DNA of 64,000 nt from an uncultured Saprospiraceae bacterium. GTDB lineage: Bacteria; Bacteroidota; Bacteroidia; Chitinophagales; Saprospiraceae. The position numbers and the translations under genes are program-made. The notes under the pieces were generated by a model. It was not told the DNA's origin, made no database searches, and was given only the letters and a program-made list of their open reading frames with translations. How positions within the stretch are numbered: position 1 is the first letter of the stretch; each line of letters starts with the position of its first letter. Positions 1-64,000 of the stretch are shown piece by piece. Location of the stretch: assembly GCA_937961455.1 (NCBI GenBank), contig CALGNN010000014.1, positions 1 to 64,000 of the forward strand, read 5' to 3'.

Positions 1-137
1 ATTTTAGCTGTATTTTTAAAATGGATATTACCATGAAAGGAGCTCCTAGAACAAAGGATGAAGAGATAGCGCTTTATCAAGTAAAGGATGGGAAGATCGT
101 TTCTGAACAATTTTTCTACCCAGTCAGGCCACAATAA
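1..137 (+). CDS. NTF2-like / SnoaL-like protein, C-terminal fragment
   Basis: Only the last 44 codons lie in the window; the reading frame enters at base 3 and stops with TAA at 135-137. The visible end has a run of short beta-strand segments, with a DGKI turn followed by EQFFYPV. This is the usual end of the cone-shaped nuclear transport factor 2 / SnoaL-like fold seen in many small DUF4440-type proteins. The function cannot be told from this fragment. It is convergent with the lipoprotein gene that follows, and a hairpin separates the two. The family call rests on a short segment only. Confidence 0.55.
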   Translation, partial: FSCIFKMDITMKGAPRTKDEEIALYQVKDGKIVSEQFFYPVRPQ

Positions 138-144
138 AAAAAAT

Positions 145-182
145 ACAAACACTCTTGGCAAATTCTAACCAAGGGTGTTTGT
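145..182 (-). terminator. Hairpin terminator between convergent genes
   Basis: Arms 145-158 and 169-182 pair over 14 bp with one G-U, around a 10-nt loop. A run of seven A residues (137-143) lies on the left, so the minus-strand transcript ends in a U tract. It most clearly terminates the minus-strand lipoprotein gene and may also stop the plus-strand gene. Confidence 0.75.
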
Positions 183-218
183 AATTTCGGCTATCATATT
201 TTTTGATAATGGTGCACA

Positions 219-674
219 CTATTTTCGTTCACCTGAAAATTCGATACGATTGACTATGTGGGGTTGATTATGATCCCGATCAAATCTTCTACCTACCGCT
301 TCAATCATATCATCACCAACACCGAAGATGGTCAAGTTTTTCTCGATATCCCAACCATCATGTTTGAAAAATAAGCTATCAGGATTATCATTAATTATGG
401 TATCTGCCCAAGCAAAATTGAAGAGCGGCATGGTTGATCCGATGATAACTTGATCTCCTTCAAGACAGGTAATCCAAAGGGTATCATTAAAACTTTCAAT
501 GGTAGATTTATAAACCTCATAGTCAACAACCTCACCGTGCTCATCATACACGAGTTCGATTTTCTCTTCGTAAAGGACTGAATTTCCTACATAGGTATTG
601 CCTAGGATTTTTGGTTCTTCCTTATCACATGAGGTGATGAGTAGAAGGAGTAAAAAGCAAATGGTTGTTCTCAT
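219..674 (-). CDS. Hypothetical lipoprotein (151 aa)
   Basis: The N-terminus is a short basic start, a leucine-rich stretch and a lipobox ITSC with the Cys at residue 16, so the product should be lipidated and anchored in the envelope. The mature part is acidic and has no motif I recognise; it contains an NTYVG-like start and mixed beta-strand pattern. It stands alone on the minus strand, with a terminator-like hairpin downstream and a 210-bp gap to the next gene. Function unknown. Confidence 0.75.
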   Translation of the reverse strand: MRTTICFLLLLLITSCDKEEPKILGNTYVGNSVLYEEKIELVYDEHGEVVDYEVYKSTIESFNDTLWITCLEGDQVIIGSTMPLFNFAWADTIINDNPDSLFFKHDGWDIEKNLTIFGVGDDMIEAVGRRFDRDHNQPHIVNRIEFSGERK

Positions 675-884
675 GGAATAAAGTTATGTCATAAAAATAT
701 TTGAGACAACAGGGTATATACCCATTTTTTGATAAAAACATAAATATTGTTTGTACCATCCATACTATGCTACTTGATTTCAAATCGCTTAAAAACAAAG
801 AAGTTATTTTTTAAATAAAAAATTTCAATCAAAAAAGGATTTCAAGTTTACTTATCAAAGTGAATCAGAATAAAAAATAAAATA

Positions 885-1874
885 ATGATCATAGAAAACT
901 ACAAATCATTTAAAGGTGAGCACTGCGAAACAACTGCTCTTGGTGGCCTTTTATATCAATTAGATATTAACTTTTCAGAGGCTATGCTTTTTGGATTAGG
1001 TGAAGGCTTAGGATATATCATTTGGAATATGAAGATCATGGATTTTCCGTTTATAGGAGGCCGAGTTAAACCAGATATCTTAACAGAAAATCTTTGCCGG
1101 AATCTAAACTTGGTTCTTGACATAAAAGAAACAAGCTCTCTGAAGAAAGCTTGGAAAAACATTCAAGAACCCTTGTCAAAAAACCAAGCCGTAGGTTTGA
1201 AATTGGATTGTTATCATTTAGAATATTTTAACACAAAAATTCATTTCGCAGGTCATTATGTGAGTATGTATGGATACGATGAGTCGCATGCCTATTTGAA
1301 TGATACAAATCAACAAGGAAGAAATGTAAAAACAACTTTAGAGAATTTGGCTTTGGCAAGAAATGAAAAAGGTCCTATGTCCTCAAAAAATAGAAGCTTC
1401 ACCATAGAGCAAGTGGAAAAATTACCTGATTTAAAGAAAACCATTAAGAAAGCCATTTATAATAATGCTTCAGAATATTTAAATCCTCCTATCAAAAATT
1501 TAACCTATAAAGGCATTAAGAAAACAGCCACAGTTATTAAAGAATGGTTTGAAAGAAGCAATAATATTAAACATGAATTTCAAACTGCTGCATCGTTGAT
1601 GGAACGTGCTGGTACAGGGGGAGCATTATTTAGAAATTTATATAGAGACTTTCTGAAAGAAAGCGCAAATATGCTTCAATCGGAAGAGCTTGAATATGCT
1701 TATAAGGATTTCAAAAGAATTGCTTCCTTATGGACACAGGTATCAGAAAAATTTCATTTAATTGGAGCCACTAAAGAAGAGCGACATGTACTTGAAGCAT
1801 CCGAATTATTTCTTGAAATAGCGGAACACGAAAAAACCACTATGGAGTATTTACGCCAATATTGTGCTCCTTAA
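885..1874 (+). CDS. BtrH N-terminal domain / DUF4872-like protein
   Basis: This 329-aa cytosolic protein (no signal peptide) starts IENYKSFKGEHCETTAL and carries a Cys at 14, an AGHYV segment with His124, and a YLNDT segment with Asp140. This arrangement matches the papain-like BtrH N-terminal domain, named after the butirosin acyltransferase that transfers an acyl group from carrier protein to an amine. The C-terminal half (about 165-329) is helical and corresponds to DUF4872. No carrier protein, adenylation domain or other biosynthetic gene is nearby, so the substrate is unknown. Family assignment is from motif memory; acyl transfer is inference. Confidence 0.7.
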   Translation: MIIENYKSFKGEHCETTALGGLLYQLDINFSEAMLFGLGEGLGYIIWNMKIMDFPFIGGRVKPDILTENLCRNLNLVLDIKETSSLKKAWKNIQEPLSKNQAVGLKLDCYHLEYFNTKIHFAGHYVSMYGYDESHAYLNDTNQQGRNVKTTLENLALARNEKGPMSSKNRSFTIEQVEKLPDLKKTIKKAIYNNASEYLNPPIKNLTYKGIKKTATVIKEWFERSNNIKHEFQTAASLMERAGTGGALFRNLYRDFLKESANMLQSEELEYAYKDFKRIASLWTQVSEKFHLIGATKEERHVLEASELFLEIAEHEKTTMEYLRQYCAP

Positions 1875-2027
1875 CTCTTGGGCCCATTGATAATGGCTTT
1901 TGGTTTAGCTTAAGAGCTTATTGCTATCACGCGTCTTTTCAATGACAAAATCATGCACTTTATTAATTGTATTGACTTCCTATTCTTGAAAACTTAAGTG
2001 TATCTTAATGACTCAAGAAATTCATCT

Positions 2028-3608
2028 ATGAAGGCAGATGCCAAATGGAAAAATAATGTGTTGAATTTTATGTTGCTATTCCTTGTAACCATAGCTTCAC
2101 CTGTCATAGTATTTAGTCAAGTAGAAATTTGCAACAATGGAATAGATGATGACAATGACAATCTCATTGACCTCAATGATGATGATTGTGAATGCCAAGT
2201 TATCGAGCCAGTATCATTAATTCCCAACCCTTCTTTTGAAGACATGAATTGCTGTCCAAGCGATAGAAGTCAACTCGATTGTGCATCACTTTGGATTCAA
2301 GCTTCCGAGCCAACAACAGATTACATTCACACCTGCGACTGGTTAGGCTGGGACAACTTCCCCCCTCCTCAACCATTTCCAGACGGAGAAGGTATTATGG
2401 GATTTAGAGATGGAAGAGTTCGTAATAGTGGGCCCGAACCCTACTGGAAAGAATACGCTGGAGCCTGCTTATTGAATCCTTTACTTAAGGATTCGATTTA
2501 TCGTTTTCAATTTGATGTCGGATTTGTAAGTTCTCAATTTTCTCCTCCTATAGATATTTCATTTTTTGGAACTGCCAATTGTGACTATTTACCTTTCGGT
2601 GTTGGTAATCAAGATTTTGGTTGTCCTTCAAATAGTCCCAATTGGGAAAAGTTAGCAGAAGTAACTGTAGATGGTGGCTTAGGTGATAAGTGGGTAAATA
2701 CCTTTCTAACCATTGTTCCAGATAAAGATATCTACGCCATAGCTATTGGCCCAGATTGTAGTCCTGTATCCTCACCCGTGAGTTTATATTATTTCTTTGA
2801 CAATTTACTTTTAGCAAACTTTGATGCTTTTGATTTACAAATATCAGAACTAGACCACCCCTGTAGCCCAGACTATGCTTTGTCAGTTCCTTTTAATCCA
2901 AACTTTCAATATCAATGGTATTTAGATGGAATTGCTTTGCCAGGCGAAGAAGATGCGGAGCTCTCTCAAAATTATGGAGAAGGTGATTATCAAGTTAGAA
3001 TCGTAGAAGGATCTTCATGCAAGGTTTCTACAAAATTTACTTTTCAAAAGCCTTTTATAGATGCTATTGCTTATGAACCGATTTGTGATGGCAGCTTTTA
3101 TCAATTTGGAGATCTTCAACTGAGCGAGTCGGGTTTTTATATAGATACATTTAAAAATATTGATAATTGTGATTCTATAGTCTCCTTAGAGTTGGAAGTA
3201 ATTGGAAAGACCTACGATACATTGCAAGCTTCAATTTTTAAAGGAGATCGATTTGAGTTAGCTGGACAATTTTATAGAGATGAAGGCGCTTATGAATTGC
3301 GCTTTCCGTCTTCCATAGGTTGTGACAGTTTGGTTCTGCTAGAATTGAGTCACTTTAATATTTACATACCTAATGTCTTCAGTCCAAATCGTGATGGGAT
3401 TAATGATGCATTTCATCCATTTGCTCCAGCAAATGAAATCTCAACTTATACTATGCAGATTTTTGACCGATGGGGGAAGTTGGTATATGAAGGAACATCT
3501 TGGGATGGCAAGAATGAAGCTGCAGGTGTATACACCTACCTTATCCATTTCGAATTCAACTACGGTGCAACAAAAATTTGCTCTGGAGATATATCACTGG
3601 TTAAATGA
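2028..3608 (+). CDS. T9SS type B sorting domain protein
   Basis: Secreted protein. An upstream GTG at 1998 is possible, but the ATG at 2028 gives a better signal peptide (basic start, hydrophobic core, cleavage near VFSQ). An Asp-rich turn of the type NGIDDDNDNLIDLNDDDC follows; this Ca-binding segment is common at the start of Bacteroidota surface proteins. The middle holds a jelly-roll-like region and Ig/PKD-like strands. The last 85 residues start with YIPNVFSPNRDGIND, then FDRWGKLVYEG and WDGKN, the hallmark of the gliding-motility-associated type B C-terminal domain, which directs export by the type IX system. Ligand unknown. Confidence 0.88.
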   Translation: MKADAKWKNNVLNFMLLFLVTIASPVIVFSQVEICNNGIDDDNDNLIDLNDDDCECQVIEPVSLIPNPSFEDMNCCPSDRSQLDCASLWIQASEPTTDYIHTCDWLGWDNFPPPQPFPDGEGIMGFRDGRVRNSGPEPYWKEYAGACLLNPLLKDSIYRFQFDVGFVSSQFSPPIDISFFGTANCDYLPFGVGNQDFGCPSNSPNWEKLAEVTVDGGLGDKWVNTFLTIVPDKDIYAIAIGPDCSPVSSPVSLYYFFDNLLLANFDAFDLQISELDHPCSPDYALSVPFNPNFQYQWYLDGIALPGEEDAELSQNYGEGDYQVRIVEGSSCKVSTKFTFQKPFIDAIAYEPICDGSFYQFGDLQLSESGFYIDTFKNIDNCDSIVSLELEVIGKTYDTLQASIFKGDRFELAGQFYRDEGAYELRFPSSIGCDSLVLLELSHFNIYIPNVFSPNRDGINDAFHPFAPANEISTYTMQIFDRWGKLVYEGTSWDGKNEAAGVYTYLIHFEFNYGATKICSGDISLVK

Positions 3609-3672
3609 TTTTTCTTAATCATGAAGTATGCAACCATTCATCAGCATGTATTGTCCTTAAGAAAAACATGCA

Positions 3673-4845
3673 ATGAAAAAGAACAAAACCCTAACTAGCT
3701 TTTTTTGCCTATTCATTTTAATTTCCTGTGGCAAAAATGACCTATTTGACCACGACAATAATTTAAACTTTTCAGAAAACTTACAACTACTCGCCGACAA
3801 CTACGTAGAATGGGGCTTCCCAGGCATGGTGTTGCTTGTTGATCATCCTGACAAAGGATTACATATAATTGAAAGCGGAGAAGCAAGCACTGAAGATGGA
3901 ACAAAAATCACAAGGGATCATATATTTCATTCTGCAAGCGTAATGAAATTATATACTGCAGTTTGTATTTATATGCTTGAAGAACAGGGTTTATTAAATA
4001 CCAACGATTTAATTAAAGATCACTTAACAACTGATGTACTTGAAGATATACCTAATGGGAATGAGGCAACGATTAAACAATTATTAAATCATAGCAGTGG
4101 TATTCCAGATTTTGCTTCTCAAGATGAATACATAAATGATCTATTAGCCTTTGTTGATGGAGGAGACGAACCAAAAGAAGAGCTGACATATATAAAGGGA
4201 TTGAGTCCTGATTTCTCTGCAGGTTCAAATAACGCATATAGCAATACTGGACCTTATATTCTGCACCTGATTGTTGCCTCGGCAAGTGGACAGGACTTCC
4301 CTACTTTCTTCCTTGAAAACATCATAGAACCGCTATAACTAGAAAATACATTTTATGGTAACTTGCCTTCAGCGATCGATTATGATAGAGTCCCCAATTA
4401 TTATATTGATTGGGATGATAATGGCAACTTAAGTAATTCAACAAATTTAGAGAATACGGTAACTCAAACTTTTGAAGGCTATAGTGGTTTATTGGCAAGC
4501 ATTGAAGACTATCACACATTTATGAAAGCTTTGTTTCAAGACGGGACCTTGCTAAGTAAAACTTCTGTTGACAAAATGAAAGCAACAAGTCATGATAAAA
4601 ACTTTGGATATGGCCAAGACCTTGAAGTCATCCACTCCAATAAATATCCAGACAAATACGGTCACAAAGGTGGAACACAATCTTCTTCTTTTTATTACCC
4701 TGATCAAGATTGCATTGTTATTTCGATGCTGAACTATAGCTTTCTTTCAGGAGATTCACCCTTTGATGAAAAAGGAATCGCCTTAGATAAGATTGGAGAA
4801 AATAAAAACCTAATTGGAGAAATTGAACGTTGTTTATTTAAGTAA
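3673..4845 (+). pseudogene. Class C beta-lactamase-type serine hydrolase lipoprotein, interrupted by an in-frame stop
   Basis: One open frame of 390 codons is broken only by TAA at 4336-4338. The first part (221 aa) has a lipobox ISC (Cys19), the SVMK catalytic Ser-x-x-Lys motif (Ser89, Lys92) and a YSN motif. The second part (from 4339) continues without frameshift: LENTFYG follows the usual IIEPL segment, and an HKGG motif near the end is the third active-site box. An AAA (Lys) to TAA change would explain the break. No convincing ATG restarts the second half. Family members are penicillin-binding-protein-like esterases or peptidases. Either a recent pseudogene, stop readthrough, or a sequencing error. 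Confidence 0.8.
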
Positions 4846-5007
4846 TTCTTCTTTAAAAGGAGGAATTGATACCAAAAAAAGAAGAAAGAACTCCATTCAA
4901 CTAATATGTTGTTTATTAAAGATATTCTAAGTTACATTTGACTTATTAGATGTTATTTTAATACTATAAATCATTAAGCTATAATTAATAGTTTTATTTA
5001 GTAGATA

Positions 5008-5039
5008 AAGACTGTGCTGTATTGAAACGGCACAGTCTT
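5008..5039 (+). terminator. Hairpin in the 304-bp gap before the LytTR gene
   Basis: Arms AAGACTGTGC (5008-5017) and its exact complement (5030-5039) can form a stable stem, extended inward by three weaker pairs. Only a weak T-rich stretch follows, so it is a modest terminator or a processing hairpin. The rest of 4846-5149 is AT-rich and shows no gene. Confidence 0.45.
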
Positions 5040-5149
5040 ATCATTTCTAACTAGTCTAAATATCCTGTTTTAGATTCTTTTTTAATACCATCACAGACAA
5101 TAGATAAAAGGCTTTTGTGTCAAGGGTATCTTTTGTACCTTAAGCAATA

Positions 5150-5977
5150 ATGATCAAAAATCTATTAGAATTATTACAGAAACCTTTCCCTGAAATGGAA
5201 GGCAGATTTGGGCTTCTCAAATTAATCGCCCTGATCAGTTTATTTGTAACATTCTTCCTTTATGTATTTCAACCTTTTGGGATAGCAGACCTAGGAGAGG
5301 ATAAACTCTGGATTTGCTTAGGCTTCGGCAGTATGACTTTCATAGCATGTTTAATCTATGAGTTGACCATCACTCCCCTGCTCCATTTATTAGGTGTCAG
5401 AAAAAACTGGACTTTTGCCAAATGGCTAGTTAACAACCTTGGCTTGTTATTCATAATAAGTCTTGCCAATTTTCTCTTCATTAGAATTTCCTTTTTTGGA
5501 TACATACAATGGGAGTTATTTCCTACGATGTTATATGGTAATTTTATGATAGGCATAATTCCATTTACTGTATGGGGAGCATATTCATTAATTAGAAAGG
5601 AACGCAAATATCAGGGAATTGCATCAGAGATTAACAAGACTCAATCCTTTACCCAACAGAAAGATGCAAGTACACCACAAGTGATTTTTTCTATTTCTTC
5701 GGAACATATCAGATATGTAGAAGCTTTACAAAATTATGTCAAGATCGGATACTTGAATAAAGAAGGAGAATGGAAAGAGCAAGTAGAACGGTTTACTTTG
5801 AAACAAGTATTAAAGGAGGCTGAAGGAAGCAACATTGTAAAATGTCATAGATCTTATTTAGTAAACAAAGATTACATCATACAAACAACAGGAAATGCAC
5901 AAGGTCTTTTATTATCCTTGTCCAAATGCCCAAAAGAAATTCCGGTGTCTAGAAGTTTTGTAGCTCATTTTCGCTAA
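5150..5977 (+). CDS. Membrane-bound LytTR-domain transcription regulator
   Basis: The 275-aa protein has four hydrophobic segments (about 22-45, 52-72, 87-108, 118-145) followed by a linker and a C-terminal LytTR DNA-binding domain (about 170-273). The latter shows the VEALQNYVKI segment, the KCHRSYLVN motif and a final PVSRSF segment. LytTR domains bind imperfect direct repeats in promoters. There is no receiver domain, so signal input is probably through the membrane part. It precedes the amidohydrolase gene by 157 bp on the same strand, and that gene may be a target. The signal sensed is unknown. Confidence 0.88.
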   Translation: MIKNLLELLQKPFPEMEGRFGLLKLIALISLFVTFFLYVFQPFGIADLGEDKLWICLGFGSMTFIACLIYELTITPLLHLLGVRKNWTFAKWLVNNLGLLFIISLANFLFIRISFFGYIQWELFPTMLYGNFMIGIIPFTVWGAYSLIRKERKYQGIASEINKTQSFTQQKDASTPQVIFSISSEHIRYVEALQNYVKIGYLNKEGEWKEQVERFTLKQVLKEAEGSNIVKCHRSYLVNKDYIIQTTGNAQGLLLSLSKCPKEIPVSRSFVAHFR

Positions 5978-6134
5978 GAATTTTAAGATAAAACCTTGTA
6001 TTTCGTCCCAAAGCCTTGTATTTAGTCACTTGTTCTATGTAATTCATCCCTTAGAATACCACTCGTCACATTGACTTTGCTTATGATTTCAGCTTGTCCT
6101 AAGTTTGAATCATCAAACAAAAAACACAGATATC

Positions 6135-7679
6135 ATGAATTGGAAAAAAGCCCTTAAATATTTCGGAATTGGATTTTTAGTATTAAACATAATTGGAGGA
6201 ATCTATATGCATCGCGTTGGAACACGTATGTATGGCGGTCTAACACAAAAAGTAGATCACAAGCAATTTCAAGCTAAGACAGGCAGCTTTATAATTAAGA
6301 ATGCGAAAGTATTATCTAGTGATGGAAATGAATTTATTTCTGGTAAAGATGTATGGATCGAAAATGGAAAAATCAAAAGCATAGACACTAGTCTTCAAAT
6401 CACTTCAAACATCGAAGTAATTGACGGAGCCGATCGTTTCCTCATACCTGGATTAATTGATGCACATGTGCATTTATTCCAGAGTCCTAATGATTTGCTA
6501 TTGTATATAGCTAATGGCGTTACAGAAGCTAGAGAATTAATTGGGAGTGATGAGCATTTGCGATGGAGAGAAGAAATTGAAAATGGTAGGATTGGACCTA
6601 AGCTATTTGTTGCTTCTCCTAGACTTGGAAGTTTTGGCAAACTCGTTGGTTGGTTCATGTCCTATTCTCAAGGTTTTTTAAATATAAGTACAGCTGCTGA
6701 TGCGGAGAAAAAAGTACAAGAACTATATGACAAGGGATACGATGGCCTCAAAATCTACAGTCATTTAAATAAGGAAAGTTATTTAGCCATTTGTAAAAAA
6801 GCCAATGAATTAAATATGCCAGTCTTTGGACACATTCCTTGGAGTATTGACTTTGAAGATGTATGGGAAAATGGGCAAGGTGATGTAGCCCATTTTGAAG
6901 AAATCATGAATGCCTTAAGAAGAGAATTCTATGCTTACGATGAAGCTGAATTAAAAAGTCTAATTGGAAATATTCAAGATGAAAATGAAGCATTGTTGGC
7001 GTACATCAATCATCGGAGTGATGATATCGCAAGCAGTTTAAACCAACATAATATCACTGTAACATCCACCTTGTGGCTCACCCAAAGTTTTGTCAGACAA
7101 AAATTTGAATTGGATCAAATCCTTTCTGAGGTAGCTTTAGCTTATGAAAATCCAGGAATAAGTGAGGGCACACCTATAATTCCTAAGGCCATAGGATGGT
7201 TACCTAAAACGAATCGATATCTTGATGATGCTAACTTAACGGATGAAGAAAAAGCTGGCAGCAAAGCATTTTGGGATACCTATGGAAATGCATGCCAATT
7301 ACTTGCAAAAAACTTATCTGAAAGAGGTGTTACTATATTGGCTGGGACAGATGCCAATCTTCCTCCTACGGTTCCTGGCTTTTCATTGCATGATGAGCTC
7401 ATTGCATTAAACAAGGCAGGAATGAGTCCAACTGAAGTATTGAAATCCGCAACCATAAATCCTGCGAATTGGTTAAAAAGTAATTCTGGACAAATAAGCC
7501 AAGGCTTTGATGCAAATTTGATTTTACTAGATAAAAACCCCTTAGAAAATATTGAAAATACTAAAGCCATTAACACTGTAATTGCAAAGGGTCATGTATA
7601 CGATAGAAGCTTATTAAATGAAATTTTAGCTGCTGTAAAGAAAGCCAATGATCAAAGTAGAAAAGTATCAATTGAGTAG
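6135..7679 (+). CDS. Metal-dependent amidohydrolase family protein
   Basis: Start chosen at the ATG at 6135 (MNWKKALKYF) rather than a TTG ten codons upstream. An N-terminal membrane segment (FGIGFLVLNIIGGIYM) would anchor it in the inner membrane or act as an uncleaved signal. The catalytic part is a TIM barrel with the metal-binding HxH in LIDAHVHLF (His111 and His113 from this start), a GHIPWS segment, and the late Asp in GTDANLP. The C-terminal composite beta segment (GFDANLILLDKNPL) is typical of imidazolonepropionase/prolidase-like amidohydrolases. The substrate cannot be told; LytTR control by the upstream gene is inference. Confidence 0.85.
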   Translation: MNWKKALKYFGIGFLVLNIIGGIYMHRVGTRMYGGLTQKVDHKQFQAKTGSFIIKNAKVLSSDGNEFISGKDVWIENGKIKSIDTSLQITSNIEVIDGADRFLIPGLIDAHVHLFQSPNDLLLYIANGVTEARELIGSDEHLRWREEIENGRIGPKLFVASPRLGSFGKLVGWFMSYSQGFLNISTAADAEKKVQELYDKGYDGLKIYSHLNKESYLAICKKANELNMPVFGHIPWSIDFEDVWENGQGDVAHFEEIMNALRREFYAYDEAELKSLIGNIQDENEALLAYINHRSDDIASSLNQHNITVTSTLWLTQSFVRQKFELDQILSEVALAYENPGISEGTPIIPKAIGWLPKTNRYLDDANLTDEEKAGSKAFWDTYGNACQLLAKNLSERGVTILAGTDANLPPTVPGFSLHDELIALNKAGMSPTEVLKSATINPANWLKSNSGQISQGFDANLILLDKNPLENIENTKAINTVIAKGHVYDRSLLNEILAAVKKANDQSRKVSIE

Positions 7680-7883
7680 TGATGGTAGAAATTATAGAAT
7701 GTAAATTTAATAATACAAGCAAACCATTTTTTCTTGACATTTGAAAATAAAACTATGGTATTCTTTTTTAGCAAAAACTTTTTAGTAATTCTTAAAAAGA
7801 CGCTTAGCTTTCATTCAAAAATCTCAAAAACATAGGAGCCAACTATAATTCTTATTATTATGTATTGTATTAAATTTTAGTTT

Positions 7884-9167
7884 ATCAAAAAGCATCATAT
7901 AGTAATCTGCTTAATACTCCTCTTCCCTATTATGGCTAAGGGGCAAAGCACAACTGTACAAATCTTTGACAAGGATCAAAATGTACCTTTAATTGGAGCT
8001 ACTGCAATCAATGAACAAACGGGAGCAGGTGCGGTATCTGATAAAGATGGGTTGATCCTCATTGAAAAAGGAAGTCCTGATGATCTTATCAGCTTTAGCT
8101 ATTTAGGATATCAATCTTTGTCCTATAGTTTTAAGGATTTGCCAAAAGCTATATATATCAAAAGTATCAGTAATTTATTAAATGAAATCACCGTCTATGC
8201 CAAGACTTCACCCACTCCTTTGACTAAAAATAATGAAACCATAAAGGACTTCATTATTGATGGAGAACGAATAATAATGCTTTCAAAAAATGATGGAGAA
8301 AAATTTGTTCTAAAGCTAAGCCATCATGATGCGAAGGTGATTAGTACTTTAAAAATAGAACCGAAGCTTCGTTCAATTGAGGCCTTTTATACCAGTTGTA
8401 CAGGTTCACATTTTTTAATTGGCAGTACAGAAGTTCTACAATTACATATTGAAGAAGACGAAATCAAAATAATAGATCGCGCGGACAGAAAGCTCTTTGA
8501 TAAACTTATCAAACCATGTCTTTCAGAAAACGACAACTACTATTATTTTCAAAAAACTAAAATCAAAAAGCAGATAGCTTCAATTTACGCGATAGACAAA
8601 AAAACTAATGAGGCCTATTTGTTTGCAGGAGTTTCTGATGACGAAAATTTGAAGCGCTACCCATATGATAAGCCTTACATGGATTATGCTGATGGAACTG
8701 GCCCTCTCTACCTAGGCATTCATGCACAAGATGCTAGAGATGCAATTCAGTGGGGAGATATGCTGAATGTGATTTTCTATGTACCTGTTGATTATCATAT
8801 AATGAGTCACAATGACAGAATGTTGCTTTTTGATCATGAAAAATATCGCCTACATATTTTTGATCAAGTAGGCAATCTAATAGAAAAGCATCCTATAGAA
8901 TACCCAAAGCAAAAAGGTTGGAAGAGCAACAATAACATGTATTTTGATCAAGCTACTGGAGCGTTATATGCCGTTCATAAAATAGGTGTTTACAAATACA
9001 TTACCTTAATTGATCTTGAAAACGGAGCAACCAAAAAGCGATATGTTTTAAGAGAAGCATTCATGGAAAATATGGCCATTTATAATGGAGTAGTATACTT
9101 TACTAATTCAACAGCTGTAGAAGGTGCTCGAATTTTAAAAAAGTTATCACTTGACACAATGGATTAG
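7884..9167 (+). CDS. Secreted protein, carboxypeptidase-like regulatory domain plus beta-propeller-like region; apparent ATC start
   Basis: The first in-frame ATG (7932) lies inside what is clearly a signal peptide. Reading back in frame gives IKKHHIVICLILLLFPIMAKG, preceded by Phe and a stop at 7878-7880. The codon at 7884 is ATC exactly where ATG is expected, so the start has apparently mutated or is non-canonical. The mature protein begins with a CarboxypepD_reg-like fold (VQIFDKDQNVPLIGATAIN, then ISFSYLGYQ) and continues as repeated beta strands resembling a 6-bladed propeller. With only the 7932 ATG, export would be lost. Function unknown, probably envelope-associated. Confidence 0.65.
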   Translation: MKKHHIVICLILLFPIMAKGQSTTVQIFDKDQNVPLIGATAINEQTGAGAVSDKDGLILIEKGSPDDLISFSYLGYQSLSYSFKDLPKAIYIKSISNLLNEITVYAKTSPTPLTKNNETIKDFIIDGERIIMLSKNDGEKFVLKLSHHDAKVISTLKIEPKLRSIEAFYTSCTGSHFLIGSTEVLQLHIEEDEIKIIDRADRKLFDKLIKPCLSENDNYYYFQKTKIKKQIASIYAIDKKTNEAYLFAGVSDDENLKRYPYDKPYMDYADGTGPLYLGIHAQDARDAIQWGDMLNVIFYVPVDYHIMSHNDRMLLFDHEKYRLHIFDQVGNLIEKHPIEYPKQKGWKSNNNMYFDQATGALYAVHKIGVYKYITLIDLENGATKKRYVLREAFMENMAIYNGVVYFTNSTAVEGARILKKLSLDTMD

Positions 9168-9292
9168 ACTTGTGGTTTAATTCAATAAATATTTAGATCT
9201 TATATCATCTCATTATAAATCATTAATTTCATAAATGGTGTAGGTAGAAGTGCGCAACCAACTATTCATTTATTAATTTTATCTAAAATTCT

Positions 9293-9967
9293 ATGAGAAA
9301 AATTACTGGATTCATTTTGTGCTTCATCTTAGTTGGCTCTACTAGTCTGTTGATTGGACAATCTTTCGAAGGAAGCATCACCTATAAATTAACTGCCCAA
9401 AATCCAAATCCAGAAATGATTTCTGATGAGATGTGGCAAGAAAGCATCAAAAGTCAGTTTGGTGAAAGAGGTTATATGCTTCAAAAATATTATTATAAAA
9501 ACGATAAATATATTTCTGAAATAGAAGCGGGAGGCCAACTAGGCTATCAAGCTTATAACCCTACTGATGGTCTATTATATAGTTGGGCAAAAGATTCAAA
9601 AGAAGCTGTGACAGTGGATAGTAAAAAGTATTTGGATGAATTAGATGAAATTATACAACAAGAAGAAACTAAAGAAATTTTAGGGATCACTTGTAAATCA
9701 CTCTTAATCAAATCGAGTTTTGGTTCATTAACCATTTGGTATAATCCTGACTATTTGAAAATGGATCCAAGTTTATATAAAGGTCATAAATATGGACATT
9801 TCATACAAATACTAGAAGAGATTGGTTGTTTACCTCTTATGATGGTACAAGAAAGTGCCATGGCCAATTTTACCATAGAGGCTATTGAATACAAAGAAGA
9901 AACAGTCAATGCTGCTAAATTTACCATCCCTGAATTTGAATCGATTACTGCAAATCCCATAAATTAA
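9293..9967 (+). CDS. Secreted hypothetical protein, DUF4412/GLPGLI-like
   Basis: The 224-aa product has a cleavable signal peptide ending near IGQS. The mature part opens FEGSITYKL, and carries ILGITCKSLLI and a late FTIPEF segment. This pattern (start strand, a modification or cofactor-like middle strand, FTIP or LPGL end) is common in secreted Bacteroidota proteins of the DUF4412/GLPGLI type. The biochemical role is unknown. It follows the propeller protein by 125 bp and is followed by 265 bp without a gene. Confidence 0.6.
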   Translation: MRKITGFILCFILVGSTSLLIGQSFEGSITYKLTAQNPNPEMISDEMWQESIKSQFGERGYMLQKYYYKNDKYISEIEAGGQLGYQAYNPTDGLLYSWAKDSKEAVTVDSKKYLDELDEIIQQEETKEILGITCKSLLIKSSFGSLTIWYNPDYLKMDPSLYKGHKYGHFIQILEEIGCLPLMMVQESAMANFTIEAIEYKEETVNAAKFTIPEFESITANPIN

Positions 9968-10232
9968 ATGCAGCCTTCATTAAATCAAATAAGCTTATTA
10001 ATAATCTAGATATCATATGCATTAATATTCAAATCGCTTAAAGACAATTTAAATTATGATAGATTAATTAAAATTACTTTGGCTTTGAGTAGAATACTCC
10101 AAATAGCTTTTCCGACAATAATAATCTATGACTTGAGCAATTATTTGATTATATAAATAGCACAGGAAATAACGCTTCTTTATATACTATTCAGAACTTC
10201 AATGTTGTTTTAATAATCACTAATTTAACTTT

Positions 10233-10982
10233 ATGAAGTTTACCTTTTTAACTATACTAAGTATCCTCTTGTTGTCTGCTTGCCAAGTTGACAGTAAGTC
10301 AGAAGATCATGAAGTCCAAACAAAAGAAAAGCTGACGATTCCTAAATCAAATGACAATCCTAGTACTGATAAAAAGGAAAATTTACCAAAAGAGATAGCG
10401 CCCATCAAAGTTGAAGAATCTGTAAGTGAGGATCGTAACAATGCTACGCAGAATACAACTAGACCAAAGTCTGGATCTGGAATAATCACACTGGCTCCAA
10501 GCGCAATGATTGAGATCGATAAATTCAATGAAGCTTATCTTATCAGTCTAGTAAGAAAAGGCATTAACCTAATAAGAATTAGAAGAGGTGCATCACAACT
10601 AAAACTTAATGAGGTCCTTAATCAAGCTGCTGAAGATCACAACCTTTATCAAATAAGAAAAAACGAACTTACGCATAAGCAAAGCAAGCCACGAAAGCAT
10701 GAGGTAATGGATCGAGTAAAAACTTATGGAGGCGGTTTTCGAATGGTCGGAGAGAATGTTCAGTATCAAGGACTCCAACAATTAACCACAGGAAATCGTA
10801 CCGAAATCATTTCAGAAACCTATCAACAAATGGCAAACAAGATGATTAAAAATTGGGTTGATTCACCTGGTCATTATGACAATCTTATAGAATCAGAATT
10901 TACGGAAGATGGGATGGCCATTGGTTGGAATCCTGAAAACTATGCTTTCTTTGCTACTCATGTATTTGGTGCAAGAAAGTAA
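10233..10982 (+). CDS. CAP-domain (SCP/PR1-like) lipoprotein
   Basis: The signal peptide ends in lipobox LSAC (Cys17). A charged linker (about 20-90) leads to a CAP domain (about 100-248) with the usual landmarks: an N-terminal helix with INLIRIRRGA, AAEDHN, a THK segment with the first conserved His, a GEN motif, and a W-DSPGHY-NL segment with the second His. CAP proteins bind lipids or act in the envelope; no specific substrate is predictable. It converges with the FG-GAP protein gene 24 bp downstream. Confidence 0.82.
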   Translation: MKFTFLTILSILLLSACQVDSKSEDHEVQTKEKLTIPKSNDNPSTDKKENLPKEIAPIKVEESVSEDRNNATQNTTRPKSGSGIITLAPSAMIEIDKFNEAYLISLVRKGINLIRIRRGASQLKLNEVLNQAAEDHNLYQIRKNELTHKQSKPRKHEVMDRVKTYGGGFRMVGENVQYQGLQQLTTGNRTEIISETYQQMANKMIKNWVDSPGHYDNLIESEFTEDGMAIGWNPENYAFFATHVFGARK

Positions 10983-11006
10983 ATAACTAAAAGTTTTCCT
11001 GTCGAA

Positions 11007-12398
11007 CTATTGTTTGATAAACAACGTCGTTACTAATTCTTTCTCGGCACTTATTTTAAGTATATACTGTCCTGATGTAAGTTGGCTTACATCAAAACTT
11101 TGACTTCCATTAGATATATTAAAAAGTTTTTTTCCTAAAACATCATAGACACCAATTGCAAGAATATTTGAAGGAAGGTTTACCATGTTTATCCAATCAG
11201 AACTAGGATTGGGGAAAATTGAAAAATCATGTTTTTCAGCATCTTCTACAGAAGTTGCTAAATCAAGATTATTTATGAAGTACCAATTATCACCTCCATT
11301 GTCAGCCATAACATCTAACAAGCCATCACAGTTCAAATCCAACAACTGCACATCCCATGCTGGATATACACCTCCTACTTCAATAATTTCGTAAAGTGGC
11401 TCTAGTCCGATATCATTTTGATTTTTAAAATAATGTATAGGATAAGGCTCGAATAAGTTCATACCACCAGTAACTATATCTTCAATGTTATCATTATTAA
11501 GATCACCAAAAACATAACTCACAAAAGGATAATAATCAGCACCTTCTGCAGGTAAGATTTTCAACTCAGTATAATTAGCATCTTGATCTTTTAACATTGC
11601 AATTAATTTAGTGTCAGCAGCATGATATACAATATCATCTATCCCATCTTTATCATAATCCATGATTACAATGTTATCTACATCTTGATTTGTAAATGTC
11701 AGATCTATTTCTTGTTCTGAAAATTGATTATTACTCTCATTAATTAAAAAAATCATTTCCCTATTATCCCACGATTGCATACCAATAACAATATCTAAAT
11801 CTCCATCATCGTCTACATCAAAAGGTGCTTTTGTCGAGATGTATTTATCATCTTCTAAAGGTGTAAACTTTTCAAAATTATTAGCTCCATCATTGATAAA
11901 TACATAGAACTCGCGTTTATTATAATTTAATCCTAAAAAATCATAATCTCCATCTTGATCAAAATCAACTATTTGATTGCGAAAAGAATTTTCGATTCCT
12001 AGCTCTACTTCTTCAAAGCTCAAATCACCATTATTTAGTAGCAGGTATAAAGTTGCACTATCACCACGTTGGTATAGCAGATCAATATCACCATCCATGT
12101 CAAAATCTGTGCTGAGCAATTCTCCTGTTACGTCTTCCCTATCTGCTACATGAATGGTATCAAATGCAACTTCTTCAGGCACACATTGGTTTAGTAAGAT
12201 CATCAAAGTATTATTACCAAAGGCAAATGATTCATTAACGAATATGTCTTGATAACCATCACCATTAAAATCATTTAAATCATATTCATCTCCAACAAAG
12301 CTGAATCTTTCAAAAGATTCTTGAGAAAATATTGGAAACAAATAGAGAAAATTTAAACCAACTATTAGGAGCGTCTTAGTGCATGTACTACTTAGCAT
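11007..12398 (-). CDS. FG-GAP/VCBS repeat protein with T9SS type A sorting domain
   Basis: The 463-aa secreted protein has a signal peptide ending near FSQE and seven calcium-binding turns of type D-x-[DN]-x-D-G-x-x-D. Examples are DFNGDGYQD, DFDMDGDID, DFDQDGDYD, DVDDDGDLD, DYDKDGIDD, DLNNDNIED and DLNCDGLLD. Seven such repeats fit one full integrin-alpha-like propeller. The last 75 residues (FSIFPNPSSDW, then VYDVLGKKL, then SGQYILKI) are a type A Por secretion domain, so the product is a T9SS surface or secreted protein. Ligand unknown. Confidence 0.88.
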   Translation of the reverse strand: MLSSTCTKTLLIVGLNFLYLFPIFSQESFERFSFVGDEYDLNDFNGDGYQDIFVNESFAFGNNTLMILLNQCVPEEVAFDTIHVADREDVTGELLSTDFDMDGDIDLLYQRGDSATLYLLLNNGDLSFEEVELGIENSFRNQIVDFDQDGDYDFLGLNYNKREFYVFINDGANNFEKFTPLEDDKYISTKAPFDVDDDGDLDIVIGMQSWDNREMIFLINESNNQFSEQEIDLTFTNQDVDNIVIMDYDKDGIDDIVYHAADTKLIAMLKDQDANYTELKILPAEGADYYPFVSYVFGDLNNDNIEDIVTGGMNLFEPYPIHYFKNQNDIGLEPLYEIIEVGGVYPAWDVQLLDLNCDGLLDVMADNGGDNWYFINNLDLATSVEDAEKHDFSIFPNPSSDWINMVNLPSNILAIGVYDVLGKKLFNISNGSQSFDVSQLTSGQYILKISAEKELVTTLFIKQ

Positions 12399-12507
12399 AG
12401 ATATATATTTAGTTCTAATGTGGGAAGCGTCTTATGTCTAAATATAGCATCTTTCAGCTAGTATACAAACTAGTTGAGCCTATTGAAATTTGTATAACTT
12501 AAAATCA

Positions 12508-13611
12508 TTAAGGAAGTACCAAATTAATCTTTGACCATAATTCATTATCAAAGCTTGAATTGGCAAATTCTGTATTACCTGCGGAATCACCTGTTCGAAC
12601 AATCACCATATTTTCGCTAGGGATAACATATATCTTTTGATCTTGAGCGCCTAATGCAGCATACATGTCATCAGGAGCATTTGGTATCAATGAACCTTCT
12701 ATTACGGTTCCATCTTGTGTACCCAAAAAATCTTGCTTACCGTTCAGCCACCAAAGATAACCATAGGCTTTATTGTGATTTTGAGAACTCTGAATCATCT
12801 CTTCATGATAACTCAAAGGATAAATAATTTCTTCGTCCCAAACCCCTTCATTTAAAGCTAACAAGCCGAACCTTGCCATACTCCTTGTTGTGCTAGAGAA
12901 TATATTTACATCTAAGAGCGGATTCCAATTACCATTCATACCAATTTTATTCTGCACTTTATCCTTGCAATATTGCTTAAAATTAGTTCCAGTGGATTTA
13001 GTTATAATGTCTTGAGTTAATGTAAATGCACCTTGATGATAGGCCCATTGCGATCCTGCATCAGCTTCATACTGCATGCATAAAGGAATTGTACAAGTCC
13101 ACTGAACGAAATCACCAATTGGGTTTTTAAGTCCAGTAGTCATACTTATATGATTTTTCACCTTAACCAAGTCTTGTTGTTCATCTGTCAATAAAGACCA
13201 ATTATTCCCTAGATAGCTTGAGCTCTTTTCGTTGATATCAATGAAATTTTCATCCTGTGCGATTCCCACTAAAACAGAAGTGAGGCTCTTAGCAGCTGAA
13301 TACCAATTCCAATTTGCATTTACCGTGTGTCCATTAAAATATTCTTCAACCACGATTTTCCCATCCTTTAAAATGATAAAGCCTTTGGTTTTTTTCTCTT
13401 CCAAATAGGAATTTAAATTCTCTAGTTCTGTTAAATCCCAGGATAAATCAGAAGGATCTGTGCTTGACCAAGTATTGTGTGCCTCAGGAGGAAAATACAT
13501 TTCTCCGTCTACAGGATCTGGATTTGTAGGTCCACCACCTCCTGGACCTTCACAAGCAGATAATAATCCTATAAATATTATTATTGCTATAAAATTCGAA
13601 ATCGTTTTCAT
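12508..13611 (-). CDS. Class C beta-lactamase-related serine hydrolase lipoprotein
   Basis: A lipoprotein (lipobox LSAC, Cys20) with a Gly/Pro-rich linker, then a serine hydrolase domain. Key parts are the SAAK catalytic Ser-x-x-Lys motif followed by SLTSVLVGIA, the MTTGLKNP segment, and YHQGAFTLTQ at the position of the second box. The third box is less clear, around ALGAQDQKIYV. Length (367 aa) fits the family of esterases and D-aminopeptidases related to class C beta-lactamases. It is intact, unlike the interrupted paralogue at 3673-4845, to which it is only distantly related. Substrate unknown. Confidence 0.8.
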   Translation of the reverse strand: MKTISNFIAIIIFIGLLSACEGPGGGGPTNPDPVDGEMYFPPEAHNTWSSTDPSDLSWDLTELENLNSYLEEKKTKGFIILKDGKIVVEEYFNGHTVNANWNWYSAAKSLTSVLVGIAQDENFIDINEKSSSYLGNNWSLLTDEQQDLVKVKNHISMTTGLKNPIGDFVQWTCTIPLCMQYEADAGSQWAYHQGAFTLTQDIITKSTGTNFKQYCKDKVQNKIGMNGNWNPLLDVNIFSSTTRSMARFGLLALNEGVWDEEIIYPLSYHEEMIQSSQNHNKAYGYLWWLNGKQDFLGTQDGTVIEGSLIPNAPDDMYAALGAQDQKIYVIPSENMVIVRTGDSAGNTEFANSSFDNELWSKINLVLP

Positions 13612-13878
13612 ATAACTTTTTGGTTTAATATTAATAGCTTAATGTTTTATTTCTTCTTCATTACAAAACTAATGCTCGTTAAAATTTATCTAAAGACTGA
13701 TAAATTCATTTTTTGGTTGGTCAGCTAGAATTAATTCTGTTACAGTTTTTGTTTTATTTATTTGTTATCATTTTAGTATATGATATAAAACCACATCAGG
13801 CTTTAGCCAATTGTTTTGTCACAAAACTTTTTTCTTAAATTTAACTATGACTCCTTTAAAGTTCAACAATTAAGACAA

Positions 13879-14994
13879 ATGAAAAAAATTACGAGAAGAA
13901 CCTTCAATACCAGTTTAACACTAGGAGCTGGAATGCTGCTTCAACAATTAAAAGCTTGCAACAATGAAAAGTATCAAGATCGAAAATTGGGAGTTGCTCT
14001 AGTTGGCTTAGGTAGTTATAGTGAATACCAATTAGGACCTGCATTATTAGATACTGCTTATTGCCAGTTAGCGGGTATTGTTACAGGTACTCCAAGCAAA
14101 GAAAAAAGATGGGCTCAAAAGTATGGCCTGTCTGAGGAAAATATTTACAACTATGAAAACTTTGATGATATAGCCCAAAATAAAAACATTGATATTGTAT
14201 ATGTAGTATTACCTAATTCTATGCATGCTGATTTTTCTATTAGGGCAGCTAAAGCAGGTAAGCATGTAATATGCGAGAAACCTATGGCTATGAATGTTCA
14301 AGAATGTGATGCCATCATCAATGCTTGTAAAGAAAATAATGTAAAACTATCTGTAGGCTATCGATTGCATTCAGAACCATTTACTAAAGAGATTAAAAGA
14401 ATGGTAAAAGAGAAGACTTTTGGAGAAGTCAAATATGTTTCAGCTGATGCTTCTTATTATTCTAATCGATACCCCAATCAGTGGCGTCTAAATAGCGCAT
14501 TATCTGGTGGAGGCGCTTTGATGAATATGGGAGTGTATGCTATCCAAGGAGCCATTTATGGCTCAGGACAAAATCCCAGTTCTGTAACTGCTCAAGAGTT
14601 TAGTACTAGGCCTGAATACTTTAAGGATACAGATGAAACCATAACAGCACAATTCGAATTTCCCAATGGCGCAGTTGGCAATATTTTTACTTCGCATAAC
14701 GTAAACACCAATAGGCATTATTCTGGATTTGAAAATGGTTGGATTGAATTAAGTCCTTCAAACAATTATGGGCCATTAAAAGGTGCAAGTTCTTTGGGAC
14801 CTTTTGAGTTTCAGCATGAAAGTCAACAAAAATTGCAAATGGATGATTTTGCCAAACACATCCTTTTTGATACAGAAAATCCTGTGCCTGGTGAAATGGG
14901 CAAACGAGACATGATAATAGTCGAAGCTATTTACCAAAGCATCAAAGAAGGAGGTCGTAAAATTTCTTTAGACTTGGGCAGTATGGGTCTATAA
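13879..14994 (+). CDS. Gfo/Idh/MocA family oxidoreductase with Tat-lipoprotein signal
   Basis: The start is placed at the ATG at 13879, which gives MKKITRRTFNTS, a twin-arginine signal, ending in a lipobox-like LKAC (Cys27). An upstream TTG at 13816 would only add residues before it. The NAD(P)-binding fold follows (VALVGLGSY), then the CEKPMA motif with the catalytic-region Lys, and a beta-sheet C-terminal domain (SGGGALMNMGVY). Relatives are glucose-fructose oxidoreductase-type enzymes that are folded with cofactor in the cytoplasm and exported by Tat. The sugar substrate is unknown. Confidence 0.87.
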   Translation: MKKITRRTFNTSLTLGAGMLLQQLKACNNEKYQDRKLGVALVGLGSYSEYQLGPALLDTAYCQLAGIVTGTPSKEKRWAQKYGLSEENIYNYENFDDIAQNKNIDIVYVVLPNSMHADFSIRAAKAGKHVICEKPMAMNVQECDAIINACKENNVKLSVGYRLHSEPFTKEIKRMVKEKTFGEVKYVSADASYYSNRYPNQWRLNSALSGGGALMNMGVYAIQGAIYGSGQNPSSVTAQEFSTRPEYFKDTDETITAQFEFPNGAVGNIFTSHNVNTNRHYSGFENGWIELSPSNNYGPLKGASSLGPFEFQHESQQKLQMDDFAKHILFDTENPVPGEMGKRDMIIVEAIYQSIKEGGRKISLDLGSMGL

Positions 14995-15083
14995 ATACTA
15001 AATTACTAGACACGCTAAATGAAAATCAATCGACTTCACGAATTGATCAACCATATTATAAATACTTAAAAAGCCCGTCTGTA

Positions 15084-18000
15084 CTATCTAGGCACAGAAC
15101 TAAAGGTATTATTATTCCTATCGAATATCAGTCTATCATTTACGTTAACATCACCCGTAAGGTCCATATCTGAGCCTAAATACGCGGGTGTTGTATTATT
15201 TTCATATTCCCATATAACTTTATCGTTTACATTAATATCTGTATCTGATAAATTAGAGGTTGTCATATCTGTATTCCCTGCATACATCAAATACACATTA
15301 TTATTGCTGGTATTCGTGACCAATTTTTGTGACGCACCAAGTCCAAATGAATCAGAATAACTATCGTTAGTTATAAAGTCGAAACTGATGGTATTATTAG
15401 ATACATTCAATTTCGTAGGACTCATTACTATGAGGTGATTCCTATGCTCAACAACTGCATAAAAAGAATTATCTATTTGGTCACAGCAAGGAAAATCTTC
15501 AACGAGGTTTATACTTCCATCACTTAGTAATAATCCAGCTGCTCTGCATACTTCATCTGCATGATCCACGTCAGAGCGAAGACTCACAAGCACCCAATCA
15601 ACCGCATCTTCAGGGTAACCAGCATCCCAATTATTTTGATCGCCACCTGAATCGAAAGCATCTCCCTCTGTCCCATTGTAATTGAATGGCGCCATGCTGT
15701 AGGGTTGACCCGCAGGAAAATATGTTGAACCAAATAATGGGTCAACATATACTTGACCAGGAAGTGTACCTATCTCATTCATTGTAGTTCTCATTGTTGT
15801 ATTATACAAAGAGTTTTCTGCATCAAAAACTGCACCTTCCAATAATACTTCAAGATCTAAATCCAGACAACGAATGTATGGTATGTCTCCCAAATCTTTC
15901 TCTTCATTAGTACCTACCACAACAAGATTAGGATTACTTCCAGAAAGCAATGTGGCACCTACTGGAAAATCAGAGTCTGATTCATCGTAGCTAATTTGGG
16001 TTAATCCCTCTGGTACATTCGCATTAAAATATCCATTCTCATCAGTTGAAATATTGATCGTTTCAGCATTTGAATTAATAATATTCACATCAATATTCTT
16101 AAGTGGAAATTCACTAAGCTGTTTAATTCCATCTTGATTTCCGTCTAAGAAAAGCACACCAGAAACCCCACTACAAATATCTTCAATTTCAATATCTCCT
16201 AGATCCATTGCACAATCTCCATCTCCCCATCGCACCCAAGTATCATAATTTCCTGCTGATAGTCCGTTGAATTCATAAAAGCCAGAATCATCAGGAACAC
16301 TTGTATAATTTAGACCTCCGTCAATACTAAAAGCTATGTTAGTTCTCGATGGATCATCATTAAAACTAAAATTAATTGACCCATCAGCTCCTTGGCATAA
16401 TTCTGCATTAGAATTTAATATTGCAGATGGTAATGTATGTTCACCAATAACAACATCAGGCATATCAACTTCACATGCACCATTTGGCCATTGGATCATT
16501 AAGTCGTAGGTCCCCGGAACCAAGTCTTCAAATAAATATGAAGCTTGTGTATCATCTACGCTGACATAGTTTTGCCCACCATCAATACTCAATTCAATTG
16601 CTGTTTGATTAGGATCATCAGCAAATTCAAATAAGATGGTTCCATTATCAAAACCAAGGCATGAATTTTCTTTAACACTATTAGCTGTAGGTGCAGTATC
16701 AACCGCAATTACTTCTACTCCATGAGCAATTGGACATTCGTCATTTCCCCAACGGACGTATACATCATAGCTACCTAAAGGTAAATTATTAAATGTATAG
16801 CTCACAGTTGTATCTGATACAGTAGTATAGTTTTGCCCCCCATCCAAACTAAATTCTATATGGGTTCTTCCAGAGTTATCAGGAAAGTTAAATGAGATAC
16901 TTCCTTCCGCAAGGTCAGCATCACAGGAATTTAATTTGACAACATCAAACACTGGAGCAGAGACAGTGCCAACTATAATATCATCCAGTTTTTTTGGACA
17001 ATCATCATCTCCCCACCTTGCCCACACATCGTATGTTCCTGCAGAAAGATTATCAATGCTTAAGCTTTGATCTGTTAACAGATTGTTATAAGGAAAGGAA
17101 ACACCACCATCAATACTAAATTCGATATTAGTTCGCACATTTGATTCAACAGTACTAAAATCAAATATTATCGAGCCAATGCCTAATCCTTCACAATCTC
17201 TATTAACTTCATATGCCAAATCATTCATAGGTTGACAATCTAACTTACACCCAAATACCTTCAATTCTCTAAAAATTAAATTATTGACTCCTGATTTCTG
17301 AATACGAACATACCTACCTTGTGTATTGATTGGCATTACTACGGGAAGTGATGAAGTACCAGGAGGTGAAAAACTGGTAACTCTTCCATCAGCAGTAGTG
17401 TTTGCAATATCATCAAATTGATATGGATAATCAGAGACGAATAAATTATTTGGCATTTTGGCCGGATTAACTTCGTAAGGATAGATGATAATAGAATCAA
17501 TTTGATAATAATCTTCCATATCATAAGTCCATGAAGATTCATTTTCTGAAGTTGTTTCTACTCTAGAATTCAAATTTTGATCATGCCCATTTGAAGCAAT
17601 AAAATTGCCCTGAACTGAACTTGAGTTTGCTACACCTCCTATATGATTTTTAGTCTTTGTGAATACTTCTACTTCTTTGAATGCCATATATTCCTCATCT
17701 TCTTTCATAATGAGAATATATCTAGCTTTTTGATTTATTTCATGTGTGACAGTTGTAGGAGATGGATCTGCACTTGGAAAAATCCCCAAACTTGTATTGC
17801 TTAAATTTTCAGCTACAGTTCTTGCACCAATGTAACTTGAAGAAACAAAAACATAATCTGGCATCCTATGAGCAGTGCCCGTACTTCTGGGTTCTATAGT
17901 CAAATAAGAAATATCTGCTTCATATCCTAAATCCAATAACCACCAATTATCAGGTGCCAATTGGCATTGCATCCAAGTAGCATCAGAACCATCGATTGCA

Positions 18001-18590
18001 TTGATAGCCGGCCAACCCCCACTAATACTTTTTTGTGTGGCTTCTCCTGACCTTGCAATATTTACATTACCATGGATTTGGTCATAATTTAAGACATCAA
18101 TTTGATTTGTTCCATCATTTGGGCTTGGGCGATTAAAACTTGTTAACAAGGATTTAATTGCAACATTTGGATCTGCTGAACCATCAACAATCTCAAACTC
18201 CAGTGTTCCTATTTTTAAAAAAGATGACTTGGATAAAGTATAAGAACCAACTCCGGTGGACTCAGGATGCAAAGTGATATTTATCAAACCGTAAGTCTGA
18301 TCAACTTCAAAAGATTGAGAAAACCAATTTAATGTTTCATCATTAAACGACTCATCAAAATAGCGATCATACAATAAAGCATCTTGATTATATTCGATAT
18401 AAATTGAAGAGGTCCCAATATCAATATCGCCGCTGGAAATATCAGCAGCTTTCACTAATATATCAATGTATAATTGTCCTAAGCAATTATAGTTTTCATT
18501 TAAGACAATATCCAAAACCTCATCTTGGGCTGAAAGCTGATGAACGGATACACTGCTAAATAAAAGTAAGGCTATGATAATTTTTTTCAT
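15084..18590 (-). CDS. Large surface protein: cohesin-like, two discoidin, four SprB-like repeats, SdrD-like B domain, dockerin-like end
   Basis: Signal peptide 1-21 ends SAQ. Residues about 25-175 form a cohesin-like beta domain (EYNQDALLY, FLKIGTLEFEIVD). Two discoidin/F5-8C-like domains follow (about 180-320 and 325-460). Four repeats of about 85 aa share I-E/F-SIDGG-x-N/S-Y and YD-x-x-[VA]-RWG-x-x-x-C. A B-type domain (SGVLFLDGNQDGIKQ) spans about 805-890. The final 270 residues match the end of the neighbouring DUF1501 protein and hold two degenerate dockerin-like Asp loops. It is the last gene of a DUF1800-DUF1501 operon. Likely a carbohydrate- or surface-binding adhesin; ligand unknown. 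No classic T9SS signal is visible. Confidence 0.8.
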   Translation of the reverse strand: MKKIIIALLLFSSVSVHQLSAQDEVLDIVLNENYNCLGQLYIDILVKAADISSGDIDIGTSSIYIEYNQDALLYDRYFDESFNDETLNWFSQSFEVDQTYGLINITLHPESTGVGSYTLSKSSFLKIGTLEFEIVDGSADPNVAIKSLLTSFNRPSPNDGTNQIDVLNYDQIHGNVNIARSGEATQKSISGGWPAINAIDGSDATWMQCQLAPDNWWLLDLGYEADISYLTIEPRSTGTAHRMPDYVFVSSSYIGARTVAENLSNTSLGIFPSADPSPTTVTHEINQKARYILIMKEDEEYMAFKEVEVFTKTKNHIGGVANSSSVQGNFIASNGHDQNLNSRVETTSENESSWTYDMEDYYQIDSIIIYPYEVNPAKMPNNLFVSDYPYQFDDIANTTADGRVTSFSPPGTSSLPVVMPINTQGRYVRIQKSGVNNLIFRELKVFGCKLDCQPMNDLAYEVNRDCEGLGIGSIIFDFSTVESNVRTNIEFSIDGGVSFPYNNLLTDQSLSIDNLSAGTYDVWARWGDDDCPKKLDDIIVGTVSAPVFDVVKLNSCDADLAEGSISFNFPDNSGRTHIEFSLDGGQNYTTVSDTTVSYTFNNLPLGSYDVYVRWGNDECPIAHGVEVIAVDTAPTANSVKENSCLGFDNGTILFEFADDPNQTAIELSIDGGQNYVSVDDTQASYLFEDLVPGTYDLMIQWPNGACEVDMPDVVIGEHTLPSAILNSNAELCQGADGSINFSFNDDPSRTNIAFSIDGGLNYTSVPDDSGFYEFNGLSAGNYDTWVRWGDGDCAMDLGDIEIEDICSGVSGVLFLDGNQDGIKQLSEFPLKNIDVNIINSNAETINISTDENGYFNANVPEGLTQISYDESDSDFPVGATLLSGSNPNLVVVGTNEEKDLGDIPYIRCLDLDLEVLLEGAVFDAENSLYNTTMRTTMNEIGTLPGQVYVDPLFGSTYFPAGQPYSMAPFNYNGTEGDAFDSGGDQNNWDAGYPEDAVDWVLVSLRSDVDHADEVCRAAGLLLSDGSINLVEDFPCCDQIDNSFYAVVEHRNHLIVMSPTKLNVSNNTISFDFITNDSYSDSFGLGASQKLVTNTSNNNVYLMYAGNTDMTTSNLSDTDINVNDKVIWEYENNTTPAYLGSDMDLTGDVNVNDRLIFDRNNNTFSSVPR

Positions 18591-18619
18591 TTTTACCTAA
18601 TTAAAAACATTAGTGAAGC

Positions 18620-20677
18620 TTATTTCTTAATAGTTGGATGAATTCTTGACTCTCCTATCTTTGATCGATTTGAAATCCATAGTTCTTTATCTAGATCATC
18701 AACCAAACCATCTGCATTCAAATCACCAGTCTTATAAGTTTGGCTTGCAGAAATACTGCGTTTCCAAGAATTATGATCTAAATTATTGATGACACCATTC
18801 TGATCAACATCACCTGCATACATCATGTATACCCCATCAACATTCTTTAGTTGATTTGTGCCAACTACCTTTGATGCATCGGTAGTGATATCAATTAGAA
18901 TCACCCCTGCAAGGCTCGAATCAAATTGATTAGAAACCATGACAGAAAGATGAGATCGATGATAAATTACTAGGCTATAATTGGTAGGGTGAAGATCTGC
19001 AAATTGAACGTTGACACTGCCATCCAACTCCATGACCATCCCATCATTTCTCAATAAGCAAGCCTTTCGATCTACTACTAAATCGTCTATATCTCTTAAT
19101 TCTAAAAGAAGCCAATCAACTGTATTGGCGGGAAAACTTGGTGTAGTCTCAGTGCCAAAGTAACTGAATCTACTTGCACCATATGGCTGAGCATTAGGAA
19201 GCAAATTGCTATCTAACAAATCAGTCCGCATCATTCCATCAGAAGATTGATAATATCCCTCAAGAAATAATTTAATATTTAACTCAGCTGTGACCGGATC
19301 GATTCGTTCATAATAACAATCAGGTGTAACGGTTTCAGTTGAAGAAATAATTTGTGGCAATTGATTCGCTGCATTATTAAATGTCAAACCTACAGACTGT
19401 GCATCTGCACCCAACCAATCTTGCAGTACAGAGCCAAAGATATTTCTATAATCATTTTCTAATTGACTTGGATCTGCAGCTCCTTGGCTATCAATATGAG
19501 ACATATCTATATTTGAGCCAAGAACTCCAGGAACAATTGAATTGCCCATGACAAACATGGTGGAGAATGTTCCATGATCTGTTCCGCTTCCGGCATTAGA
19601 AATGACCTTTCTTCCAAATTCAGAAAAGACCACAGTTGTCACATTATCTTCTAGTCCAAGATCTTTCAAATCATTTTGGAATGCTAGCATGCTATCATTT
19701 ACATCTTTCAGCAAAGTGGCATGACTTCCAATAATGGTGTTATTTGGATCTACTTGATTCGCATGTGTATCCCAACCACCTTTTCTGCACATAAATATTT
19801 TAGTATCTGAGCCACCATACATTAGTCTTGCAACAGTTTTCAATTGAGAACCTAAGGTTGAACTTGGGTATGTGGCAGTAGAATTTCCTTCATAGTTATT
19901 GGTATTAAATACTTGACTAATTCTTTCAGAATAGACTAAGGTGCTTTTTTCAACCAAAGACATATAAGATAAAAGCTCTCCGTGATCTGTATTAGGGAAT
20001 TGCAAAATAGGCGCTCCACTAATACTGGAGATTAGACTATAAAATCCACCAGCATCTTGACCTGAAAGATTGATTTCTAGACTATGGTCTTCTACAGTGT
20101 GGAATCCGGTTTTAGGTGTATCTCCTAAAATAATTCCTAATGGATCAGATAGACCCGGCAACGGTCGTCCTCTGTAGGTTGGATAACGATCTTTTAAAAA
20201 TCTTGCCATCCACCCTTCCTCTTCTCCAAAGGTGCTATTATCCCCATATATTCCTTTTAACATAATATCCTCTGCTGTAAAATGGGATCTATTAGGAATT
20301 GGATAACCCGCTCTTTGAATGAGTTTAAATTTACCTTGATCATACAAACTTTTGAATCCAGTTAAATTTGGGTGCAAGCCCAATTGTTGATTATCAGGTA
20401 ATGTTGTATCTAATGTGATTAAAGATGCATCAGGCAATGAGATATTCCCTCTAATATTAGGGTCATGATAAGTAGATAATTGATCTAATGGTACAGCGGT
20501 ATTAAAAATGTCATTTGCCCCAGCCAAATAGATAATTACCAAGCTTCTATTTGAAAAATCCGCGCAATCATTGGCAGATAAAACGGAAGCACCTAAACCA
20601 AAGTGTTTGAATCCTGGAATAAAAACAGGCGCTACACTCGCAGATAAACTATTTCTTATAAATTTTCTTCTTTTCAT
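18620..20677 (-). CDS. DUF1501 protein fused to dockerin-like C-terminal module
   Basis: The N-terminus MKRRKFIRNSLSAS looks like a Tat signal. Residues about 40-460 are DUF1501, a sulfatase/alkaline-phosphatase-like fold: RSLVIIYLAGANDIFN, the RSHFTAED segment, GGWDTHANQ, and SEFGRKVISNAGSGTDHG. The last 220 residues differ from ordinary DUF1501 proteins. They contain the module LFLEGYYQ, NAQPY, VDWLLLELRD, YHRSHLSVM, VYMMYAGD, then two EF-type loops DVDQNGVINNLD and DLNADGLVDDLD. The module recurs in the gene immediately downstream. DUF1501 activity is not defined. It starts 9 bp after the DUF1800 gene, so the two are cotranscribed. Confidence 0.88.
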   Translation of the reverse strand: MKRRKFIRNSLSASVAPVFIPGFKHFGLGASVLSANDCADFSNRSLVIIYLAGANDIFNTAVPLDQLSTYHDPNIRGNISLPDASLITLDTTLPDNQQLGLHPNLTGFKSLYDQGKFKLIQRAGYPIPNRSHFTAEDIMLKGIYGDNSTFGEEEGWMARFLKDRYPTYRGRPLPGLSDPLGIILGDTPKTGFHTVEDHSLEINLSGQDAGGFYSLISSISGAPILQFPNTDHGELLSYMSLVEKSTLVYSERISQVFNTNNYEGNSTATYPSSTLGSQLKTVARLMYGGSDTKIFMCRKGGWDTHANQVDPNNTIIGSHATLLKDVNDSMLAFQNDLKDLGLEDNVTTVVFSEFGRKVISNAGSGTDHGTFSTMFVMGNSIVPGVLGSNIDMSHIDSQGAADPSQLENDYRNIFGSVLQDWLGADAQSVGLTFNNAANQLPQIISSTETVTPDCYYERIDPVTAELNIKLFLEGYYQSSDGMMRTDLLDSNLLPNAQPYGASRFSYFGTETTPSFPANTVDWLLLELRDIDDLVVDRKACLLRNDGMVMELDGSVNVQFADLHPTNYSLVIYHRSHLSVMVSNQFDSSLAGVILIDITTDASKVVGTNQLKNVDGVYMMYAGDVDQNGVINNLDHNSWKRSISASQTYKTGDLNADGLVDDLDKELWISNRSKIGESRIHPTIKK

Positions 20678-20686
20678 TTTTCTGCT

Positions 20687-22339
20687 TTAAAATGTTTGAA
20701 ATTCAGGGCTTGTAATTACGGCATTAAAAAGCCTTTCTACAGCTATTCGGACATCTACATCAACTCCGGAGACTTGATAGTCTAGCCATGCGAAATGCCA
20801 ATTAATAATTGAAAGTCCTCCTAAAAGTGCTTCTTTGAAATAATTGAACCGTTCAAGTCCGGGCATTTCAGGAAGCAAATATTCTAATGTTTCTGTTACT
20901 AAGGTATTCGCATCATCAGGAATTGAAATACTATTACTAACCCAATCAACCATATCCACTTTATACGGAATGTCATTATTGGTATTTTTAACTTTTCCTC
21001 TTAGCAATGAAACGCCAATAGTCATTCTGTAATAAAAGATATTTGAACCAAACCAATTTTTGGAATAGGATGGTTCTTGGTAAAAACCTGGATAACCTTC
21101 TACCGTTAAAGGTCCTCTCACATCATAGCCAGCCTTATCCAAATGTTCCAGATAAAGTCTAGGGACATCCGTGTGAAATATTTGTTGAATTTCAGCCGCA
21201 TCAGGATTACTCGACATGTGATGATTCTCAATAGTAAATTGATTTAAACTCGCATACCAAAGTTCTAGTGGAGATTTAATCTTTCCTCCTATTATTTGAT
21301 CATTAGGATTATTATTGTCTTCATCATAAAAATGTACGGATTTTAGTAGTTTCTTTAAAACCAAAATATGGTCGTAAGCATTATTAAATAAATCATTTGC
21401 TAATGGGTTAATTATTCCATTCTCCGTATCAGTTGTAATTCGATCACTAACAAAATATCTATATAATCTTGTAACGAAGGATCTAGCAGTTTCAATTTTC
21501 CCAAAAACCATATCAACAAACTCACTAAGCTCAGTCGCCATCCCTTCTGCTGTCGTTGCACCAGTAATCACCTGATTCCCAAACCGATGAGAAAAAGTTT
21601 TATCCGTTTGAATATGTAAAGAGGGTTGTGCTTTTCCTGAAGCGATATTTGTTTCTGGATCAACATAGTTTAAATTATGCCTCCATCCTGTTAAAACCTC
21701 TGCTGCTGTTGTAATATCTGCTTCAGTATAGGTTGTATAATCATCTACTGCAACAGTATCTCCTTTTAGTATGGTGAACAACTCCAAAAATTCTCTTGCG
21801 TAATTCTCATTCAGTCCGTTACTGGTGTTTTGGTGATTATTCAGATACTGTAACATTAAATTATCAGAAGTGACTTTTACCGCTAGAGATTTTAAATCTT
21901 GAAATGACTTTTGATACAAAAGTCTCCAATGAAAATAACTGTACAAAGGATTTGCTCGAAATGTTGAAAACATGGAATTAAACCAATATATAATCTTCCA
22001 TCTAGGAGAAGGATCATAAACAGCCTCGTACATTTTCCAACCTTCCATTGCATAGGTAATAGGAGTTGTAGAAGTAATTCTACTCCCAGCTGCAGTGCCA
22101 TAACCTACATCATTATAGGTTCCACCTTCTGGGAACATGGGAAGCATATCTCCATACCAAATAGGTCCATCAGGAAATTGTGAATCCATGCTATTAAACA
22201 AATCTTCGACTGCTTGTGAAGCAGTCATATTAGCATACTGATCTATCCTACTTGGATTAACTTTAAAAGTAGCTCGCCGGAGAAGGTGTGCAGCAAGACG
22301 TTTTCCTAAAAGCCCGGAACGAGCAGTTAAAGAAGCCAT
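20687..22339 (-). CDS. DUF1800 domain-containing protein
   Basis: The 550-aa product opens LGKRLAAHLLRRATF, the diagnostic start of DUF1800, and contains SYFHWRLLYQKSF, the NENYAREFLELFT motif and AAEVLTGW. DUF1800 genes are almost always paired with DUF1501 genes, as here (9-bp gap). No clear signal peptide is visible, so export would depend on an unusual leader or on the partner. The function of the pair is unknown; surface polymer or adhesion roles have been suggested from context. It heads the three-gene minus-strand operon, with a 257-bp divergent promoter region upstream. Confidence 0.88.
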   Translation of the reverse strand: MASLTARSGLLGKRLAAHLLRRATFKVNPSRIDQYANMTASQAVEDLFNSMDSQFPDGPIWYGDMLPMFPEGGTYNDVGYGTAAGSRITSTTPITYAMEGWKMYEAVYDPSPRWKIIYWFNSMFSTFRANPLYSYFHWRLLYQKSFQDLKSLAVKVTSDNLMLQYLNNHQNTSNGLNENYAREFLELFTILKGDTVAVDDYTTYTEADITTAAEVLTGWRHNLNYVDPETNIASGKAQPSLHIQTDKTFSHRFGNQVITGATTAEGMATELSEFVDMVFGKIETARSFVTRLYRYFVSDRITTDTENGIINPLANDLFNNAYDHILVLKKLLKSVHFYDEDNNNPNDQIIGGKIKSPLELWYASLNQFTIENHHMSSNPDAAEIQQIFHTDVPRLYLEHLDKAGYDVRGPLTVEGYPGFYQEPSYSKNWFGSNIFYYRMTIGVSLLRGKVKNTNNDIPYKVDMVDWVSNSISIPDDANTLVTETLEYLLPEMPGLERFNYFKEALLGGLSIINWHFAWLDYQVSGVDVDVRIAVERLFNAVITSPEFQTF

Positions 22340-22596
22340 ATTTTTGAGTTTAAACAGTGTGGTATTAGCAAGGAATCAACAAAACCTTGATATCTTGTGC
22401 GGAGCGAGATTTAAAAATATAAAAAAAGTTCCACAAAAGAATATTTTGCATTAATTACTATTAAATATTTTTCTATTCTTAGAATTCTATTCTCTTAAGT
22501 TTTGTTCTTACGAGTTGCAATTGATTTTATCAAGCTAAGTTTATAGAGAATTAGGTACTTTTATACTTATCTTATATTATATAACAAAATCAAGAA

Positions 22597-23295
22597 ATGA
22601 AAAAGTTAATATCGTTAATGATTCTTGGCAGCATAGTACTATTGCCTTTAAGTATTGTGGGTCAAAAAAATATGATAGAAATAATAGAAGAAAAGGATGG
22701 ACAAAATATTATTGTAAAAGCAAAAAATCTTTCTGATGCTGAAATTCAACTTAGCCTTGAATTGACAAGCAAAGGCTTTGGATTAAAAAGCAAAGAAGTT
22801 TTTAATGAAAAACTTGCATCAAAGCAGACCAAGACTATAGTCAAACTGATACCTCAAGCAAATAAAAGTTGGTCTTATAATATATCTAGCTCTTACAAAC
22901 TCATTATGGATTCTCCAAGGGTCTCTAAAACACAAGAAACAAGCTTGGGAAAAAATCATTCTGATATTGAACATAAACAAAGTGCTAATTCAGCTCAAGT
23001 AAATACTATTGCAACACTTTATGACAAAAATGATATTGTGGTTTATACTAAGAATAAATGTGGTCGATGCCACAGGACAATTGATATTTTGAAAACCGGC
23101 AATATCTCGTACAAAGAAAGAAACATTGAAAAAAATAAAAAATACCATCAAGAGATTTCCACCCTGCTAATGGAAAATGGTTTTGAAGGTGGTTCTTTTT
23201 CTACACCAGCGATTATCCTTAATGGTAAATTACATTACAATATAAAAGACCTAGACAGTTTTGTTAGATCAATAGTTACTAAGGAAAAGAAGTAG
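22597..23295 (+). CDS. Secreted glutaredoxin-domain protein
   Basis: A signal peptide (to about IVGQ, residue 23) precedes a beta-rich domain (25-105), a polar linker, and a C-terminal glutaredoxin fold (about 145-230). The redox motif CGRC lies at 155-158 in DIVVYTKNKCGRCHRT. A cis-Pro segment FSTPAIILNG, as expected for glutathione or thioredoxin-like folds, comes later. Periplasmic location suggests thiol-disulfide exchange on envelope proteins rather than cytosolic reduction. The N-terminal domain resembles nothing I know. It is divergent from the DUF1800 operon and convergent with the dehydrogenase gene. Confidence 0.8.
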   Translation: MKKLISLMILGSIVLLPLSIVGQKNMIEIIEEKDGQNIIVKAKNLSDAEIQLSLELTSKGFGLKSKEVFNEKLASKQTKTIVKLIPQANKSWSYNISSSYKLIMDSPRVSKTQETSLGKNHSDIEHKQSANSAQVNTIATLYDKNDIVVYTKNKCGRCHRTIDILKTGNISYKERNIEKNKKYHQEISTLLMENGFEGGSFSTPAIILNGKLHYNIKDLDSFVRSIVTKEKK

Positions 23296-23315
23296 TCAAA
23301 AGATCTCTCTCAATC

Positions 23316-24260
23316 TTAGCTAAAAAATCCTTTGATGTGGGAAGCAGTTTCATCCAAAAGTCTTTGTCTAGCCTCTATGCTTGCCCAAGCAATATGAGGA
23401 GTAATGATACAATTTTCTAACTGACTCAAAGGATGATTTATTGGAGGGGGTTCTTCTTGTAAAACATCTAAACAAGCTGCTTTAATTTGCCCTGTTGTTA
23501 ATGCATTAAATAATGCTTTTTCATCAACTAAGCCTCCTCTAGCGGTATTAATAAAAACAGCCGAAGTTTTCATTTTTGAGTAGAATACCTCATCCGCCAT
23601 AAGAGCTGTATTACTTGCCATTGGAATATGTAAACTTACAAAATCTGATTCTTGAAGTAGTTTATCAATAAAATCCAACTGAATAATTTCAGCGTTATTT
23701 GTTTTAATTTTTGACCTATTAAATACGAATACTTTCATACCAAAAGCCACTGCGATTTTTGCAAGCCGTTGGGCTATATCACCAAAACCAATCAATCCGA
23801 TTTTTTTATCCTTCAATTCAATAATCCCCTGTTTCCATAGGGAAAAATAATCATGCTTACTCCAACTACCATCTCTAACTGCTTCGCAATGCAATGTAAT
23901 GTTGGTATTGACTTTTAAGATCAAAGCTATGACATGCTGTGCAACTGAATAAGTACTATAGCCTTTTACATTTTGCACATGTATCTGCATTTTGTTTGCT
24001 GCCTCGATATCTACATTATCCATTCCGGTTGCAGTAATTCCAATGTATTTCAACTTTGGCATCCGCTCTAATATGGACTTCGTAATTTTGAGTTTATTTA
24101 AAATGATCACTTCCGCATCACCAGCAAAATCTGGGATTTTATTGGAATCCTTTACTGATACATATTCGATATTTTCAAATGCTTTGTAAGCATTCAAGTT
24201 GAGCTCTGGCTGCTTAAATGTAGATGGCTCTAATACATAAATTTTTTGAGAGAAAACCAT
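23316..24260 (-). CDS. D-2-hydroxyacid dehydrogenase (NAD-binding)
   Basis: The 314-aa enzyme has the split catalytic domain of the formate/glycerate dehydrogenase family. Seen are the Rossmann motif IGLIGFGDIAQRLA, NTARGGLVDE (substrate-binding Arg), the LDVLQEEPPP segment with the Glu, and TPHIAW with the catalytic His. It reduces 2-keto acids or oxidises D-2-hydroxyacids such as glycerate or hydroxypyruvate; the substrate is not predictable. No membrane or signal segment. It lies 27 bp from the M14 carboxypeptidase gene on the same strand. Confidence 0.9.
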   Translation of the reverse strand: MVFSQKIYVLEPSTFKQPELNLNAYKAFENIEYVSVKDSNKIPDFAGDAEVIILNKLKITKSILERMPKLKYIGITATGMDNVDIEAANKMQIHVQNVKGYSTYSVAQHVIALILKVNTNITLHCEAVRDGSWSKHDYFSLWKQGIIELKDKKIGLIGFGDIAQRLAKIAVAFGMKVFVFNRSKIKTNNAEIIQLDFIDKLLQESDFVSLHIPMASNTALMADEVFYSKMKTSAVFINTARGGLVDEKALFNALTTGQIKAACLDVLQEEPPPINHPLSQLENCIITPHIAWASIEARQRLLDETASHIKGFFS

Positions 24261-24287
24261 TGGCTAGTATACACTATAAAAGCATTT

Positions 24288-25526
24288 TCAGCTTTTTTCT
24301 TTATAAGACAAAAGAACTTCCATCATGGTTTTTGCAGATACATCACCCTTTACTTTTATAAAATCTCTTGGGGTCTTATCCCCTATCTCATAAGTAATAC
24401 TAGCAGCATTAAATTGCAAATAAAACCAGGCTTTTGAAATAGGTTGATTTAATGGGTAAGGTGCCTCATTGATTTCATAATCAGGAATACCTTCGCCTAT
24501 TGCTTTAAGCCAATCATCACTGAATGTTGCAAGGTCAGGTGTTTGCGTCTTCTTGTCTAAGGTATAATAAACATCCTCCCATGTGGAATGAAAATCTAAA
24601 CCAACAACTACCTTATTTTTTCGCTTTGAAGTATTAAAGACAATATGGTCTGTAACAGCTTTCGTTTCTTCTTGATGATAATAAGCCCAATCTCTATTCA
24701 TATCAATTCCTCCTGCACTATGTCTCCAATGTCCAAGATCAACCCCATCTGGATTCATAAGAGGATATACATAAACCACATGATTGTCAAGAAATTTATT
24801 ACTTAGTGCGCTTTTATCAAGAATTTTCTCAATAAAGGCCTGCATAGCTAAGAAGCCTGTAACCTCAGGGGGATGTTGACGACCTATTACAACAACCGCA
24901 TCCTTTCGCTTTATATCACCATTAGTTATTAATAAATGAGGTAATGGCTTACCGAGTTTACTGCTTCCAACTATACTCATTTGCACGGATGGATGTTCAG
25001 CCATTTTTTCACACCAATTTATAATGTCTTTTGTTACTATTAATTCTTGGGCACTCACCCATAATGGCTTTTTTTTGATACTTAAATTTATTAAAGCATC
25101 TTCTCCATCTCGTTTGATTTCATCTTCTGGATAAATTGTCCAGTTTTCCCCATCTACACTTAACTTCGGAACATATCTATGTCCATAACCTGTATAATCT
25201 AATTTTAAAACAATATCTCTTTCTCTATCTGACCAGATTCGAAAAGAATACCAAGGACTTGAATTAATTGGTTTATTCTCAGGTTCAATGATTGCAGCAA
25301 AAGTATCTTGAGACAATTGAATAAAATCATTGAGTCTTGCACCATCAAATTTATTATCAGCATAGACACCTCCATGTGTCCCAAAATTCTTTTTCATTTG
25401 AATTAAGATGGGGTGATCTTTTGTATTAACTGGCTCAGGTAAAACAAAATTCTTTGCATGTTTTGTAGCACAAGAATGCAATACAAGCGCTACAAACAAG
25501 AAGGTGGCAATTCTAAAAGGTCTCAT
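24288..25526 (-). CDS. M14-family zinc carboxypeptidase lipoprotein
   Basis: The start at 25526 gives a lipoprotein signal with lipobox LHSC (Cys19); an upstream ATG at 25556 would add ten residues and spoil the n-region. After an N-terminal beta domain, the M14 motifs are GRQHPPEVTG (zinc His and Glu), MNPDGVDLG, GIDMNRDW, GLDFHSTW (third zinc ligand) and a late SITYEIGD with the catalytic Glu. The enzyme should remove C-terminal residues from peptides, or act on peptidoglycan-like substrates, in the envelope. Confidence 0.88.
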   Translation of the reverse strand: MRPFRIATFLFVALVLHSCATKHAKNFVLPEPVNTKDHPILIQMKKNFGTHGGVYADNKFDGARLNDFIQLSQDTFAAIIEPENKPINSSPWYSFRIWSDRERDIVLKLDYTGYGHRYVPKLSVDGENWTIYPEDEIKRDGEDALINLSIKKKPLWVSAQELIVTKDIINWCEKMAEHPSVQMSIVGSSKLGKPLPHLLITNGDIKRKDAVVVIGRQHPPEVTGFLAMQAFIEKILDKSALSNKFLDNHVVYVYPLMNPDGVDLGHWRHSAGGIDMNRDWAYYHQEETKAVTDHIVFNTSKRKNKVVVGLDFHSTWEDVYYTLDKKTQTPDLATFSDDWLKAIGEGIPDYEINEAPYPLNQPISKAWFYLQFNAASITYEIGDKTPRDFIKVKGDVSAKTMMEVLLSYKEKS

Positions 25527-25605
25527 TTTTCTATTTGAATAATTTGAAATATGCAATTGAAGATACTTTGTTTTTTTTCTAGTTGAATCATAAAAAAGTC
25601 TTATA

Positions 25606-26412
25606 TCAAATTGACTTTAGTGCCTTAAGCCATGCTTCTCCCATTAAATAGGATCCACTCATAGATGGGTGCACTCCATCTGCTGCCCAATAAGAAACAG
25701 GTGCGATTTTTAATGCATCATTAAAGATTTCTTGATAGGGAATAAAAATTGCTTCATGCTGATCTGCAACAGCTTTGGCAGCGACTCTATATGGTGTGAG
25801 TTTATCATGCCAAGATTCCTGAATTGCTGTGCCTCCTTTTACGAAAAATGGTTCACCTATAATAAGGGAGATATTTGGAAACGATTTTTTAGTTTGTTCC
25901 AATAAGGCATTAAAATCTGTCAGATAAGTTTCAATGGTGCCTTTATAATCATGTGTCATGGTATGCCAATAATCATTCACGCCAATTAATACAGAAAGCA
26001 CATCGGGTTTTAAATCAATGCAGTCTTCTTGCCAGCGATTTGCCAATTCAAAAACTTTATGACCACTTACACCTCTATTATAAATTTGTATATTTTTTTC
26101 TGGATTTTCTCCTAACAACTTAGTCGCTGCATAATTGGCATAACCTGTGCCGAAGCCCCAAGCATCATTTGCTTTCAAAGCCTCTCGGCTTCTTCCCCCA
26201 TCAGTAATGGAATCCCCTTGAAAAAGGATGACACTATTTTTTTGAATTTGTAAATGTTCTTTGGGTTTTGCTTTTGGTTCAATGTTTAATTTTTCAGAAA
26301 GTTCGTTTTCTTTTTTATTCAAAGTATTCTCGCAAGAGCTTAAAAAATTAATGCTACCAAGTGCAGTTCCCAATAACAATGACTGTTTAATAAACTTTCT
26401 TCTTTTATCCAT
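25606..26412 (-). CDS. SGNH/GDSL hydrolase, lipid-anchored
   Basis: A Tat-like or Sec start MDKRRKFIKQS leads to lipobox LSSC (Cys27). SGNH blocks are visible: ILFQGDSITDGG (catalytic Ser), the RGVSGHK segment with Gly, GVNDYWHT (Asn), and DGVHPS with the Asp/His pair. Family members are esterases or acetylhydrolases on sugars or lipids. It sits upstream of the carboxypeptidase gene, with about 80 bp between, and both products should be in the envelope. Confidence 0.88.
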   Translation of the reverse strand: MDKRRKFIKQSLLLGTALGSINFLSSCENTLNKKENELSEKLNIEPKAKPKEHLQIQKNSVILFQGDSITDGGRSREALKANDAWGFGTGYANYAATKLLGENPEKNIQIYNRGVSGHKVFELANRWQEDCIDLKPDVLSVLIGVNDYWHTMTHDYKGTIETYLTDFNALLEQTKKSFPNISLIIGEPFFVKGGTAIQESWHDKLTPYRVAAKAVADQHEAIFIPYQEIFNDALKIAPVSYWAADGVHPSMSGSYLMGEAWLKALKSI

Positions 26413-26464
26413 ACTTATAAATTTTATAATTCCCTTAATATACTAAATGCATTGTGCATTGGTA

Positions 26465-27559
26465 TCATAGATCAAGAAAGAGTTGATTTGATTCCTTAAT
26501 ATCTTTTTTAGGGCGATTGCTCATCGTCAAACCAATGAGTCTAATAGGCTTTAATTCTTTTTTATATGCTTCTAATAATTCATCGGCAATTGCGACAATC
26601 ATTTGTTCATTTTCAATGGGATTTTTTTCAGTATGACTTCTAGTTAATGTCTTGAAATCAGAAGTCTTTAATTTGAGCGATATGGTTCTTCCGTAAAATT
26701 CATATTTCTTAACCCTAGCAATAAATTTCACTTTTAGTTCTTCAAAATATTTTTTCATGCTGTCAAAATCAACTAAATCTTCATCTAGTGTTCGCTCAAT
26801 AGCTAGAGATTTTCTTTCTCTATGTGATTGTACAGGCCTATCATCAATTCCTCGTACAATATCAAAGTAATAAGACCCCATTTTCCCAAACTTTTCTACC
26901 ATAGTAATCCGATCCATTTTTTTAAGATCTTTCCCATGAAAAATTCCCATTGCTTTCATTTTCTTGGCAGTGACTTTTCCAATTCCATAAAATTTTTCAA
27001 TTTCAAGCTGTTCTAAAAATGCAATGGCCTTCTTGGGTGTTATAATGGTAATTCCATCTGGTTTATTAATATCAGAGGCAACTTTTGCTAGAAACTTACA
27101 GTAGGAAATTCCCGCACTGGCGGTTAACTGTGTTTCATCGAAAATGGCTTGTTTAATTTCTTTAGCAATTTCAGTTGCAATTGGTTGATTAATTTTGTTC
27201 TCAGTGACATCAAGAAAAGCTTCATCGAATGACAAGGGTTCTATTAAATCAGTGTATCGGGCAAAAATGGACCTGATCGCTTGGGACGCTTCTTTATAAG
27301 CTTCAAATCTAATAGGAACAAAAATAAGTTGCGGGCATAATCTTTTGGCTTCGTAGCCTGACATTGCTGACCTCACTCCAAATTTCCTGGCCTCATAACT
27401 GGCCGTAGTAATTACACCTCTTTTTTCTCCTCCGCCAACTGCTATAGCTAAGCCCCGTAATGATGGATCATCCCTTTGTTCTACAGAAGCATAGAATGCA
27501 TCCATGTCGATATGGATTATTTTTCGCTGTTGCTTATCCATTGGCACCATGATTAGCAT
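26465..27559 (-). CDS. dinB: DNA polymerase IV (Y-family)
   Basis: Translesion DNA polymerase. The catalytic blocks IIHIDMDAFYASVEQRD (metal Asp) and EPLSFDEAFLDVTE (second acidic pair) are intact. The helix-hairpin-helix KFYGIGKVTAKKMKAMGI and the little-finger domain (ISLKLKTSDFKTLTR) follow. Two ATGs close together (27559 and 27541) could serve; the second gives the usual MDKQQRKIIHIDMD start. No beta-clamp-binding QL-rich end is clearer than the terminal NQLFLDL. It is divergent from the tmRNA gene. Confidence 0.93.
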   Translation of the reverse strand: MLIMVPMDKQQRKIIHIDMDAFYASVEQRDDPSLRGLAIAVGGGEKRGVITTASYEARKFGVRSAMSGYEAKRLCPQLIFVPIRFEAYKEASQAIRSIFARYTDLIEPLSFDEAFLDVTENKINQPIATEIAKEIKQAIFDETQLTASAGISYCKFLAKVASDINKPDGITIITPKKAIAFLEQLEIEKFYGIGKVTAKKMKAMGIFHGKDLKKMDRITMVEKFGKMGSYYFDIVRGIDDRPVQSHRERKSLAIERTLDEDLVDFDSMKKYFEELKVKFIARVKKYEFYGRTISLKLKTSDFKTLTRSHTEKNPIENEQMIVAIADELLEAYKKELKPIRLIGLTMSNRPKKDIKESNQLFLDL

Positions 27560-27592
27560 TTTAAAATAGGAACTTTCAAAGATACTAAGTCG

Positions 27593-27619
27593 TTTGTAAA
27601 GTAATTAGAACTATATTTG
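27593..27619 (+). promoter_or_regulatory. Candidate promoter for tmRNA
   Basis: TATATTTG at 27612-27619 matches the Bacteroidota -7 element TAnnTTTG. A TTTG at 27593-27596 could be the -33 element, although the 15-nt spacer is shorter than usual. A start about 7 nt downstream would give a precursor some 95 nt longer than mature tmRNA. Confidence 0.45.
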
Positions 27620-27720
27620 CATTCTTAAATTAGATCTTTGAAAACTTGGGAATAACAAAAGCAAACTAGTACAATAACAAACCTATGTGCTGAAGCTCAA
27701 GTTTAGGATAATAAACAAAT

Positions 27721-28089
27721 GGGGCTGAATTGGAATCGACAGGAAATGTAATTGACTTGTAAGCATGCCGTAGCAGGATAGTACACTACGTTAAAAATGT
27801 CTATTAACAATTTAACTGGCAATAATAACTTTGCCCTTGCTGCCTAATTCTAGGAATTAGTAGCATAGTGTGCGACCGACTTGATGTCTGATACAAAGTC
27901 GAAACGCATATCATAAACATTCAGGCTAGCGGATAAGGATGTCTCGACTTAAAAGCGAAACTCAGAGAATAAGAGTGATTTGTCGCCGCAGGTATGCCTG
28001 AATCACTTCGAAAATCCGAATACCTACTAAGCATGTAGAAAGCATTTTGGTTCTTTCTCTGGACCCGAGTTCGAATCTCGGCAGCTCCA
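27721..28089 (+). ncRNA. ssrA: Transfer-messenger RNA (tmRNA)
   Basis: The 5' end GGGGCUGAAUUGGAAUCGAC and the 3' end with T-arm GAGUUCGAAUCUC form the tRNA-like part. The acceptor stem pairs GGGGCUG with CAGCUCC (one G-U); A28089 is the discriminator, and CCA is not encoded. The internal reading frame gives the tag GNNNFALAA then TAA (27818-27847). tmRNA with SmpB releases stalled ribosomes and marks the peptide for proteolysis. The mature RNA is about 369 nt. The 3' end is duplicated just downstream. Confidence 0.96.
27818..27847 (+). other. tmRNA proteolysis tag GNNNFALAA
   Basis: Codons GGC AAT AAT AAC TTT GCC CTT GCT GCC then TAA follow the pattern of Bacteroidota tags (G-x-N-N-[YF]-ALAA). 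The Ala carried by tmRNA itself precedes the Gly. The FALAA end is the classic degradation signal for ClpXP-like proteases. Confidence 0.9.
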
Positions 28090-28210
28090 CTAAAGCAAGG
28101 CAGGCTGTGTCAGCCTTGAAAAGCAAAAAAGCAAATTCAAGTTTACTTGGGTTTGCTTTTGTTTTTTAAGGCAATGAGCGGCAGCGAATGCAGACTGACT
28201 TGTAGACTTC
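28074..28210 (+). repeat. Direct repeat copy 1: tmRNA 3' end plus terminator
   Basis: These 137 bp, from the T-loop of tmRNA through its terminator, recur 162 bp downstream at 28236-28372 with three substitutions (G/C at 28113, A/G at 28122 region, G/A at 28141 region). The repeat begins inside the tmRNA T-loop, which is where integrases of the tmRNA-targeting type usually cross over. Exact mismatch positions are by hand alignment. Confidence 0.9.
28127..28167 (+). terminator. Intrinsic terminator of tmRNA
   Basis: A 15-bp stem (28127-28141 with 28146-28160, two G-U pairs) with a TTTA loop is followed by GTTTTTT. It is placed to end the tmRNA transcript. Confidence 0.85.
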
Positions 28211-28235
28211 GGTAGCCTTCGAGATCAGCAAAGCT

Positions 28236-28372
28236 AATCTCGGCAGCTCCACTAAAGCAAGGCACGCTGTGTCGGCCTTGAAAAGCAAAAAAGCAAATTC
28301 AAATTTACTTGGGTTTGCTTTTGTTTTTTAAGGCAATGAGCGGCAGCGAATGCAGACTGACTTGTAGACTTC
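28236..28372 (+). repeat. Direct repeat copy 2: displaced tmRNA 3' end plus terminator
   Basis: Second copy of the repeat at 28074-28210. It carries the last 16 bases of the tmRNA (CTCGGCAGCTCCA region) but no acceptor 5' half, so it is not a tRNA or tmRNA gene. The 25-bp spacer between copies does not resemble the corresponding tmRNA sequence, although an inverted CGAGAT/ATCTCG pair spans the left boundary (28220-28242). Confidence 0.9.
28289..28329 (+). terminator. Duplicated terminator
   Basis: The second copy of the tmRNA terminator, 162 bp after the first. One substitution in the arm weakens the closing pair, but the T run is kept. It would insulate the next gene from tmRNA readthrough. 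Confidence 0.75.
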
Positions 28373-28427
28373 TTGCATTCCATTTGATTAGGTCATTTTC
28401 CTTATCTTAGAAAGAAAACAATCCCAA

Positions 28428-29744
28428 ATGTTAGGAAGACCCAAAAAACTATATGTTGGTGATCAATTGTTGAATGCTAGAACTTTAGGTCACAAAACAA
28501 AAGGAATGTTTGACATTTCTAATCCTTTCGACTACATCGCATTAGATGCATTTCAACCATCTCCAAGTATCATAACGATTATTAATAAAGCCATTAAAAC
28601 TGGTAATCCACTTTTAATTTCAGGAGATAGATACATGCGTGAATTAGTAGCAAGGTCGGTCGCTTATGAAATTAACACAAAACATAAACCAACACATTCA
28701 CACTACTTTTGTGAATGGAAAATACGTAAAGGCCAAAATTTTAGAAACTCATTATATCATTTTGACCATGAAGCCAAAAAACGAGATCTTGAGTATTACC
28801 AAATACACCCTAAAGCAAATCCGAGAAAAGAAAATGAATATTATTTCAAAGCAGGCCCAATAGTCCGACTTCTTGAAATGATTAAAACAGATCCAGTGCG
28901 TCAAAAGAATCCTCATAAGATCACTGAAGATCGACCCATCCTTGAAATTCAAGATGTTCATCTTGCAGATGAAAATTTTATTATTGAATTAATGGAATTT
29001 TTACATAAAAGAGAAGAAATATTTATCCCAGAAATAAATAAAAAAATTCAATTTGATTTATTTAATAAGCCTCTTATAATATTGACAGCACCAGAAGAAT
29101 TTCAACTCCCAGAAAATTATGATGGTGTTATTTATCAGCACCAAATTGCATTTCCTGAAAAAGGTTTTTTCATGGATTTATTTACACCAAAATATTCAGT
29201 CTTTAGTTCAAAACTAACAACTGGGTCATTAGGTTTTAAAAAGCTTAGTAAAGAATGTAGCGAGGGAGTAATAAGGGTTTTGGAATTAATGGTAGACCTC
29301 TTTTATATAACTAGAGACAATGATTTATTGCAAACAAAAAACAACAATTTACCATTGACGATACCCCAACTAAATGATGCGGTTGATACTAAAGTAATGG
29401 AAATAAAAGAAGATCAAGAAGCCTTAGATCAATATATAAAAGAGTTGGAATTAGCCTTGCAATCTCAAACAAATTTGGGCTCTCAATTAAATGCTCAACA
29501 AATATCACAAAGCATCAAAAAATTAATTAGAAAAAATAAAATTAAAGAAGCTTTAAGAACGCTGAATCTAATTGAAAAAAGACTCAAGAAAGATCAGCAA
29601 TTACAATTAATTCAATTGAATGCTACTTTAAATGACATCAACTTTAAAGAACGGATGGGTACAGAAAGTGAATTAATTCTAATCCCAATGAGAAATAAAT
29701 TAAAGTTTGATATTTTGACATTAACTGAATTAATTACTAATTAA
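28428..29744 (+). CDS. Degenerate MoxR-like AAA+ (pseudo-ATPase) with C-terminal EAD11-like domain
   Basis: Residues about 30-245 align by eye with MoxR AAA+ ATPases: PSIITIINKAIKTGNPLLISG then RELVARSVAYEI, FCEWKIRKG then SLYHFDHEAKKRDLE, YYFKAGPIVRLLE, PILEIQDVHLADENF, FIPEI, KPLIILTAPEEFQLPE, and HQIAFP. The catalytic residues are missing: Walker A reads GDRYMREL (no GKT), Walker B ILEIQD, the sensor Asn is Ala-Pro, and the RRC arginine finger is DGV. After a low-complexity coil (320-360), residues 361-436 (IKKLIRKNKIKEALRTL, QLIQLNATLNDI, MRNKLKFDIL) look like an effector-associated domain, EAD11 type. Probably a regulatory component of a conflict system; function is inference. Confidence 0.65.
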   Translation: MLGRPKKLYVGDQLLNARTLGHKTKGMFDISNPFDYIALDAFQPSPSIITIINKAIKTGNPLLISGDRYMRELVARSVAYEINTKHKPTHSHYFCEWKIRKGQNFRNSLYHFDHEAKKRDLEYYQIHPKANPRKENEYYFKAGPIVRLLEMIKTDPVRQKNPHKITEDRPILEIQDVHLADENFIIELMEFLHKREEIFIPEINKKIQFDLFNKPLIILTAPEEFQLPENYDGVIYQHQIAFPEKGFFMDLFTPKYSVFSSKLTTGSLGFKKLSKECSEGVIRVLELMVDLFYITRDNDLLQTKNNNLPLTIPQLNDAVDTKVMEIKEDQEALDQYIKELELALQSQTNLGSQLNAQQISQSIKKLIRKNKIKEALRTLNLIEKRLKKDQQLQLIQLNATLNDINFKERMGTESELILIPMRNKLKFDILTLTELITN

Positions 29745-29765
29745 GTTTCAATAAATAATACCTTT

Positions 29766-30626
29766 TCAAGTATTTTCATCGTATATATATTTTTTCGCAA
29801 AAACATTTCCAACCATACCAATTACAACTAAGGCAATTCCGAGTAATGCAAAATATCTATAGGATTCTCCAAAAATAAAATAACCGATTACTAAAGCATA
29901 AACTACTTCCATATATTTAAATGGTGCGATGATATTTGCTTCTTCTACTTGGAATGCTCTGGTCATATACCATTGTCCAATAAATCCAAACAAACTAATT
30001 AATAGAAAATAAATCCAATCTACTCCTTCTGGTTGCTTCCACCCTGGCAAACCAAAAATCAAACCTACAAAAGTGGCCAAGCCCATGAAATAAATAATAA
30101 TAACCAAGGGATGCTCACGGTCACCAAGAAATCGAATAATTACATAAACGATACCGGTCATAATAGCTGAAAAAATAATTAAAAGCAATGACCAGGTGTC
30201 CACTCGTGCGTCAAATCCTTTTACAAGAAATACTCCTGTTAAAGCGGTAAGAAAGCAAATCCATTGTAGTGGATAAATTTTTTCTTTTAGAAAAATAACG
30301 GCAAAAATCGCAGCAAATATGGGCGAGGTATATCTTAAGGCCATCGTAGAACCAAAAGGAATTCTTTGTAAAACATAAAAAAAACTAATGATTGATAAAA
30401 CGCCTGTCAAGGCTCTTATCATGAGCCATTTTCTATTTTTCCCAAGAATAGCAATCGAAAGCCTTTTTAGTAAGATGAAGCAAATAAGAAAAGTGCCTAA
30501 AGCTCTAAAGAATATGATTTGAAATACATTATAATCACCTACTTCTTTGACTAAGGCATTCATGAACCCAAAGGCAAGCGTAGCGTATAAAATATATTGA
30601 ATTCCTTTTGGGATTTTCATATGCAA
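29766..30626 (-). CDS. DMT-superfamily (EamA) transporter
   Basis: The 286-aa protein has about ten hydrophobic segments in two five-helix EamA repeats. The second repeat begins near TWSLLLIIFSAIMTGIVYVI. Segments such as RALGTFLICFILLK and ALRYTSPIFAAIFAVIFLKE are typical of drug/metabolite transporters. It lies in the inner membrane and probably exports or imports a small metabolite; the substrate is unknown. It is convergent with the EAD-domain gene, with only 21 bp between the two stop codons. Confidence 0.88.
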   Translation of the reverse strand: MHMKIPKGIQYILYATLAFGFMNALVKEVGDYNVFQIIFFRALGTFLICFILLKRLSIAILGKNRKWLMIRALTGVLSIISFFYVLQRIPFGSTMALRYTSPIFAAIFAVIFLKEKIYPLQWICFLTALTGVFLVKGFDARVDTWSLLLIIFSAIMTGIVYVIIRFLGDREHPLVIIIYFMGLATFVGLIFGLPGWKQPEGVDWIYFLLISLFGFIGQWYMTRAFQVEEANIIAPFKYMEVVYALVIGYFIFGESYRYFALLGIALVVIGMVGNVFAKKYIYDENT

Positions 30627-30650
30627 GAAATCCTCGTAAAGATAAGAAAA

Positions 30651-30676
30651 CCCAACACCTGCCTAGCAGGGTTGGG
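30651..30676 (-). terminator. Terminator after AbrB-like gene and micro-ORF
   Basis: A hairpin CCCAAC-a-CCTG/CAGG-GTTGGG with a 5-nt loop and one bulged base. On the minus strand it is followed by TTTTCTT, so it ends the transcript of the two minus-strand Cys-rich products. It lies close to the start of the DMT transporter gene (30626). Confidence 0.75.
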
Positions 30677-30687
30677 CCTCTTTGCAT

Positions 30688-30735
30688 TTAGCAACATCCA
30701 GCGCCACATAGTAGCGCACAAATTAGTGTTGTCAT
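30688..30735 (-). CDS. Cys-rich micropeptide, 15 aa (putative)
   Basis: An ATG-to-TAA frame codes MTTLICALLCGAGCC, with four Cys in 15 residues and a CGAGCC end. It sits 25 bp downstream of the AbrB-like gene and just before a terminator, so both are on one short transcript. No homology can be claimed. Cys clustering suggests metal or thiol chemistry, parallel to the five Cys in the AbrB-like protein. It could also be chance, since short frames are common. Confidence 0.45.
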   Translation of the reverse strand: MTTLICALLCGAGCC

Positions 30736-30760
30736 AACATTAAAAGTTTAGTGAAAAAAT

Positions 30761-30988
30761 TTATTTAGAATCATCACTAAACACCGGTGCAAGGATATCT
30801 TTGATAGAAGATTGCATCTCTTCTACTCTTACAAGAGCTAAGCAACAAAGCTTTTCACCATTAGCACAGCTAACTAAGCCAAACTTATCACCTGCCTGTA
30901 AGTTGAATTTCTTTCTAAGGTCTTTGGGAAGAACGAGTTGTCCTCTCTCGTCAAAACTTACTACTGCTTCTATGTTACAACAATTCAT
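30761..30988 (-). CDS. AbrB/MazE/SpoVT-like DNA-binding protein, HgcAB-associated type, Cys-rich
   Basis: The 75-aa product holds the swapped-hairpin AbrB core: VSFDERGQLVLPKDLRKKFNLQAGDKFGLV. Unusually it begins MNCC and carries LVSCANGEKLCC, so five Cys occur in 75 residues. Proteins of this type are annotated as HgcAB-associated regulators and may sense metals or redox state; no hgcAB is present here. It is divergent from the vWA gene with 216 bp between, which could contain its operator. The paired Cys micro-ORF follows. Metal sensing is inference. Confidence 0.78.
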   Translation of the reverse strand: MNCCNIEAVVSFDERGQLVLPKDLRKKFNLQAGDKFGLVSCANGEKLCCLALVRVEEMQSSIKDILAPVFSDDSK

Positions 30989-31204
30989 ATAATTCGAAAA
31001 TTTGAACTTATAACGCTAAAATATACAAATTGTTTGAATTTTCTGATTTTTCTGATAAAATAGATTATTTATATCGGCTTGAGTGTAAATAATTCTGAAT
31101 TAAAATCAGTACCCTTAAATAGAAATTTAATTTTCACATTTATTAAACATTCACAAAGCCAATTTGTATTACCTTAATACTTATAAAGTTATTTATCCAT
31201 TTGA

Positions 31205-32305
31205 ATGATATATTGGAAATTTTCAAAGTACGTACCTGACACCTCAATCAATGATCCTTTTCAGCGATTATTAAAGATATTCAAGGAGCTATTGATACAT
31301 ACATCAGGAGACGTTTCAGAGGCGCTAAGCTGGTTGACTCAATTGGATAAGCAATATAATCTTACTGATGATCAGTATGGAATAGCTGATTTCATCCAAG
31401 ATTTAATTGATAAGGGACTCATTCAGCAAGAAAGTGCAAAGAATCCCAATTTTAAGCCCAGTGCAAAGATGGAAATAGCCTTAAGAAGAAAGGCACTTGA
31501 TGATATTTTCGATCAATTAAAAAAGTCAAAAAGAGGGAATCACAAAACCAACATTTCAGGTATGGGAGATGAATTCACCTCTGAGATGAGACCCTTTCAA
31601 TTTGGTGATAAACTAGACAACATAGCCATGTCTGAATCATTAAAAAATGCACAAATAAATCATGGCATTGATGAATTCAATTTAACTGAGAAAGACCTTC
31701 AGGTTCATGAAACTTTCTATAAAAGTCAAATGAGTACCGTCTTAATGATTGATATTTCCCATAGCATGATTTTGTATGGCGAGGATAGAATTACGCCGGC
31801 TAAAAAAGTAGCCATGGCCCTGTCTGAATTAATCTTAACACGCTATCCTAAAGACACACTAGATATATTGGTATTTGGCAATGACGCATGGGAAATTGGG
31901 ATCAAAGATCTACCCTATCTTGAAGTTGGACCTTACCATACAAATACTGTAGCAGGTTTAGAACTTGCCATGGAAATATTGAGAAAACGTAAAAATCCCA
32001 ACAAACAAATAATGATGATCACAGATGGTAAACCCACCTGTATAAAAAAAGGAAAAAAATATTACAAAAATAGTTTTGGTTTAGATAAGAAAATATTGAA
32101 TCGCACATTAGGACTAGCAGTAAAATGTAGAAAAATGCATGTTCCTATTACCACTTTTATGATTGCAAGAGATCCTTATCTAGTAAAATTTGTAGATCAA
32201 TTTACTAATGCTAATAATGGCAAGGCCTTCTATAGTTCTCTGCAAGGTTTAGGTGAATTTATTTTCATGGATTACAAACAGAACAAACGTCGAAGAAAGA
32301 AATAA
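31205..32305 (+). CDS. vWA-domain protein
   Basis: A helical N-terminal half (1-170) leads to a von Willebrand A domain. It contains the MIDAS motif in VLMIDISHSM (D-I-S-H-S), ITPAKKVAMALSELIL, and MMITDGKPTC with the second Asp. No signal peptide. Its stop overlaps the next gene by one base (TAATG), so it is translationally coupled to the MoxR-like ATPase, as is common for vWA/MoxR chaperone pairs that remodel metal-containing or multi-subunit complexes. Target unknown. Confidence 0.88.
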   Translation: MIYWKFSKYVPDTSINDPFQRLLKIFKELLIHTSGDVSEALSWLTQLDKQYNLTDDQYGIADFIQDLIDKGLIQQESAKNPNFKPSAKMEIALRRKALDDIFDQLKKSKRGNHKTNISGMGDEFTSEMRPFQFGDKLDNIAMSESLKNAQINHGIDEFNLTEKDLQVHETFYKSQMSTVLMIDISHSMILYGEDRITPAKKVAMALSELILTRYPKDTLDILVFGNDAWEIGIKDLPYLEVGPYHTNTVAGLELAMEILRKRKNPNKQIMMITDGKPTCIKKGKKYYKNSFGLDKKILNRTLGLAVKCRKMHVPITTFMIARDPYLVKFVDQFTNANNGKAFYSSLQGLGEFIFMDYKQNKRRRKK

Positions 32306-33783
32306 TGAAAGAAATTAGAACCCTTGGAGCGCTTAAAAAAAGTGCTTACAAATCCAGAAGTATTAAGGAAGAAATGCGTAGAAATCTGATTGAAAAATTG
32401 AGCAATCAGGAGAAAGTATTTGAAGGTATCAAAGGTTTTGATGATACCGTAATCCCAGATTTAGAAAGAGCTATATTATCAAGACATAATGTCTTATTAT
32501 TAGGATTAAGAGGTCAGGCAAAAACCAGAATCGCAAGATTGATGACAAGCCTACTTGATGAATATATGCCTGTGATTGCCCAAGCTGAATTGAATGATGA
32601 TCCACTCAATCCCATTTCAAAACAAGCCATTGATATTGTAAATGAACAAGGAGATGATACTCCTATTGCCTGGATACATCGATCAGAAAGATATGTTGAA
32701 AAATTAGCGACTCCTGATGTGAGCATTGCAGATCTTGTGGGCGATGTCGACCCTATAAAAGCGGCTACTTTAAAACTACCTTACTCTGATGAAAGAGTCA
32801 TTCATTTTGGATTAATTCCTAGATCTCACAGAAGTATCTTTGTAATAAATGAGCTTCCTGATCTTCAAGCAAGAATCCAAGTTTCATTATTTAATATTTT
32901 ACAAGAAGGCGACATTCAAATTAGAGGTTTCAAATTGAGATTACCTTTGGATATTCAATTTGTATTCACTGCTAATCCGGAGGATTATACCAACAGAGGT
33001 AGTATCATTACTCCACTTAAAGATCGTATTGAGAGCCAAATCCTCACGCACTATCCTACCAGCCTGCATATCGCTAAAGATATTACTGCACAAGAAAGTA
33101 ATTTGACTGATGCTCAAAAGGAACAAATCCAAGTATCAGATATCTTGGCTAATATTTTAGAGCGAACCTCATTCGCTGCTAGAGAAAGTGATTTTATAGA
33201 TGAAAAAAGTGGGGTGTCTGCGAGATTAAGTATATCAGGATATGAAAACTTATGTAGTAGTGCTGAAAGAAGAATGATCATTAATAAAGAAAAATCAACT
33301 GCCGCAAGAGTCACAGATTTCTGGGGTGTGATTCCAGCTATAACAGGCAAGGTTGAATTGGTCTATGAAGGCGAACAAGAAGGTCCATATGCTGTTGCCA
33401 TGTCATTACTAGGAAAAGCCATAAAAGGTGAATTTCTTCAATACTTCCCTAATCCTGATGATATTGAAATGGACAAAACAGGAGATCCTTATGGAGCAAT
33501 GAGAGCTTTCTTTGAAGATGGAAATACAGTAGAATTTGGAAATGACATCAGTACAAAAGAATATCAAAAAAGGCTTGATGATATTCCAGGCTTAGCTAAA
33601 TTGGTGCAAAAACATATAAAGAATGTAGATGAGGAATTATATGTCTACATGGAATTAGTATTGCAAGGATTAGCAGAGTTAAAGTTTGTAAATAGAGAGA
33701 TTTCTCAAAATAAAATGAGTTTTAACAACCTTCTATCTGGTATGTTTGATGAATTTGACGATGATATGAATGATATTTTGTAG
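32305..33783 (+). CDS. MoxR/magnesium-chelatase-like AAA+ ATPase
   Basis: The 492-aa protein has a Walker A variant LLLGLRGQAKTRIARL and a Walker B-like FVINELPDLQARIQVSLFNILQEGDIQIRG, the layout of magnesium-chelatase subunit I-like ATPases. The sensor segment FVFTANPEDYTNRGSIITPLKDR with Arg follows. The family is active with this Lys-Thr motif, unlike the degenerate homologue at 28428. It is coupled to the vWA gene and likely forms a two-part chaperone. The target is not identifiable from context. Confidence 0.87.
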   Translation: MKEIRTLGALKKSAYKSRSIKEEMRRNLIEKLSNQEKVFEGIKGFDDTVIPDLERAILSRHNVLLLGLRGQAKTRIARLMTSLLDEYMPVIAQAELNDDPLNPISKQAIDIVNEQGDDTPIAWIHRSERYVEKLATPDVSIADLVGDVDPIKAATLKLPYSDERVIHFGLIPRSHRSIFVINELPDLQARIQVSLFNILQEGDIQIRGFKLRLPLDIQFVFTANPEDYTNRGSIITPLKDRIESQILTHYPTSLHIAKDITAQESNLTDAQKEQIQVSDILANILERTSFAARESDFIDEKSGVSARLSISGYENLCSSAERRMIINKEKSTAARVTDFWGVIPAITGKVELVYEGEQEGPYAVAMSLLGKAIKGEFLQYFPNPDDIEMDKTGDPYGAMRAFFEDGNTVEFGNDISTKEYQKRLDDIPGLAKLVQKHIKNVDEELYVYMELVLQGLAELKFVNREISQNKMSFNNLLSGMFDEFDDDMNDIL

Positions 33784-33868
33784 ATAAACTATCAGATTTC
33801 GTCGAGCTAAGCTTCTGATTAAATCTATTTTAGCGCTAGCTAGAAAAGGAATAGCATCATTTTTCAGT

Positions 33869-33876
33869 TATATTTG
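33869..33876 (+). promoter_or_regulatory. Candidate -7 box of the lepB promoter
   Basis: TATATTTG (33869-33876) fits the Bacteroidota -7 consensus TAnnTTTG and lies 23 bp from the lepB ATG. No good -33 TTTG was seen at the proper distance. Confidence 0.4.
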
Positions 33877-33898
33877 CGCCGAAGCGAAATAGGCATTT

Positions 33899-35641
33899 AT
33901 GACGATTTTAATTTTCTTTATTATAAGCTATATCCTATTAAGTATTTCTCTGTACTTAATTTTCAATAAAGCTGGAATTCCTGGGTGGAAGGGTTTAGTA
34001 CCTGGCTTGAATTTTCTGGAGTGGAATGGCCTTATTGGTAGACCTAAGTGGCATGTTATCCTGCTGCTTGTGCCGATCTTAAATATATTTGTTTTTTGTG
34101 GAATGGCTGTCTCATTGGTCAGGTCATTTAACAAATTAGATTTAAAGCATAGTGCCGCTGCTGTAGTTTATGCTCCTGCCATTTTCAGCTACTTAGGACT
34201 CAATCAAAAAGATAAATACATTGGCAAATCCATCGAGATTGAAAAAAAGTATGAGCAAGATATTCTTGACCTACAAATGAGTGGAAAAAATAGAGCAGCC
34301 AATAAACTGATTGCAAAAAATCCTTATAAAAAATCCGTTGGAAGAGAATGGGCAGAATCAATTGTTTTTGCCGTATTTGCCGCAGCATTTATTAGAATGT
34401 TTTTTGTCGAAGCTTATAAGATACCTACTCCTTCAATGGAGAATTCATTAAATGTAGGAGATTTTCTTTTTGTAGGTAAAGCCAGATATGGCCTTAGGAC
34501 ACCCATCACTCCGATGATGATTCCATTATTGCATAACAGAGTTCCATTCATTGATAAAGAGTCCTATTGGGAAAAACCTAATCTCCCCTATTTTAGACTC
34601 CCCGCTTTTGAAACAATTGATGTCAATGACCCCATTGTTTTTAATTGGCCTGTTGGAGATAGTGTTTATTTAGTACCACAGCGGTCATTCTCAGCTCAAC
34701 AAATGCAAAATGGCGCATACAATGATCCTAATTGGAAGCGTAAAATTATCACAAGACCTATTGATAAAAGAGATCACTACATTAAAAGATGTATAGGAGC
34801 TCCTGGGGATAAAATGGCTATTGTAGATGGCCAAGTTTTTATCAATGACGAAAAATTACAAAACCCAAGCAATCTTCAATTTAAATATTTGATTACCTAC
34901 CCTGTAGGCTTCAATATGAAAAAATTCGAAGACATGAATCTAAGCAATTCTACCTTTGGTGAAAGGAAAGAAGGTATGATGACAGCATTCTTAACTGAAG
35001 AATTAAAAGAAAAAATACAAGCCTTAGATCCAAGTATTAAAATTCAAAGAAATGTAGACGTCTATGCGATTTCTCAAATGAAGCTACCAACACCAGGACA
35101 GCTTCTGAATGCGGGCATCATGGAACAACAGTTGTATGGCAAAAGACAGCAAGGCGATTATTTGTATTTTTTGAGCGAGCAAAATGTTCAGGACTTATTA
35201 AAACAAGATTCAAGTTTTCTGATTACCTCCGTTGGTCAAAGTCCTCTATTTCCTTTCGATAAAAAGAATTTTGGTCATTGGACTATTGATGATTATGGCC
35301 CCATAAACATTCCTAAAAAAGGAGAAACGGTTAAATTAAGCGCTTCAAATATTGCGCTATATGCTAGAATAATTAATGTTTATGAGAATAATGACTACTC
35401 CTATGACGGCCGAAAAATTATGATTAACGGTGTAGAAACCAATGAATATACTTTTAAGCAAGATTACTTTTGGGCAATGGGTGATAATCGCCACAATTCA
35501 GAAGATTCCAGAGCATGGGGCTTTGTGCCTGAAGATCACATTGTAGGTAAACCGCTTTTTATCTGGTTTTCAACAAAAAATGGAAATATGTTTGAAGGAA
35601 TCAATTGGAACAGAATTTTCAGGGGAGCAAATAAAATGTAA
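33899..35641 (+). CDS. lepB: Signal peptidase I
   Basis: Membrane serine protease that removes Sec signal peptides. The first about 100 residues form a DUF5684-like membrane region, then a TM anchor (AESIVFAVFAAAFIRMFFV). Catalytic Ser179 lies in PTPSMENSL and the general base Lys296 in DHYIKRCIGAPGD. Box E FWAMGDNRHNSEDSRAWG is present near 523-540. A long insert (about 200-500) is normal for Bacteroidota enzymes, which exceed 500 aa. It probably serves the many lipoprotein-free secreted proteins and T9SS cargo of this genome. Confidence 0.93.
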   Translation: MTILIFFIISYILLSISLYLIFNKAGIPGWKGLVPGLNFLEWNGLIGRPKWHVILLLVPILNIFVFCGMAVSLVRSFNKLDLKHSAAAVVYAPAIFSYLGLNQKDKYIGKSIEIEKKYEQDILDLQMSGKNRAANKLIAKNPYKKSVGREWAESIVFAVFAAAFIRMFFVEAYKIPTPSMENSLNVGDFLFVGKARYGLRTPITPMMIPLLHNRVPFIDKESYWEKPNLPYFRLPAFETIDVNDPIVFNWPVGDSVYLVPQRSFSAQQMQNGAYNDPNWKRKIITRPIDKRDHYIKRCIGAPGDKMAIVDGQVFINDEKLQNPSNLQFKYLITYPVGFNMKKFEDMNLSNSTFGERKEGMMTAFLTEELKEKIQALDPSIKIQRNVDVYAISQMKLPTPGQLLNAGIMEQQLYGKRQQGDYLYFLSEQNVQDLLKQDSSFLITSVGQSPLFPFDKKNFGHWTIDDYGPINIPKKGETVKLSASNIALYARIINVYENNDYSYDGRKIMINGVETNEYTFKQDYFWAMGDNRHNSEDSRAWGFVPEDHIVGKPLFIWFSTKNGNMFEGINWNRIFRGANKM

Positions 35642-35676
35642 GTTTGAATTATTGGTAGAAATGAGTATTATCGTTA

Positions 35677-36558
35677 ATGCATAGACCCATTACGCTTTTA
35701 ATTTGGCTCATAAGTTTCCAGTTATTTTCTCAGATTCCTCAAACGGATTTATATCAATTTAATCTAATCCAAGATACTGAAGCTAATTTTCAACTTGTTC
35801 AGGCTAAATATCTTAGTGGGTTTAATCCTGGTGGATATAATAATCAACCTAATTTTATTTCCGATTCAGAGTGTTTAATCAGCGTTCAAATGGCTGGTTC
35901 TTCGCAAACGGATATTTACCTTATGAACATCGATAGCGATCAATTGTATCGCATAACTAAAACTGACGATAGTGAATTCTCACCCACATTAACGCCTGAT
36001 AAAAAGCACATTAGCTGCATTAAGCAAAGTAATGATGGAAGCGGAAAACAATTACTTTGGGAATATCCTTTAAATCGATCAAATATGGGCGAAGCTCTTT
36101 TTGAAAACTTAAACAATGTGGGATATCACAGCTGGATTAGCCAACGAAAATTAGCATTATTTCTAGTGGATGATCCTGTGAATTTGAGTTTCATAGAACT
36201 GGGTGACCAAGATGCCAAGCTTTTTACCAATAATATTGGAAGAGGCATGCAAAAGACTAAATCAGGCAGGTTATTGTTTCTACAAAAGAAGGATGAAACA
36301 CGTTATTATATTAAAGAGTATGATCCAATTTCGAAAAAAGCTCGAATTGTTGCTGAAACACCTGGAAATTCTCAAGATTTTGCCTTTAGTTCAGATGGAA
36401 GTATTTTGATGGCTAATCAATCGAAAATATATAAACTAAACATAGGAATTGATAAAGAATGGCTTGAAATAGCTGATCTGTCAATTTATGGTCTAAATAA
36501 TGTAACAAGGATCGCTATTAATAGTAAAAACCAAATTATTATTGTAAATAATAGATAG
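35677..36558 (+). CDS. TolB-like beta-propeller protein (PD40)
   Basis: A signal peptide ends near LFSQI. Repeats of the PD40/WD40-like type (FNPGGYNNQPNFISDSECLIS, then TLTPDKKHISCIK, then FAFSSDGSILMANQ) suggest a partial propeller. The protein probably lies in the periplasm. It is followed 1 bp later by the DUF1684 gene, so the two are an operon. Role unknown. Confidence 0.78.
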   Translation: MHRPITLLIWLISFQLFSQIPQTDLYQFNLIQDTEANFQLVQAKYLSGFNPGGYNNQPNFISDSECLISVQMAGSSQTDIYLMNIDSDQLYRITKTDDSEFSPTLTPDKKHISCIKQSNDGSGKQLLWEYPLNRSNMGEALFENLNNVGYHSWISQRKLALFLVDDPVNLSFIELGDQDAKLFTNNIGRGMQKTKSGRLLFLQKKDETRYYIKEYDPISKKARIVAETPGNSQDFAFSSDGSILMANQSKIYKLNIGIDKEWLEIADLSIYGLNNVTRIAINSKNQIIIVNNR

Positions 36559-36559
36559 T

Positions 36560-37189
36560 ATGAAAAATGTTGTAATAATTTTTTCATGGTTTTTCTTGCT
36601 ACCATTGACAGGTCAAAGTCAATCTTTTAAAAAGCAAATCAAACAACATCGCAAGACTTATAAGAAAAACTTCTTAGCCGATGAGCGTGCTCCATTGACT
36701 AAAAAAGACTTAAAAAAAATGCAGTTTTTTGCTGCACAAGAAAAGTATAAGGTGCGTGCTGAATTCACACTGACACCTGATGCAAAACCATTCAAAATGG
36801 CAACCTATAGCGGCATTACGAGAGACTATATTAGTTATGGGATTATAAATTTCACGATAGATGGCGAATCACATCAATTGAATATCTACAAAAACTTAGG
36901 GTTTTTAAATAATCCCGTATATAAGGATCATTTATTTTTACCGTTTAAAGATTGGACAAATGATGAAGAGAGCTACGGTGGAGGAAGGTATTTAGACCTT
37001 AAAATGTCGGATATCATTGATCAAAAAATCTATATAGATTTTAATAAGGCTTATAACCCTTGGTGCGCCTACAGTGATGGATATAATTGTCCAGTTCCCC
37101 CAAAAGAAAATCATTTGGGAATAGCCCTTAAAGCAGGCGAAAGAAAATTTAAAGGAATAAAAAAATCATTTCCAAGGCAAGAAATTTGA
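36560..37189 (+). CDS. DUF1684 domain-containing protein
   Basis: After a signal peptide (to about TGQS) comes a DUF1684 domain: HRKTYKKNFLADERAPLTKKDL, YISYGIINFTI, FLPFKDWTNDEESYGGGRYLDL, and NPWCAYSDGYNCPVPPKENHL. The Asn-Pro-Trp-Cys-Ala-Tyr block is the conserved core of the family. Function unknown; DUF1684 proteins are secreted and have a split-barrel-like fold. Its start follows the propeller gene by one base, so they are cotranscribed. Confidence 0.88.
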   Translation: MKNVVIIFSWFFLLPLTGQSQSFKKQIKQHRKTYKKNFLADERAPLTKKDLKKMQFFAAQEKYKVRAEFTLTPDAKPFKMATYSGITRDYISYGIINFTIDGESHQLNIYKNLGFLNNPVYKDHLFLPFKDWTNDEESYGGGRYLDLKMSDIIDQKIYIDFNKAYNPWCAYSDGYNCPVPPKENHLGIALKAGERKFKGIKKSFPRQEI

Positions 37190-37252
37190 TTTTAATGTAA
37201 AACATTGGGAAATTGTAATTTATAGCAGGCCAACCATAATAAAAACAAATTA

Positions 37253-38878
37253 ATGAAACCAGTCAAATTGTTTTTCATCCTCACTTTTTATTTATGCATT
37301 GCTAGTGGATTTAGCAGTCAAACACAGTACAGTAATAATTCATTTGATTTAATCATTCAAATGGAAGACGAAGGATTAAATCCTGCAGCAGCTTTAAGAG
37401 CCTCAGAAAATCTTAAAATCCAATCGCAAAAACTTATTTATGCGGATCTTTTCATTTATCATGTCTCACTAGAAACTCCCTTAAATTTATTTGAAAGCAT
37501 CAATGCTATTCAAAGGGATAAGGCAATTAAATTTGCATGTGAAGATTTGGTTTTAACAGATCGAGAAACCACACCTAATGATCCTTTTATTGGCACTCAA
37601 ATTCACCATGATTATATAAATTCAAAAACTGCTTGGGACATCTCAACCGATGGTATCACAGCAGATGGAAGAGAAGCAGTAATTGCTATTTATGAAACGG
37701 GATTTTCTCCTGACCATGAAGATCTTGTTGGGACAAGCTTTATTAATCAATTTGAAATTCCAAATGATGGACTAGATAATGATGAAAACGGATTTATTGA
37801 TGACTATAATGGCTACAATGTCTTAAACATGAATGATGTTCACCCGACTGCTTCGCACGGAAGTTCTGTACACGGAATAATTGGTGCAAAGGGTGACAAT
37901 GACATTGGAGGAAGTGGCATCATGTGGAATTCATCACTATTGCTCGTTTCTAATGTCACCAATATTTCAAGAATCTTGGAAGCCATGGCCTATGTAAAGA
38001 AATTGCGTCAAGACTTCAACGAATCCAATGGCACTAAAGGGGCATTTATTGTAGCAACAAATCTTTCAAAAGGTGCTCCCGGCGTTTTCCCAGAGACTCA
38101 GCCTATTTGGTGCAGTACTTACGACGACTTAGGATCAGTTGGGATACTAAGTATCGTTGCTTCTCCTAATAGCAATGTTGACATTGATGAAGAAGGGGAT
38201 CTGCCATCTCTTTGTCCAAGTGAATTTATTATCTCTGTTACAAGAACAACGTTTGAAGATGTATTGCAAAATGGAGGTTATGGCGCTACGTCAGTTGACC
38301 TTTCAGCTTTGGGTTTTGATGTGCATACAACGGGATTAAATAATGGCTATGATGCTAGTTTTAAAGGAACTTCTGCTGCAACCCCGCAAGTATCTGGAAC
38401 TATCGGTTTAATATATGGTGCTATGTGTTTGGACTTACTTACACAAATTGATCTTGATCCTGCTGCTGGAGCTCTAATAGTTAAATCACTCATACTTGAT
38501 AATGTAAGCCCTATTTCTAGCTTAGACAATAAAACAACAACAGAAGGGAAACTAGATGTAGCAGCTTCGGTAGTTGCTGCTAGAGATTATTGTGGGGTGA
38601 GCTTTGGGACTTTTGGTATTGAAAATTTGTATCCCAATCCAACACCTAATATTACCAGACTCTATTATCAGACAATGGATGAAAAGCCTGTATCAATAAA
38701 AATATTTAACCCTGTAGGAAAATTAGTTTGGGAAGACACCATTATACCTCCTCCTATTTTTGAGAAAGTTTATGTTTTAGATTTTATGGATGGATTCCCC
38801 AATGGACTTTATTATATTTCATTGAGCTCAGGAGAAGAAAAAGCCTGTAGATCCTTTGTGAAAATAAACGGTATATAA
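37253..38878 (+). CDS. S8 (subtilisin-like) peptidase with T9SS type A domain; Asp-to-Glu at active site
   Basis: Secreted protein. Signal peptide ends near GFSSQ. The S8 fold has His202 in SHGSSVHG, oxyanion Asn270 in VATNLS and catalytic Ser374 in FKGTSAATPQ. At the expected D-T-G position the sequence reads AIYETGFSPDHED, so the first triad residue is Glu148. The C-terminal type A sorting domain (IENLYPNPTPN, IFNPVGKLVWE, FPNGLYYISL) sends it through T9SS. It may be a working protease with altered charge relay, or a binding pseudo-protease. Confidence 0.85.
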   Translation: MKPVKLFFILTFYLCIASGFSSQTQYSNNSFDLIIQMEDEGLNPAAALRASENLKIQSQKLIYADLFIYHVSLETPLNLFESINAIQRDKAIKFACEDLVLTDRETTPNDPFIGTQIHHDYINSKTAWDISTDGITADGREAVIAIYETGFSPDHEDLVGTSFINQFEIPNDGLDNDENGFIDDYNGYNVLNMNDVHPTASHGSSVHGIIGAKGDNDIGGSGIMWNSSLLLVSNVTNISRILEAMAYVKKLRQDFNESNGTKGAFIVATNLSKGAPGVFPETQPIWCSTYDDLGSVGILSIVASPNSNVDIDEEGDLPSLCPSEFIISVTRTTFEDVLQNGGYGATSVDLSALGFDVHTTGLNNGYDASFKGTSAATPQVSGTIGLIYGAMCLDLLTQIDLDPAAGALIVKSLILDNVSPISSLDNKTTTEGKLDVAASVVAARDYCGVSFGTFGIENLYPNPTPNITRLYYQTMDEKPVSIKIFNPVGKLVWEDTIIPPPIFEKVYVLDFMDGFPNGLYYISLSSGEEKACRSFVKINGI

Positions 38879-39638
38879 AAATAATTTTCTCGTCTCCATT
38901 TAATCTAGACTTTCATTTGCTATTCAAAATTCAGTGATGAGAACTTATGTCTCTGCTGGAGCTTGATGGTTTTCATGATACTTATATTCCTCAGCTTTCA
39001 TACTTCGGACTGCGTTAACAAATCGTTAAACTAGCTGCATTCATTTTTTTTTACTCGGAGATACCCAACCATTAAATAACAAAAAGCATCTTATAATTGT
39101 AAGCAGCGTTATTTGAAATTGGGGTATATTAATAGTAAGCATGCTTTTAAAGAAAGTAAAGTCCTTTGAAATAAAATTATAAAAACTATAAAAAGCTATA
39201 CTAAAATATGACACCCAGACGTCATATATAGATAGGGGAAGATGGTTTTAATACTGTCTTAATAGTATAAACAGTTAATACACATGAAAACCCCAAAATT
39301 TGGGTATTGTGTGAAAGTAATTTACACCGTAATTTTGAAGCATAACAAGAACTAGAATGAATGCGAAAAACGAATAGAAACCTTAAGCTTAATAAGCATT
39401 GAAATAAATGGCCCTTTATTTCATTCCTATCTAGCTTTACGAATTTGTAAATTTCCTTATTTATTAATTTTTAAAATAATTGAAAGAATTGACGCTTTTG
39501 AAACAAGCGAATAATGAATAAACATATTACAAAAAATCATAATATGTTTAAAGATGAACTAAGCACATTAAACTACTACGCTTAAGAAATCAAACTAACA
39601 TTACTAACCAAATTTAGCAAACACAGAAACCTAACATT
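38879..39638. other. 760-bp gene-free stretch
   Basis: No reading frame with credible coding character was found on either strand. The stretch holds two inverted repeats (a 7-bp arm pair at 39206-39227 and CCCAAAATTTGGG at 39295-39307) and long A/T runs. It lies between the S8 peptidase and porin genes and probably contains the porin promoter and regulatory sites. A small RNA cannot be excluded. Confidence 0.6.
39206..39227. promoter_or_regulatory. Inverted repeat ATATGAC-N8-GTCATAT
   Basis: Seven-base arms are exact complements with an 8-bp centre. It is the most symmetric site in the long intergenic stretch upstream of the porin gene, and could be an operator for a dimeric regulator. Nothing identifies the protein. 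Confidence 0.35.
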
Positions 39639-40361
39639 ATGAAACAAGTATCATTAATATTAAGCATCCTCCTAATAAGCCTAGGATTAAACGCACAAGT
39701 AAAAGTAAACACTGGATTAAGCATTGGTGCACTAAAAGGTGCAAAGAGCCCACAAATCCTTTTAATTGACAATGCCGAAATGAAGCAAAAACTTGGGATC
39801 GCCAACATTTCTGCCTATTCTATCGGAACCTTCGCAGAACTAAGACTTGGCTCGTTTTATATCAAACCGAGTGTGAATTACGGAAAACAAACTACTACTT
39901 ACAATGCTGAAAAAACCAACATCCTTATTGAGGAAAGAGAAGAAATGACTTTGATTGAAAAAACCCAATACATAGAGACCCCATTATTGATGGGCTTTAG
40001 ATTTGGTCACTTTAAATTAGAGGCTGGACCTTTGATGAAGTCTATCCTAACGATTGACTCAGAATTGGACAAAATGGATGGATTCTCATCCACACCAGTC
40101 CAAAATCAATTTGGCCTACAAGGAGGAATTGGAGTAAGATTGAACAGTCATCTTGATTTAGAATTTAATTTCAAAAGTTATATGGCCAATGCAGGAAGTC
40201 ATATCAACTTCTATGATCAACCAAAATCCTTTTATTCTAGTCCTGCAAGTTTTGAGCTGAAGGCTGTGTTTAACCTATTTGCCACGAGTAAAAAAACATT
40301 TCCTTCATTCAAAGAATCAACTATTAGTAATTGTAACAAGAATGGTTGCTTTTCATTCTAA
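39639..40361 (+). CDS. Outer-membrane beta-barrel protein (porin family)
   Basis: A signal peptide (ends GLNAQ) precedes alternating beta strands of a barrel: VKVNTGLSIGALK, SFYIKPSVNYGKQ, QYIETPLLMGFRFGHFKLEAGPLM, FGLQGGIGVRLNSHLDLEFN. The pattern TPLLxGFRFG-HFKLEAGP matches the PorT-like porin family of Bacteroidota, eight-strand barrels in the outer membrane. It lacks the C-terminal aromatic end, carrying a Cys-rich KNGCFSF tail instead. Function unknown. Confidence 0.82.
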   Translation: MKQVSLILSILLISLGLNAQVKVNTGLSIGALKGAKSPQILLIDNAEMKQKLGIANISAYSIGTFAELRLGSFYIKPSVNYGKQTTTYNAEKTNILIEEREEMTLIEKTQYIETPLLMGFRFGHFKLEAGPLMKSILTIDSELDKMDGFSSTPVQNQFGLQGGIGVRLNSHLDLEFNFKSYMANAGSHINFYDQPKSFYSSPASFELKAVFNLFATSKKTFPSFKESTISNCNKNGCFSF

Positions 40362-40433
40362 ATGTAAAAGAACAAAGATTGTTATGACATAGCATGAATA
40401 AATTAATAATTGTTATTTCATATATGTGTTTTG

Positions 40434-40467
40434 AAAAAGGGTCAATTAATTTTGACCCTTTTTTTTT
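40434..40467 (+). terminator. Strong terminator after porin gene
   Basis: AAAAAGGGTCAA pairs with its complement around a short loop and is followed by a run of nine T residues (40459-40467). It ends the porin transcript, 54 bp before moaA. Confidence 0.9.
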
Positions 40468-40520
40468 AATGCTTCATATGAGTAGTTTTTGAGTATATTT
40501 ATTTTCTTTAGGTATATTAT

Positions 40521-41513
40521 ATGGATAAGATTATAGACAATCATGGTAGAATCATCAACTACTTGCGTTTAGCAGTTACAGATAGGTGTAACCTAAGATG
40601 CTTCTATTGTATGCCTAATGAGGGAATTGAATTTGTAGATCGAAAGGAGTTACTTAGCTTTGAAGAAATGCTTCGGATTTGTCAAATTCTAGCTAAAAAA
40701 GGAATACATAAAATTCGAATCACTGGAGGAGAACCTTTCGTAAGAAAAGGAATTATGGATTTTATTCGATCACTTTCCAAGATTGAAGAAATTAAAAATA
40801 TTCATATTACTACCAATGGCACATTAACAAGAAAGTATCTTGATGAACTTATTGAACTAGGTATCAACTCATTTAATTTAAGCATCGATAGCCTTGACAA
40901 GGATCGTTTTCATCAAATTACTCGCCGTGATTATTTCTCCGAAGTCATGTTGTGCTTGAATGAAATGTTAGAAAAAAATGTGGACGTAAAGTTAAACTGT
41001 GTGGTGATGAACGGACAAAACACTGAAGATATCATCCCAATGGTTTCTTTAGCAAAAGAACATGCCATCGCTGTCAGATTTATCGAGGAGATGCCATTTA
41101 ATGGTAATGGGAAGGACGAAGATCATCTTCTATGGAATTACAAAAAGATCCTAAATCATATTGAAAATCATTTTGGTGATGCTATTAAATTAGAGGATCC
41201 CGCCTACGCTACTTCACTTAATTATAAGATAGCCGGATTTAATGGAAGCTTTGGTATCATCCCAGCATTTAGCAGAACATTTTGTGGTACTTGCAATCGA
41301 ATTAGACTGACTCCAAAAGGAATGATCAAGACCTGCCTTTATGATGATGGGATATTCAATTTAAAAGAATTAATCAGGTCAGGCGCCACAGATGAAGCCA
41401 TTGAATTGGCCATCTTAGAAGCAAGTTCCAATCGTGCTAAAGATGGATTTGAAGCGCAAGAGAATAGGCTCAACACTAAAGTTTCAGAGTCCATGGCCAG
41501 CATAGGTGGTTAA
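40521..41513 (+). CDS. moaA: GTP 3',8-cyclase
   Basis: Radical SAM enzyme making the first intermediate of molybdenum cofactor from GTP. The N-terminal cluster motif is DRCNLRCFYCMP (Cys23, Cys27, Cys30) and the C-terminal cluster has FCGTCNRIRLT plus TCLY (Cys255, Cys258, Cys272). ITGGEPFVRKG follows the SAM site. The protein ends SIGG; the C-terminal Gly-Gly is needed for activity in this family. It is followed after 9 bp by moeA. No moaC, moaE, moaD or mogA lies in the window. Confidence 0.95.
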   Translation: MDKIIDNHGRIINYLRLAVTDRCNLRCFYCMPNEGIEFVDRKELLSFEEMLRICQILAKKGIHKIRITGGEPFVRKGIMDFIRSLSKIEEIKNIHITTNGTLTRKYLDELIELGINSFNLSIDSLDKDRFHQITRRDYFSEVMLCLNEMLEKNVDVKLNCVVMNGQNTEDIIPMVSLAKEHAIAVRFIEEMPFNGNGKDEDHLLWNYKKILNHIENHFGDAIKLEDPAYATSLNYKIAGFNGSFGIIPAFSRTFCGTCNRIRLTPKGMIKTCLYDDGIFNLKELIRSGATDEAIELAILEASSNRAKDGFEAQENRLNTKVSESMASIGG

Positions 41514-41522
41514 AACAACTTT

Positions 41523-42719
41523 ATGATCACAGTACAAAAGGCTTTAGACATACTCCGAGAAAACCTACAAGATTTTGGCACGGAGAAAATCCCACTTAGT
41601 AAGGCAAGTGAAAGAATTTTAGCTGAATCATTGAGTGCTGATCGTGACCTTCCGCCTTATGATAGGATTACCATGGATGGCATATGCATTGCATATGATT
41701 CTTACAAAAAGGGATCTAGATCTTGGAACATTCAAGAAATTGCAGCAGCTGGATTCAGTAAAAAGAACTTACATAATTCTACGGATTGCATAGAGTGCAT
41801 GACTGGTGCTATTATGCCATCTAATGCTGATACTGTAATAAGATATGAGGATCTCATCATCGAAAACAATATTGCTTCTTTAATTCCAGATGTCATTGTT
41901 AAAGATCAACAAAATGTCCATTTTAAAGGTATTGATCGAAAGCTAGGAGAAATCATTGTTCATCCGAATGTCGCAATGAGTCCAGCAGAGCTTGGCGTCG
42001 CAGCAACTATTGGCAAGCATGAAATTTTGGTAAAAAGATTACCTGAGATCATGATTATTTCAACCGGAGATGAACTGGTGGACATAGACCAAAAACCCTT
42101 AGACCACCAAATTAGAAAGTCAAACATAAGTCGCATACAATCAAGTCTTTTATCCTTTGGTATTGCAGCAAAAACAGATCATTTATTAGATGATCAAGAA
42201 GCTATTAAAGTAAAAATTGACAATTACTTAAAAGCATTTGACATCATCATCTTGAGTGGAGGAGTGTCAAAAGGCAAATACGATTTCATACCATCAGTTA
42301 TGGAATCCTTGGGTGTCAAAAAATTATTCCATAAAATAAAACAGCGACCAGGGAAACCCTTTTGGTTTGGAAAAACTGACGAATGCACCATCTTTGCTTT
42401 CCCAGGCAATCCTGTTTCAAGCTTCCTTTGTATGCAAAAATATTTCATGTATTGGATGGCACTTTGCTTGCAGAATAAAAGTGAATTCAACTCCTTTGGT
42501 ATGCTCACGGAGGATGTGTTTTTTCAACCTGAATTAGAATATTTTTTGGAAGTAAAATTGAGCATGAATGAACAAGCTCAAATTTTAGCCACACCATTTA
42601 AAGGAAATGGATCTGGTGATTTGGCCAATTTAGTTAAAGCCGATGCCTTCATTCAATTGCCTATCAATAAAAGTCATTTCAAAAAAGGAGAAGTGTATCC
42701 ATTACTGCAATACCGTTGA
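41523..42719 (+). CDS. moeA: Molybdopterin molybdotransferase
   Basis: Inserts molybdenum into adenylated molybdopterin. The 398-aa length and blocks fit: DRDLPPYDRITMDGIC, ECMTGAIMPSNADTVIRYED, ISTGDELVD, IILSGGVSKGKYDFIPSVME, and FPGNPVSSFLCMQKYF. It is 9 bp after moaA, so the two form one transcript. The gene ends 200 bp before trpE, and a leader peptide with an attenuator lies between. Confidence 0.94.
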   Translation: MITVQKALDILRENLQDFGTEKIPLSKASERILAESLSADRDLPPYDRITMDGICIAYDSYKKGSRSWNIQEIAAAGFSKKNLHNSTDCIECMTGAIMPSNADTVIRYEDLIIENNIASLIPDVIVKDQQNVHFKGIDRKLGEIIVHPNVAMSPAELGVAATIGKHEILVKRLPEIMIISTGDELVDIDQKPLDHQIRKSNISRIQSSLLSFGIAAKTDHLLDDQEAIKVKIDNYLKAFDIIILSGGVSKGKYDFIPSVMESLGVKKLFHKIKQRPGKPFWFGKTDECTIFAFPGNPVSSFLCMQKYFMYWMALCLQNKSEFNSFGMLTEDVFFQPELEYFLEVKLSMNEQAQILATPFKGNGSGDLANLVKADAFIQLPINKSHFKKGEVYPLLQYR

Positions 42720-42733
42720 AACTTTTCTAAAAA

Positions 42734-42752
42734 AAATACAAAGCTTGTATTT
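42734..42752. promoter_or_regulatory. Palindrome AAATACAA-AGC-TTGTATTT before trp leader
   Basis: Eight-base arms are exact complements around three bases, 15 bp after moeA and 31 bp before the leader ATG. It could be a weak moeA terminator (A/U stem, T-rich tail) or an operator at the trp promoter. The two cannot be separated by eye. Confidence 0.4.
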
Positions 42753-42782
42753 CAATATAATTTTTTCCATCTTGCAATTGAT

Positions 42783-42848
42783 ATGAAAATTATGATAAAT
42801 AAAAATTGGTGGTGGCTTAATACATTCGATAAATCTCGTCGTGATTAA
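42783..42848 (+). CDS. trpL: trp operon leader peptide with three consecutive Trp codons
   Basis: A 21-codon frame encodes MKIMINKNWWWLNTFDKSRRD, with TGG TGG TGG at 42807-42815 and TAA at 42846-42848; an internal ATG at 42792 is an alternative start. Three tandem Trp codons in a tiny frame just upstream of a terminator and trpE are the classic design of a leader that senses charged tRNA-Trp. The stop codon falls in the second pairing segment, so a terminating ribosome would favour termination. Not annotated by length alone, but well supported by context. Confidence 0.88.
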   Translation: MKIMINKNWWWLNTFDKSRRD

Positions 42849-42885
42849 GTACGCCAATTATTAAAATATATAAAGCGGCTTGTCG
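42804..42885 (+). promoter_or_regulatory. Pairing segments of the trp attenuator (1:2 and 2:3)
   Basis: Segment 1 (42804-42811, overlapping the first Trp codons) pairs with segment 2 (42852-42859) over 8 bp including one G-U. Segment 2 (42847-42854) can instead pair with segment 3 (42875-42881) as an AAG/CTT plus CGC/GCG antiterminator. A ribosome stalled on the Trp codons would block 1:2 and free segment 2 for 2:3, preventing the 3:4 terminator. Pairings were found by hand and not energy-tested. Confidence 0.65.
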
Positions 42886-42908
42886 AAACACGACAAGCCG
42901 CTTTTTTT
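42872..42908 (+). terminator. Attenuator terminator (segments 3:4) of the trp operon
   Basis: AAAGCGGCTTGTCG (42872-42885) pairs perfectly with 42891-42904 around loop AAACA, followed by seven T residues (42902-42908). It lies only 10 bp before the trpE ATG, so it is a regulatory terminator rather than a gene end: moeA stops 150 bp earlier. A TTG inside this hairpin (42880) is in the trpE frame but is unlikely to be its start. Confidence 0.92.
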
Positions 42909-42918
42909 ATGGCTAATT

Positions 42919-44295
42919 ATGAATATTAAGATTAATGCAATTAAACTGATCAGTGATAAAACCACTCCAGTTAGAGCTTTTACCATTTTAAGAGACAAAT
43001 TCCCTGAAGGCCTGCTTTTGGAAAGTAGCGATTATAAGGATGCTGAAAATAGTCGAAGCTTCCTTTGCTTTGATTGTATGAGCTCCATTAGAGTAAAACA
43101 AGGAAAGGCAATGATTCATAAATTTGACGGCTTATTTGAAAGCCATCCTATAGCAGAGGGACTTGAGGCATTCTTTCAATCTGTAAGTGTCGACAAATCA
43201 TCCCCTTATGCTTCAATGGTGGGATTCTTTGGATTCACTGCTTATGATGCGATCCAATATTTTGAAGATGTACGTTTATCGAAAGAAAAAAGATCAATGG
43301 ATCTTGATGAAATGAGATATGGTTTTTATCGCTTTCAAATCATCATCAATCATTTTAATGAAGAATTGTTAGTCATAGAAAATCAACCTGAGGGTCAAGC
43401 ATCAAGAATGAAAGAAATTCTCGAAATGGTTGAATCTCCAAATGCAACCAGCTATTCATTTAAATTGGAAGACGAATTCATTTCCAATACGAGCGATGAG
43501 GCTTTCATGGAGATGGTCACTAAGGGCAAAGAACATTGCCAAAGAGGTGATGTCTTCCAAGTTGTCTTGGCAAGACGTTTTGCACAAAAATACAAAGGGG
43601 ATGAATTTAATGTATACAGAAGTCTTCGGAGTATCAACCCATCGCCTTATTTGTTTTATTTCAATTTTGGAGATTACAGCCTATTTGGAAGCAGCCCAGA
43701 AGCACAAATCATCGTAAAGGATCATAAGGCACAGATCCATCCGATTGCTGGTACTTACCGACGTACTGGAGACGATGAAAAGGACCGCAAAAAAGCACAA
43801 GAATTATTCAAAGATGAAAAAGAAAACGCGGAGCATATCATGCTGGTAGATTTAGCTAGAAATGATTTAGGAAGAAATGGAAAAAATATTGAATTAAAAA
43901 AACTCAAGGAGATTCAATTTTTCAGTCACGTCATTCATCTTACTTCAGTTGTTGAAGCAAGCTTAGATAGCATGGATAATTCTAGGCAAATATTCCAAGA
44001 CACCTTCCCTGCCGGGACCCTTTCAGGAGCGCCGAAAGTGAGGGCCATGCAAATCATTGATGAATTGGAAAAGGAAAACAGATCATTTTATGGTGGAGCG
44101 TTAGGGTTCTTTGGATTGGATGGTAGCATCAATCATGCAATCATCATTCGCTCATTTTTAGCAAAAAACAATTACCTCTATTTCCAAGCTGGCGCGGGAG
44201 TTGTCATTAAATCTGATGAACAAAAAGAATTAGAAGAAATCAATAATAAGCTCGCAGCATTAAGAGCAGCGATTAAAAAAGCAGAGCTGATATGA
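42919..44295 (+). CDS. trpE: Anthranilate synthase component I
   Basis: Converts chorismate to anthranilate with TrpG supplying ammonia. The start is ATG 42919. The feedback motif LLLESSDYKD (Trp-binding LLES) lies near the N-terminus, so Trp inhibition is expected. Catalytic blocks follow: FQVVLARRFAQ, PYLFYFNFGDYSLFGSSPE, PIAGTYRRTG, DLARNDLGR, and AGTLSGAPKVRAMQIIDELE. The 459-aa length fits. It overlaps trpG by 4 bp (ATGA), giving coupled synthesis of the two subunits. Confidence 0.96.
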   Translation: MNIKINAIKLISDKTTPVRAFTILRDKFPEGLLLESSDYKDAENSRSFLCFDCMSSIRVKQGKAMIHKFDGLFESHPIAEGLEAFFQSVSVDKSSPYASMVGFFGFTAYDAIQYFEDVRLSKEKRSMDLDEMRYGFYRFQIIINHFNEELLVIENQPEGQASRMKEILEMVESPNATSYSFKLEDEFISNTSDEAFMEMVTKGKEHCQRGDVFQVVLARRFAQKYKGDEFNVYRSLRSINPSPYLFYFNFGDYSLFGSSPEAQIIVKDHKAQIHPIAGTYRRTGDDEKDRKKAQELFKDEKENAEHIMLVDLARNDLGRNGKNIELKKLKEIQFFSHVIHLTSVVEASLDSMDNSRQIFQDTFPAGTLSGAPKVRAMQIIDELEKENRSFYGGALGFFGLDGSINHAIIIRSFLAKNNYLYFQAGAGVVIKSDEQKELEEINNKLAALRAAIKKAELI

Positions 44296-44864
44296 AGAAA
44301 TTAATGATCTTGGATAATTATGATTCCTTTACTTATAATTTAGTTCAGTATGTACTTGAACTTACAGAGGAAGTACCAGATGTATATAGAAATGATAAAA
44401 TTTCATTGGAAGACGTTGATGCATATGAAAGTATTATTCTTTCTCCCGGCCCTGGTATACCTGAAGAAGCAGGTATTTTACTACCACTCATCAAACAATA
44501 CGCACCAACTAAAAAAATCTTAGGCGTCTGCTTAGGACATCAAGCCATTGGTGAAGCTTTTGGTGCAAAACTGCTCAATCTTGAAAGTGTATTTCATGGT
44601 GTGGCTACAGATATGTATCAATCAGAAGAAGATGATCCACTTTACAAGAATATTCCAAAGCAATTCAAGGCTGGAAGATATCACAGTTGGGTTATTGAAA
44701 AATCAACTTTACCTGAAGAATTTATTGTAAACTGTAAAGATGCAGATGATGAAATCATGGGAATAAGACATAAAAGTTTACCCATTTTTGGGGTCCAATT
44801 CCACCCTGAATCAATCTTAACCGAAAATGGCAAAACGCTTCTCAAAAACTTTTTAGCCTATTAA
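44292..44864 (+). CDS. trpG: Anthranilate synthase component II (glutamine amidotransferase)
   Basis: Glutaminase subunit. The triad is visible: Cys80 in GVCLGHQAIGEAFG, His171 and Glu173 in VQFHPESIL. The oxyanion block SPGPGIPEEAG is present. Length 190 aa, no fusion to trpD. It starts inside the end of trpE and is followed one base later by trpD. In the absence of another copy it may also serve p-aminobenzoate synthase (PabA role); that is inference. Confidence 0.95.
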   Translation: MKKLMILDNYDSFTYNLVQYVLELTEEVPDVYRNDKISLEDVDAYESIILSPGPGIPEEAGILLPLIKQYAPTKKILGVCLGHQAIGEAFGAKLLNLESVFHGVATDMYQSEEDDPLYKNIPKQFKAGRYHSWVIEKSTLPEEFIVNCKDADDEIMGIRHKSLPIFGVQFHPESILTENGKTLLKNFLAY

Positions 44865-44865
44865 A

Positions 44866-45852
44866 ATGAAAGAAATATTACACTACTTATTCAATCACAA
44901 TAGTCTATCAGAGGCGCAAGCTTATGATATTTTAAAAAGCATAACCGAAGGAAAATATAATGAAATCCAAACGGCCTCTTTTCTAACCGTATTCCAAATG
45001 CGAGACATTACAGAAGCTGAAATGAAGGGATTTCGCAGAGCCTTATGGGAACTTTGTATACCCATGGATACTGAAGGGCAAGACACCATTTGTGTATGCG
45101 GTACAGGTGGAGATGGCAAGAATACATTCAACATATCAACACTGAGCTCGTTTATTGTAGCTGGAGCTGGATACAAGGTAACCAAGCATGGCAACTATGC
45201 TGTTTCAAGCAATTGTGGCTCAAGCAATGTATTAGAAGCATTAGGCTATCAGTTTACAAGTAACACAGATCAGTTAAAAAAACAATTAGATGAGGCTAAT
45301 ATTTGCTTCTTACATGCGCCTCTTTTTCATCCTGCTATGAAGCAAGTAGCATCGACTCGAAAGCAATTAAAAGTTAAGACCTTTTTCAATATGCTAGGCC
45401 CTTTGATTAATCCAGCAAGACCAAGCCATCAATTTACGGGTGTTTTTAATTTGAAAACTTTAAGACTGTACTCATACTTGTTAGAAGATAGCAATACGTC
45501 CTTCAGCGTTGTACATTCTTTAGATGGATATGATGAAATATCACTAACAGGAGCTTTTAAAATTGCACAAAACAAAGGAGCAAGTACCTTCACTCCAGAG
45601 GAGATTGGTTTTAATACCTTAGATCCTAAGCTTATTCATGGAACTGATGATGTGCAATCAAACGCCGCTTTATTTACAAAGATTTTAAAAAATGAAGGCA
45701 CAGAAGCTCAAGCACAGGTAGTAGTAGCAAATGCGAGTATGGCCATTCAGACAATGGAAGAAAATTTAAGTTTTGAAGATTGTCGAGCAAAGGCAAAAGA
45801 ATCCTTAGTTTCTGGAAATGCTTATCGAGCACTTAAAAATTTAACTTCATGA
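44866..45852 (+). CDS. trpD: Anthranilate phosphoribosyltransferase
   Basis: Transfers phosphoribose from PRPP to anthranilate. The PRPP-loop CGTGGDGKNTFNISTLSSF, the KHGNYAVSSNCGSSNVLEALG block and LGPLINPARPSHQFTGVF (anthranilate site) are intact. At 328 aa it is a stand-alone enzyme. Its stop overlaps the trpC start (ATGA), as at trpE/trpG, so these genes are translationally coupled. Confidence 0.95.
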   Translation: MKEILHYLFNHNSLSEAQAYDILKSITEGKYNEIQTASFLTVFQMRDITEAEMKGFRRALWELCIPMDTEGQDTICVCGTGGDGKNTFNISTLSSFIVAGAGYKVTKHGNYAVSSNCGSSNVLEALGYQFTSNTDQLKKQLDEANICFLHAPLFHPAMKQVASTRKQLKVKTFFNMLGPLINPARPSHQFTGVFNLKTLRLYSYLLEDSNTSFSVVHSLDGYDEISLTGAFKIAQNKGASTFTPEEIGFNTLDPKLIHGTDDVQSNAALFTKILKNEGTEAQAQVVVANASMAIQTMEENLSFEDCRAKAKESLVSGNAYRALKNLTS

Positions 45853-46649
45853 GTATTTTAGATGAAATTGTTGAACATAAGCAACAAGAAGTAGCCATTA
45901 AAAAAAGTCAAATCAACAAAAGCGCCCTTGAGGCAAGCGTCTATTACTCAAGTACTTCCCTATCACTATATCATGCACTACAAGAAAGTGACAATTATGG
46001 AATCATTGCAGAGATCAAAAAAAAATCACCCTCAAAAAAGAATATTTTCTTAGATGCTGATCCAGAAGCAATAGCCATTGCTTATCAAAATGCGGGAGCG
46101 TCCGCCATTAGTATATTAACTGATGAAAAGTATTTTGGTGGCAGTGACCTATTTATAGCTCAGGTTAAGGACACTGTTCAAATACCCATTTTAAGAAAAG
46201 AGTTTATCGTAGATCATTATCAAGTTACCGAATCAAAGGCTTTAGGTGCAGATGCCATACTATTAATCTGTGAATGTTTAGAAAAGTCACTTTTGCATGA
46301 GCTGTTTGCGCATGCCACAGAATTAGGATTAAGCGTTTTATTAGAGTTGTACACCTTCGATCAACTGGATAAAATTCCCTCTGAAGCAAATGTTATCGGT
46401 ATCAACAATCGAAACTTGAAGAATATGCAAGTTGATATCAACCATGCTTTAGAAATTGCTAATGAACTTCCTGAACATGTACTTAAAGTGGCGGAAAGTG
46501 GAATTTCAGACCCTAAAGAAATTGTAAACTTCCTTCAAAATGATTACAAGGCCTTCTTGATTGGTGAATATTTTATGAAAAGTGGGAATCCGGGTATTAC
46601 TTGTGGGAATTTTATCAATCAAATCAAACAATTGATGGATGAAGCATAA
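45849..46649 (+). CDS. trpC: Indole-3-glycerol-phosphate synthase
   Basis: TIM-barrel enzyme that closes the indole ring. Seen are AEIKKKSPSKKNIF (catalytic Lys), SAISILTDEKYFGGSDLF, PILRKEFIVDHYQV, ADAILLICECL, VIGINNRNLKNMQV and VAESGISDPKEI. Length 266 aa, single function; trpF is a separate gene that overlaps its end by 11 bp. Confidence 0.95.
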   Translation: MSILDEIVEHKQQEVAIKKSQINKSALEASVYYSSTSLSLYHALQESDNYGIIAEIKKKSPSKKNIFLDADPEAIAIAYQNAGASAISILTDEKYFGGSDLFIAQVKDTVQIPILRKEFIVDHYQVTESKALGADAILLICECLEKSLLHELFAHATELGLSVLLELYTFDQLDKIPSEANVIGINNRNLKNMQVDINHALEIANELPEHVLKVAESGISDPKEIVNFLQNDYKAFLIGEYFMKSGNPGITCGNFINQIKQLMDEA

Positions 46650-47277
46650 ACAAATGAAAGTTTGTGGGATGCGTAATGTTGAAAACATCCAACAAATACT
46701 TAAATCAAATATTGACTATATCGGTTTCATATTTTATGAAAAATCTAGCAGAAATGTGAAGGATTCTCAAGCAACAAAATTTGCTCATTTAGATTTTGGG
46801 AACACAAAGAAAATTGGGGTTTTTGTTGATGAGAAAATCGAGATTGTAAAAGATAAAGTTGAAAAATTTAAGCTTGATGGCGTTCAATTGCATGGAGATG
46901 AAAGTCCCGACTATTGCAGTGCACTCAGCAAAGATCTTTTGGTTTTTAAAGCTATTGCTATTAAATCTAGGCAAGATTTTGATGCTGCCGATGCCTATCA
47001 TGACAAAGTAGCTATGATGCTATTTGACACTAAATCAGACAAACTAAAAGGCGGAACAGGTAAAAAATTTGATTGGTCATTACTCGAATCTTATAAGGGA
47101 CCTACTCCATTCCTATTGAGCGGAGGAATACAGCCAAGTGATATCGACATCTTGAAAACATTTATGCACCCGTATTTTGCAGGTGTGGATTTGAATAGTG
47201 GTTTTGAAATCAGTCCAGCACTCAAAAATGAAAACCTTATTACTGCTTTCACAAAGGCATTTAAAGCCAATAAATAG
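46639..47277 (+). CDS. trpF: Phosphoribosylanthranilate isomerase
   Basis: Isomerises phosphoribosylanthranilate. The N-terminal strand KQMKVCGMRNVEN carries the catalytic Cys; GVFVDE, DGVQLHGDES and the phosphate site LSGGIQPSDI plus GVDLNSGFE (catalytic Asp) follow. The start at 46639 overlaps trpC; an ATG at 46654 would also work but shorten the first strand. It is the last trp gene here: no trpB or trpA follows, so these must lie elsewhere. Confidence 0.94.
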   Translation: MKHKQMKVCGMRNVENIQQILKSNIDYIGFIFYEKSSRNVKDSQATKFAHLDFGNTKKIGVFVDEKIEIVKDKVEKFKLDGVQLHGDESPDYCSALSKDLLVFKAIAIKSRQDFDAADAYHDKVAMMLFDTKSDKLKGGTGKKFDWSLLESYKGPTPFLLSGGIQPSDIDILKTFMHPYFAGVDLNSGFEISPALKNENLITAFTKAFKANK

Positions 47278-47378
47278 TGCTCAAATTGCACAAAATGAAT
47301 CAATTCTAAATGACTTAAAGACCTATGCAATTGTTTATATTAGCATATTATCAAATCTTTTAATTAAAAAAATTACAA

Positions 47379-48092
47379 ATGAAATTGAACCAATTACTCC
47401 TAATAGGATTTATCGGACTACTTAATTTTAGCATGACTGCACAGACTTTCATGAAAGGTCTCGATGGTGTGTCAAGAAAAAAGACCGCTTATATTACACT
47501 TACTGACGGAACAGAATTAGAATGCATCATTGAAAAATTACCTAAGAAAAAAGGTAATATCGAAGAGGTGGTATATTCTGTAGATGGTCAAAAGAAGAAA
47601 ATGACTCTTAAACCAACTGATATAGCACACATGTATCTTCCTCCAAGTGCATTGGCTAAATATGCTGCATTATCAGACGTTACTGGAAATTTAAACAAAA
47701 TGATGAGTACTGATATGGATGGTGAAATATTAAGCAAGGGTTACACCTATTTCGAATCTACGGAAGTTATGATCAAGAAAAAGAAAATGACCTTATTGAT
47801 GCAATTAGTTAATCCTGATTACAGCAATGGCATTAAAGTTTACCATGATCCATATTCTGGAGAAACCATGTCTGCAAGCGTCGGAGGAATGGAAGTCGCA
47901 GGTGGGATTGACAAATCTTACTTTGTAAAGAAAGGAGATGCACCTGCATATAAGCTTGAAAAGAAAGACTACAAAGATGGGTTTAATGACCTATTTGATG
48001 GCTGTAGAGCTTTAACTGGATTAGATAAGAAAGATAGAGCTTGGAGAGATCTAGCAACTCATATTTTCTCGTACAATTCTAAATGCAATTAA
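47379..48092 (+). CDS. Secreted hypothetical protein (237 aa)
   Basis: A signal peptide ends SMTAQ. The mature part is Lys-rich with a strand-rich segment YITLTDGTELECIIEKLPKKKGNIEEVVYSV at its start, and a central hydrophobic-free region. A single conserved-looking Cys pair occurs near DGCRALTGLDKK and the C-terminal KCN. I do not recognise a family. It begins 101 bp after trpF, with its own terminator downstream, so it may be read together with the operon at a low level. Confidence 0.65.
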   Translation: MKLNQLLLIGFIGLLNFSMTAQTFMKGLDGVSRKKTAYITLTDGTELECIIEKLPKKKGNIEEVVYSVDGQKKKMTLKPTDIAHMYLPPSALAKYAALSDVTGNLNKMMSTDMDGEILSKGYTYFESTEVMIKKKKMTLLMQLVNPDYSNGIKVYHDPYSGETMSASVGGMEVAGGIDKSYFVKKGDAPAYKLEKKDYKDGFNDLFDGCRALTGLDKKDRAWRDLATHIFSYNSKCN

Positions 48093-48107
48093 GCATAAAG
48101 TAAAAGT

Positions 48108-48147
48108 AAAAAGCCATCCTTCAACAAAATGAAGGATGGCTTTTTTT
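48108..48147 (+). terminator. Terminator between convergent genes
   Basis: A perfect stem (AAAAGCCATCCTTCA with its complement) around a short A-rich loop and a seven-T tail. The A run on the other side makes it work in both directions; the DUF5723 gene converges on it from the right. Confidence 0.9.
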
Positions 48148-48168
48148 ATGTCTTTAAGAGAATAAACC

Positions 48169-49548
48169 CTATTCTACTCCGTAATCGAAATGTTGGTAAT
48201 TCTTGCTATTCTTCCTTCCAAAAATCAAGTTTATACCTGTTTGAAAATTTGTCCTTCTCGTTTTAGTTGGTGCAAACGTACCCAAAATATTATCTGTTCC
48301 AAAATACCACTCAAAGGGTCCTGCTAGAATTTTGAAGCCCATTGGAAAATTCAAATACGATTTGCTAATGATGGAATATCCAGCATAGTAACTAAACCAT
48401 TTAGCTGGAGTGTGATTATAGTACAAGCTAATGGCTGGTTGAAAACCAGTATTGATAAACCTACCTGTAAACTGTGCACCAAAATTTTGATACTCATTTA
48501 AATAATATTCGGCGCTTGCTCTAATAGTCGCAGGCATAGCAGTTCCAAAAGGACTGAAGCTATCTTCAAAAGTGAAAATATTTTCTAAGGAATCAATTAA
48601 AGGCTGAAAAAATTCCTCAACATCTATATTCTCGAAATCAAAGTTTTCAAAGTCAAAATCAAGTATATCCAAATCAATTCCGGAATAACTAAAATTAGCT
48701 GTGTTCCCAACATTAGAATAATTCAATACATTATCCTTCCAACGAATAAATCCTAAGTCTGTAGCGGCAAATCTAAATCGCCATGTATCATCTAATTTAT
48801 AGTCAACTCCGATATCAGCACTAAAGCCTGGATTATTAGATCTTCCTACTAATGGAAGATTATTTAATTCTGTAGTAAAACCAGATGACTTAATGTCAAC
48901 AACTCCTTCTAATGTTATATCATAAGCTTCTTTGCTATCCGTGTAAATATTAAAGCTAGAGCCATGTGTATTAAAGTGAGCTATACCATTCAAATAATTG
49001 AGATTAATACCTACGCTCAATTCATTATTAAATCGTTTGGAGGCACCAATTTGAAATCTATTAAAACCTGTAATTTCAATATTGTTTTGTATTTCAACTT
49101 TCTCATCCAAGAATGCACCATTACCTAACCAAAGTAAATTAAACAGTCCTTTATTGTAATCAAGTTGAGAATAAAATTCTGTCGACAATTTCATATGAAA
49201 GTAATTGTCTTGATACCTATACCCTGCTGAAAAAATATCAGTAGCTGTAAATGCACTGACTCTGTTTGTCTCCCCAATTCTATTTGAAATATTAGAAAGA
49301 TTTAAAGACAAAATATTATCTACAATATTTGCAAAGTCTTTGATTCTAAAACCATCATTATGCACTCCTCCTGAGAAGTTTGACACAAAAGGTCCACCTA
49401 AATAAAAATCAAAATCATCAGGTAAAAAAGCTGGATTGTAATCAGTTTGCTGACCGATACTTAGGGGAAAATAAACTAAGTCTTGGGCAAAAACTGAAAA
49501 ACTAAATACGACACTAACTACAGTGCTTAAAAGTAATTTCTGGAACAT
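48169..49548 (-). CDS. DUF5723 outer-membrane barrel protein
   Basis: The 459-aa protein has a signal peptide ending near VFAQD and amphipathic strands typical of a FadL/PorV-like barrel: FDFYLGGPFVSNFSGGVHNDGF, RFQIGASKRFNNELSVGINLNYL, RFRFAATDLGFIRW. The NPAFLPDD start and long acidic loop (IDLDILDFDFENF) fit the DUF5723 family in Bacteroidota outer membranes. The lipoprotein gene 12 bp upstream is cotranscribed, so the products may form a complex. Confidence 0.82.
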   Translation of the reverse strand: MFQKLLLSTVVSVVFSFSVFAQDLVYFPLSIGQQTDYNPAFLPDDFDFYLGGPFVSNFSGGVHNDGFRIKDFANIVDNILSLNLSNISNRIGETNRVSAFTATDIFSAGYRYQDNYFHMKLSTEFYSQLDYNKGLFNLLWLGNGAFLDEKVEIQNNIEITGFNRFQIGASKRFNNELSVGINLNYLNGIAHFNTHGSSFNIYTDSKEAYDITLEGVVDIKSSGFTTELNNLPLVGRSNNPGFSADIGVDYKLDDTWRFRFAATDLGFIRWKDNVLNYSNVGNTANFSYSGIDLDILDFDFENFDFENIDVEEFFQPLIDSLENIFTFEDSFSPFGTAMPATIRASAEYYLNEYQNFGAQFTGRFINTGFQPAISLYYNHTPAKWFSYYAGYSIISKSYLNFPMGFKILAGPFEWYFGTDNILGTFAPTKTRRTNFQTGINLIFGRKNSKNYQHFDYGVE

Positions 49549-49560
49549 GATTTATGCTAT

Positions 49561-51147
49561 TTATAATGGATTTACCAAGGTGGCTTTTAATCCAATTTTA
49601 TATTCAATTTTATAATCCGAATAAAAACTAACATTCTGTGTGCCGCCACCTGCTGTAATCGCAGATACTTGCATCACGATCCGTCTAGCATCCGAAAGAT
49701 TATCTTGTAATTCTTGAGACAAAGGAACGTCAATGATATTTTTAGTTGGATTCGATACAATACCACCATTATCAACTTCTGCTGAAACTATTGAGATGCC
49801 TGGGTCATCAAATATTCGATCTAATTCATTATCGTTTGCATCTAATAAGATTGCTTGTAAGGTTCCATCAATCGGAATACCATTTTCCAACACCAATCTT
49901 AAATTGACATCTTTCATATTGATTAAAGGATCTATGGCTCCTAAATCAAAAGTGTCTTTTAATTCATACAATTCTGCTGTGCCTTGCAAAGGCAAATTGA
50001 CTGTGGCTTGGATACTGTATTTTGAAGTATCTATTAAAAAACTTTGTCCGTCAAATGCAGGATCGGTACTCGCCTGAATACCATAAACAAAGGTCTTAGG
50101 TCTTTCATTAAACAGTGCCTTTATGGATGGGCCATCAAGTGTAAAACTATTGGTTTTCACTGATCCATATTCGCTAATTAATGGAAATGGCATATCAAAT
50201 GGATTGGGAATATCAGCATTTGCTGCAAAATCAATGGTGTCACCATTTACAGTATTTAGTCCTTCTAACACAGAAAAATATGCTTTTAGCGCTACTCCAA
50301 TAGAACTGTTGATTTCAAAATCTACAGATGGTTTCTCTACAGTGAAGGTCCCAAAGTTTTCAATTTCATCAAACACACTGATATCTATGGTATCAAATTG
50401 AGGAAGAAAATCTCCGAATTTTAATTCTCCAAATGCCCTTTTAAAGTTCATATCTTTAAGCGACATATCCGCGGAAATACTTTCTGATGCATCCAACGGG
50501 TTTCCTGTACCTGTGAGGGACATATTAATTAATACATCAATATTATTGGAACCATCGGCATTACCTGTGAAATCCAAAAAATAATCATCAAGGGGAATTT
50601 CAATTGCTCCTGTTGTTGGAACAGATCCGCCATACGGTAAATCCAAAGAAAAATTTAAAAATTCTCCATCCTTTGACAATTGAGGAAGCGTCATGGTTAA
50701 GACTAAATCATGTCTTATATCTGTGCTTAAATTAAACGCTAATATTCCAGACTTGATGGCTGCAGAGTCGACGTGAACGTCTATACCAAACATAAACTCA
50801 AATGATTCAGCGAGTGTGACCGACTGATTAAAGCCGACTGGTATAATAGGGAATGAAAGTCCAACTTCTGTAACAAAACTATCTTCTATAGGCTCAATCA
50901 AAAGTGCCGTTTCAGCATCATTTGAAAAAGCTGTAGAACTATATTTTAAACTAATGAGATTATCATCCCCTACTTCAACAAATCCTTCATCATCAACTAA
51001 GGAAATTAAATCATCCATAGCTAAGTTGCCTTTCACCAAAGGAAAAGCTACTGTTGGCTCCCAATCATCACTTTCTACTCCATTAAAATCACAGGCAGAA
51101 ATAAAAATAAGGGAAAATAACACGGTACATGCAAAAATATTTTTCAT
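49561..51147 (-). CDS. Lipoprotein of DUF5723-associated type (528 aa)
   Basis: Lipobox ISAC with Cys19, then a beta-sandwich-rich mature part with no membrane segment. Motifs such as WEPTVAFPLVKGNLAMDDLI begin the mature part and recur in lipoproteins next to DUF5723 barrels. Repeating strands (IPLDDYFLDFTG, VPLSQELQDNLSDARRIVMQVSAI) suggest several Ig-like domains. It precedes the DUF5723 gene in the same operon and probably works with it at the outer membrane. Role unknown. Confidence 0.72.
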   Translation of the reverse strand: MKNIFACTVLFSLIFISACDFNGVESDDWEPTVAFPLVKGNLAMDDLISLVDDEGFVEVGDDNLISLKYSSTAFSNDAETALLIEPIEDSFVTEVGLSFPIIPVGFNQSVTLAESFEFMFGIDVHVDSAAIKSGILAFNLSTDIRHDLVLTMTLPQLSKDGEFLNFSLDLPYGGSVPTTGAIEIPLDDYFLDFTGNADGSNNIDVLINMSLTGTGNPLDASESISADMSLKDMNFKRAFGELKFGDFLPQFDTIDISVFDEIENFGTFTVEKPSVDFEINSSIGVALKAYFSVLEGLNTVNGDTIDFAANADIPNPFDMPFPLISEYGSVKTNSFTLDGPSIKALFNERPKTFVYGIQASTDPAFDGQSFLIDTSKYSIQATVNLPLQGTAELYELKDTFDLGAIDPLINMKDVNLRLVLENGIPIDGTLQAILLDANDNELDRIFDDPGISIVSAEVDNGGIVSNPTKNIIDVPLSQELQDNLSDARRIVMQVSAITAGGGTQNVSFYSDYKIEYKIGLKATLVNPL

Positions 51148-51282
51148 TTGGATAGAACTAGTATAGGTAAAACGTATGAAAAAGCAAATGTAACGGGATT
51201 CTATGCTTTTTTTTCATTAAAGTTTGAATAAAAAACAAAAGTACTTGACAAAAAAGCACTTAATATCTCAGAAGATTTGGTT

Positions 51283-53787
51283 TTAAAAGCTCCAGTTTTT
51301 ACTATAAGTATCAATCACATCAATTGAAAACTTCAAACCCTGACTGAATGGTGTACGATTAGACTGAGCAATAGTACCATATGCACCTAGTCTAATTCTT
51401 CTTCTTGGGCCAATTTTAAACACACGCTCTATCCCAGCAAATAATTCTCCGTATTGCACATTATTGTCTTGGATGTATAAAAAGCCTCCACCCGCAACCA
51501 CTGCAATTTTTGTCTTTTTGATAAGTGGTACATTATTGATTAGCGCTCCATTAAAGTGGTGAATGTAGTGTGCCTCAACAAATAAATTGGTGGTTGAAAA
51601 GCTCGTATCAAGTAACTGAAAAGATTCCATTGGAAAGGAAAACCACCATGGATCAGATTCTCTAAATCTTATTTGATCAATAAATTTAACCTCATTGGTG
51701 TTAACAAACTTTCCAGATCTAATCTTGTATCTGCTGTTTCCAAATACTCCAAGAATTAAATCATGTTCAATGCCTGCTTCTACATAATCATAATCAACAT
51801 CACTTCCAAAGACGCCTTTGAAGGCTTTGACATGCCTCACAGAAAAAGTAGGATACTTCGAGCCTAAAACCAACTTACGATTTGGCTCAGTAGTATATTT
51901 TTGAGCAGGGGTATAAGATATTCTATTGCCAATGACAAAGGCATTATAGCCATCAAACTTAAACGACTCAGGAGGGTCTTCAAATAGATCAGAAAAAACG
52001 GATCTTATCTCAATCCCTTCAATCATTTTACGTTCACTAAAGTTGATATCTGTATCTAAATAGAAGCCATTAAATATTTCAAATCGATGCTCTATTTCTA
52101 TTTGATTACGAAGAATAAATCTAGAAGGTTTAAAATAATTAAGGATTGCATCAAAATCATTGTAGTTATCGTAACTCCTACCTAAAGAAGCCCGCACTGA
52201 AGCCATCTTAAAAGGATTATATCCAAAATAATGACTTGTCCTACCTGTGATGTCTTTATTGACTAGGCCTACGTTTACCTGATTGAAGGTATTGTATACT
52301 CGATCATTTTCATATCTTCTAAAATAGCTAGCCCAGGGTCCAAAACGCCACCCACCGACTGGATGATAAGACACGATACCTAATAAAGGCGTAATACCGA
52401 TGCTTTGCTTTTTTTCATGATTTTGGAATCCAATTCCACCGTAAAAGAATTCATCAATTTTAATCTTGTTGAACTCTTGCTGAATGGAGTCTTTATATTC
52501 CTTACTATTAAGTACGTCTGCTACACTATCCCTATAACTAACCAAATTCCGTTGTTCTAAACTCAAGGGCTCTGGCCTTAACACATTCCAATAGGTACTG
52601 TCTCTTTCTTTTGCCTCCTTAGTCGTAACAGACACTTCATTTTTGAAAAACTTTTCTGGAAAAGGATAGTCAATTTCTATATCAGAGAAGGACATAATTG
52701 TATTGCCCTTGAAGGTCTTGTAGCGCCCTTGCTTTGCCTCATAGATAAACTCTTGCCTGTAAGGAAACCACTTGCCCCCTTCCAATTCTGTGTACTCTTG
52801 TTTTATGGTGAATTCATCAAAGGCTTTCATCGTCCCTTTAGGCAAACTCAATTCTACCCTTTTGATATACCACTCTTCATCTGCAATGTAGATATAACCC
52901 TTGAATGTGGAATTCCCTGTTTTTCTTGGTGTAACTTTAATTTTATAAATAAGAGCACCACCCTCAGGAATGGCTTCTATGAGTTTAAATTTATAGGCAA
53001 GTATAGAAGTCCGACTAAGTGGTGAAACTAAAGGAGTCTCTGTAATACTTCTAACCTGAATTAGATTCTTGTAAAAATTGAAATCACTTTCATCAAATCT
53101 TGGGACGAATAAACCTGCAGCATCTCCATACAGTTTGTCTGCAGAACGTACTTCCTTAAATTTATTGGGATAAGCAAAATTCAAGGTCATCTGAACCTCG
53201 TGCATATTTAACTTATTCATTTCAGCTTCCTTCTCCCTCCGAGCTTTTTCGAAAGGATCTTCAGGATCATCATCCAAAGTCTTTAATATCTCTTTTTGCT
53301 GATTGAAAATATTCTTGGGTCTTTCTTTCTGTTCGAGGTTTTCAAATGCTTTTATATAAAGCTGAGATCTTAGGGATTCAAATTGTGTCAGATACCTTTC
53401 TTTATTTTCAATGGCACTTTTAATAATTCCATACGCTGCATCTCTTTTTTCTGCCTTTACCACCACTTCGTCCAATTCTATATCTGAGGACTTTAGTCTG
53501 ATATCATTCTTGGTATTACCATCGGTAATGAGCGTTTTTAAAGTTCTCGTTTCATATCCAATCGCACTGTATATGAATTCATATTCCCCAGGATTAAGCG
53601 AGAGAAAGTAATAGCCATTTTCATCAGAAGTAGTACCAGAGCCTTTTTCTTTCACAAAAATATGAACAAAGGGTATGGTTTCATTTTCTTCATTGTAGAT
53701 ATATCCTTCAATGCTCTGAGCAGAAATACCTAAAGAAAGAAAAATAAAAACTACAGTTATTAGATGGTGTATCTGATAGTTCAACAA
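51283..53787 (-). CDS. DUF5686 protein with carboxypeptidase-like regulatory domain
   Basis: Signal peptide ends ISAQS. A CarboxypepD_reg-like domain (about 24-105; IEGYIYNEENETIPFVHIFVKEKG and YEFIYSAIGYET) leads into DUF5686, which occupies most of the remaining 700 residues. Barrel-like strands run to the end (IRLGAYGTIAQSN, FSIDVIDTYSKNW), so it should sit in the outer membrane. The family occurs beside surface-glycan genes in Bacteroidota but has no defined activity. It stands alone on the minus strand. Confidence 0.85.
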   Translation of the reverse strand: MLNYQIHHLITVVFIFLSLGISAQSIEGYIYNEENETIPFVHIFVKEKGSGTTSDENGYYFLSLNPGEYEFIYSAIGYETRTLKTLITDGNTKNDIRLKSSDIELDEVVVKAEKRDAAYGIIKSAIENKERYLTQFESLRSQLYIKAFENLEQKERPKNIFNQQKEILKTLDDDPEDPFEKARREKEAEMNKLNMHEVQMTLNFAYPNKFKEVRSADKLYGDAAGLFVPRFDESDFNFYKNLIQVRSITETPLVSPLSRTSILAYKFKLIEAIPEGGALIYKIKVTPRKTGNSTFKGYIYIADEEWYIKRVELSLPKGTMKAFDEFTIKQEYTELEGGKWFPYRQEFIYEAKQGRYKTFKGNTIMSFSDIEIDYPFPEKFFKNEVSVTTKEAKERDSTYWNVLRPEPLSLEQRNLVSYRDSVADVLNSKEYKDSIQQEFNKIKIDEFFYGGIGFQNHEKKQSIGITPLLGIVSYHPVGGWRFGPWASYFRRYENDRVYNTFNQVNVGLVNKDITGRTSHYFGYNPFKMASVRASLGRSYDNYNDFDAILNYFKPSRFILRNQIEIEHRFEIFNGFYLDTDINFSERKMIEGIEIRSVFSDLFEDPPESFKFDGYNAFVIGNRISYTPAQKYTTEPNRKLVLGSKYPTFSVRHVKAFKGVFGSDVDYDYVEAGIEHDLILGVFGNSRYKIRSGKFVNTNEVKFIDQIRFRESDPWWFSFPMESFQLLDTSFSTTNLFVEAHYIHHFNGALINNVPLIKKTKIAVVAGGGFLYIQDNNVQYGELFAGIERVFKIGPRRRIRLGAYGTIAQSNRTPFSQGLKFSIDVIDTYSKNWSF

Positions 53788-54025
53788 TTCGGTTTTACTT
53801 ATTATACAATTCAGAAACGAAAAGGAAAGAAATAAGTTACAATTCGTTCTTATTATTTTCTAAAATAAAAATCAACATAAAAACTTTGAATAGTAAAATC
53901 AATCGACCAAGTCATTGAATCTTTATACAGGCTTTCAATTGATTGACTTAATTATGTGTATAATTATAAATGGTCGACGAAATCAAAATATGTACTTCTT
54001 AGGGTACACAAGTTATTAAACGTAT

Positions 54026-54033
54026 TAGCTTTG
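54026..54033 (+). promoter_or_regulatory. Candidate -7 box of the beta-helix gene
   Basis: TAGCTTTG at 54026-54033 fits TAnnTTTG and lies 30 bp before the ATG at 54063. The -33 region lacks a clear TTTG, so this is only a weak call. Confidence 0.35.
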
Positions 54034-54062
54034 TTTAAATCCCGTAATTATAACGCTTGTTT

Positions 54063-55799
54063 ATGAAGTATCTATTAAGTCTTTTTGCCTGTTTTGGTGT
54101 TTGCGCTATATATTCTCAAACTAACTATTATGTTGGCCCAAATGGTAATGACAATAATGCTGGCACATTTGCTCAACCATGGAAAACATTTCAGTATGCC
54201 TGTGATGGAAGATCACCTGGTGATGTCATCAATGCACTTGCAGGCACATACAATGAAAAATTCGAAATCTACTCATCAGGTACTTCCTTAAATCCCATCA
54301 TCATAAAAGCACATCAAAATGACATTGTCACTATTACGGGTTCAGGCATAACTACACAAGATGCTATCATCGGCATTTATGATCAAGATTATATCCATAT
54401 TGAAAATCTCATTATTGCAGATAATCAAATGATTGATGCTATTGGCATCATTGTCGAAGGAGGAAATGATGGAATAGAAATTCGTAATTGTGAGTTTAAA
54501 GAAATTAATTTCTCCAATAACCCTAATGACAATGCAACTTCAAACACAAATGCTCAACCACTTATTGTCTATGGGATTTATGGTAATGACCCAATTACTG
54601 ATTTAATCATTGAAGGTAATCGCATATATAATAATCGACCTGGATATAGTGAAGCCCTCGCGGTTAACGGGAACGTTGACGGCTTTGAAGTTTTTAATAA
54701 TGAAGTATTTGACAATCAAAACATAGGCATTGATATTATTGGCCATGAAGGTACAGCACCAGCCAATGATCAAGCAAGAAATGGAATCGTGTATGATAAT
54801 ATCGTATATAACAATAAGTCACCTTATGCTTTATCTGCAGGTATTTATGTTGATGGAGGCAAGGATATCACTATAGAAAGGAATACTGTTTATGACAATC
54901 AATGGGGAATAGAAATTGGTTGTGAAAATCTTGGAACTACAACTTCAGGAATTATCGTCAGAAATAACATGGTTTTTGAAAATGATGACTCTGGATTGTC
55001 TATAGGTGGATATGATTATCCCAATGTCTCTGGCAAGGTTGTAGATTGCTTGGTTAGAAACAATACTTTTTATGGCAATGATAAAAATAGTGGTGGATTA
55101 GGGAATACTGCAACTGAAATATTTCTTAGCTATACAGAAAATTGTCAAATTATAAATAATATATTTTCTATAGACAATGCCTTTGATTTAATGATGTATG
55201 AAGACAACACTAATTCTCAAAATTTAGTCTTGGATTATAATTTGTATTATTCTACTACTGGCACAGATGATTATGAGTTCACCTATGAAGGGATAAATTA
55301 CTATGGTCTCGCTGCTTTTCAAGCTGGCACTTCACAGGAAGCCCATGGAATAAGTGCAGATCCACTTTTTGAAAATATATCAAATGTTGATTTTCATTTA
55401 ATGAGTAATTCACCTTGTATTGATGCAAGCGATCCTGCCACAAGTACAGATCCAAATGAAACCGATTTTGAAGGAGAAAATAGAAACAGCAATGGTATCG
55501 ACATTGGAGCTGATGAATTTCAACAAGCAGTGAATAATCAACTAGAACACGAAATCCTCAATAGTGAAATCAACATTTACCCAAATCCAGCAAACAACCA
55601 ATTTTATTATGTGTCAGGCAATCTATCTTTAGCAGATATTAATATCCTAGATGTCAATGGCACAGTAGTGCAAAATTTGAATGGCTTGAGCAGTCCTATT
55701 GAAATAGATATTAGCACCTTAGGTGTGGGCATTTACTTCTTGAAGATTCAGCATTTGAATCACAGCACATTGCATATGCAGCGTTTAATAAAATACTAG
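54063..55799 (+). CDS. Right-handed beta-helix repeat protein with T9SS type A domain
   Basis: The start is placed at ATG 54063; an in-frame TTG at 54057 adds two residues. A signal peptide ends IYSQT, followed by YYVGPNGNDNNAGTFAQPW, the typical start of Bacteroidota parallel beta-helix proteins of the pectate-lyase-like (Parallel_beta-helix) type. Many N-rich coil repeats follow (IEIRNCEF, IIEGNRIYNNRPG, ITIERNTVYDNQWG, IIVRNNMVFENDDSG). The type A sorting domain begins NIYPNPANNQFYYV and ends FLKIQHLNH. A carbohydrate-binding or lyase role is inferred from the fold only. Confidence 0.88.
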   Translation: MKYLLSLFACFGVCAIYSQTNYYVGPNGNDNNAGTFAQPWKTFQYACDGRSPGDVINALAGTYNEKFEIYSSGTSLNPIIIKAHQNDIVTITGSGITTQDAIIGIYDQDYIHIENLIIADNQMIDAIGIIVEGGNDGIEIRNCEFKEINFSNNPNDNATSNTNAQPLIVYGIYGNDPITDLIIEGNRIYNNRPGYSEALAVNGNVDGFEVFNNEVFDNQNIGIDIIGHEGTAPANDQARNGIVYDNIVYNNKSPYALSAGIYVDGGKDITIERNTVYDNQWGIEIGCENLGTTTSGIIVRNNMVFENDDSGLSIGGYDYPNVSGKVVDCLVRNNTFYGNDKNSGGLGNTATEIFLSYTENCQIINNIFSIDNAFDLMMYEDNTNSQNLVLDYNLYYSTTGTDDYEFTYEGINYYGLAAFQAGTSQEAHGISADPLFENISNVDFHLMSNSPCIDASDPATSTDPNETDFEGENRNSNGIDIGADEFQQAVNNQLEHEILNSEINIYPNPANNQFYYVSGNLSLADINILDVNGTVVQNLNGLSSPIEIDISTLGVGIYFLKIQHLNHSTLHMQRLIKY

Positions 55800-55802
55800 C
55801 GA

Positions 55803-56306
55803 CTAGTTATAAACAAGATAAGCTGACATTACCGCACCCATAATTGAAAGTGTAATGAGCCAATATCCAACATGAATAAAAATATAAGACCAAGTTTTTC
55901 TTTCGAATAATGCATTGATCGCGATGAGCGGTAAGACGAAAAAGATGCTAAATATCACGCCATGTATGGCGCCATGTTTCAAGTTTCTGAAATTATTGCC
56001 GTATTGAGCCATTAGCTCCTCAAACTGTGCTTGAGCCTTTGACCCTTCCTCCATCACTTCCGGCATCATGGTTTGAAAAATACTTGTTTGGTGTACAACG
56101 ATGCCACTGAACGCAAATGCAATTAATACACTTAACAAATAGGTGCTTCCAAATAAAACAATGGGATTTCCTTCTTTTAAAAATTCGGGGGTAAATCCAT
56201 TGAGTCGCATCCATTTCTTGCCAAGGAGTGCTTCACTATAATAAATGGCACCCACTACAAGTGGGATTAAACCAACAACAAAAAATAACCAAAAATTCGT
56301 AGGCAT
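55803..56306 (-). CDS. DUF1761 membrane protein
   Basis: The 167-aa protein has four hydrophobic segments (about 5-22, 50-70, 110-130, 142-162). Its first loop YYSEALLGKKWMRLNGFTPE is the signature of DUF1761, a small inner-membrane family of unknown function. It converges on the beta-helix gene with 3 bp between the stops and has no obvious operon partner. Confidence 0.82.
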   Translation of the reverse strand: MPTNFWLFFVVGLIPLVVGAIYYSEALLGKKWMRLNGFTPEFLKEGNPIVLFGSTYLLSVLIAFAFSGIVVHQTSIFQTMMPEVMEEGSKAQAQFEELMAQYGNNFRNLKHGAIHGVIFSIFFVLPLIAINALFERKTWSYIFIHVGYWLITLSIMGAVMSAYLVYN

Positions 56307-56372
56307 CGTTTATGTTTTGATGATTAAAAGCATTGTATATAAATTTAATAAAAATACCTACATTATAATTCA

Positions 56373-56864
56373 ATGAAACACATAAGCGACATACTTCCTC
56401 TTGGCCATGAATTATTATACACAGTCTCAGAAGAAATTCAAGAAGCAGAATTACCTAAGGTAAAGGAATGGGTAAATGACTTGGATCATGTGATGAATGA
56501 AATCAGGATCAAGTATCAATTTGGTCGGGGTATTGCTGCTCCACAATTAGGTATCATGAAGCGATTGATTTATATAAATATTGATCAACCTATAATTATT
56601 ATAAATCCTGAAATAGCATATCTCAGCAAAGAAAAATTTGAATTGTGGGATGATTGTATGTGCTTCCCCAATCTATTAGTTCGAGTAGAACGGCATAAAG
56701 AAATCATCATAAATTATAGAGATGAAAATTGGAATAAGCAAACTTGGCTAGCGAAAGATAGAGATGCAGAGTTATTACAACATGAATACGATCATTTGGA
56801 AGGCATTCTGTGTACGATGCGTGCCCTAGATGAAAAATCTTTTAAATGGCGAAACAATATTTAA
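56373..56864 (+). CDS. Divergent peptide deformylase-like protein
   Basis: Three deformylase motifs are visible: GRGIAAPQLG (motif 1, Gly and Gln), WDDCMCFPNL at the position of EGCLS (motif 2, metal Cys kept but surrounding residues changed), and LLQHEYDHLEG (HExxH type motif 3, metal His and Glu). At 163 aa it is about normal length. It may remove formyl groups from new proteins, but the altered motif 2 suggests a paralogue rather than the main enzyme. It is followed 59 bp later by a small ferredoxin gene. Confidence 0.8.
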   Translation: MKHISDILPLGHELLYTVSEEIQEAELPKVKEWVNDLDHVMNEIRIKYQFGRGIAAPQLGIMKRLIYINIDQPIIIINPEIAYLSKEKFELWDDCMCFPNLLVRVERHKEIIINYRDENWNKQTWLAKDRDAELLQHEYDHLEGILCTMRALDEKSFKWRNNI

Positions 56865-56922
56865 AGAGAAGCATTATATTTTACAATACTTAATTTATTT
56901 TAAATTAGTAAAAACGATCCCT

Positions 56923-57132
56923 ATGAAAACTTATAAGAAAGAAGACATTTCTGTTGGATGGAATCCTGAAAAATGCATTCATGCAGGATATTGTGCAAGA
57001 CAATTATCTTCTGTATTCAAACCAAAAGAAAGACCATGGATCCAAGTCGAGAATGCTGACAAAAAAAGTATTATTGACCAGGTGAAAAAGTGTCCGTCAG
57101 GAGCTCTGAGTATCATCTATCATCAAGATTAA
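56923..57132 (+). CDS. Mono-cluster (4Fe-4S) ferredoxin-like protein, YjdI type
   Basis: The ATG at 56923 gives a 69-aa protein: KKEDISVGWNPEKCIHAGYCARQL, then IQVENADKKSIIDQVKKCPSGAL. Its three Cys (C-x5-C ... CP) match Fer4_19 proteins related to YjdI, which carry one iron-sulfur cluster. The remaining frame upstream (from 56830) overlaps the deformylase and is not used. It may pass electrons to, or help assemble, a partner not found here. Confidence 0.82.
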   Translation: MKTYKKEDISVGWNPEKCIHAGYCARQLSSVFKPKERPWIQVENADKKSIIDQVKKCPSGALSIIYHQD

Positions 57133-57162
57133 TATCCAATTAAAAAATAAAATAGTAAGAAC

Positions 57163-57771
57163 TTGAGAATTATTATCACATCAGTTTTAGTTACAATTTT
57201 TTGTACTTCCTTATTTGCACAAACAGATTTAGACACTCCCAAGGACACTAAAGTTTTTTACGAAGAATATTTTCAGAATAATGATAACAACTGGAAGATA
57301 TATTATAAAAAAATATTGTTTGGTCGTTATTTTATTGAAACCATAGGTAGGGATGCACCAGCCATTAGCACTAAAACATTCTTCTTCAATGAAAAGCTAA
57401 ACTACGAGATTGAAACAAAAGTTGCCATTGAATGGAATAAGTCCAAAGAAATGATGGGATTCATATGGAATGCTGATTCTACCAGTGCTTATGGAATCGC
57501 ATTTAATAAAGACCTAAAACCATATGTTTTTACGACTGAAAATGGAGAAGAAACCATCGTAAAAATGGGCACTGATGAAGACTTGCTAGAAGACATGTAC
57601 GAAGAAAATACGCTTACCATAAAGAAGATTGATTATGAATATTTAGTCTTTATAAATGGAAAGTATTTTTGCACCATGCCAACTACTAAAAACTTAAGAA
57701 AGCAGATCGGCTATTTTATTGGCAAAAAATCTGAGATGAAAGTGGAAAGTCTCATTCTCAAATATTTATAA
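57163..57771 (+). CDS. Secreted DUF1080-like (laminin-G fold) protein
   Basis: The signal peptide (MRIIITSVLVTIFCTSLFAQ) starts at a TTG at 57163; no ATG is placed better. The mature part has VFYEEYFQNNDNNWKIYYKK, then YEIETKVAIEWNKSKEMMGFIWNADS, IKKIDYEYLVFINGKYFCTMP and IGYFIGKKSEMKVESLILKYL. This order (strand, then 'feature, then dimension' strands) is typical of a concanavalin/laminin-G jelly roll related to DUF1080. It may bind sugars. Function unknown. Confidence 0.68.
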   Translation: MRIIITSVLVTIFCTSLFAQTDLDTPKDTKVFYEEYFQNNDNNWKIYYKKILFGRYFIETIGRDAPAISTKTFFFNEKLNYEIETKVAIEWNKSKEMMGFIWNADSTSAYGIAFNKDLKPYVFTTENGEETIVKMGTDEDLLEDMYEENTLTIKKIDYEYLVFINGKYFCTMPTTKNLRKQIGYFIGKKSEMKVESLILKYL

Positions 57772-57892
57772 TCTTATAAAACTCCAAAACATTGTGACTC
57801 TTTTATCTTATTTGACATTAATTGTTGATAACAGATTTTTTGCACGATGATTTCGACTTAATAGATAGTTTAGAAATCCAAAAACAAAACTA

Positions 57893-58657
57893 ATGAGTTA
57901 CATGAAATTCGCAAGCAGCATAGCTTGCTTGATATTTATTTTACTAGTACAATCTTCTTGTAGTGATCCTTGCGAAGAAGTTAACTGCCTAAATGGAGGA
58001 ATCTGCATCGAAGGAGACTGTGATTGTCCCGATAATTTTATTGGCAATAATTGTGAAACTTTTGATTTCAGTAAAATCCAGCAACTTCTTGACGAGGGAT
58101 CAACACCAAAGGAATTATTTGATTTAGGAGTACCACGTGATAGCCTTTTAAGAAAAACGTATGACGGAGGCTATATCTTTAATTTTGACACCATTCAAGG
58201 TAGTGGATTACTAGCCGCTACTGAAGATTTGCCTACAAAGGCTTCTTTTGGTTGCCCAGGATTTTCCATTCCAGGAATCAGTCCTTTTATTCAGCCACAA
58301 GGCACAGGTGAATTATATACACAATTAATTATTGAAAATTGTGCTGAAGCAGATATTGCCGCAAGATTATGTTCAGATTTAATACTGAATGGAAAAGATG
58401 ATTGGTTTTTGCCTACCTTCTCTGAAACACTTGATATGGTTTTCATTCTAGGTTTAGGTGATTTAGATGATGATATTGTTGTTGGTGCACCAGGAAATAT
58501 AGGAAATTTTTTACCTGAAAAATATTTAACATGCTCTCAACAAGAAAGCAATAGAGTCGTTGCGTTCGATTTTTCTTTGGAAGGAATTCTTAATTCATAC
58601 GAAGCAACAAAAACGGAAAAAATGAATGTTCGTCCAGTTCGTTCATTCGACCAATAA
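57893..58657 (+). CDS. EGF-like plus DUF1566 lipoprotein
   Basis: Lipobox QSSC (Cys23) gives an anchored protein. A six-Cys EGF-like module follows (CEEVNCLNGGICIEGDCDCPD, then NCETF). The C-terminal half carries a DUF1566 (Lcl C-terminal) signature: DDWFLPTFSETLDMVF, the CSQQESNRVVAFDF segment, and NVRPVRSF at the end. DUF1566 is a C-type-lectin-like fold involved in binding. The combination suggests surface recognition or adhesion; the ligand is unknown. Confidence 0.78.
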   Translation: MSYMKFASSIACLIFILLVQSSCSDPCEEVNCLNGGICIEGDCDCPDNFIGNNCETFDFSKIQQLLDEGSTPKELFDLGVPRDSLLRKTYDGGYIFNFDTIQGSGLLAATEDLPTKASFGCPGFSIPGISPFIQPQGTGELYTQLIIENCAEADIAARLCSDLILNGKDDWFLPTFSETLDMVFILGLGDLDDDIVVGAPGNIGNFLPEKYLTCSQQESNRVVAFDFSLEGILNSYEATKTEKMNVRPVRSFDQ

Positions 58658-58698
58658 AAAAAATGCCCCAGGTAAAATTTTCACATGGGGCATTTTTA
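58655..58698 (+). terminator. Bidirectional terminator
   Basis: AAAAAATGCCCCA pairs with TGGGGCATTTTT around a 15-nt loop. The A and T runs on both sides serve both convergent genes. It overlaps the end of the EGF-protein gene by three bases. Confidence 0.85.
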
Positions 58699-58707
58699 AA
58701 ATCAAAT

Positions 58708-61137
58708 TTAAAAATCTATTCGGTAATAAAACAGAGGAAGTCTTCCCAACTGGTATTCATCCACAACAGGTCCTTCGGGATGATCAGGTGAATAAGTCTT
58801 CTTTAATATGTTTTGTGTATTTAAGGTATTCACGATATCAATGGCAAACTCATGTGTCAACTTTTTGGTATTTATTTTATACGCCAATTTCACATCGTTT
58901 CTAAAGTAGGCTTGAGAACGTATGGTATTTACCGTTTCGTCCAACCATATGACTTCTTGCTCTGCGATACTTGCTTCTTCATCAACAACTCCTTGCCAAC
59001 CTCCTCCTACAAAGGTGAGCTTTGTCCCTAGATTCAAGCTACTCTTATTATTAAAGACCCACTCTTTCGCTACTAATCCATTGAATGCATATTTCCCATT
59101 AAATGAAGTATTCCTCCATACGTTTTCTAGCGTTCGATACTTTGCATCGAATAGAGATCCAGTTAAGAGGAAGTAATATCCTTGAGAGAAAAAACGCTCA
59201 ATGGTTAATTCCACACCGTAGTTTCTGCCGTTACCTCCTGTTGTTAATTCAGCAGGGAATAATCTTGAGAAACCCGAACCTCCATTAATTAAAGAAAAAG
59301 AACTGCCTGACGCATCAACTGGAAGGTCATATAAGTATTGGTAATAGACTTCAGCTTTCAATCTACTTGTTGCACCTAAGGATCTATCATATGAACCAAC
59401 GACGTGCATACTTTTTACTAAGCCAATTTTATCCTTATTAATAGCAATGGGATTTCCTTGAGCATCTGAGCTCGAACCATAATAATATAAATAAGGTGAT
59501 TGAATTTGTGAATGTAAACCTAGGCCTAAACCAAATTTCTGCTTTTCGTCCATTTGATAGGAAAGACCTAAACGAGGCTCAACAGGAGAAAAACTGATAT
59601 CATTCATCCCAAAGTACAAAGATGAAATCCCAACTACCCCACTCAATTTTTCATTAAACCTATGCTTATACTGCCCATAAGCTTGCACTAAAGGAACTGA
59701 TTCTTTAGCAAGCCATCTCTGTCTCCAATCTCCGATACTTAATGAATCCTGAGGAGACAAAAACACCCTTCTTCCTCTATCATCAAAATCAAAAGCAAAC
59801 ATATCAAGATTAACTCCCAGCTTTAAACTTCCTTTTTTCGAAAGCTTCTTATTGTAACTACCGTAAGCAGAATATTTATTCTCCGTGAATACATAATCCA
59901 GTACTTGGATTTTATCATTCAATTGAAATTTTCCATCTACGACTGAACGGTCAATGTAATCATGATCCGCATTGATGGATGAATGAGATGCTGCAATGGT
60001 AAACTTGACAAAGGTCTCTGCATTCAAGGGTTGAGAATATGTTGCCCCTACAGTAGCCATTCTAGAACCGAAATATTGATCTCGATCATTTGAGCCATAA
60101 ATTAAAGTCTCTGTGCTTGGTGCTTCTTCTTCTGATATTAAAATATCAATATTACTATTTCCTCCGATTCCAAAAATCGCTACATTACCTCCATTTGCTC
60201 TAGGGAAATTTACCCTAAATGAAGCATCTTGATATTTTGGGATGGCAGTGGTACCGACATCTATTCCAAGCCCTTGAAACAATTGTAAAGAGGAATATCT
60301 ATAGGTAGCAAGAAAAGAAGATTTTGACTCCTTTGACAATGGACCTTCTGCCATCAACTCAGTTCCTAAAAATCCTAACTGTGCACTGTACTCATATTTT
60401 TCATTATTCCCATTTCGCATTTTTAGATCAAATACTCCTGCTACTCCATTTGCAAATTCTGCTGGGAAAGCGCCTGTATAAAAATCAGAGTTGCGCAAAA
60501 ACTTATTATTCAAAATGGTCACTGAGCCTCCACCAGTTCCAGGGATGGAGAAGTGATTCGGATTGGGAATGTTTATTCCATCCAATCTCCATAGTACTCC
60601 TGCAGGAGAATTCCCTCTAATGACCACATCATTACGCGAATCATCCGCACCTTGAACACCAGCATAGTTGGACGCCATTCGTGCAGGTTCTCCTCTAGAG
60701 CCTGCATATCGATTGGTCTCTTGGACAGAAAATTCTCTAGCACTAACAGTTGCCATCTCGTTGGCTACTTCGCCATTACGTCGAGCTGTAACAACTACTT
60801 CTTCAATGGCGACTAAGGCTTCTTCCATCTCGATATTCAAAATAGTTTCTTTACCTGCATCTACGACGATATCCTGAAGGTAGACTTCTTCATATCCTAG
60901 ATAACTGAATCGAACGCCTTGCCTTCCAACGGCAACATTGTCGATTCTAAAGCTTCCATCAAAGTCAGTGACAGTGCCCATCATATCGGGATTATCATTT
61001 ACTAATAAAACATTGACTCCGATAAGTGGAAATTGAGATTCCTTATCAACTACGATTCCTCTAATACTCTGCTCCTGTGCGTTTATCGTTAGCACGGTAA
61101 GCAACATCCATATTGAAAATCCTATTAACTTTTTCAT
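58708..61137 (-). CDS. TonB-dependent receptor
   Basis: The 809-aa protein has a signal peptide (INAQE), a CarboxypepD_reg domain (about 22-105; IRGIVVDKESQFPLIGVNVLLV, VRFSYLGYEEVYL), then a plug (about 140-240; GVQGADDSRNDVVIRGNSPAGVLWRLDGINIPNPNHFS). A 22-strand barrel follows to the end (PLFYYRIDF, aromatic terminus). No SusD partner follows, so it is not part of a PUL. It imports an unknown ligand through TonB. Confidence 0.9.
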   Translation of the reverse strand: MKKLIGFSIWMLLTVLTINAQEQSIRGIVVDKESQFPLIGVNVLLVNDNPDMMGTVTDFDGSFRIDNVAVGRQGVRFSYLGYEEVYLQDIVVDAGKETILNIEMEEALVAIEEVVVTARRNGEVANEMATVSAREFSVQETNRYAGSRGEPARMASNYAGVQGADDSRNDVVIRGNSPAGVLWRLDGINIPNPNHFSIPGTGGGSVTILNNKFLRNSDFYTGAFPAEFANGVAGVFDLKMRNGNNEKYEYSAQLGFLGTELMAEGPLSKESKSSFLATYRYSSLQLFQGLGIDVGTTAIPKYQDASFRVNFPRANGGNVAIFGIGGNSNIDILISEEEAPSTETLIYGSNDRDQYFGSRMATVGATYSQPLNAETFVKFTIAASHSSINADHDYIDRSVVDGKFQLNDKIQVLDYVFTENKYSAYGSYNKKLSKKGSLKLGVNLDMFAFDFDDRGRRVFLSPQDSLSIGDWRQRWLAKESVPLVQAYGQYKHRFNEKLSGVVGISSLYFGMNDISFSPVEPRLGLSYQMDEKQKFGLGLGLHSQIQSPYLYYYGSSSDAQGNPIAINKDKIGLVKSMHVVGSYDRSLGATSRLKAEVYYQYLYDLPVDASGSSFSLINGGSGFSRLFPAELTTGGNGRNYGVELTIERFFSQGYYFLLTGSLFDAKYRTLENVWRNTSFNGKYAFNGLVAKEWVFNNKSSLNLGTKLTFVGGGWQGVVDEEASIAEQEVIWLDETVNTIRSQAYFRNDVKLAYKINTKKLTHEFAIDIVNTLNTQNILKKTYSPDHPEGPVVDEYQLGRLPLFYYRIDF

Positions 61138-61441
61138 AATTTAAAATTAGGTGAAAATTATAATATTTGATTTCAAAGAAGCGGTAATTATATTATGGAT
61201 CTGTTATTTATTTTCATTTATTCTATTATTTAATTATTACAATATGCAATTCTAGTAATAAACAGTCGTTTTAATCTCTTATTTTATTGATTATTGCAAA
61301 TTTTTACATAACGAATTAGGCTTCCCTGCATAAGAAGCCCATTTATAACACTTCTAGTTTCTCCGTTGGAAGAACAGTTCTACTTAGGATATTGGTTATC
61401 TTTCTTCCTCCAATCTTATAAGAACGCTATTATTCATAACT
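61138..61441. other. 304-bp divergent intergenic region
   Basis: No gene is seen. It lies between the TonB receptor (minus) and the WG-repeat protein (plus), so promoters for both should be here. A short hairpin GGCTTC/GAAGCC occurs at 61319-61339; it lacks a T run. No binding-site match to a known regulator was identified. Confidence 0.5.
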
Positions 61442-62461
61442 ATGAAAAGAGAAATTCGAAAAGTTTTAAAAGCGTATACGGAAGCCTTTTATAAACAAGA
61501 ATATACTAAGGCATACCAGCATCTAGATAAAGAAAGCACCAAAGATTATAGAGATAAGATCGTAGCATTTGCCGAGCAAATGGATGTATTTGGTGAAACT
61601 GAAGATTTTCTGAGTCGTCTAAAAATTACAAATCTTGAAGCTTTGAAGCGCCTTTCCACAAAGGCATTTATGATTAAGCTTTTTGCACTTCTGAGCAGGG
61701 AAATGAAAGAGAATGATTTAAAGCGGATGTTGAAAGGTTTGAAGATTCTTGAGATTGATGAGCGTGCTCAGGTAAAATATGAGATGCCAGTTCCCTCATT
61801 TAACTCTTGGACAAGGATGACTGCTATTGTGAATTTTAAAGAAACTTCCACTGGATGGAAGATGCTATTTAATTCTGGATTGGATAGGCTTCTTCACGAT
61901 TTTCAAAAAGAGATTGATCAATACAATGAGAGGGCTTCAAAGGATCAACCGAGTCTATTAAATCATCATGAGAATGATATGGAAGTTTATACTTTGAAGG
62001 GGTACAAAAACATGGATGGTGAAGTAATCCTAGAAGCTCGATTTAAGGACGCCGGAGTATTTTCAGAAGGCTTGGCTTTTGTGAAAATTATGAATAAATA
62101 CGGCTACATCAATAAGAAAGGGAAAATTACTTTAAAGCCAAGATATTATGATGCCCATGACTTTTCTGAAGGGTTGGCAGCTGTAAAAAACAAAAATGAT
62201 TATTGGGGTTTCATCAATAAGAAAGCCACTCAAGTGATTGATTATGAATACACCGCAGTACAATCCTTTAATGAAGGGCTATGTGCAGTACAAAAAAATA
62301 ATAAATGGGGCTTCATCAATAAGAAAGGAAAAACAATAATAGAACATCAATATCATTTGGCAAGTAACTTTTTCCAAGGGGAAGCAGATGTGATTATTCT
62401 AAATAGTGATGGTGATGAAATTGAATATTGTATTAATAAAAAAGGAAGAAAGATTGATTAG
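61442..62461 (+). CDS. WG-repeat protein
   Basis: The 339-aa product lacks a signal peptide. A helical N-terminal half (to about 175) precedes WG repeats of the form YGYINKKGKITLKPRYYDAHDFSEGLAAV, YWGFINKKATQVIDYEYTAVQSFNEGLCAV, and KWGFINKKGKTIIEHQYHLA. At least three copies end in ingredients (EGLA, EGLC) typical of the family. WG repeats are common in Bacteroidota but have no established biochemical role. Function unknown. Confidence 0.85.
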   Translation: MKREIRKVLKAYTEAFYKQEYTKAYQHLDKESTKDYRDKIVAFAEQMDVFGETEDFLSRLKITNLEALKRLSTKAFMIKLFALLSREMKENDLKRMLKGLKILEIDERAQVKYEMPVPSFNSWTRMTAIVNFKETSTGWKMLFNSGLDRLLHDFQKEIDQYNERASKDQPSLLNHHENDMEVYTLKGYKNMDGEVILEARFKDAGVFSEGLAFVKIMNKYGYINKKGKITLKPRYYDAHDFSEGLAAVKNKNDYWGFINKKATQVIDYEYTAVQSFNEGLCAVQKNNKWGFINKKGKTIIEHQYHLASNFFQGEADVIILNSDGDEIEYCINKKGRKID

Positions 62462-62623
62462 TCATGTTAATTAATTTCCTCTGAAATCTATAAAGCGCAT
62501 TTATAATTGAATGCCATTTTAATTTAATAAGCACCAAATAAATCGATATAGAATGTTTTGATACAGACAATCTTTAGTCGCATTAGGTAAATCAATTCGG
62601 TTAAATTTTAAGTTATTTAATTG

Positions 62624-63574
62624 ATGAAAATGCTTTGGCTTTCTTTATTCATTTGTATCACCAACTTCAGTGTCTCAGCTCAAACATGTTGCACTGCAGG
62701 GGCTCCTATCCTATCAGGAATCACCATTAATTCAAACCAAGAAAGAAATTTTGCTTTAGCACTTAAGTATGATTACAGATCTATAAATCGGCTTATCCAA
62801 AACAATGAAGTACTTGTAAATGATCCAAGAAGCAGGATTGGCATGAATACGATCGTAAAGGCAAGTATGACTTTTTCACCAAAATGGTCAGCAGGTATTA
62901 TTATACCTTTCATCTATCAAGAGCGAGCAACGATCAGTGAAAGAGCATCTTCGCTCGGTCAAGGAGATATCATTCTAACTGGTCAATACTTGGTTTTTGC
63001 AGAAGCTTTTTCGCAACTGTCATGGTTAGCATCTGTAAAATTTCCTACTGGAAAAATCAATCATTTAGATGATAGAAGCATCTTCTTATCACCTGACATG
63101 CAAAGTGGTTCTGGCACCTTTGATTTTATTAATCAACTCTCCTTTGCTTACAATCAAATTGGCGGCTCATTAATAAACATAGAAACGGGTGTTCTTTACA
63201 GAATCAATAGCACAAATGAAAACTTTGCAGCAACTCAAAACAGTGATGGCCGCCCTTACAAGTTTGGCAATGAATTTCAATATATCATAAGTTTTAAGAG
63301 ACCCTTTACAATTAATAAGTGGTTCGTCATTCCAGATCTGAGTCTGCAATATAGAATGGCAAATGCTAACGTTGAAAACCATACCATTGCTCCCAATAGC
63401 GGAGGACAATGGCTCAACGCGCAAGTGGGCATCTATTTATTACCCAAAGAAAAACTAAGTATAAGACCCTACTTTTCTTTTCCATTGTATCAAAATCTGG
63501 AAGGGCTTCAGATTACAACAAAATTAGGCGCAGGAATAGAACTAGGATATAATTTCAGTTTACAAAAAAATTAG
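62624..63574 (+). CDS. Outer-membrane beta-barrel, transporter-like protein
   Basis: The ATG at 62624 (a TTG sits just before it) gives a signal peptide to VSAQ, then CCTAGAPILSG. Strand pairs continue to a barrel: NFALALKYDYRSINRLI, PKWSAGIIIPFIYQERATIS, SSLGQGDIILTGQYLV, GAGIELGYNFSLQ. The GQGDI segment resembles MetA-pathway-of-phenol-degradation-like channels. It is 4 bp before the DUF3179 lipoprotein gene and probably in the same operon; the substrate is unknown. Confidence 0.75.
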   Translation: MKMLWLSLFICITNFSVSAQTCCTAGAPILSGITINSNQERNFALALKYDYRSINRLIQNNEVLVNDPRSRIGMNTIVKASMTFSPKWSAGIIIPFIYQERATISERASSLGQGDIILTGQYLVFAEAFSQLSWLASVKFPTGKINHLDDRSIFLSPDMQSGSGTFDFINQLSFAYNQIGGSLINIETGVLYRINSTNENFAATQNSDGRPYKFGNEFQYIISFKRPFTINKWFVIPDLSLQYRMANANVENHTIAPNSGGQWLNAQVGIYLLPKEKLSIRPYFSFPLYQNLEGLQITTKLGAGIELGYNFSLQKN

Positions 63575-63578
63575 ATCA

Positions 63579-64000
63579 ATGAATACTTTATCAAAAATCG
63601 CTTGTTTATTATTGATTTGCTTATTAGTTGCTTGTGGAGACAATGATCGTTTTGGACCTTCATCTGAATGGACAATTCCAAGTGATGAAGTCATGGATGG
63701 TGGGCCTGGCAAAGATGGAATTCCGTCGATCGACAGTCCTCAATTTGATCAAATTGATGATGTAGATTTTATGGATGATGAGGATCTGATTGTGGGTATT
63801 GTAAAGGATGGCGAAGCAAAAGCTTACCCACACAAAATTTTAGACTGGCATGAGATCGTTAATGATAAAGTTGGGGAGCAAGAAATAGCCCTTACTTATT
63901 GCCCCTTGACAGGTACTGCTATTGCATGGGACAGAAATGTAAATGGAGTCCTTACTGAATTTGGAGTGAGTGGTAAATTGTACAATAGCAACCTTATCCC
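63579..64000 (+). CDS. DUF3179 domain lipoprotein, partial (cut at window end)
   Basis: The frame starts at ATG 63579 and runs off the window. Lipobox LVAC has Cys19. The visible DUF3179 part contains IVGIVKDGEAKAYPHKILDWHEIVND, TYCPLTGTAIAW and FGVSGKLYNSNL, all close to the family consensus. DUF3179 proteins are envelope proteins of unknown activity with a conserved Cys in TYCPL. It follows the barrel gene by 4 bp. Confidence 0.88.
   Translation, partial: MNTLSKIACLLLICLLVACGDNDRFGPSSEWTIPSDEVMDGGPGKDGIPSIDSPQFDQIDDVDFMDDEDLIVGIVKDGEAKAYPHKILDWHEIVNDKVGEQEIALTYCPLTGTAIAWDRNVNGVLTEFGVSGKLYNSNLI

Follow-up and report, generated by a model that had tools for sequence, protein, structure and literature searches.

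In Escherichia coli, the stop codon of the trp leader (trpL) lies between segments 1 and 2, and segment 3 remains on the 5' side of the terminator. Attenuators of this kind are said to have been predicted in Bacteroidetes in a comparative study by Vitreschak and colleagues in 2004.

For this phylum, the Bacteroid-trp family (Rfam RF01692) goes back to Weinberg et al. (2010), where it appears among the probable cis-regulatory RNAs of Bacteroidetes (PMC2864571). A 2019 paper on Flavobacterium psychrophilum placed Bacteroid-trp upstream of the trp operon and likened it to the E. coli leader (PMC6414381), and a 2021 transcriptome of that species gave strong indications of attenuation by leader peptides at amino-acid operons, with trp unnamed in the main text (PMC9723704). 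A sequence-only reading of the DNA analysed here had been uncertain how well trp attenuation was documented in Bacteroidota; its description as RF01692 (PMC2864571) and in F. psychrophilum (PMC6414381) settles the matter.

We consider that the leader before trpE in our window, that is, the whole stretch of 64,000 nucleotides under analysis, is very probably a ribosome-mediated (classical) transcription attenuator of trpEGDCF, of the known Bacteroid-trp type. Searches at curated Rfam thresholds return no match for the leader (the sole Rfam match in the window at those thresholds is a tmRNA gene at 27721-28092). With a permissive threshold RF01692 emerges, with an E-value of 5.3e-5 over the stretch searched and a score one bit under the gathering cut-off of 49:

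42763..42884, forward strand: match to RF01692 (Bacteroid-trp), 48.0 bits, model positions 1-131 of 131

The match lies upstream of trp biosynthesis genes in a member of the Bacteroidota, probably from the family Saprospiraceae, and contains a Trp-codon leader ORF, which is the context of the family. It is the only significant RF01692 match in the genome; a second (C137, 29.7 bits, E 0.5) was rejected, since it consists of a gene end with a terminator behind it and lacks a Trp run. The window's leader and RF01692 share phylum, place before trp genes, Trp leader ORF, 1:2 hairpin and a conserved GGCUUGUC at the 3' end. The model, however, stops inside the 5' arm of the terminator, so that the complete terminator and the antiterminator fall outside it. 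The window copy is a slightly divergent, near-threshold homologue that is unlisted, and not a new system. F. psychrophilum likewise has a Bacteroid-trp element upstream of its trp operon (PMC6414381; PMC9723704), but it belongs to a different Bacteroidota family and is likened here by description.

The leader of trpEGDCF and its pairings

The elements of the locus are as follows.

42783..42848, forward strand: leader peptide ORF MKIMINKNWWWLNTFDKSRRD, 21 codons, ATG at 42783, stop codon TAA at 42846-42848
42804..42859, forward strand: 1:2 hairpin, 42804-42811 with 42852-42859 and an inner stem of 42815-42825 with 42841-42850
42838..42894, forward strand: 2:3 antiterminator, from duplex prediction, swap test and covariation
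42872..42908, forward strand: 3:4 intrinsic terminator, 14 bp, loop AAACA, seven T
42919..44295, forward strand: trpE, anthranilate synthase component I, by profile; first gene of trpEGDCF
44292..44864, forward strand: trpG, anthranilate synthase component II, by profile
44866..45852, forward strand: trpD, anthranilate phosphoribosyltransferase, by profile
45849..46649, forward strand: trpC, indole-3-glycerol phosphate synthase, by profile
46639..47277, forward strand: trpF, phosphoribosylanthranilate isomerase, by profile

The best profile of trpE is anthranilate synthase component I, at a score under the strict cut-off of that model. A six-codon ORF (MANYEY, window 42909-42929) overlaps the trpE start and is probably a chance occurrence.

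The sequence-only reading had described a 21-residue leader with three consecutive Trp codons, a stop codon within segment 2, a 1:2 pairing, a 3:4 terminator with seven T and a trpE start 10 bp past the T run, and all of these stand. The Trp codons occupy 42807-42815, and the 1:2 pairing is present in the minimum free energy (MFE) structure, where the inner stem extends it. The terminator pairs 42872-42885 with 42891-42904 around a loop at 42886-42890, its T run (42902-42908) ending shortly before the trpE ATG. These are the elements by which a classical attenuator is recognised: a Trp-run leader ORF, exclusive 1:2, 2:3 and 3:4 pairings and an intrinsic terminator before the first structural gene. 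The MFE of the 161-nt leader region is -45.4 kcal/mol against a mean of -26.3 for shuffled sequences (z -5.7, a value that no shuffle out of 200 reached), and two terminator-like sites, one per strand, were found against 0.1 expected.

The 2:3 pairing, claimed earlier without coordinates, can be placed: 42838-42843 pair with 42889-42894 (loop and start of the 3' arm), and 42846-42850 and 42852-42854 with 42875-42882 (terminator 5' arm). The partners of segment 2 comprise 8 bp in the 5' arm, plus two bases in the loop and four in the 3' arm. A model in which segment 2 pairs with the terminator loop alone was dropped because duplex prediction adds the 5' arm and because, in families f21 and f24, segment 2 pairs almost solely with that arm. 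Since the antiterminator duplex (-13.7 kcal/mol) falls short of the completed terminator (-23.9 kcal/mol) in stability, the choice between them must be kinetic, with the antiterminator acting during transcription.

The window resembles E. coli trpL in its short leader with consecutive Trp codons, in having a terminator before trpE and in the mutual exclusion of its three pairings. Unlike trpL, it has three Trp codons instead of two, a stop codon within segment 2 and an antiterminator that reaches the terminator loop and 3' arm. The genomes differ too: TrpR was not found in that of the window, and trpBA is located elsewhere.

Conservation and covariation across Bacteroidota

We collected trpE homologues from relatives, from named genomes and from a phylum-wide draw, and scanned the upstream DNA for a Trp-run ORF followed by a terminator. 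In the phylum-wide sample, 91 of the 97 loci examined have both before trpE, so the arrangement is not due to chance. Four of the six remaining loci (L129, L142, L162 and L167) follow an apparent trpB end; thus trpE is not the first gene there. In the operon of family f31 that has trpB first, the leader stands before trpB: an RF01692 match (L051, from the genome of L162) lies upstream of that gene and encodes MRSILVNTYWWRYLQLNKS.

No element of the leaders is more constant than the Trp run. Among 126 leaders, 104 have a longest run of three codons, 4 of four and 15 of two, so that three or four consecutive Trp codons occur in 108. Four leaders from Pedobacter and family f23 (L036, L150, L156 and L158) have separated Trp codons (WQW, WLW) and no run, and at L156 the scan found no terminator. 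Two records titled as Fusobacteriaceae metagenome-assembled genomes, outside Bacteroidota (L037 and L038), carry Trp-run leaders beginning MRRIANLWWWTIEY and MRRVAKLWWWTIEY, then terminators, before trpE. RF01692 itself matches in 30 of 296 phylum genomes, in a search with stricter filters and a draw that overlaps that of the trpE loci without being identical to it, and 27 of these 30 are in family f25. Trp-run leaders were found in many families besides f25, and the model therefore misses most such leaders.

Upstream of the leader ORF, a tentative promoter element was found:

42758..42765, forward strand: best match to TAnnTTTG, the Bacteroidota -7 promoter element (TAATTTTT, 5 of 6), by consensus scan; 17 nt before the leader ATG

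In the 45 nt that precede the ATG, 116 of 126 leaders have a site matching five or all six of the consensus positions, versus 54 of 126 in shuffled sequence (consensus scan). The element lies very close to the leader ATG (for example, in L006 and L017), with a spacing of 2-11 nt in about half of the cases and 13-23 nt in most others. Judging from these positions, many leader ORFs may start at or near the RNA 5' end.

Do the pairings themselves persist? In a swap test across 83 genera, which ignores shared ancestry, each segment 2 was paired with its own terminator and with terminators from other genera. Own partners were better by a mean of 5.4 kcal/mol (z -15.8; none of 5000 permutations as good), and the corresponding 1:2 test, with the same genera and the same disregard of kinship, gave z -12.5. 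Control comparisons of four kinds (reversal of one or the other partner, a stretch before the ATG and a stretch beyond the terminator) stayed at z -0.6 to -1.9, so the antiterminator signal is not explained by a common base composition. In an alignment of 22 leaders, mostly from the window's family and with the structure taken from its members, the core antiterminator helix shows two-sided changes at all seven pairs, and the terminator at 11 of 15. The antiterminator covariation score is 0.406 against 0.249 in shuffles, none of 500 reaching 0.406. At three of the seven pairs the columns involved belong to the loop and not to the terminator stem; these also show two-sided changes. Shared ancestry can inflate such counts, but controls in which the partner is slid by one column keep that ancestry and score far lower, pairing falling from 85% to 54% or less.

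Comparison of orthologous leaders, the check that the sequence-only reading had proposed, found the stems and the Trp run conserved with compensatory changes. A lack of conservation in relatives, which it had named as counting against it, is the opposite of what was found, since Trp runs and pairings are kept; its reading of the locus as ribosome-mediated trp attenuation is supported by both. The same data bear on the suggestion that the hairpin is the terminator of upstream moeA and the WWW ORF accidental. That gene ends at 42719, on the same strand and about 150 nt before the terminator, yet ORF, Trp run and terminator recur before trpE in many families and segment 2 covaries with the terminator, which makes an origin as moeA terminator highly improbable.

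We also considered whether the leader peptide might govern translation of trpE, through reinitiation or start-site masking, and not its transcription. The trpE start is just 10 nt past the T run, and Bacteroidetes often have leader genes a short way before structural genes (PMC4833913). However, 70 nt separate the leader stop codon from the trpE ATG, far more than the 11-14 bp at which spacings peak in that paper (PMC4833913). Moreover, a long GC-rich hairpin followed by seven T characterises an intrinsic terminator, and in relatives anything from about 15 to 220 nt lies between the terminator and trpE. Control of translation is accordingly very unlikely, and we retain transcription attenuation.

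The geometry of the antiterminator differs among families. Mean numbers of pairs in the terminator 5' arm, loop and 3' arm are 8.0, 4.2 and 2.3 in f25 and 10.2, 4.0 and 3.2 in f1, compared with 9.1, 1.3 and 0.8 in f21 and 11.9, 0.9 and 0.6 in f24. The antiterminator is thus conventional in some families and loop-capturing in others; its passage through the terminator loop into the 3' arm in f1 and f25 is a modest structural variation. A broader proposition is that, in two large Bacteroidota families, capture of the 5' arm, the loop and the start of the 3' arm lets the end of the leader ORF block terminator nucleation, a lineage-wide variant of classical attenuation in which the leader ORF is often at or almost at the RNA 5' end. 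We find this about evenly balanced between true and false.

Proposed mechanism and its meaning

The stalling of ribosomes, premature termination and the response to tryptophan are inferred from the arrangement of the leader, with uncharged tRNA-Trp as the putative signal for control of trpEGDCF. When charged tRNA-Trp is ample, the ribosome would reach the stop codon at 42846-42848 and cover segment 2, which after ribosome release would be held by the 1:2 hairpin. With segment 2 covered or held, the 3:4 terminator would form and RNA polymerase would halt before trpE. When charged tRNA-Trp is scarce, the ribosome would stall at the three Trp codons, some 25-30 nt upstream of the stop codon, and break the 1:2 pairing. 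The freed segment 2 (42838-42854) could then pair with the terminator 5' arm, part of the loop and the beginning of the 3' arm; no terminator would form and trpEGDCF would be transcribed. Estimated from usual footprint sizes, a ribosome on the last Trp codon would cover the leader to about 42828 and leave 42838-42854 free, whereas one at the stop codon would cover the segment.

Could another sensor, a protein or tryptophan itself, act on the leader, with the ORF merely contributing? The unusual degree to which the window's family conserves the terminator sequence (GGCTTGTCG...CGGCAAGCC) might point to the binding of some factor. Yet two competing pairings constrain the terminator, which can account for its conservation, and the Trp run is, as noted, the most constant element. 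Searches for TrpR (PF01371), TRAP (PF02081) and T-box (RF00230) found none in this genome, which is about 96% complete, with positive controls in all three. A sensor other than the translating ribosome is, in our judgement, extremely unlikely. Elsewhere in the genome, trpB and trpA lie on a different contig from trpEGDCF. A search for an attenuator of trpBA found no Trp-run leader, trpB beginning 47 nt past another ORF, which leaves trpEGDCF as the one trp operon found with such an element.

Taken as an attenuator, this locus is for the field an extension and no surprise, an ordinary but well-supported further example of a described kind. New here are the wider spread of such leaders in the phylum, the loop-capturing antiterminator of f1 and f25, the TAnnTTTG motif, often found near the leader ATG, and a trpBA without such a leader. 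The leaders and their covariation can be used to build a better covariance model. Across the phylum, they indicate that much of Bacteroidota usually controls trpE by Trp-codon attenuation, well past the reach of the RF01692 model.
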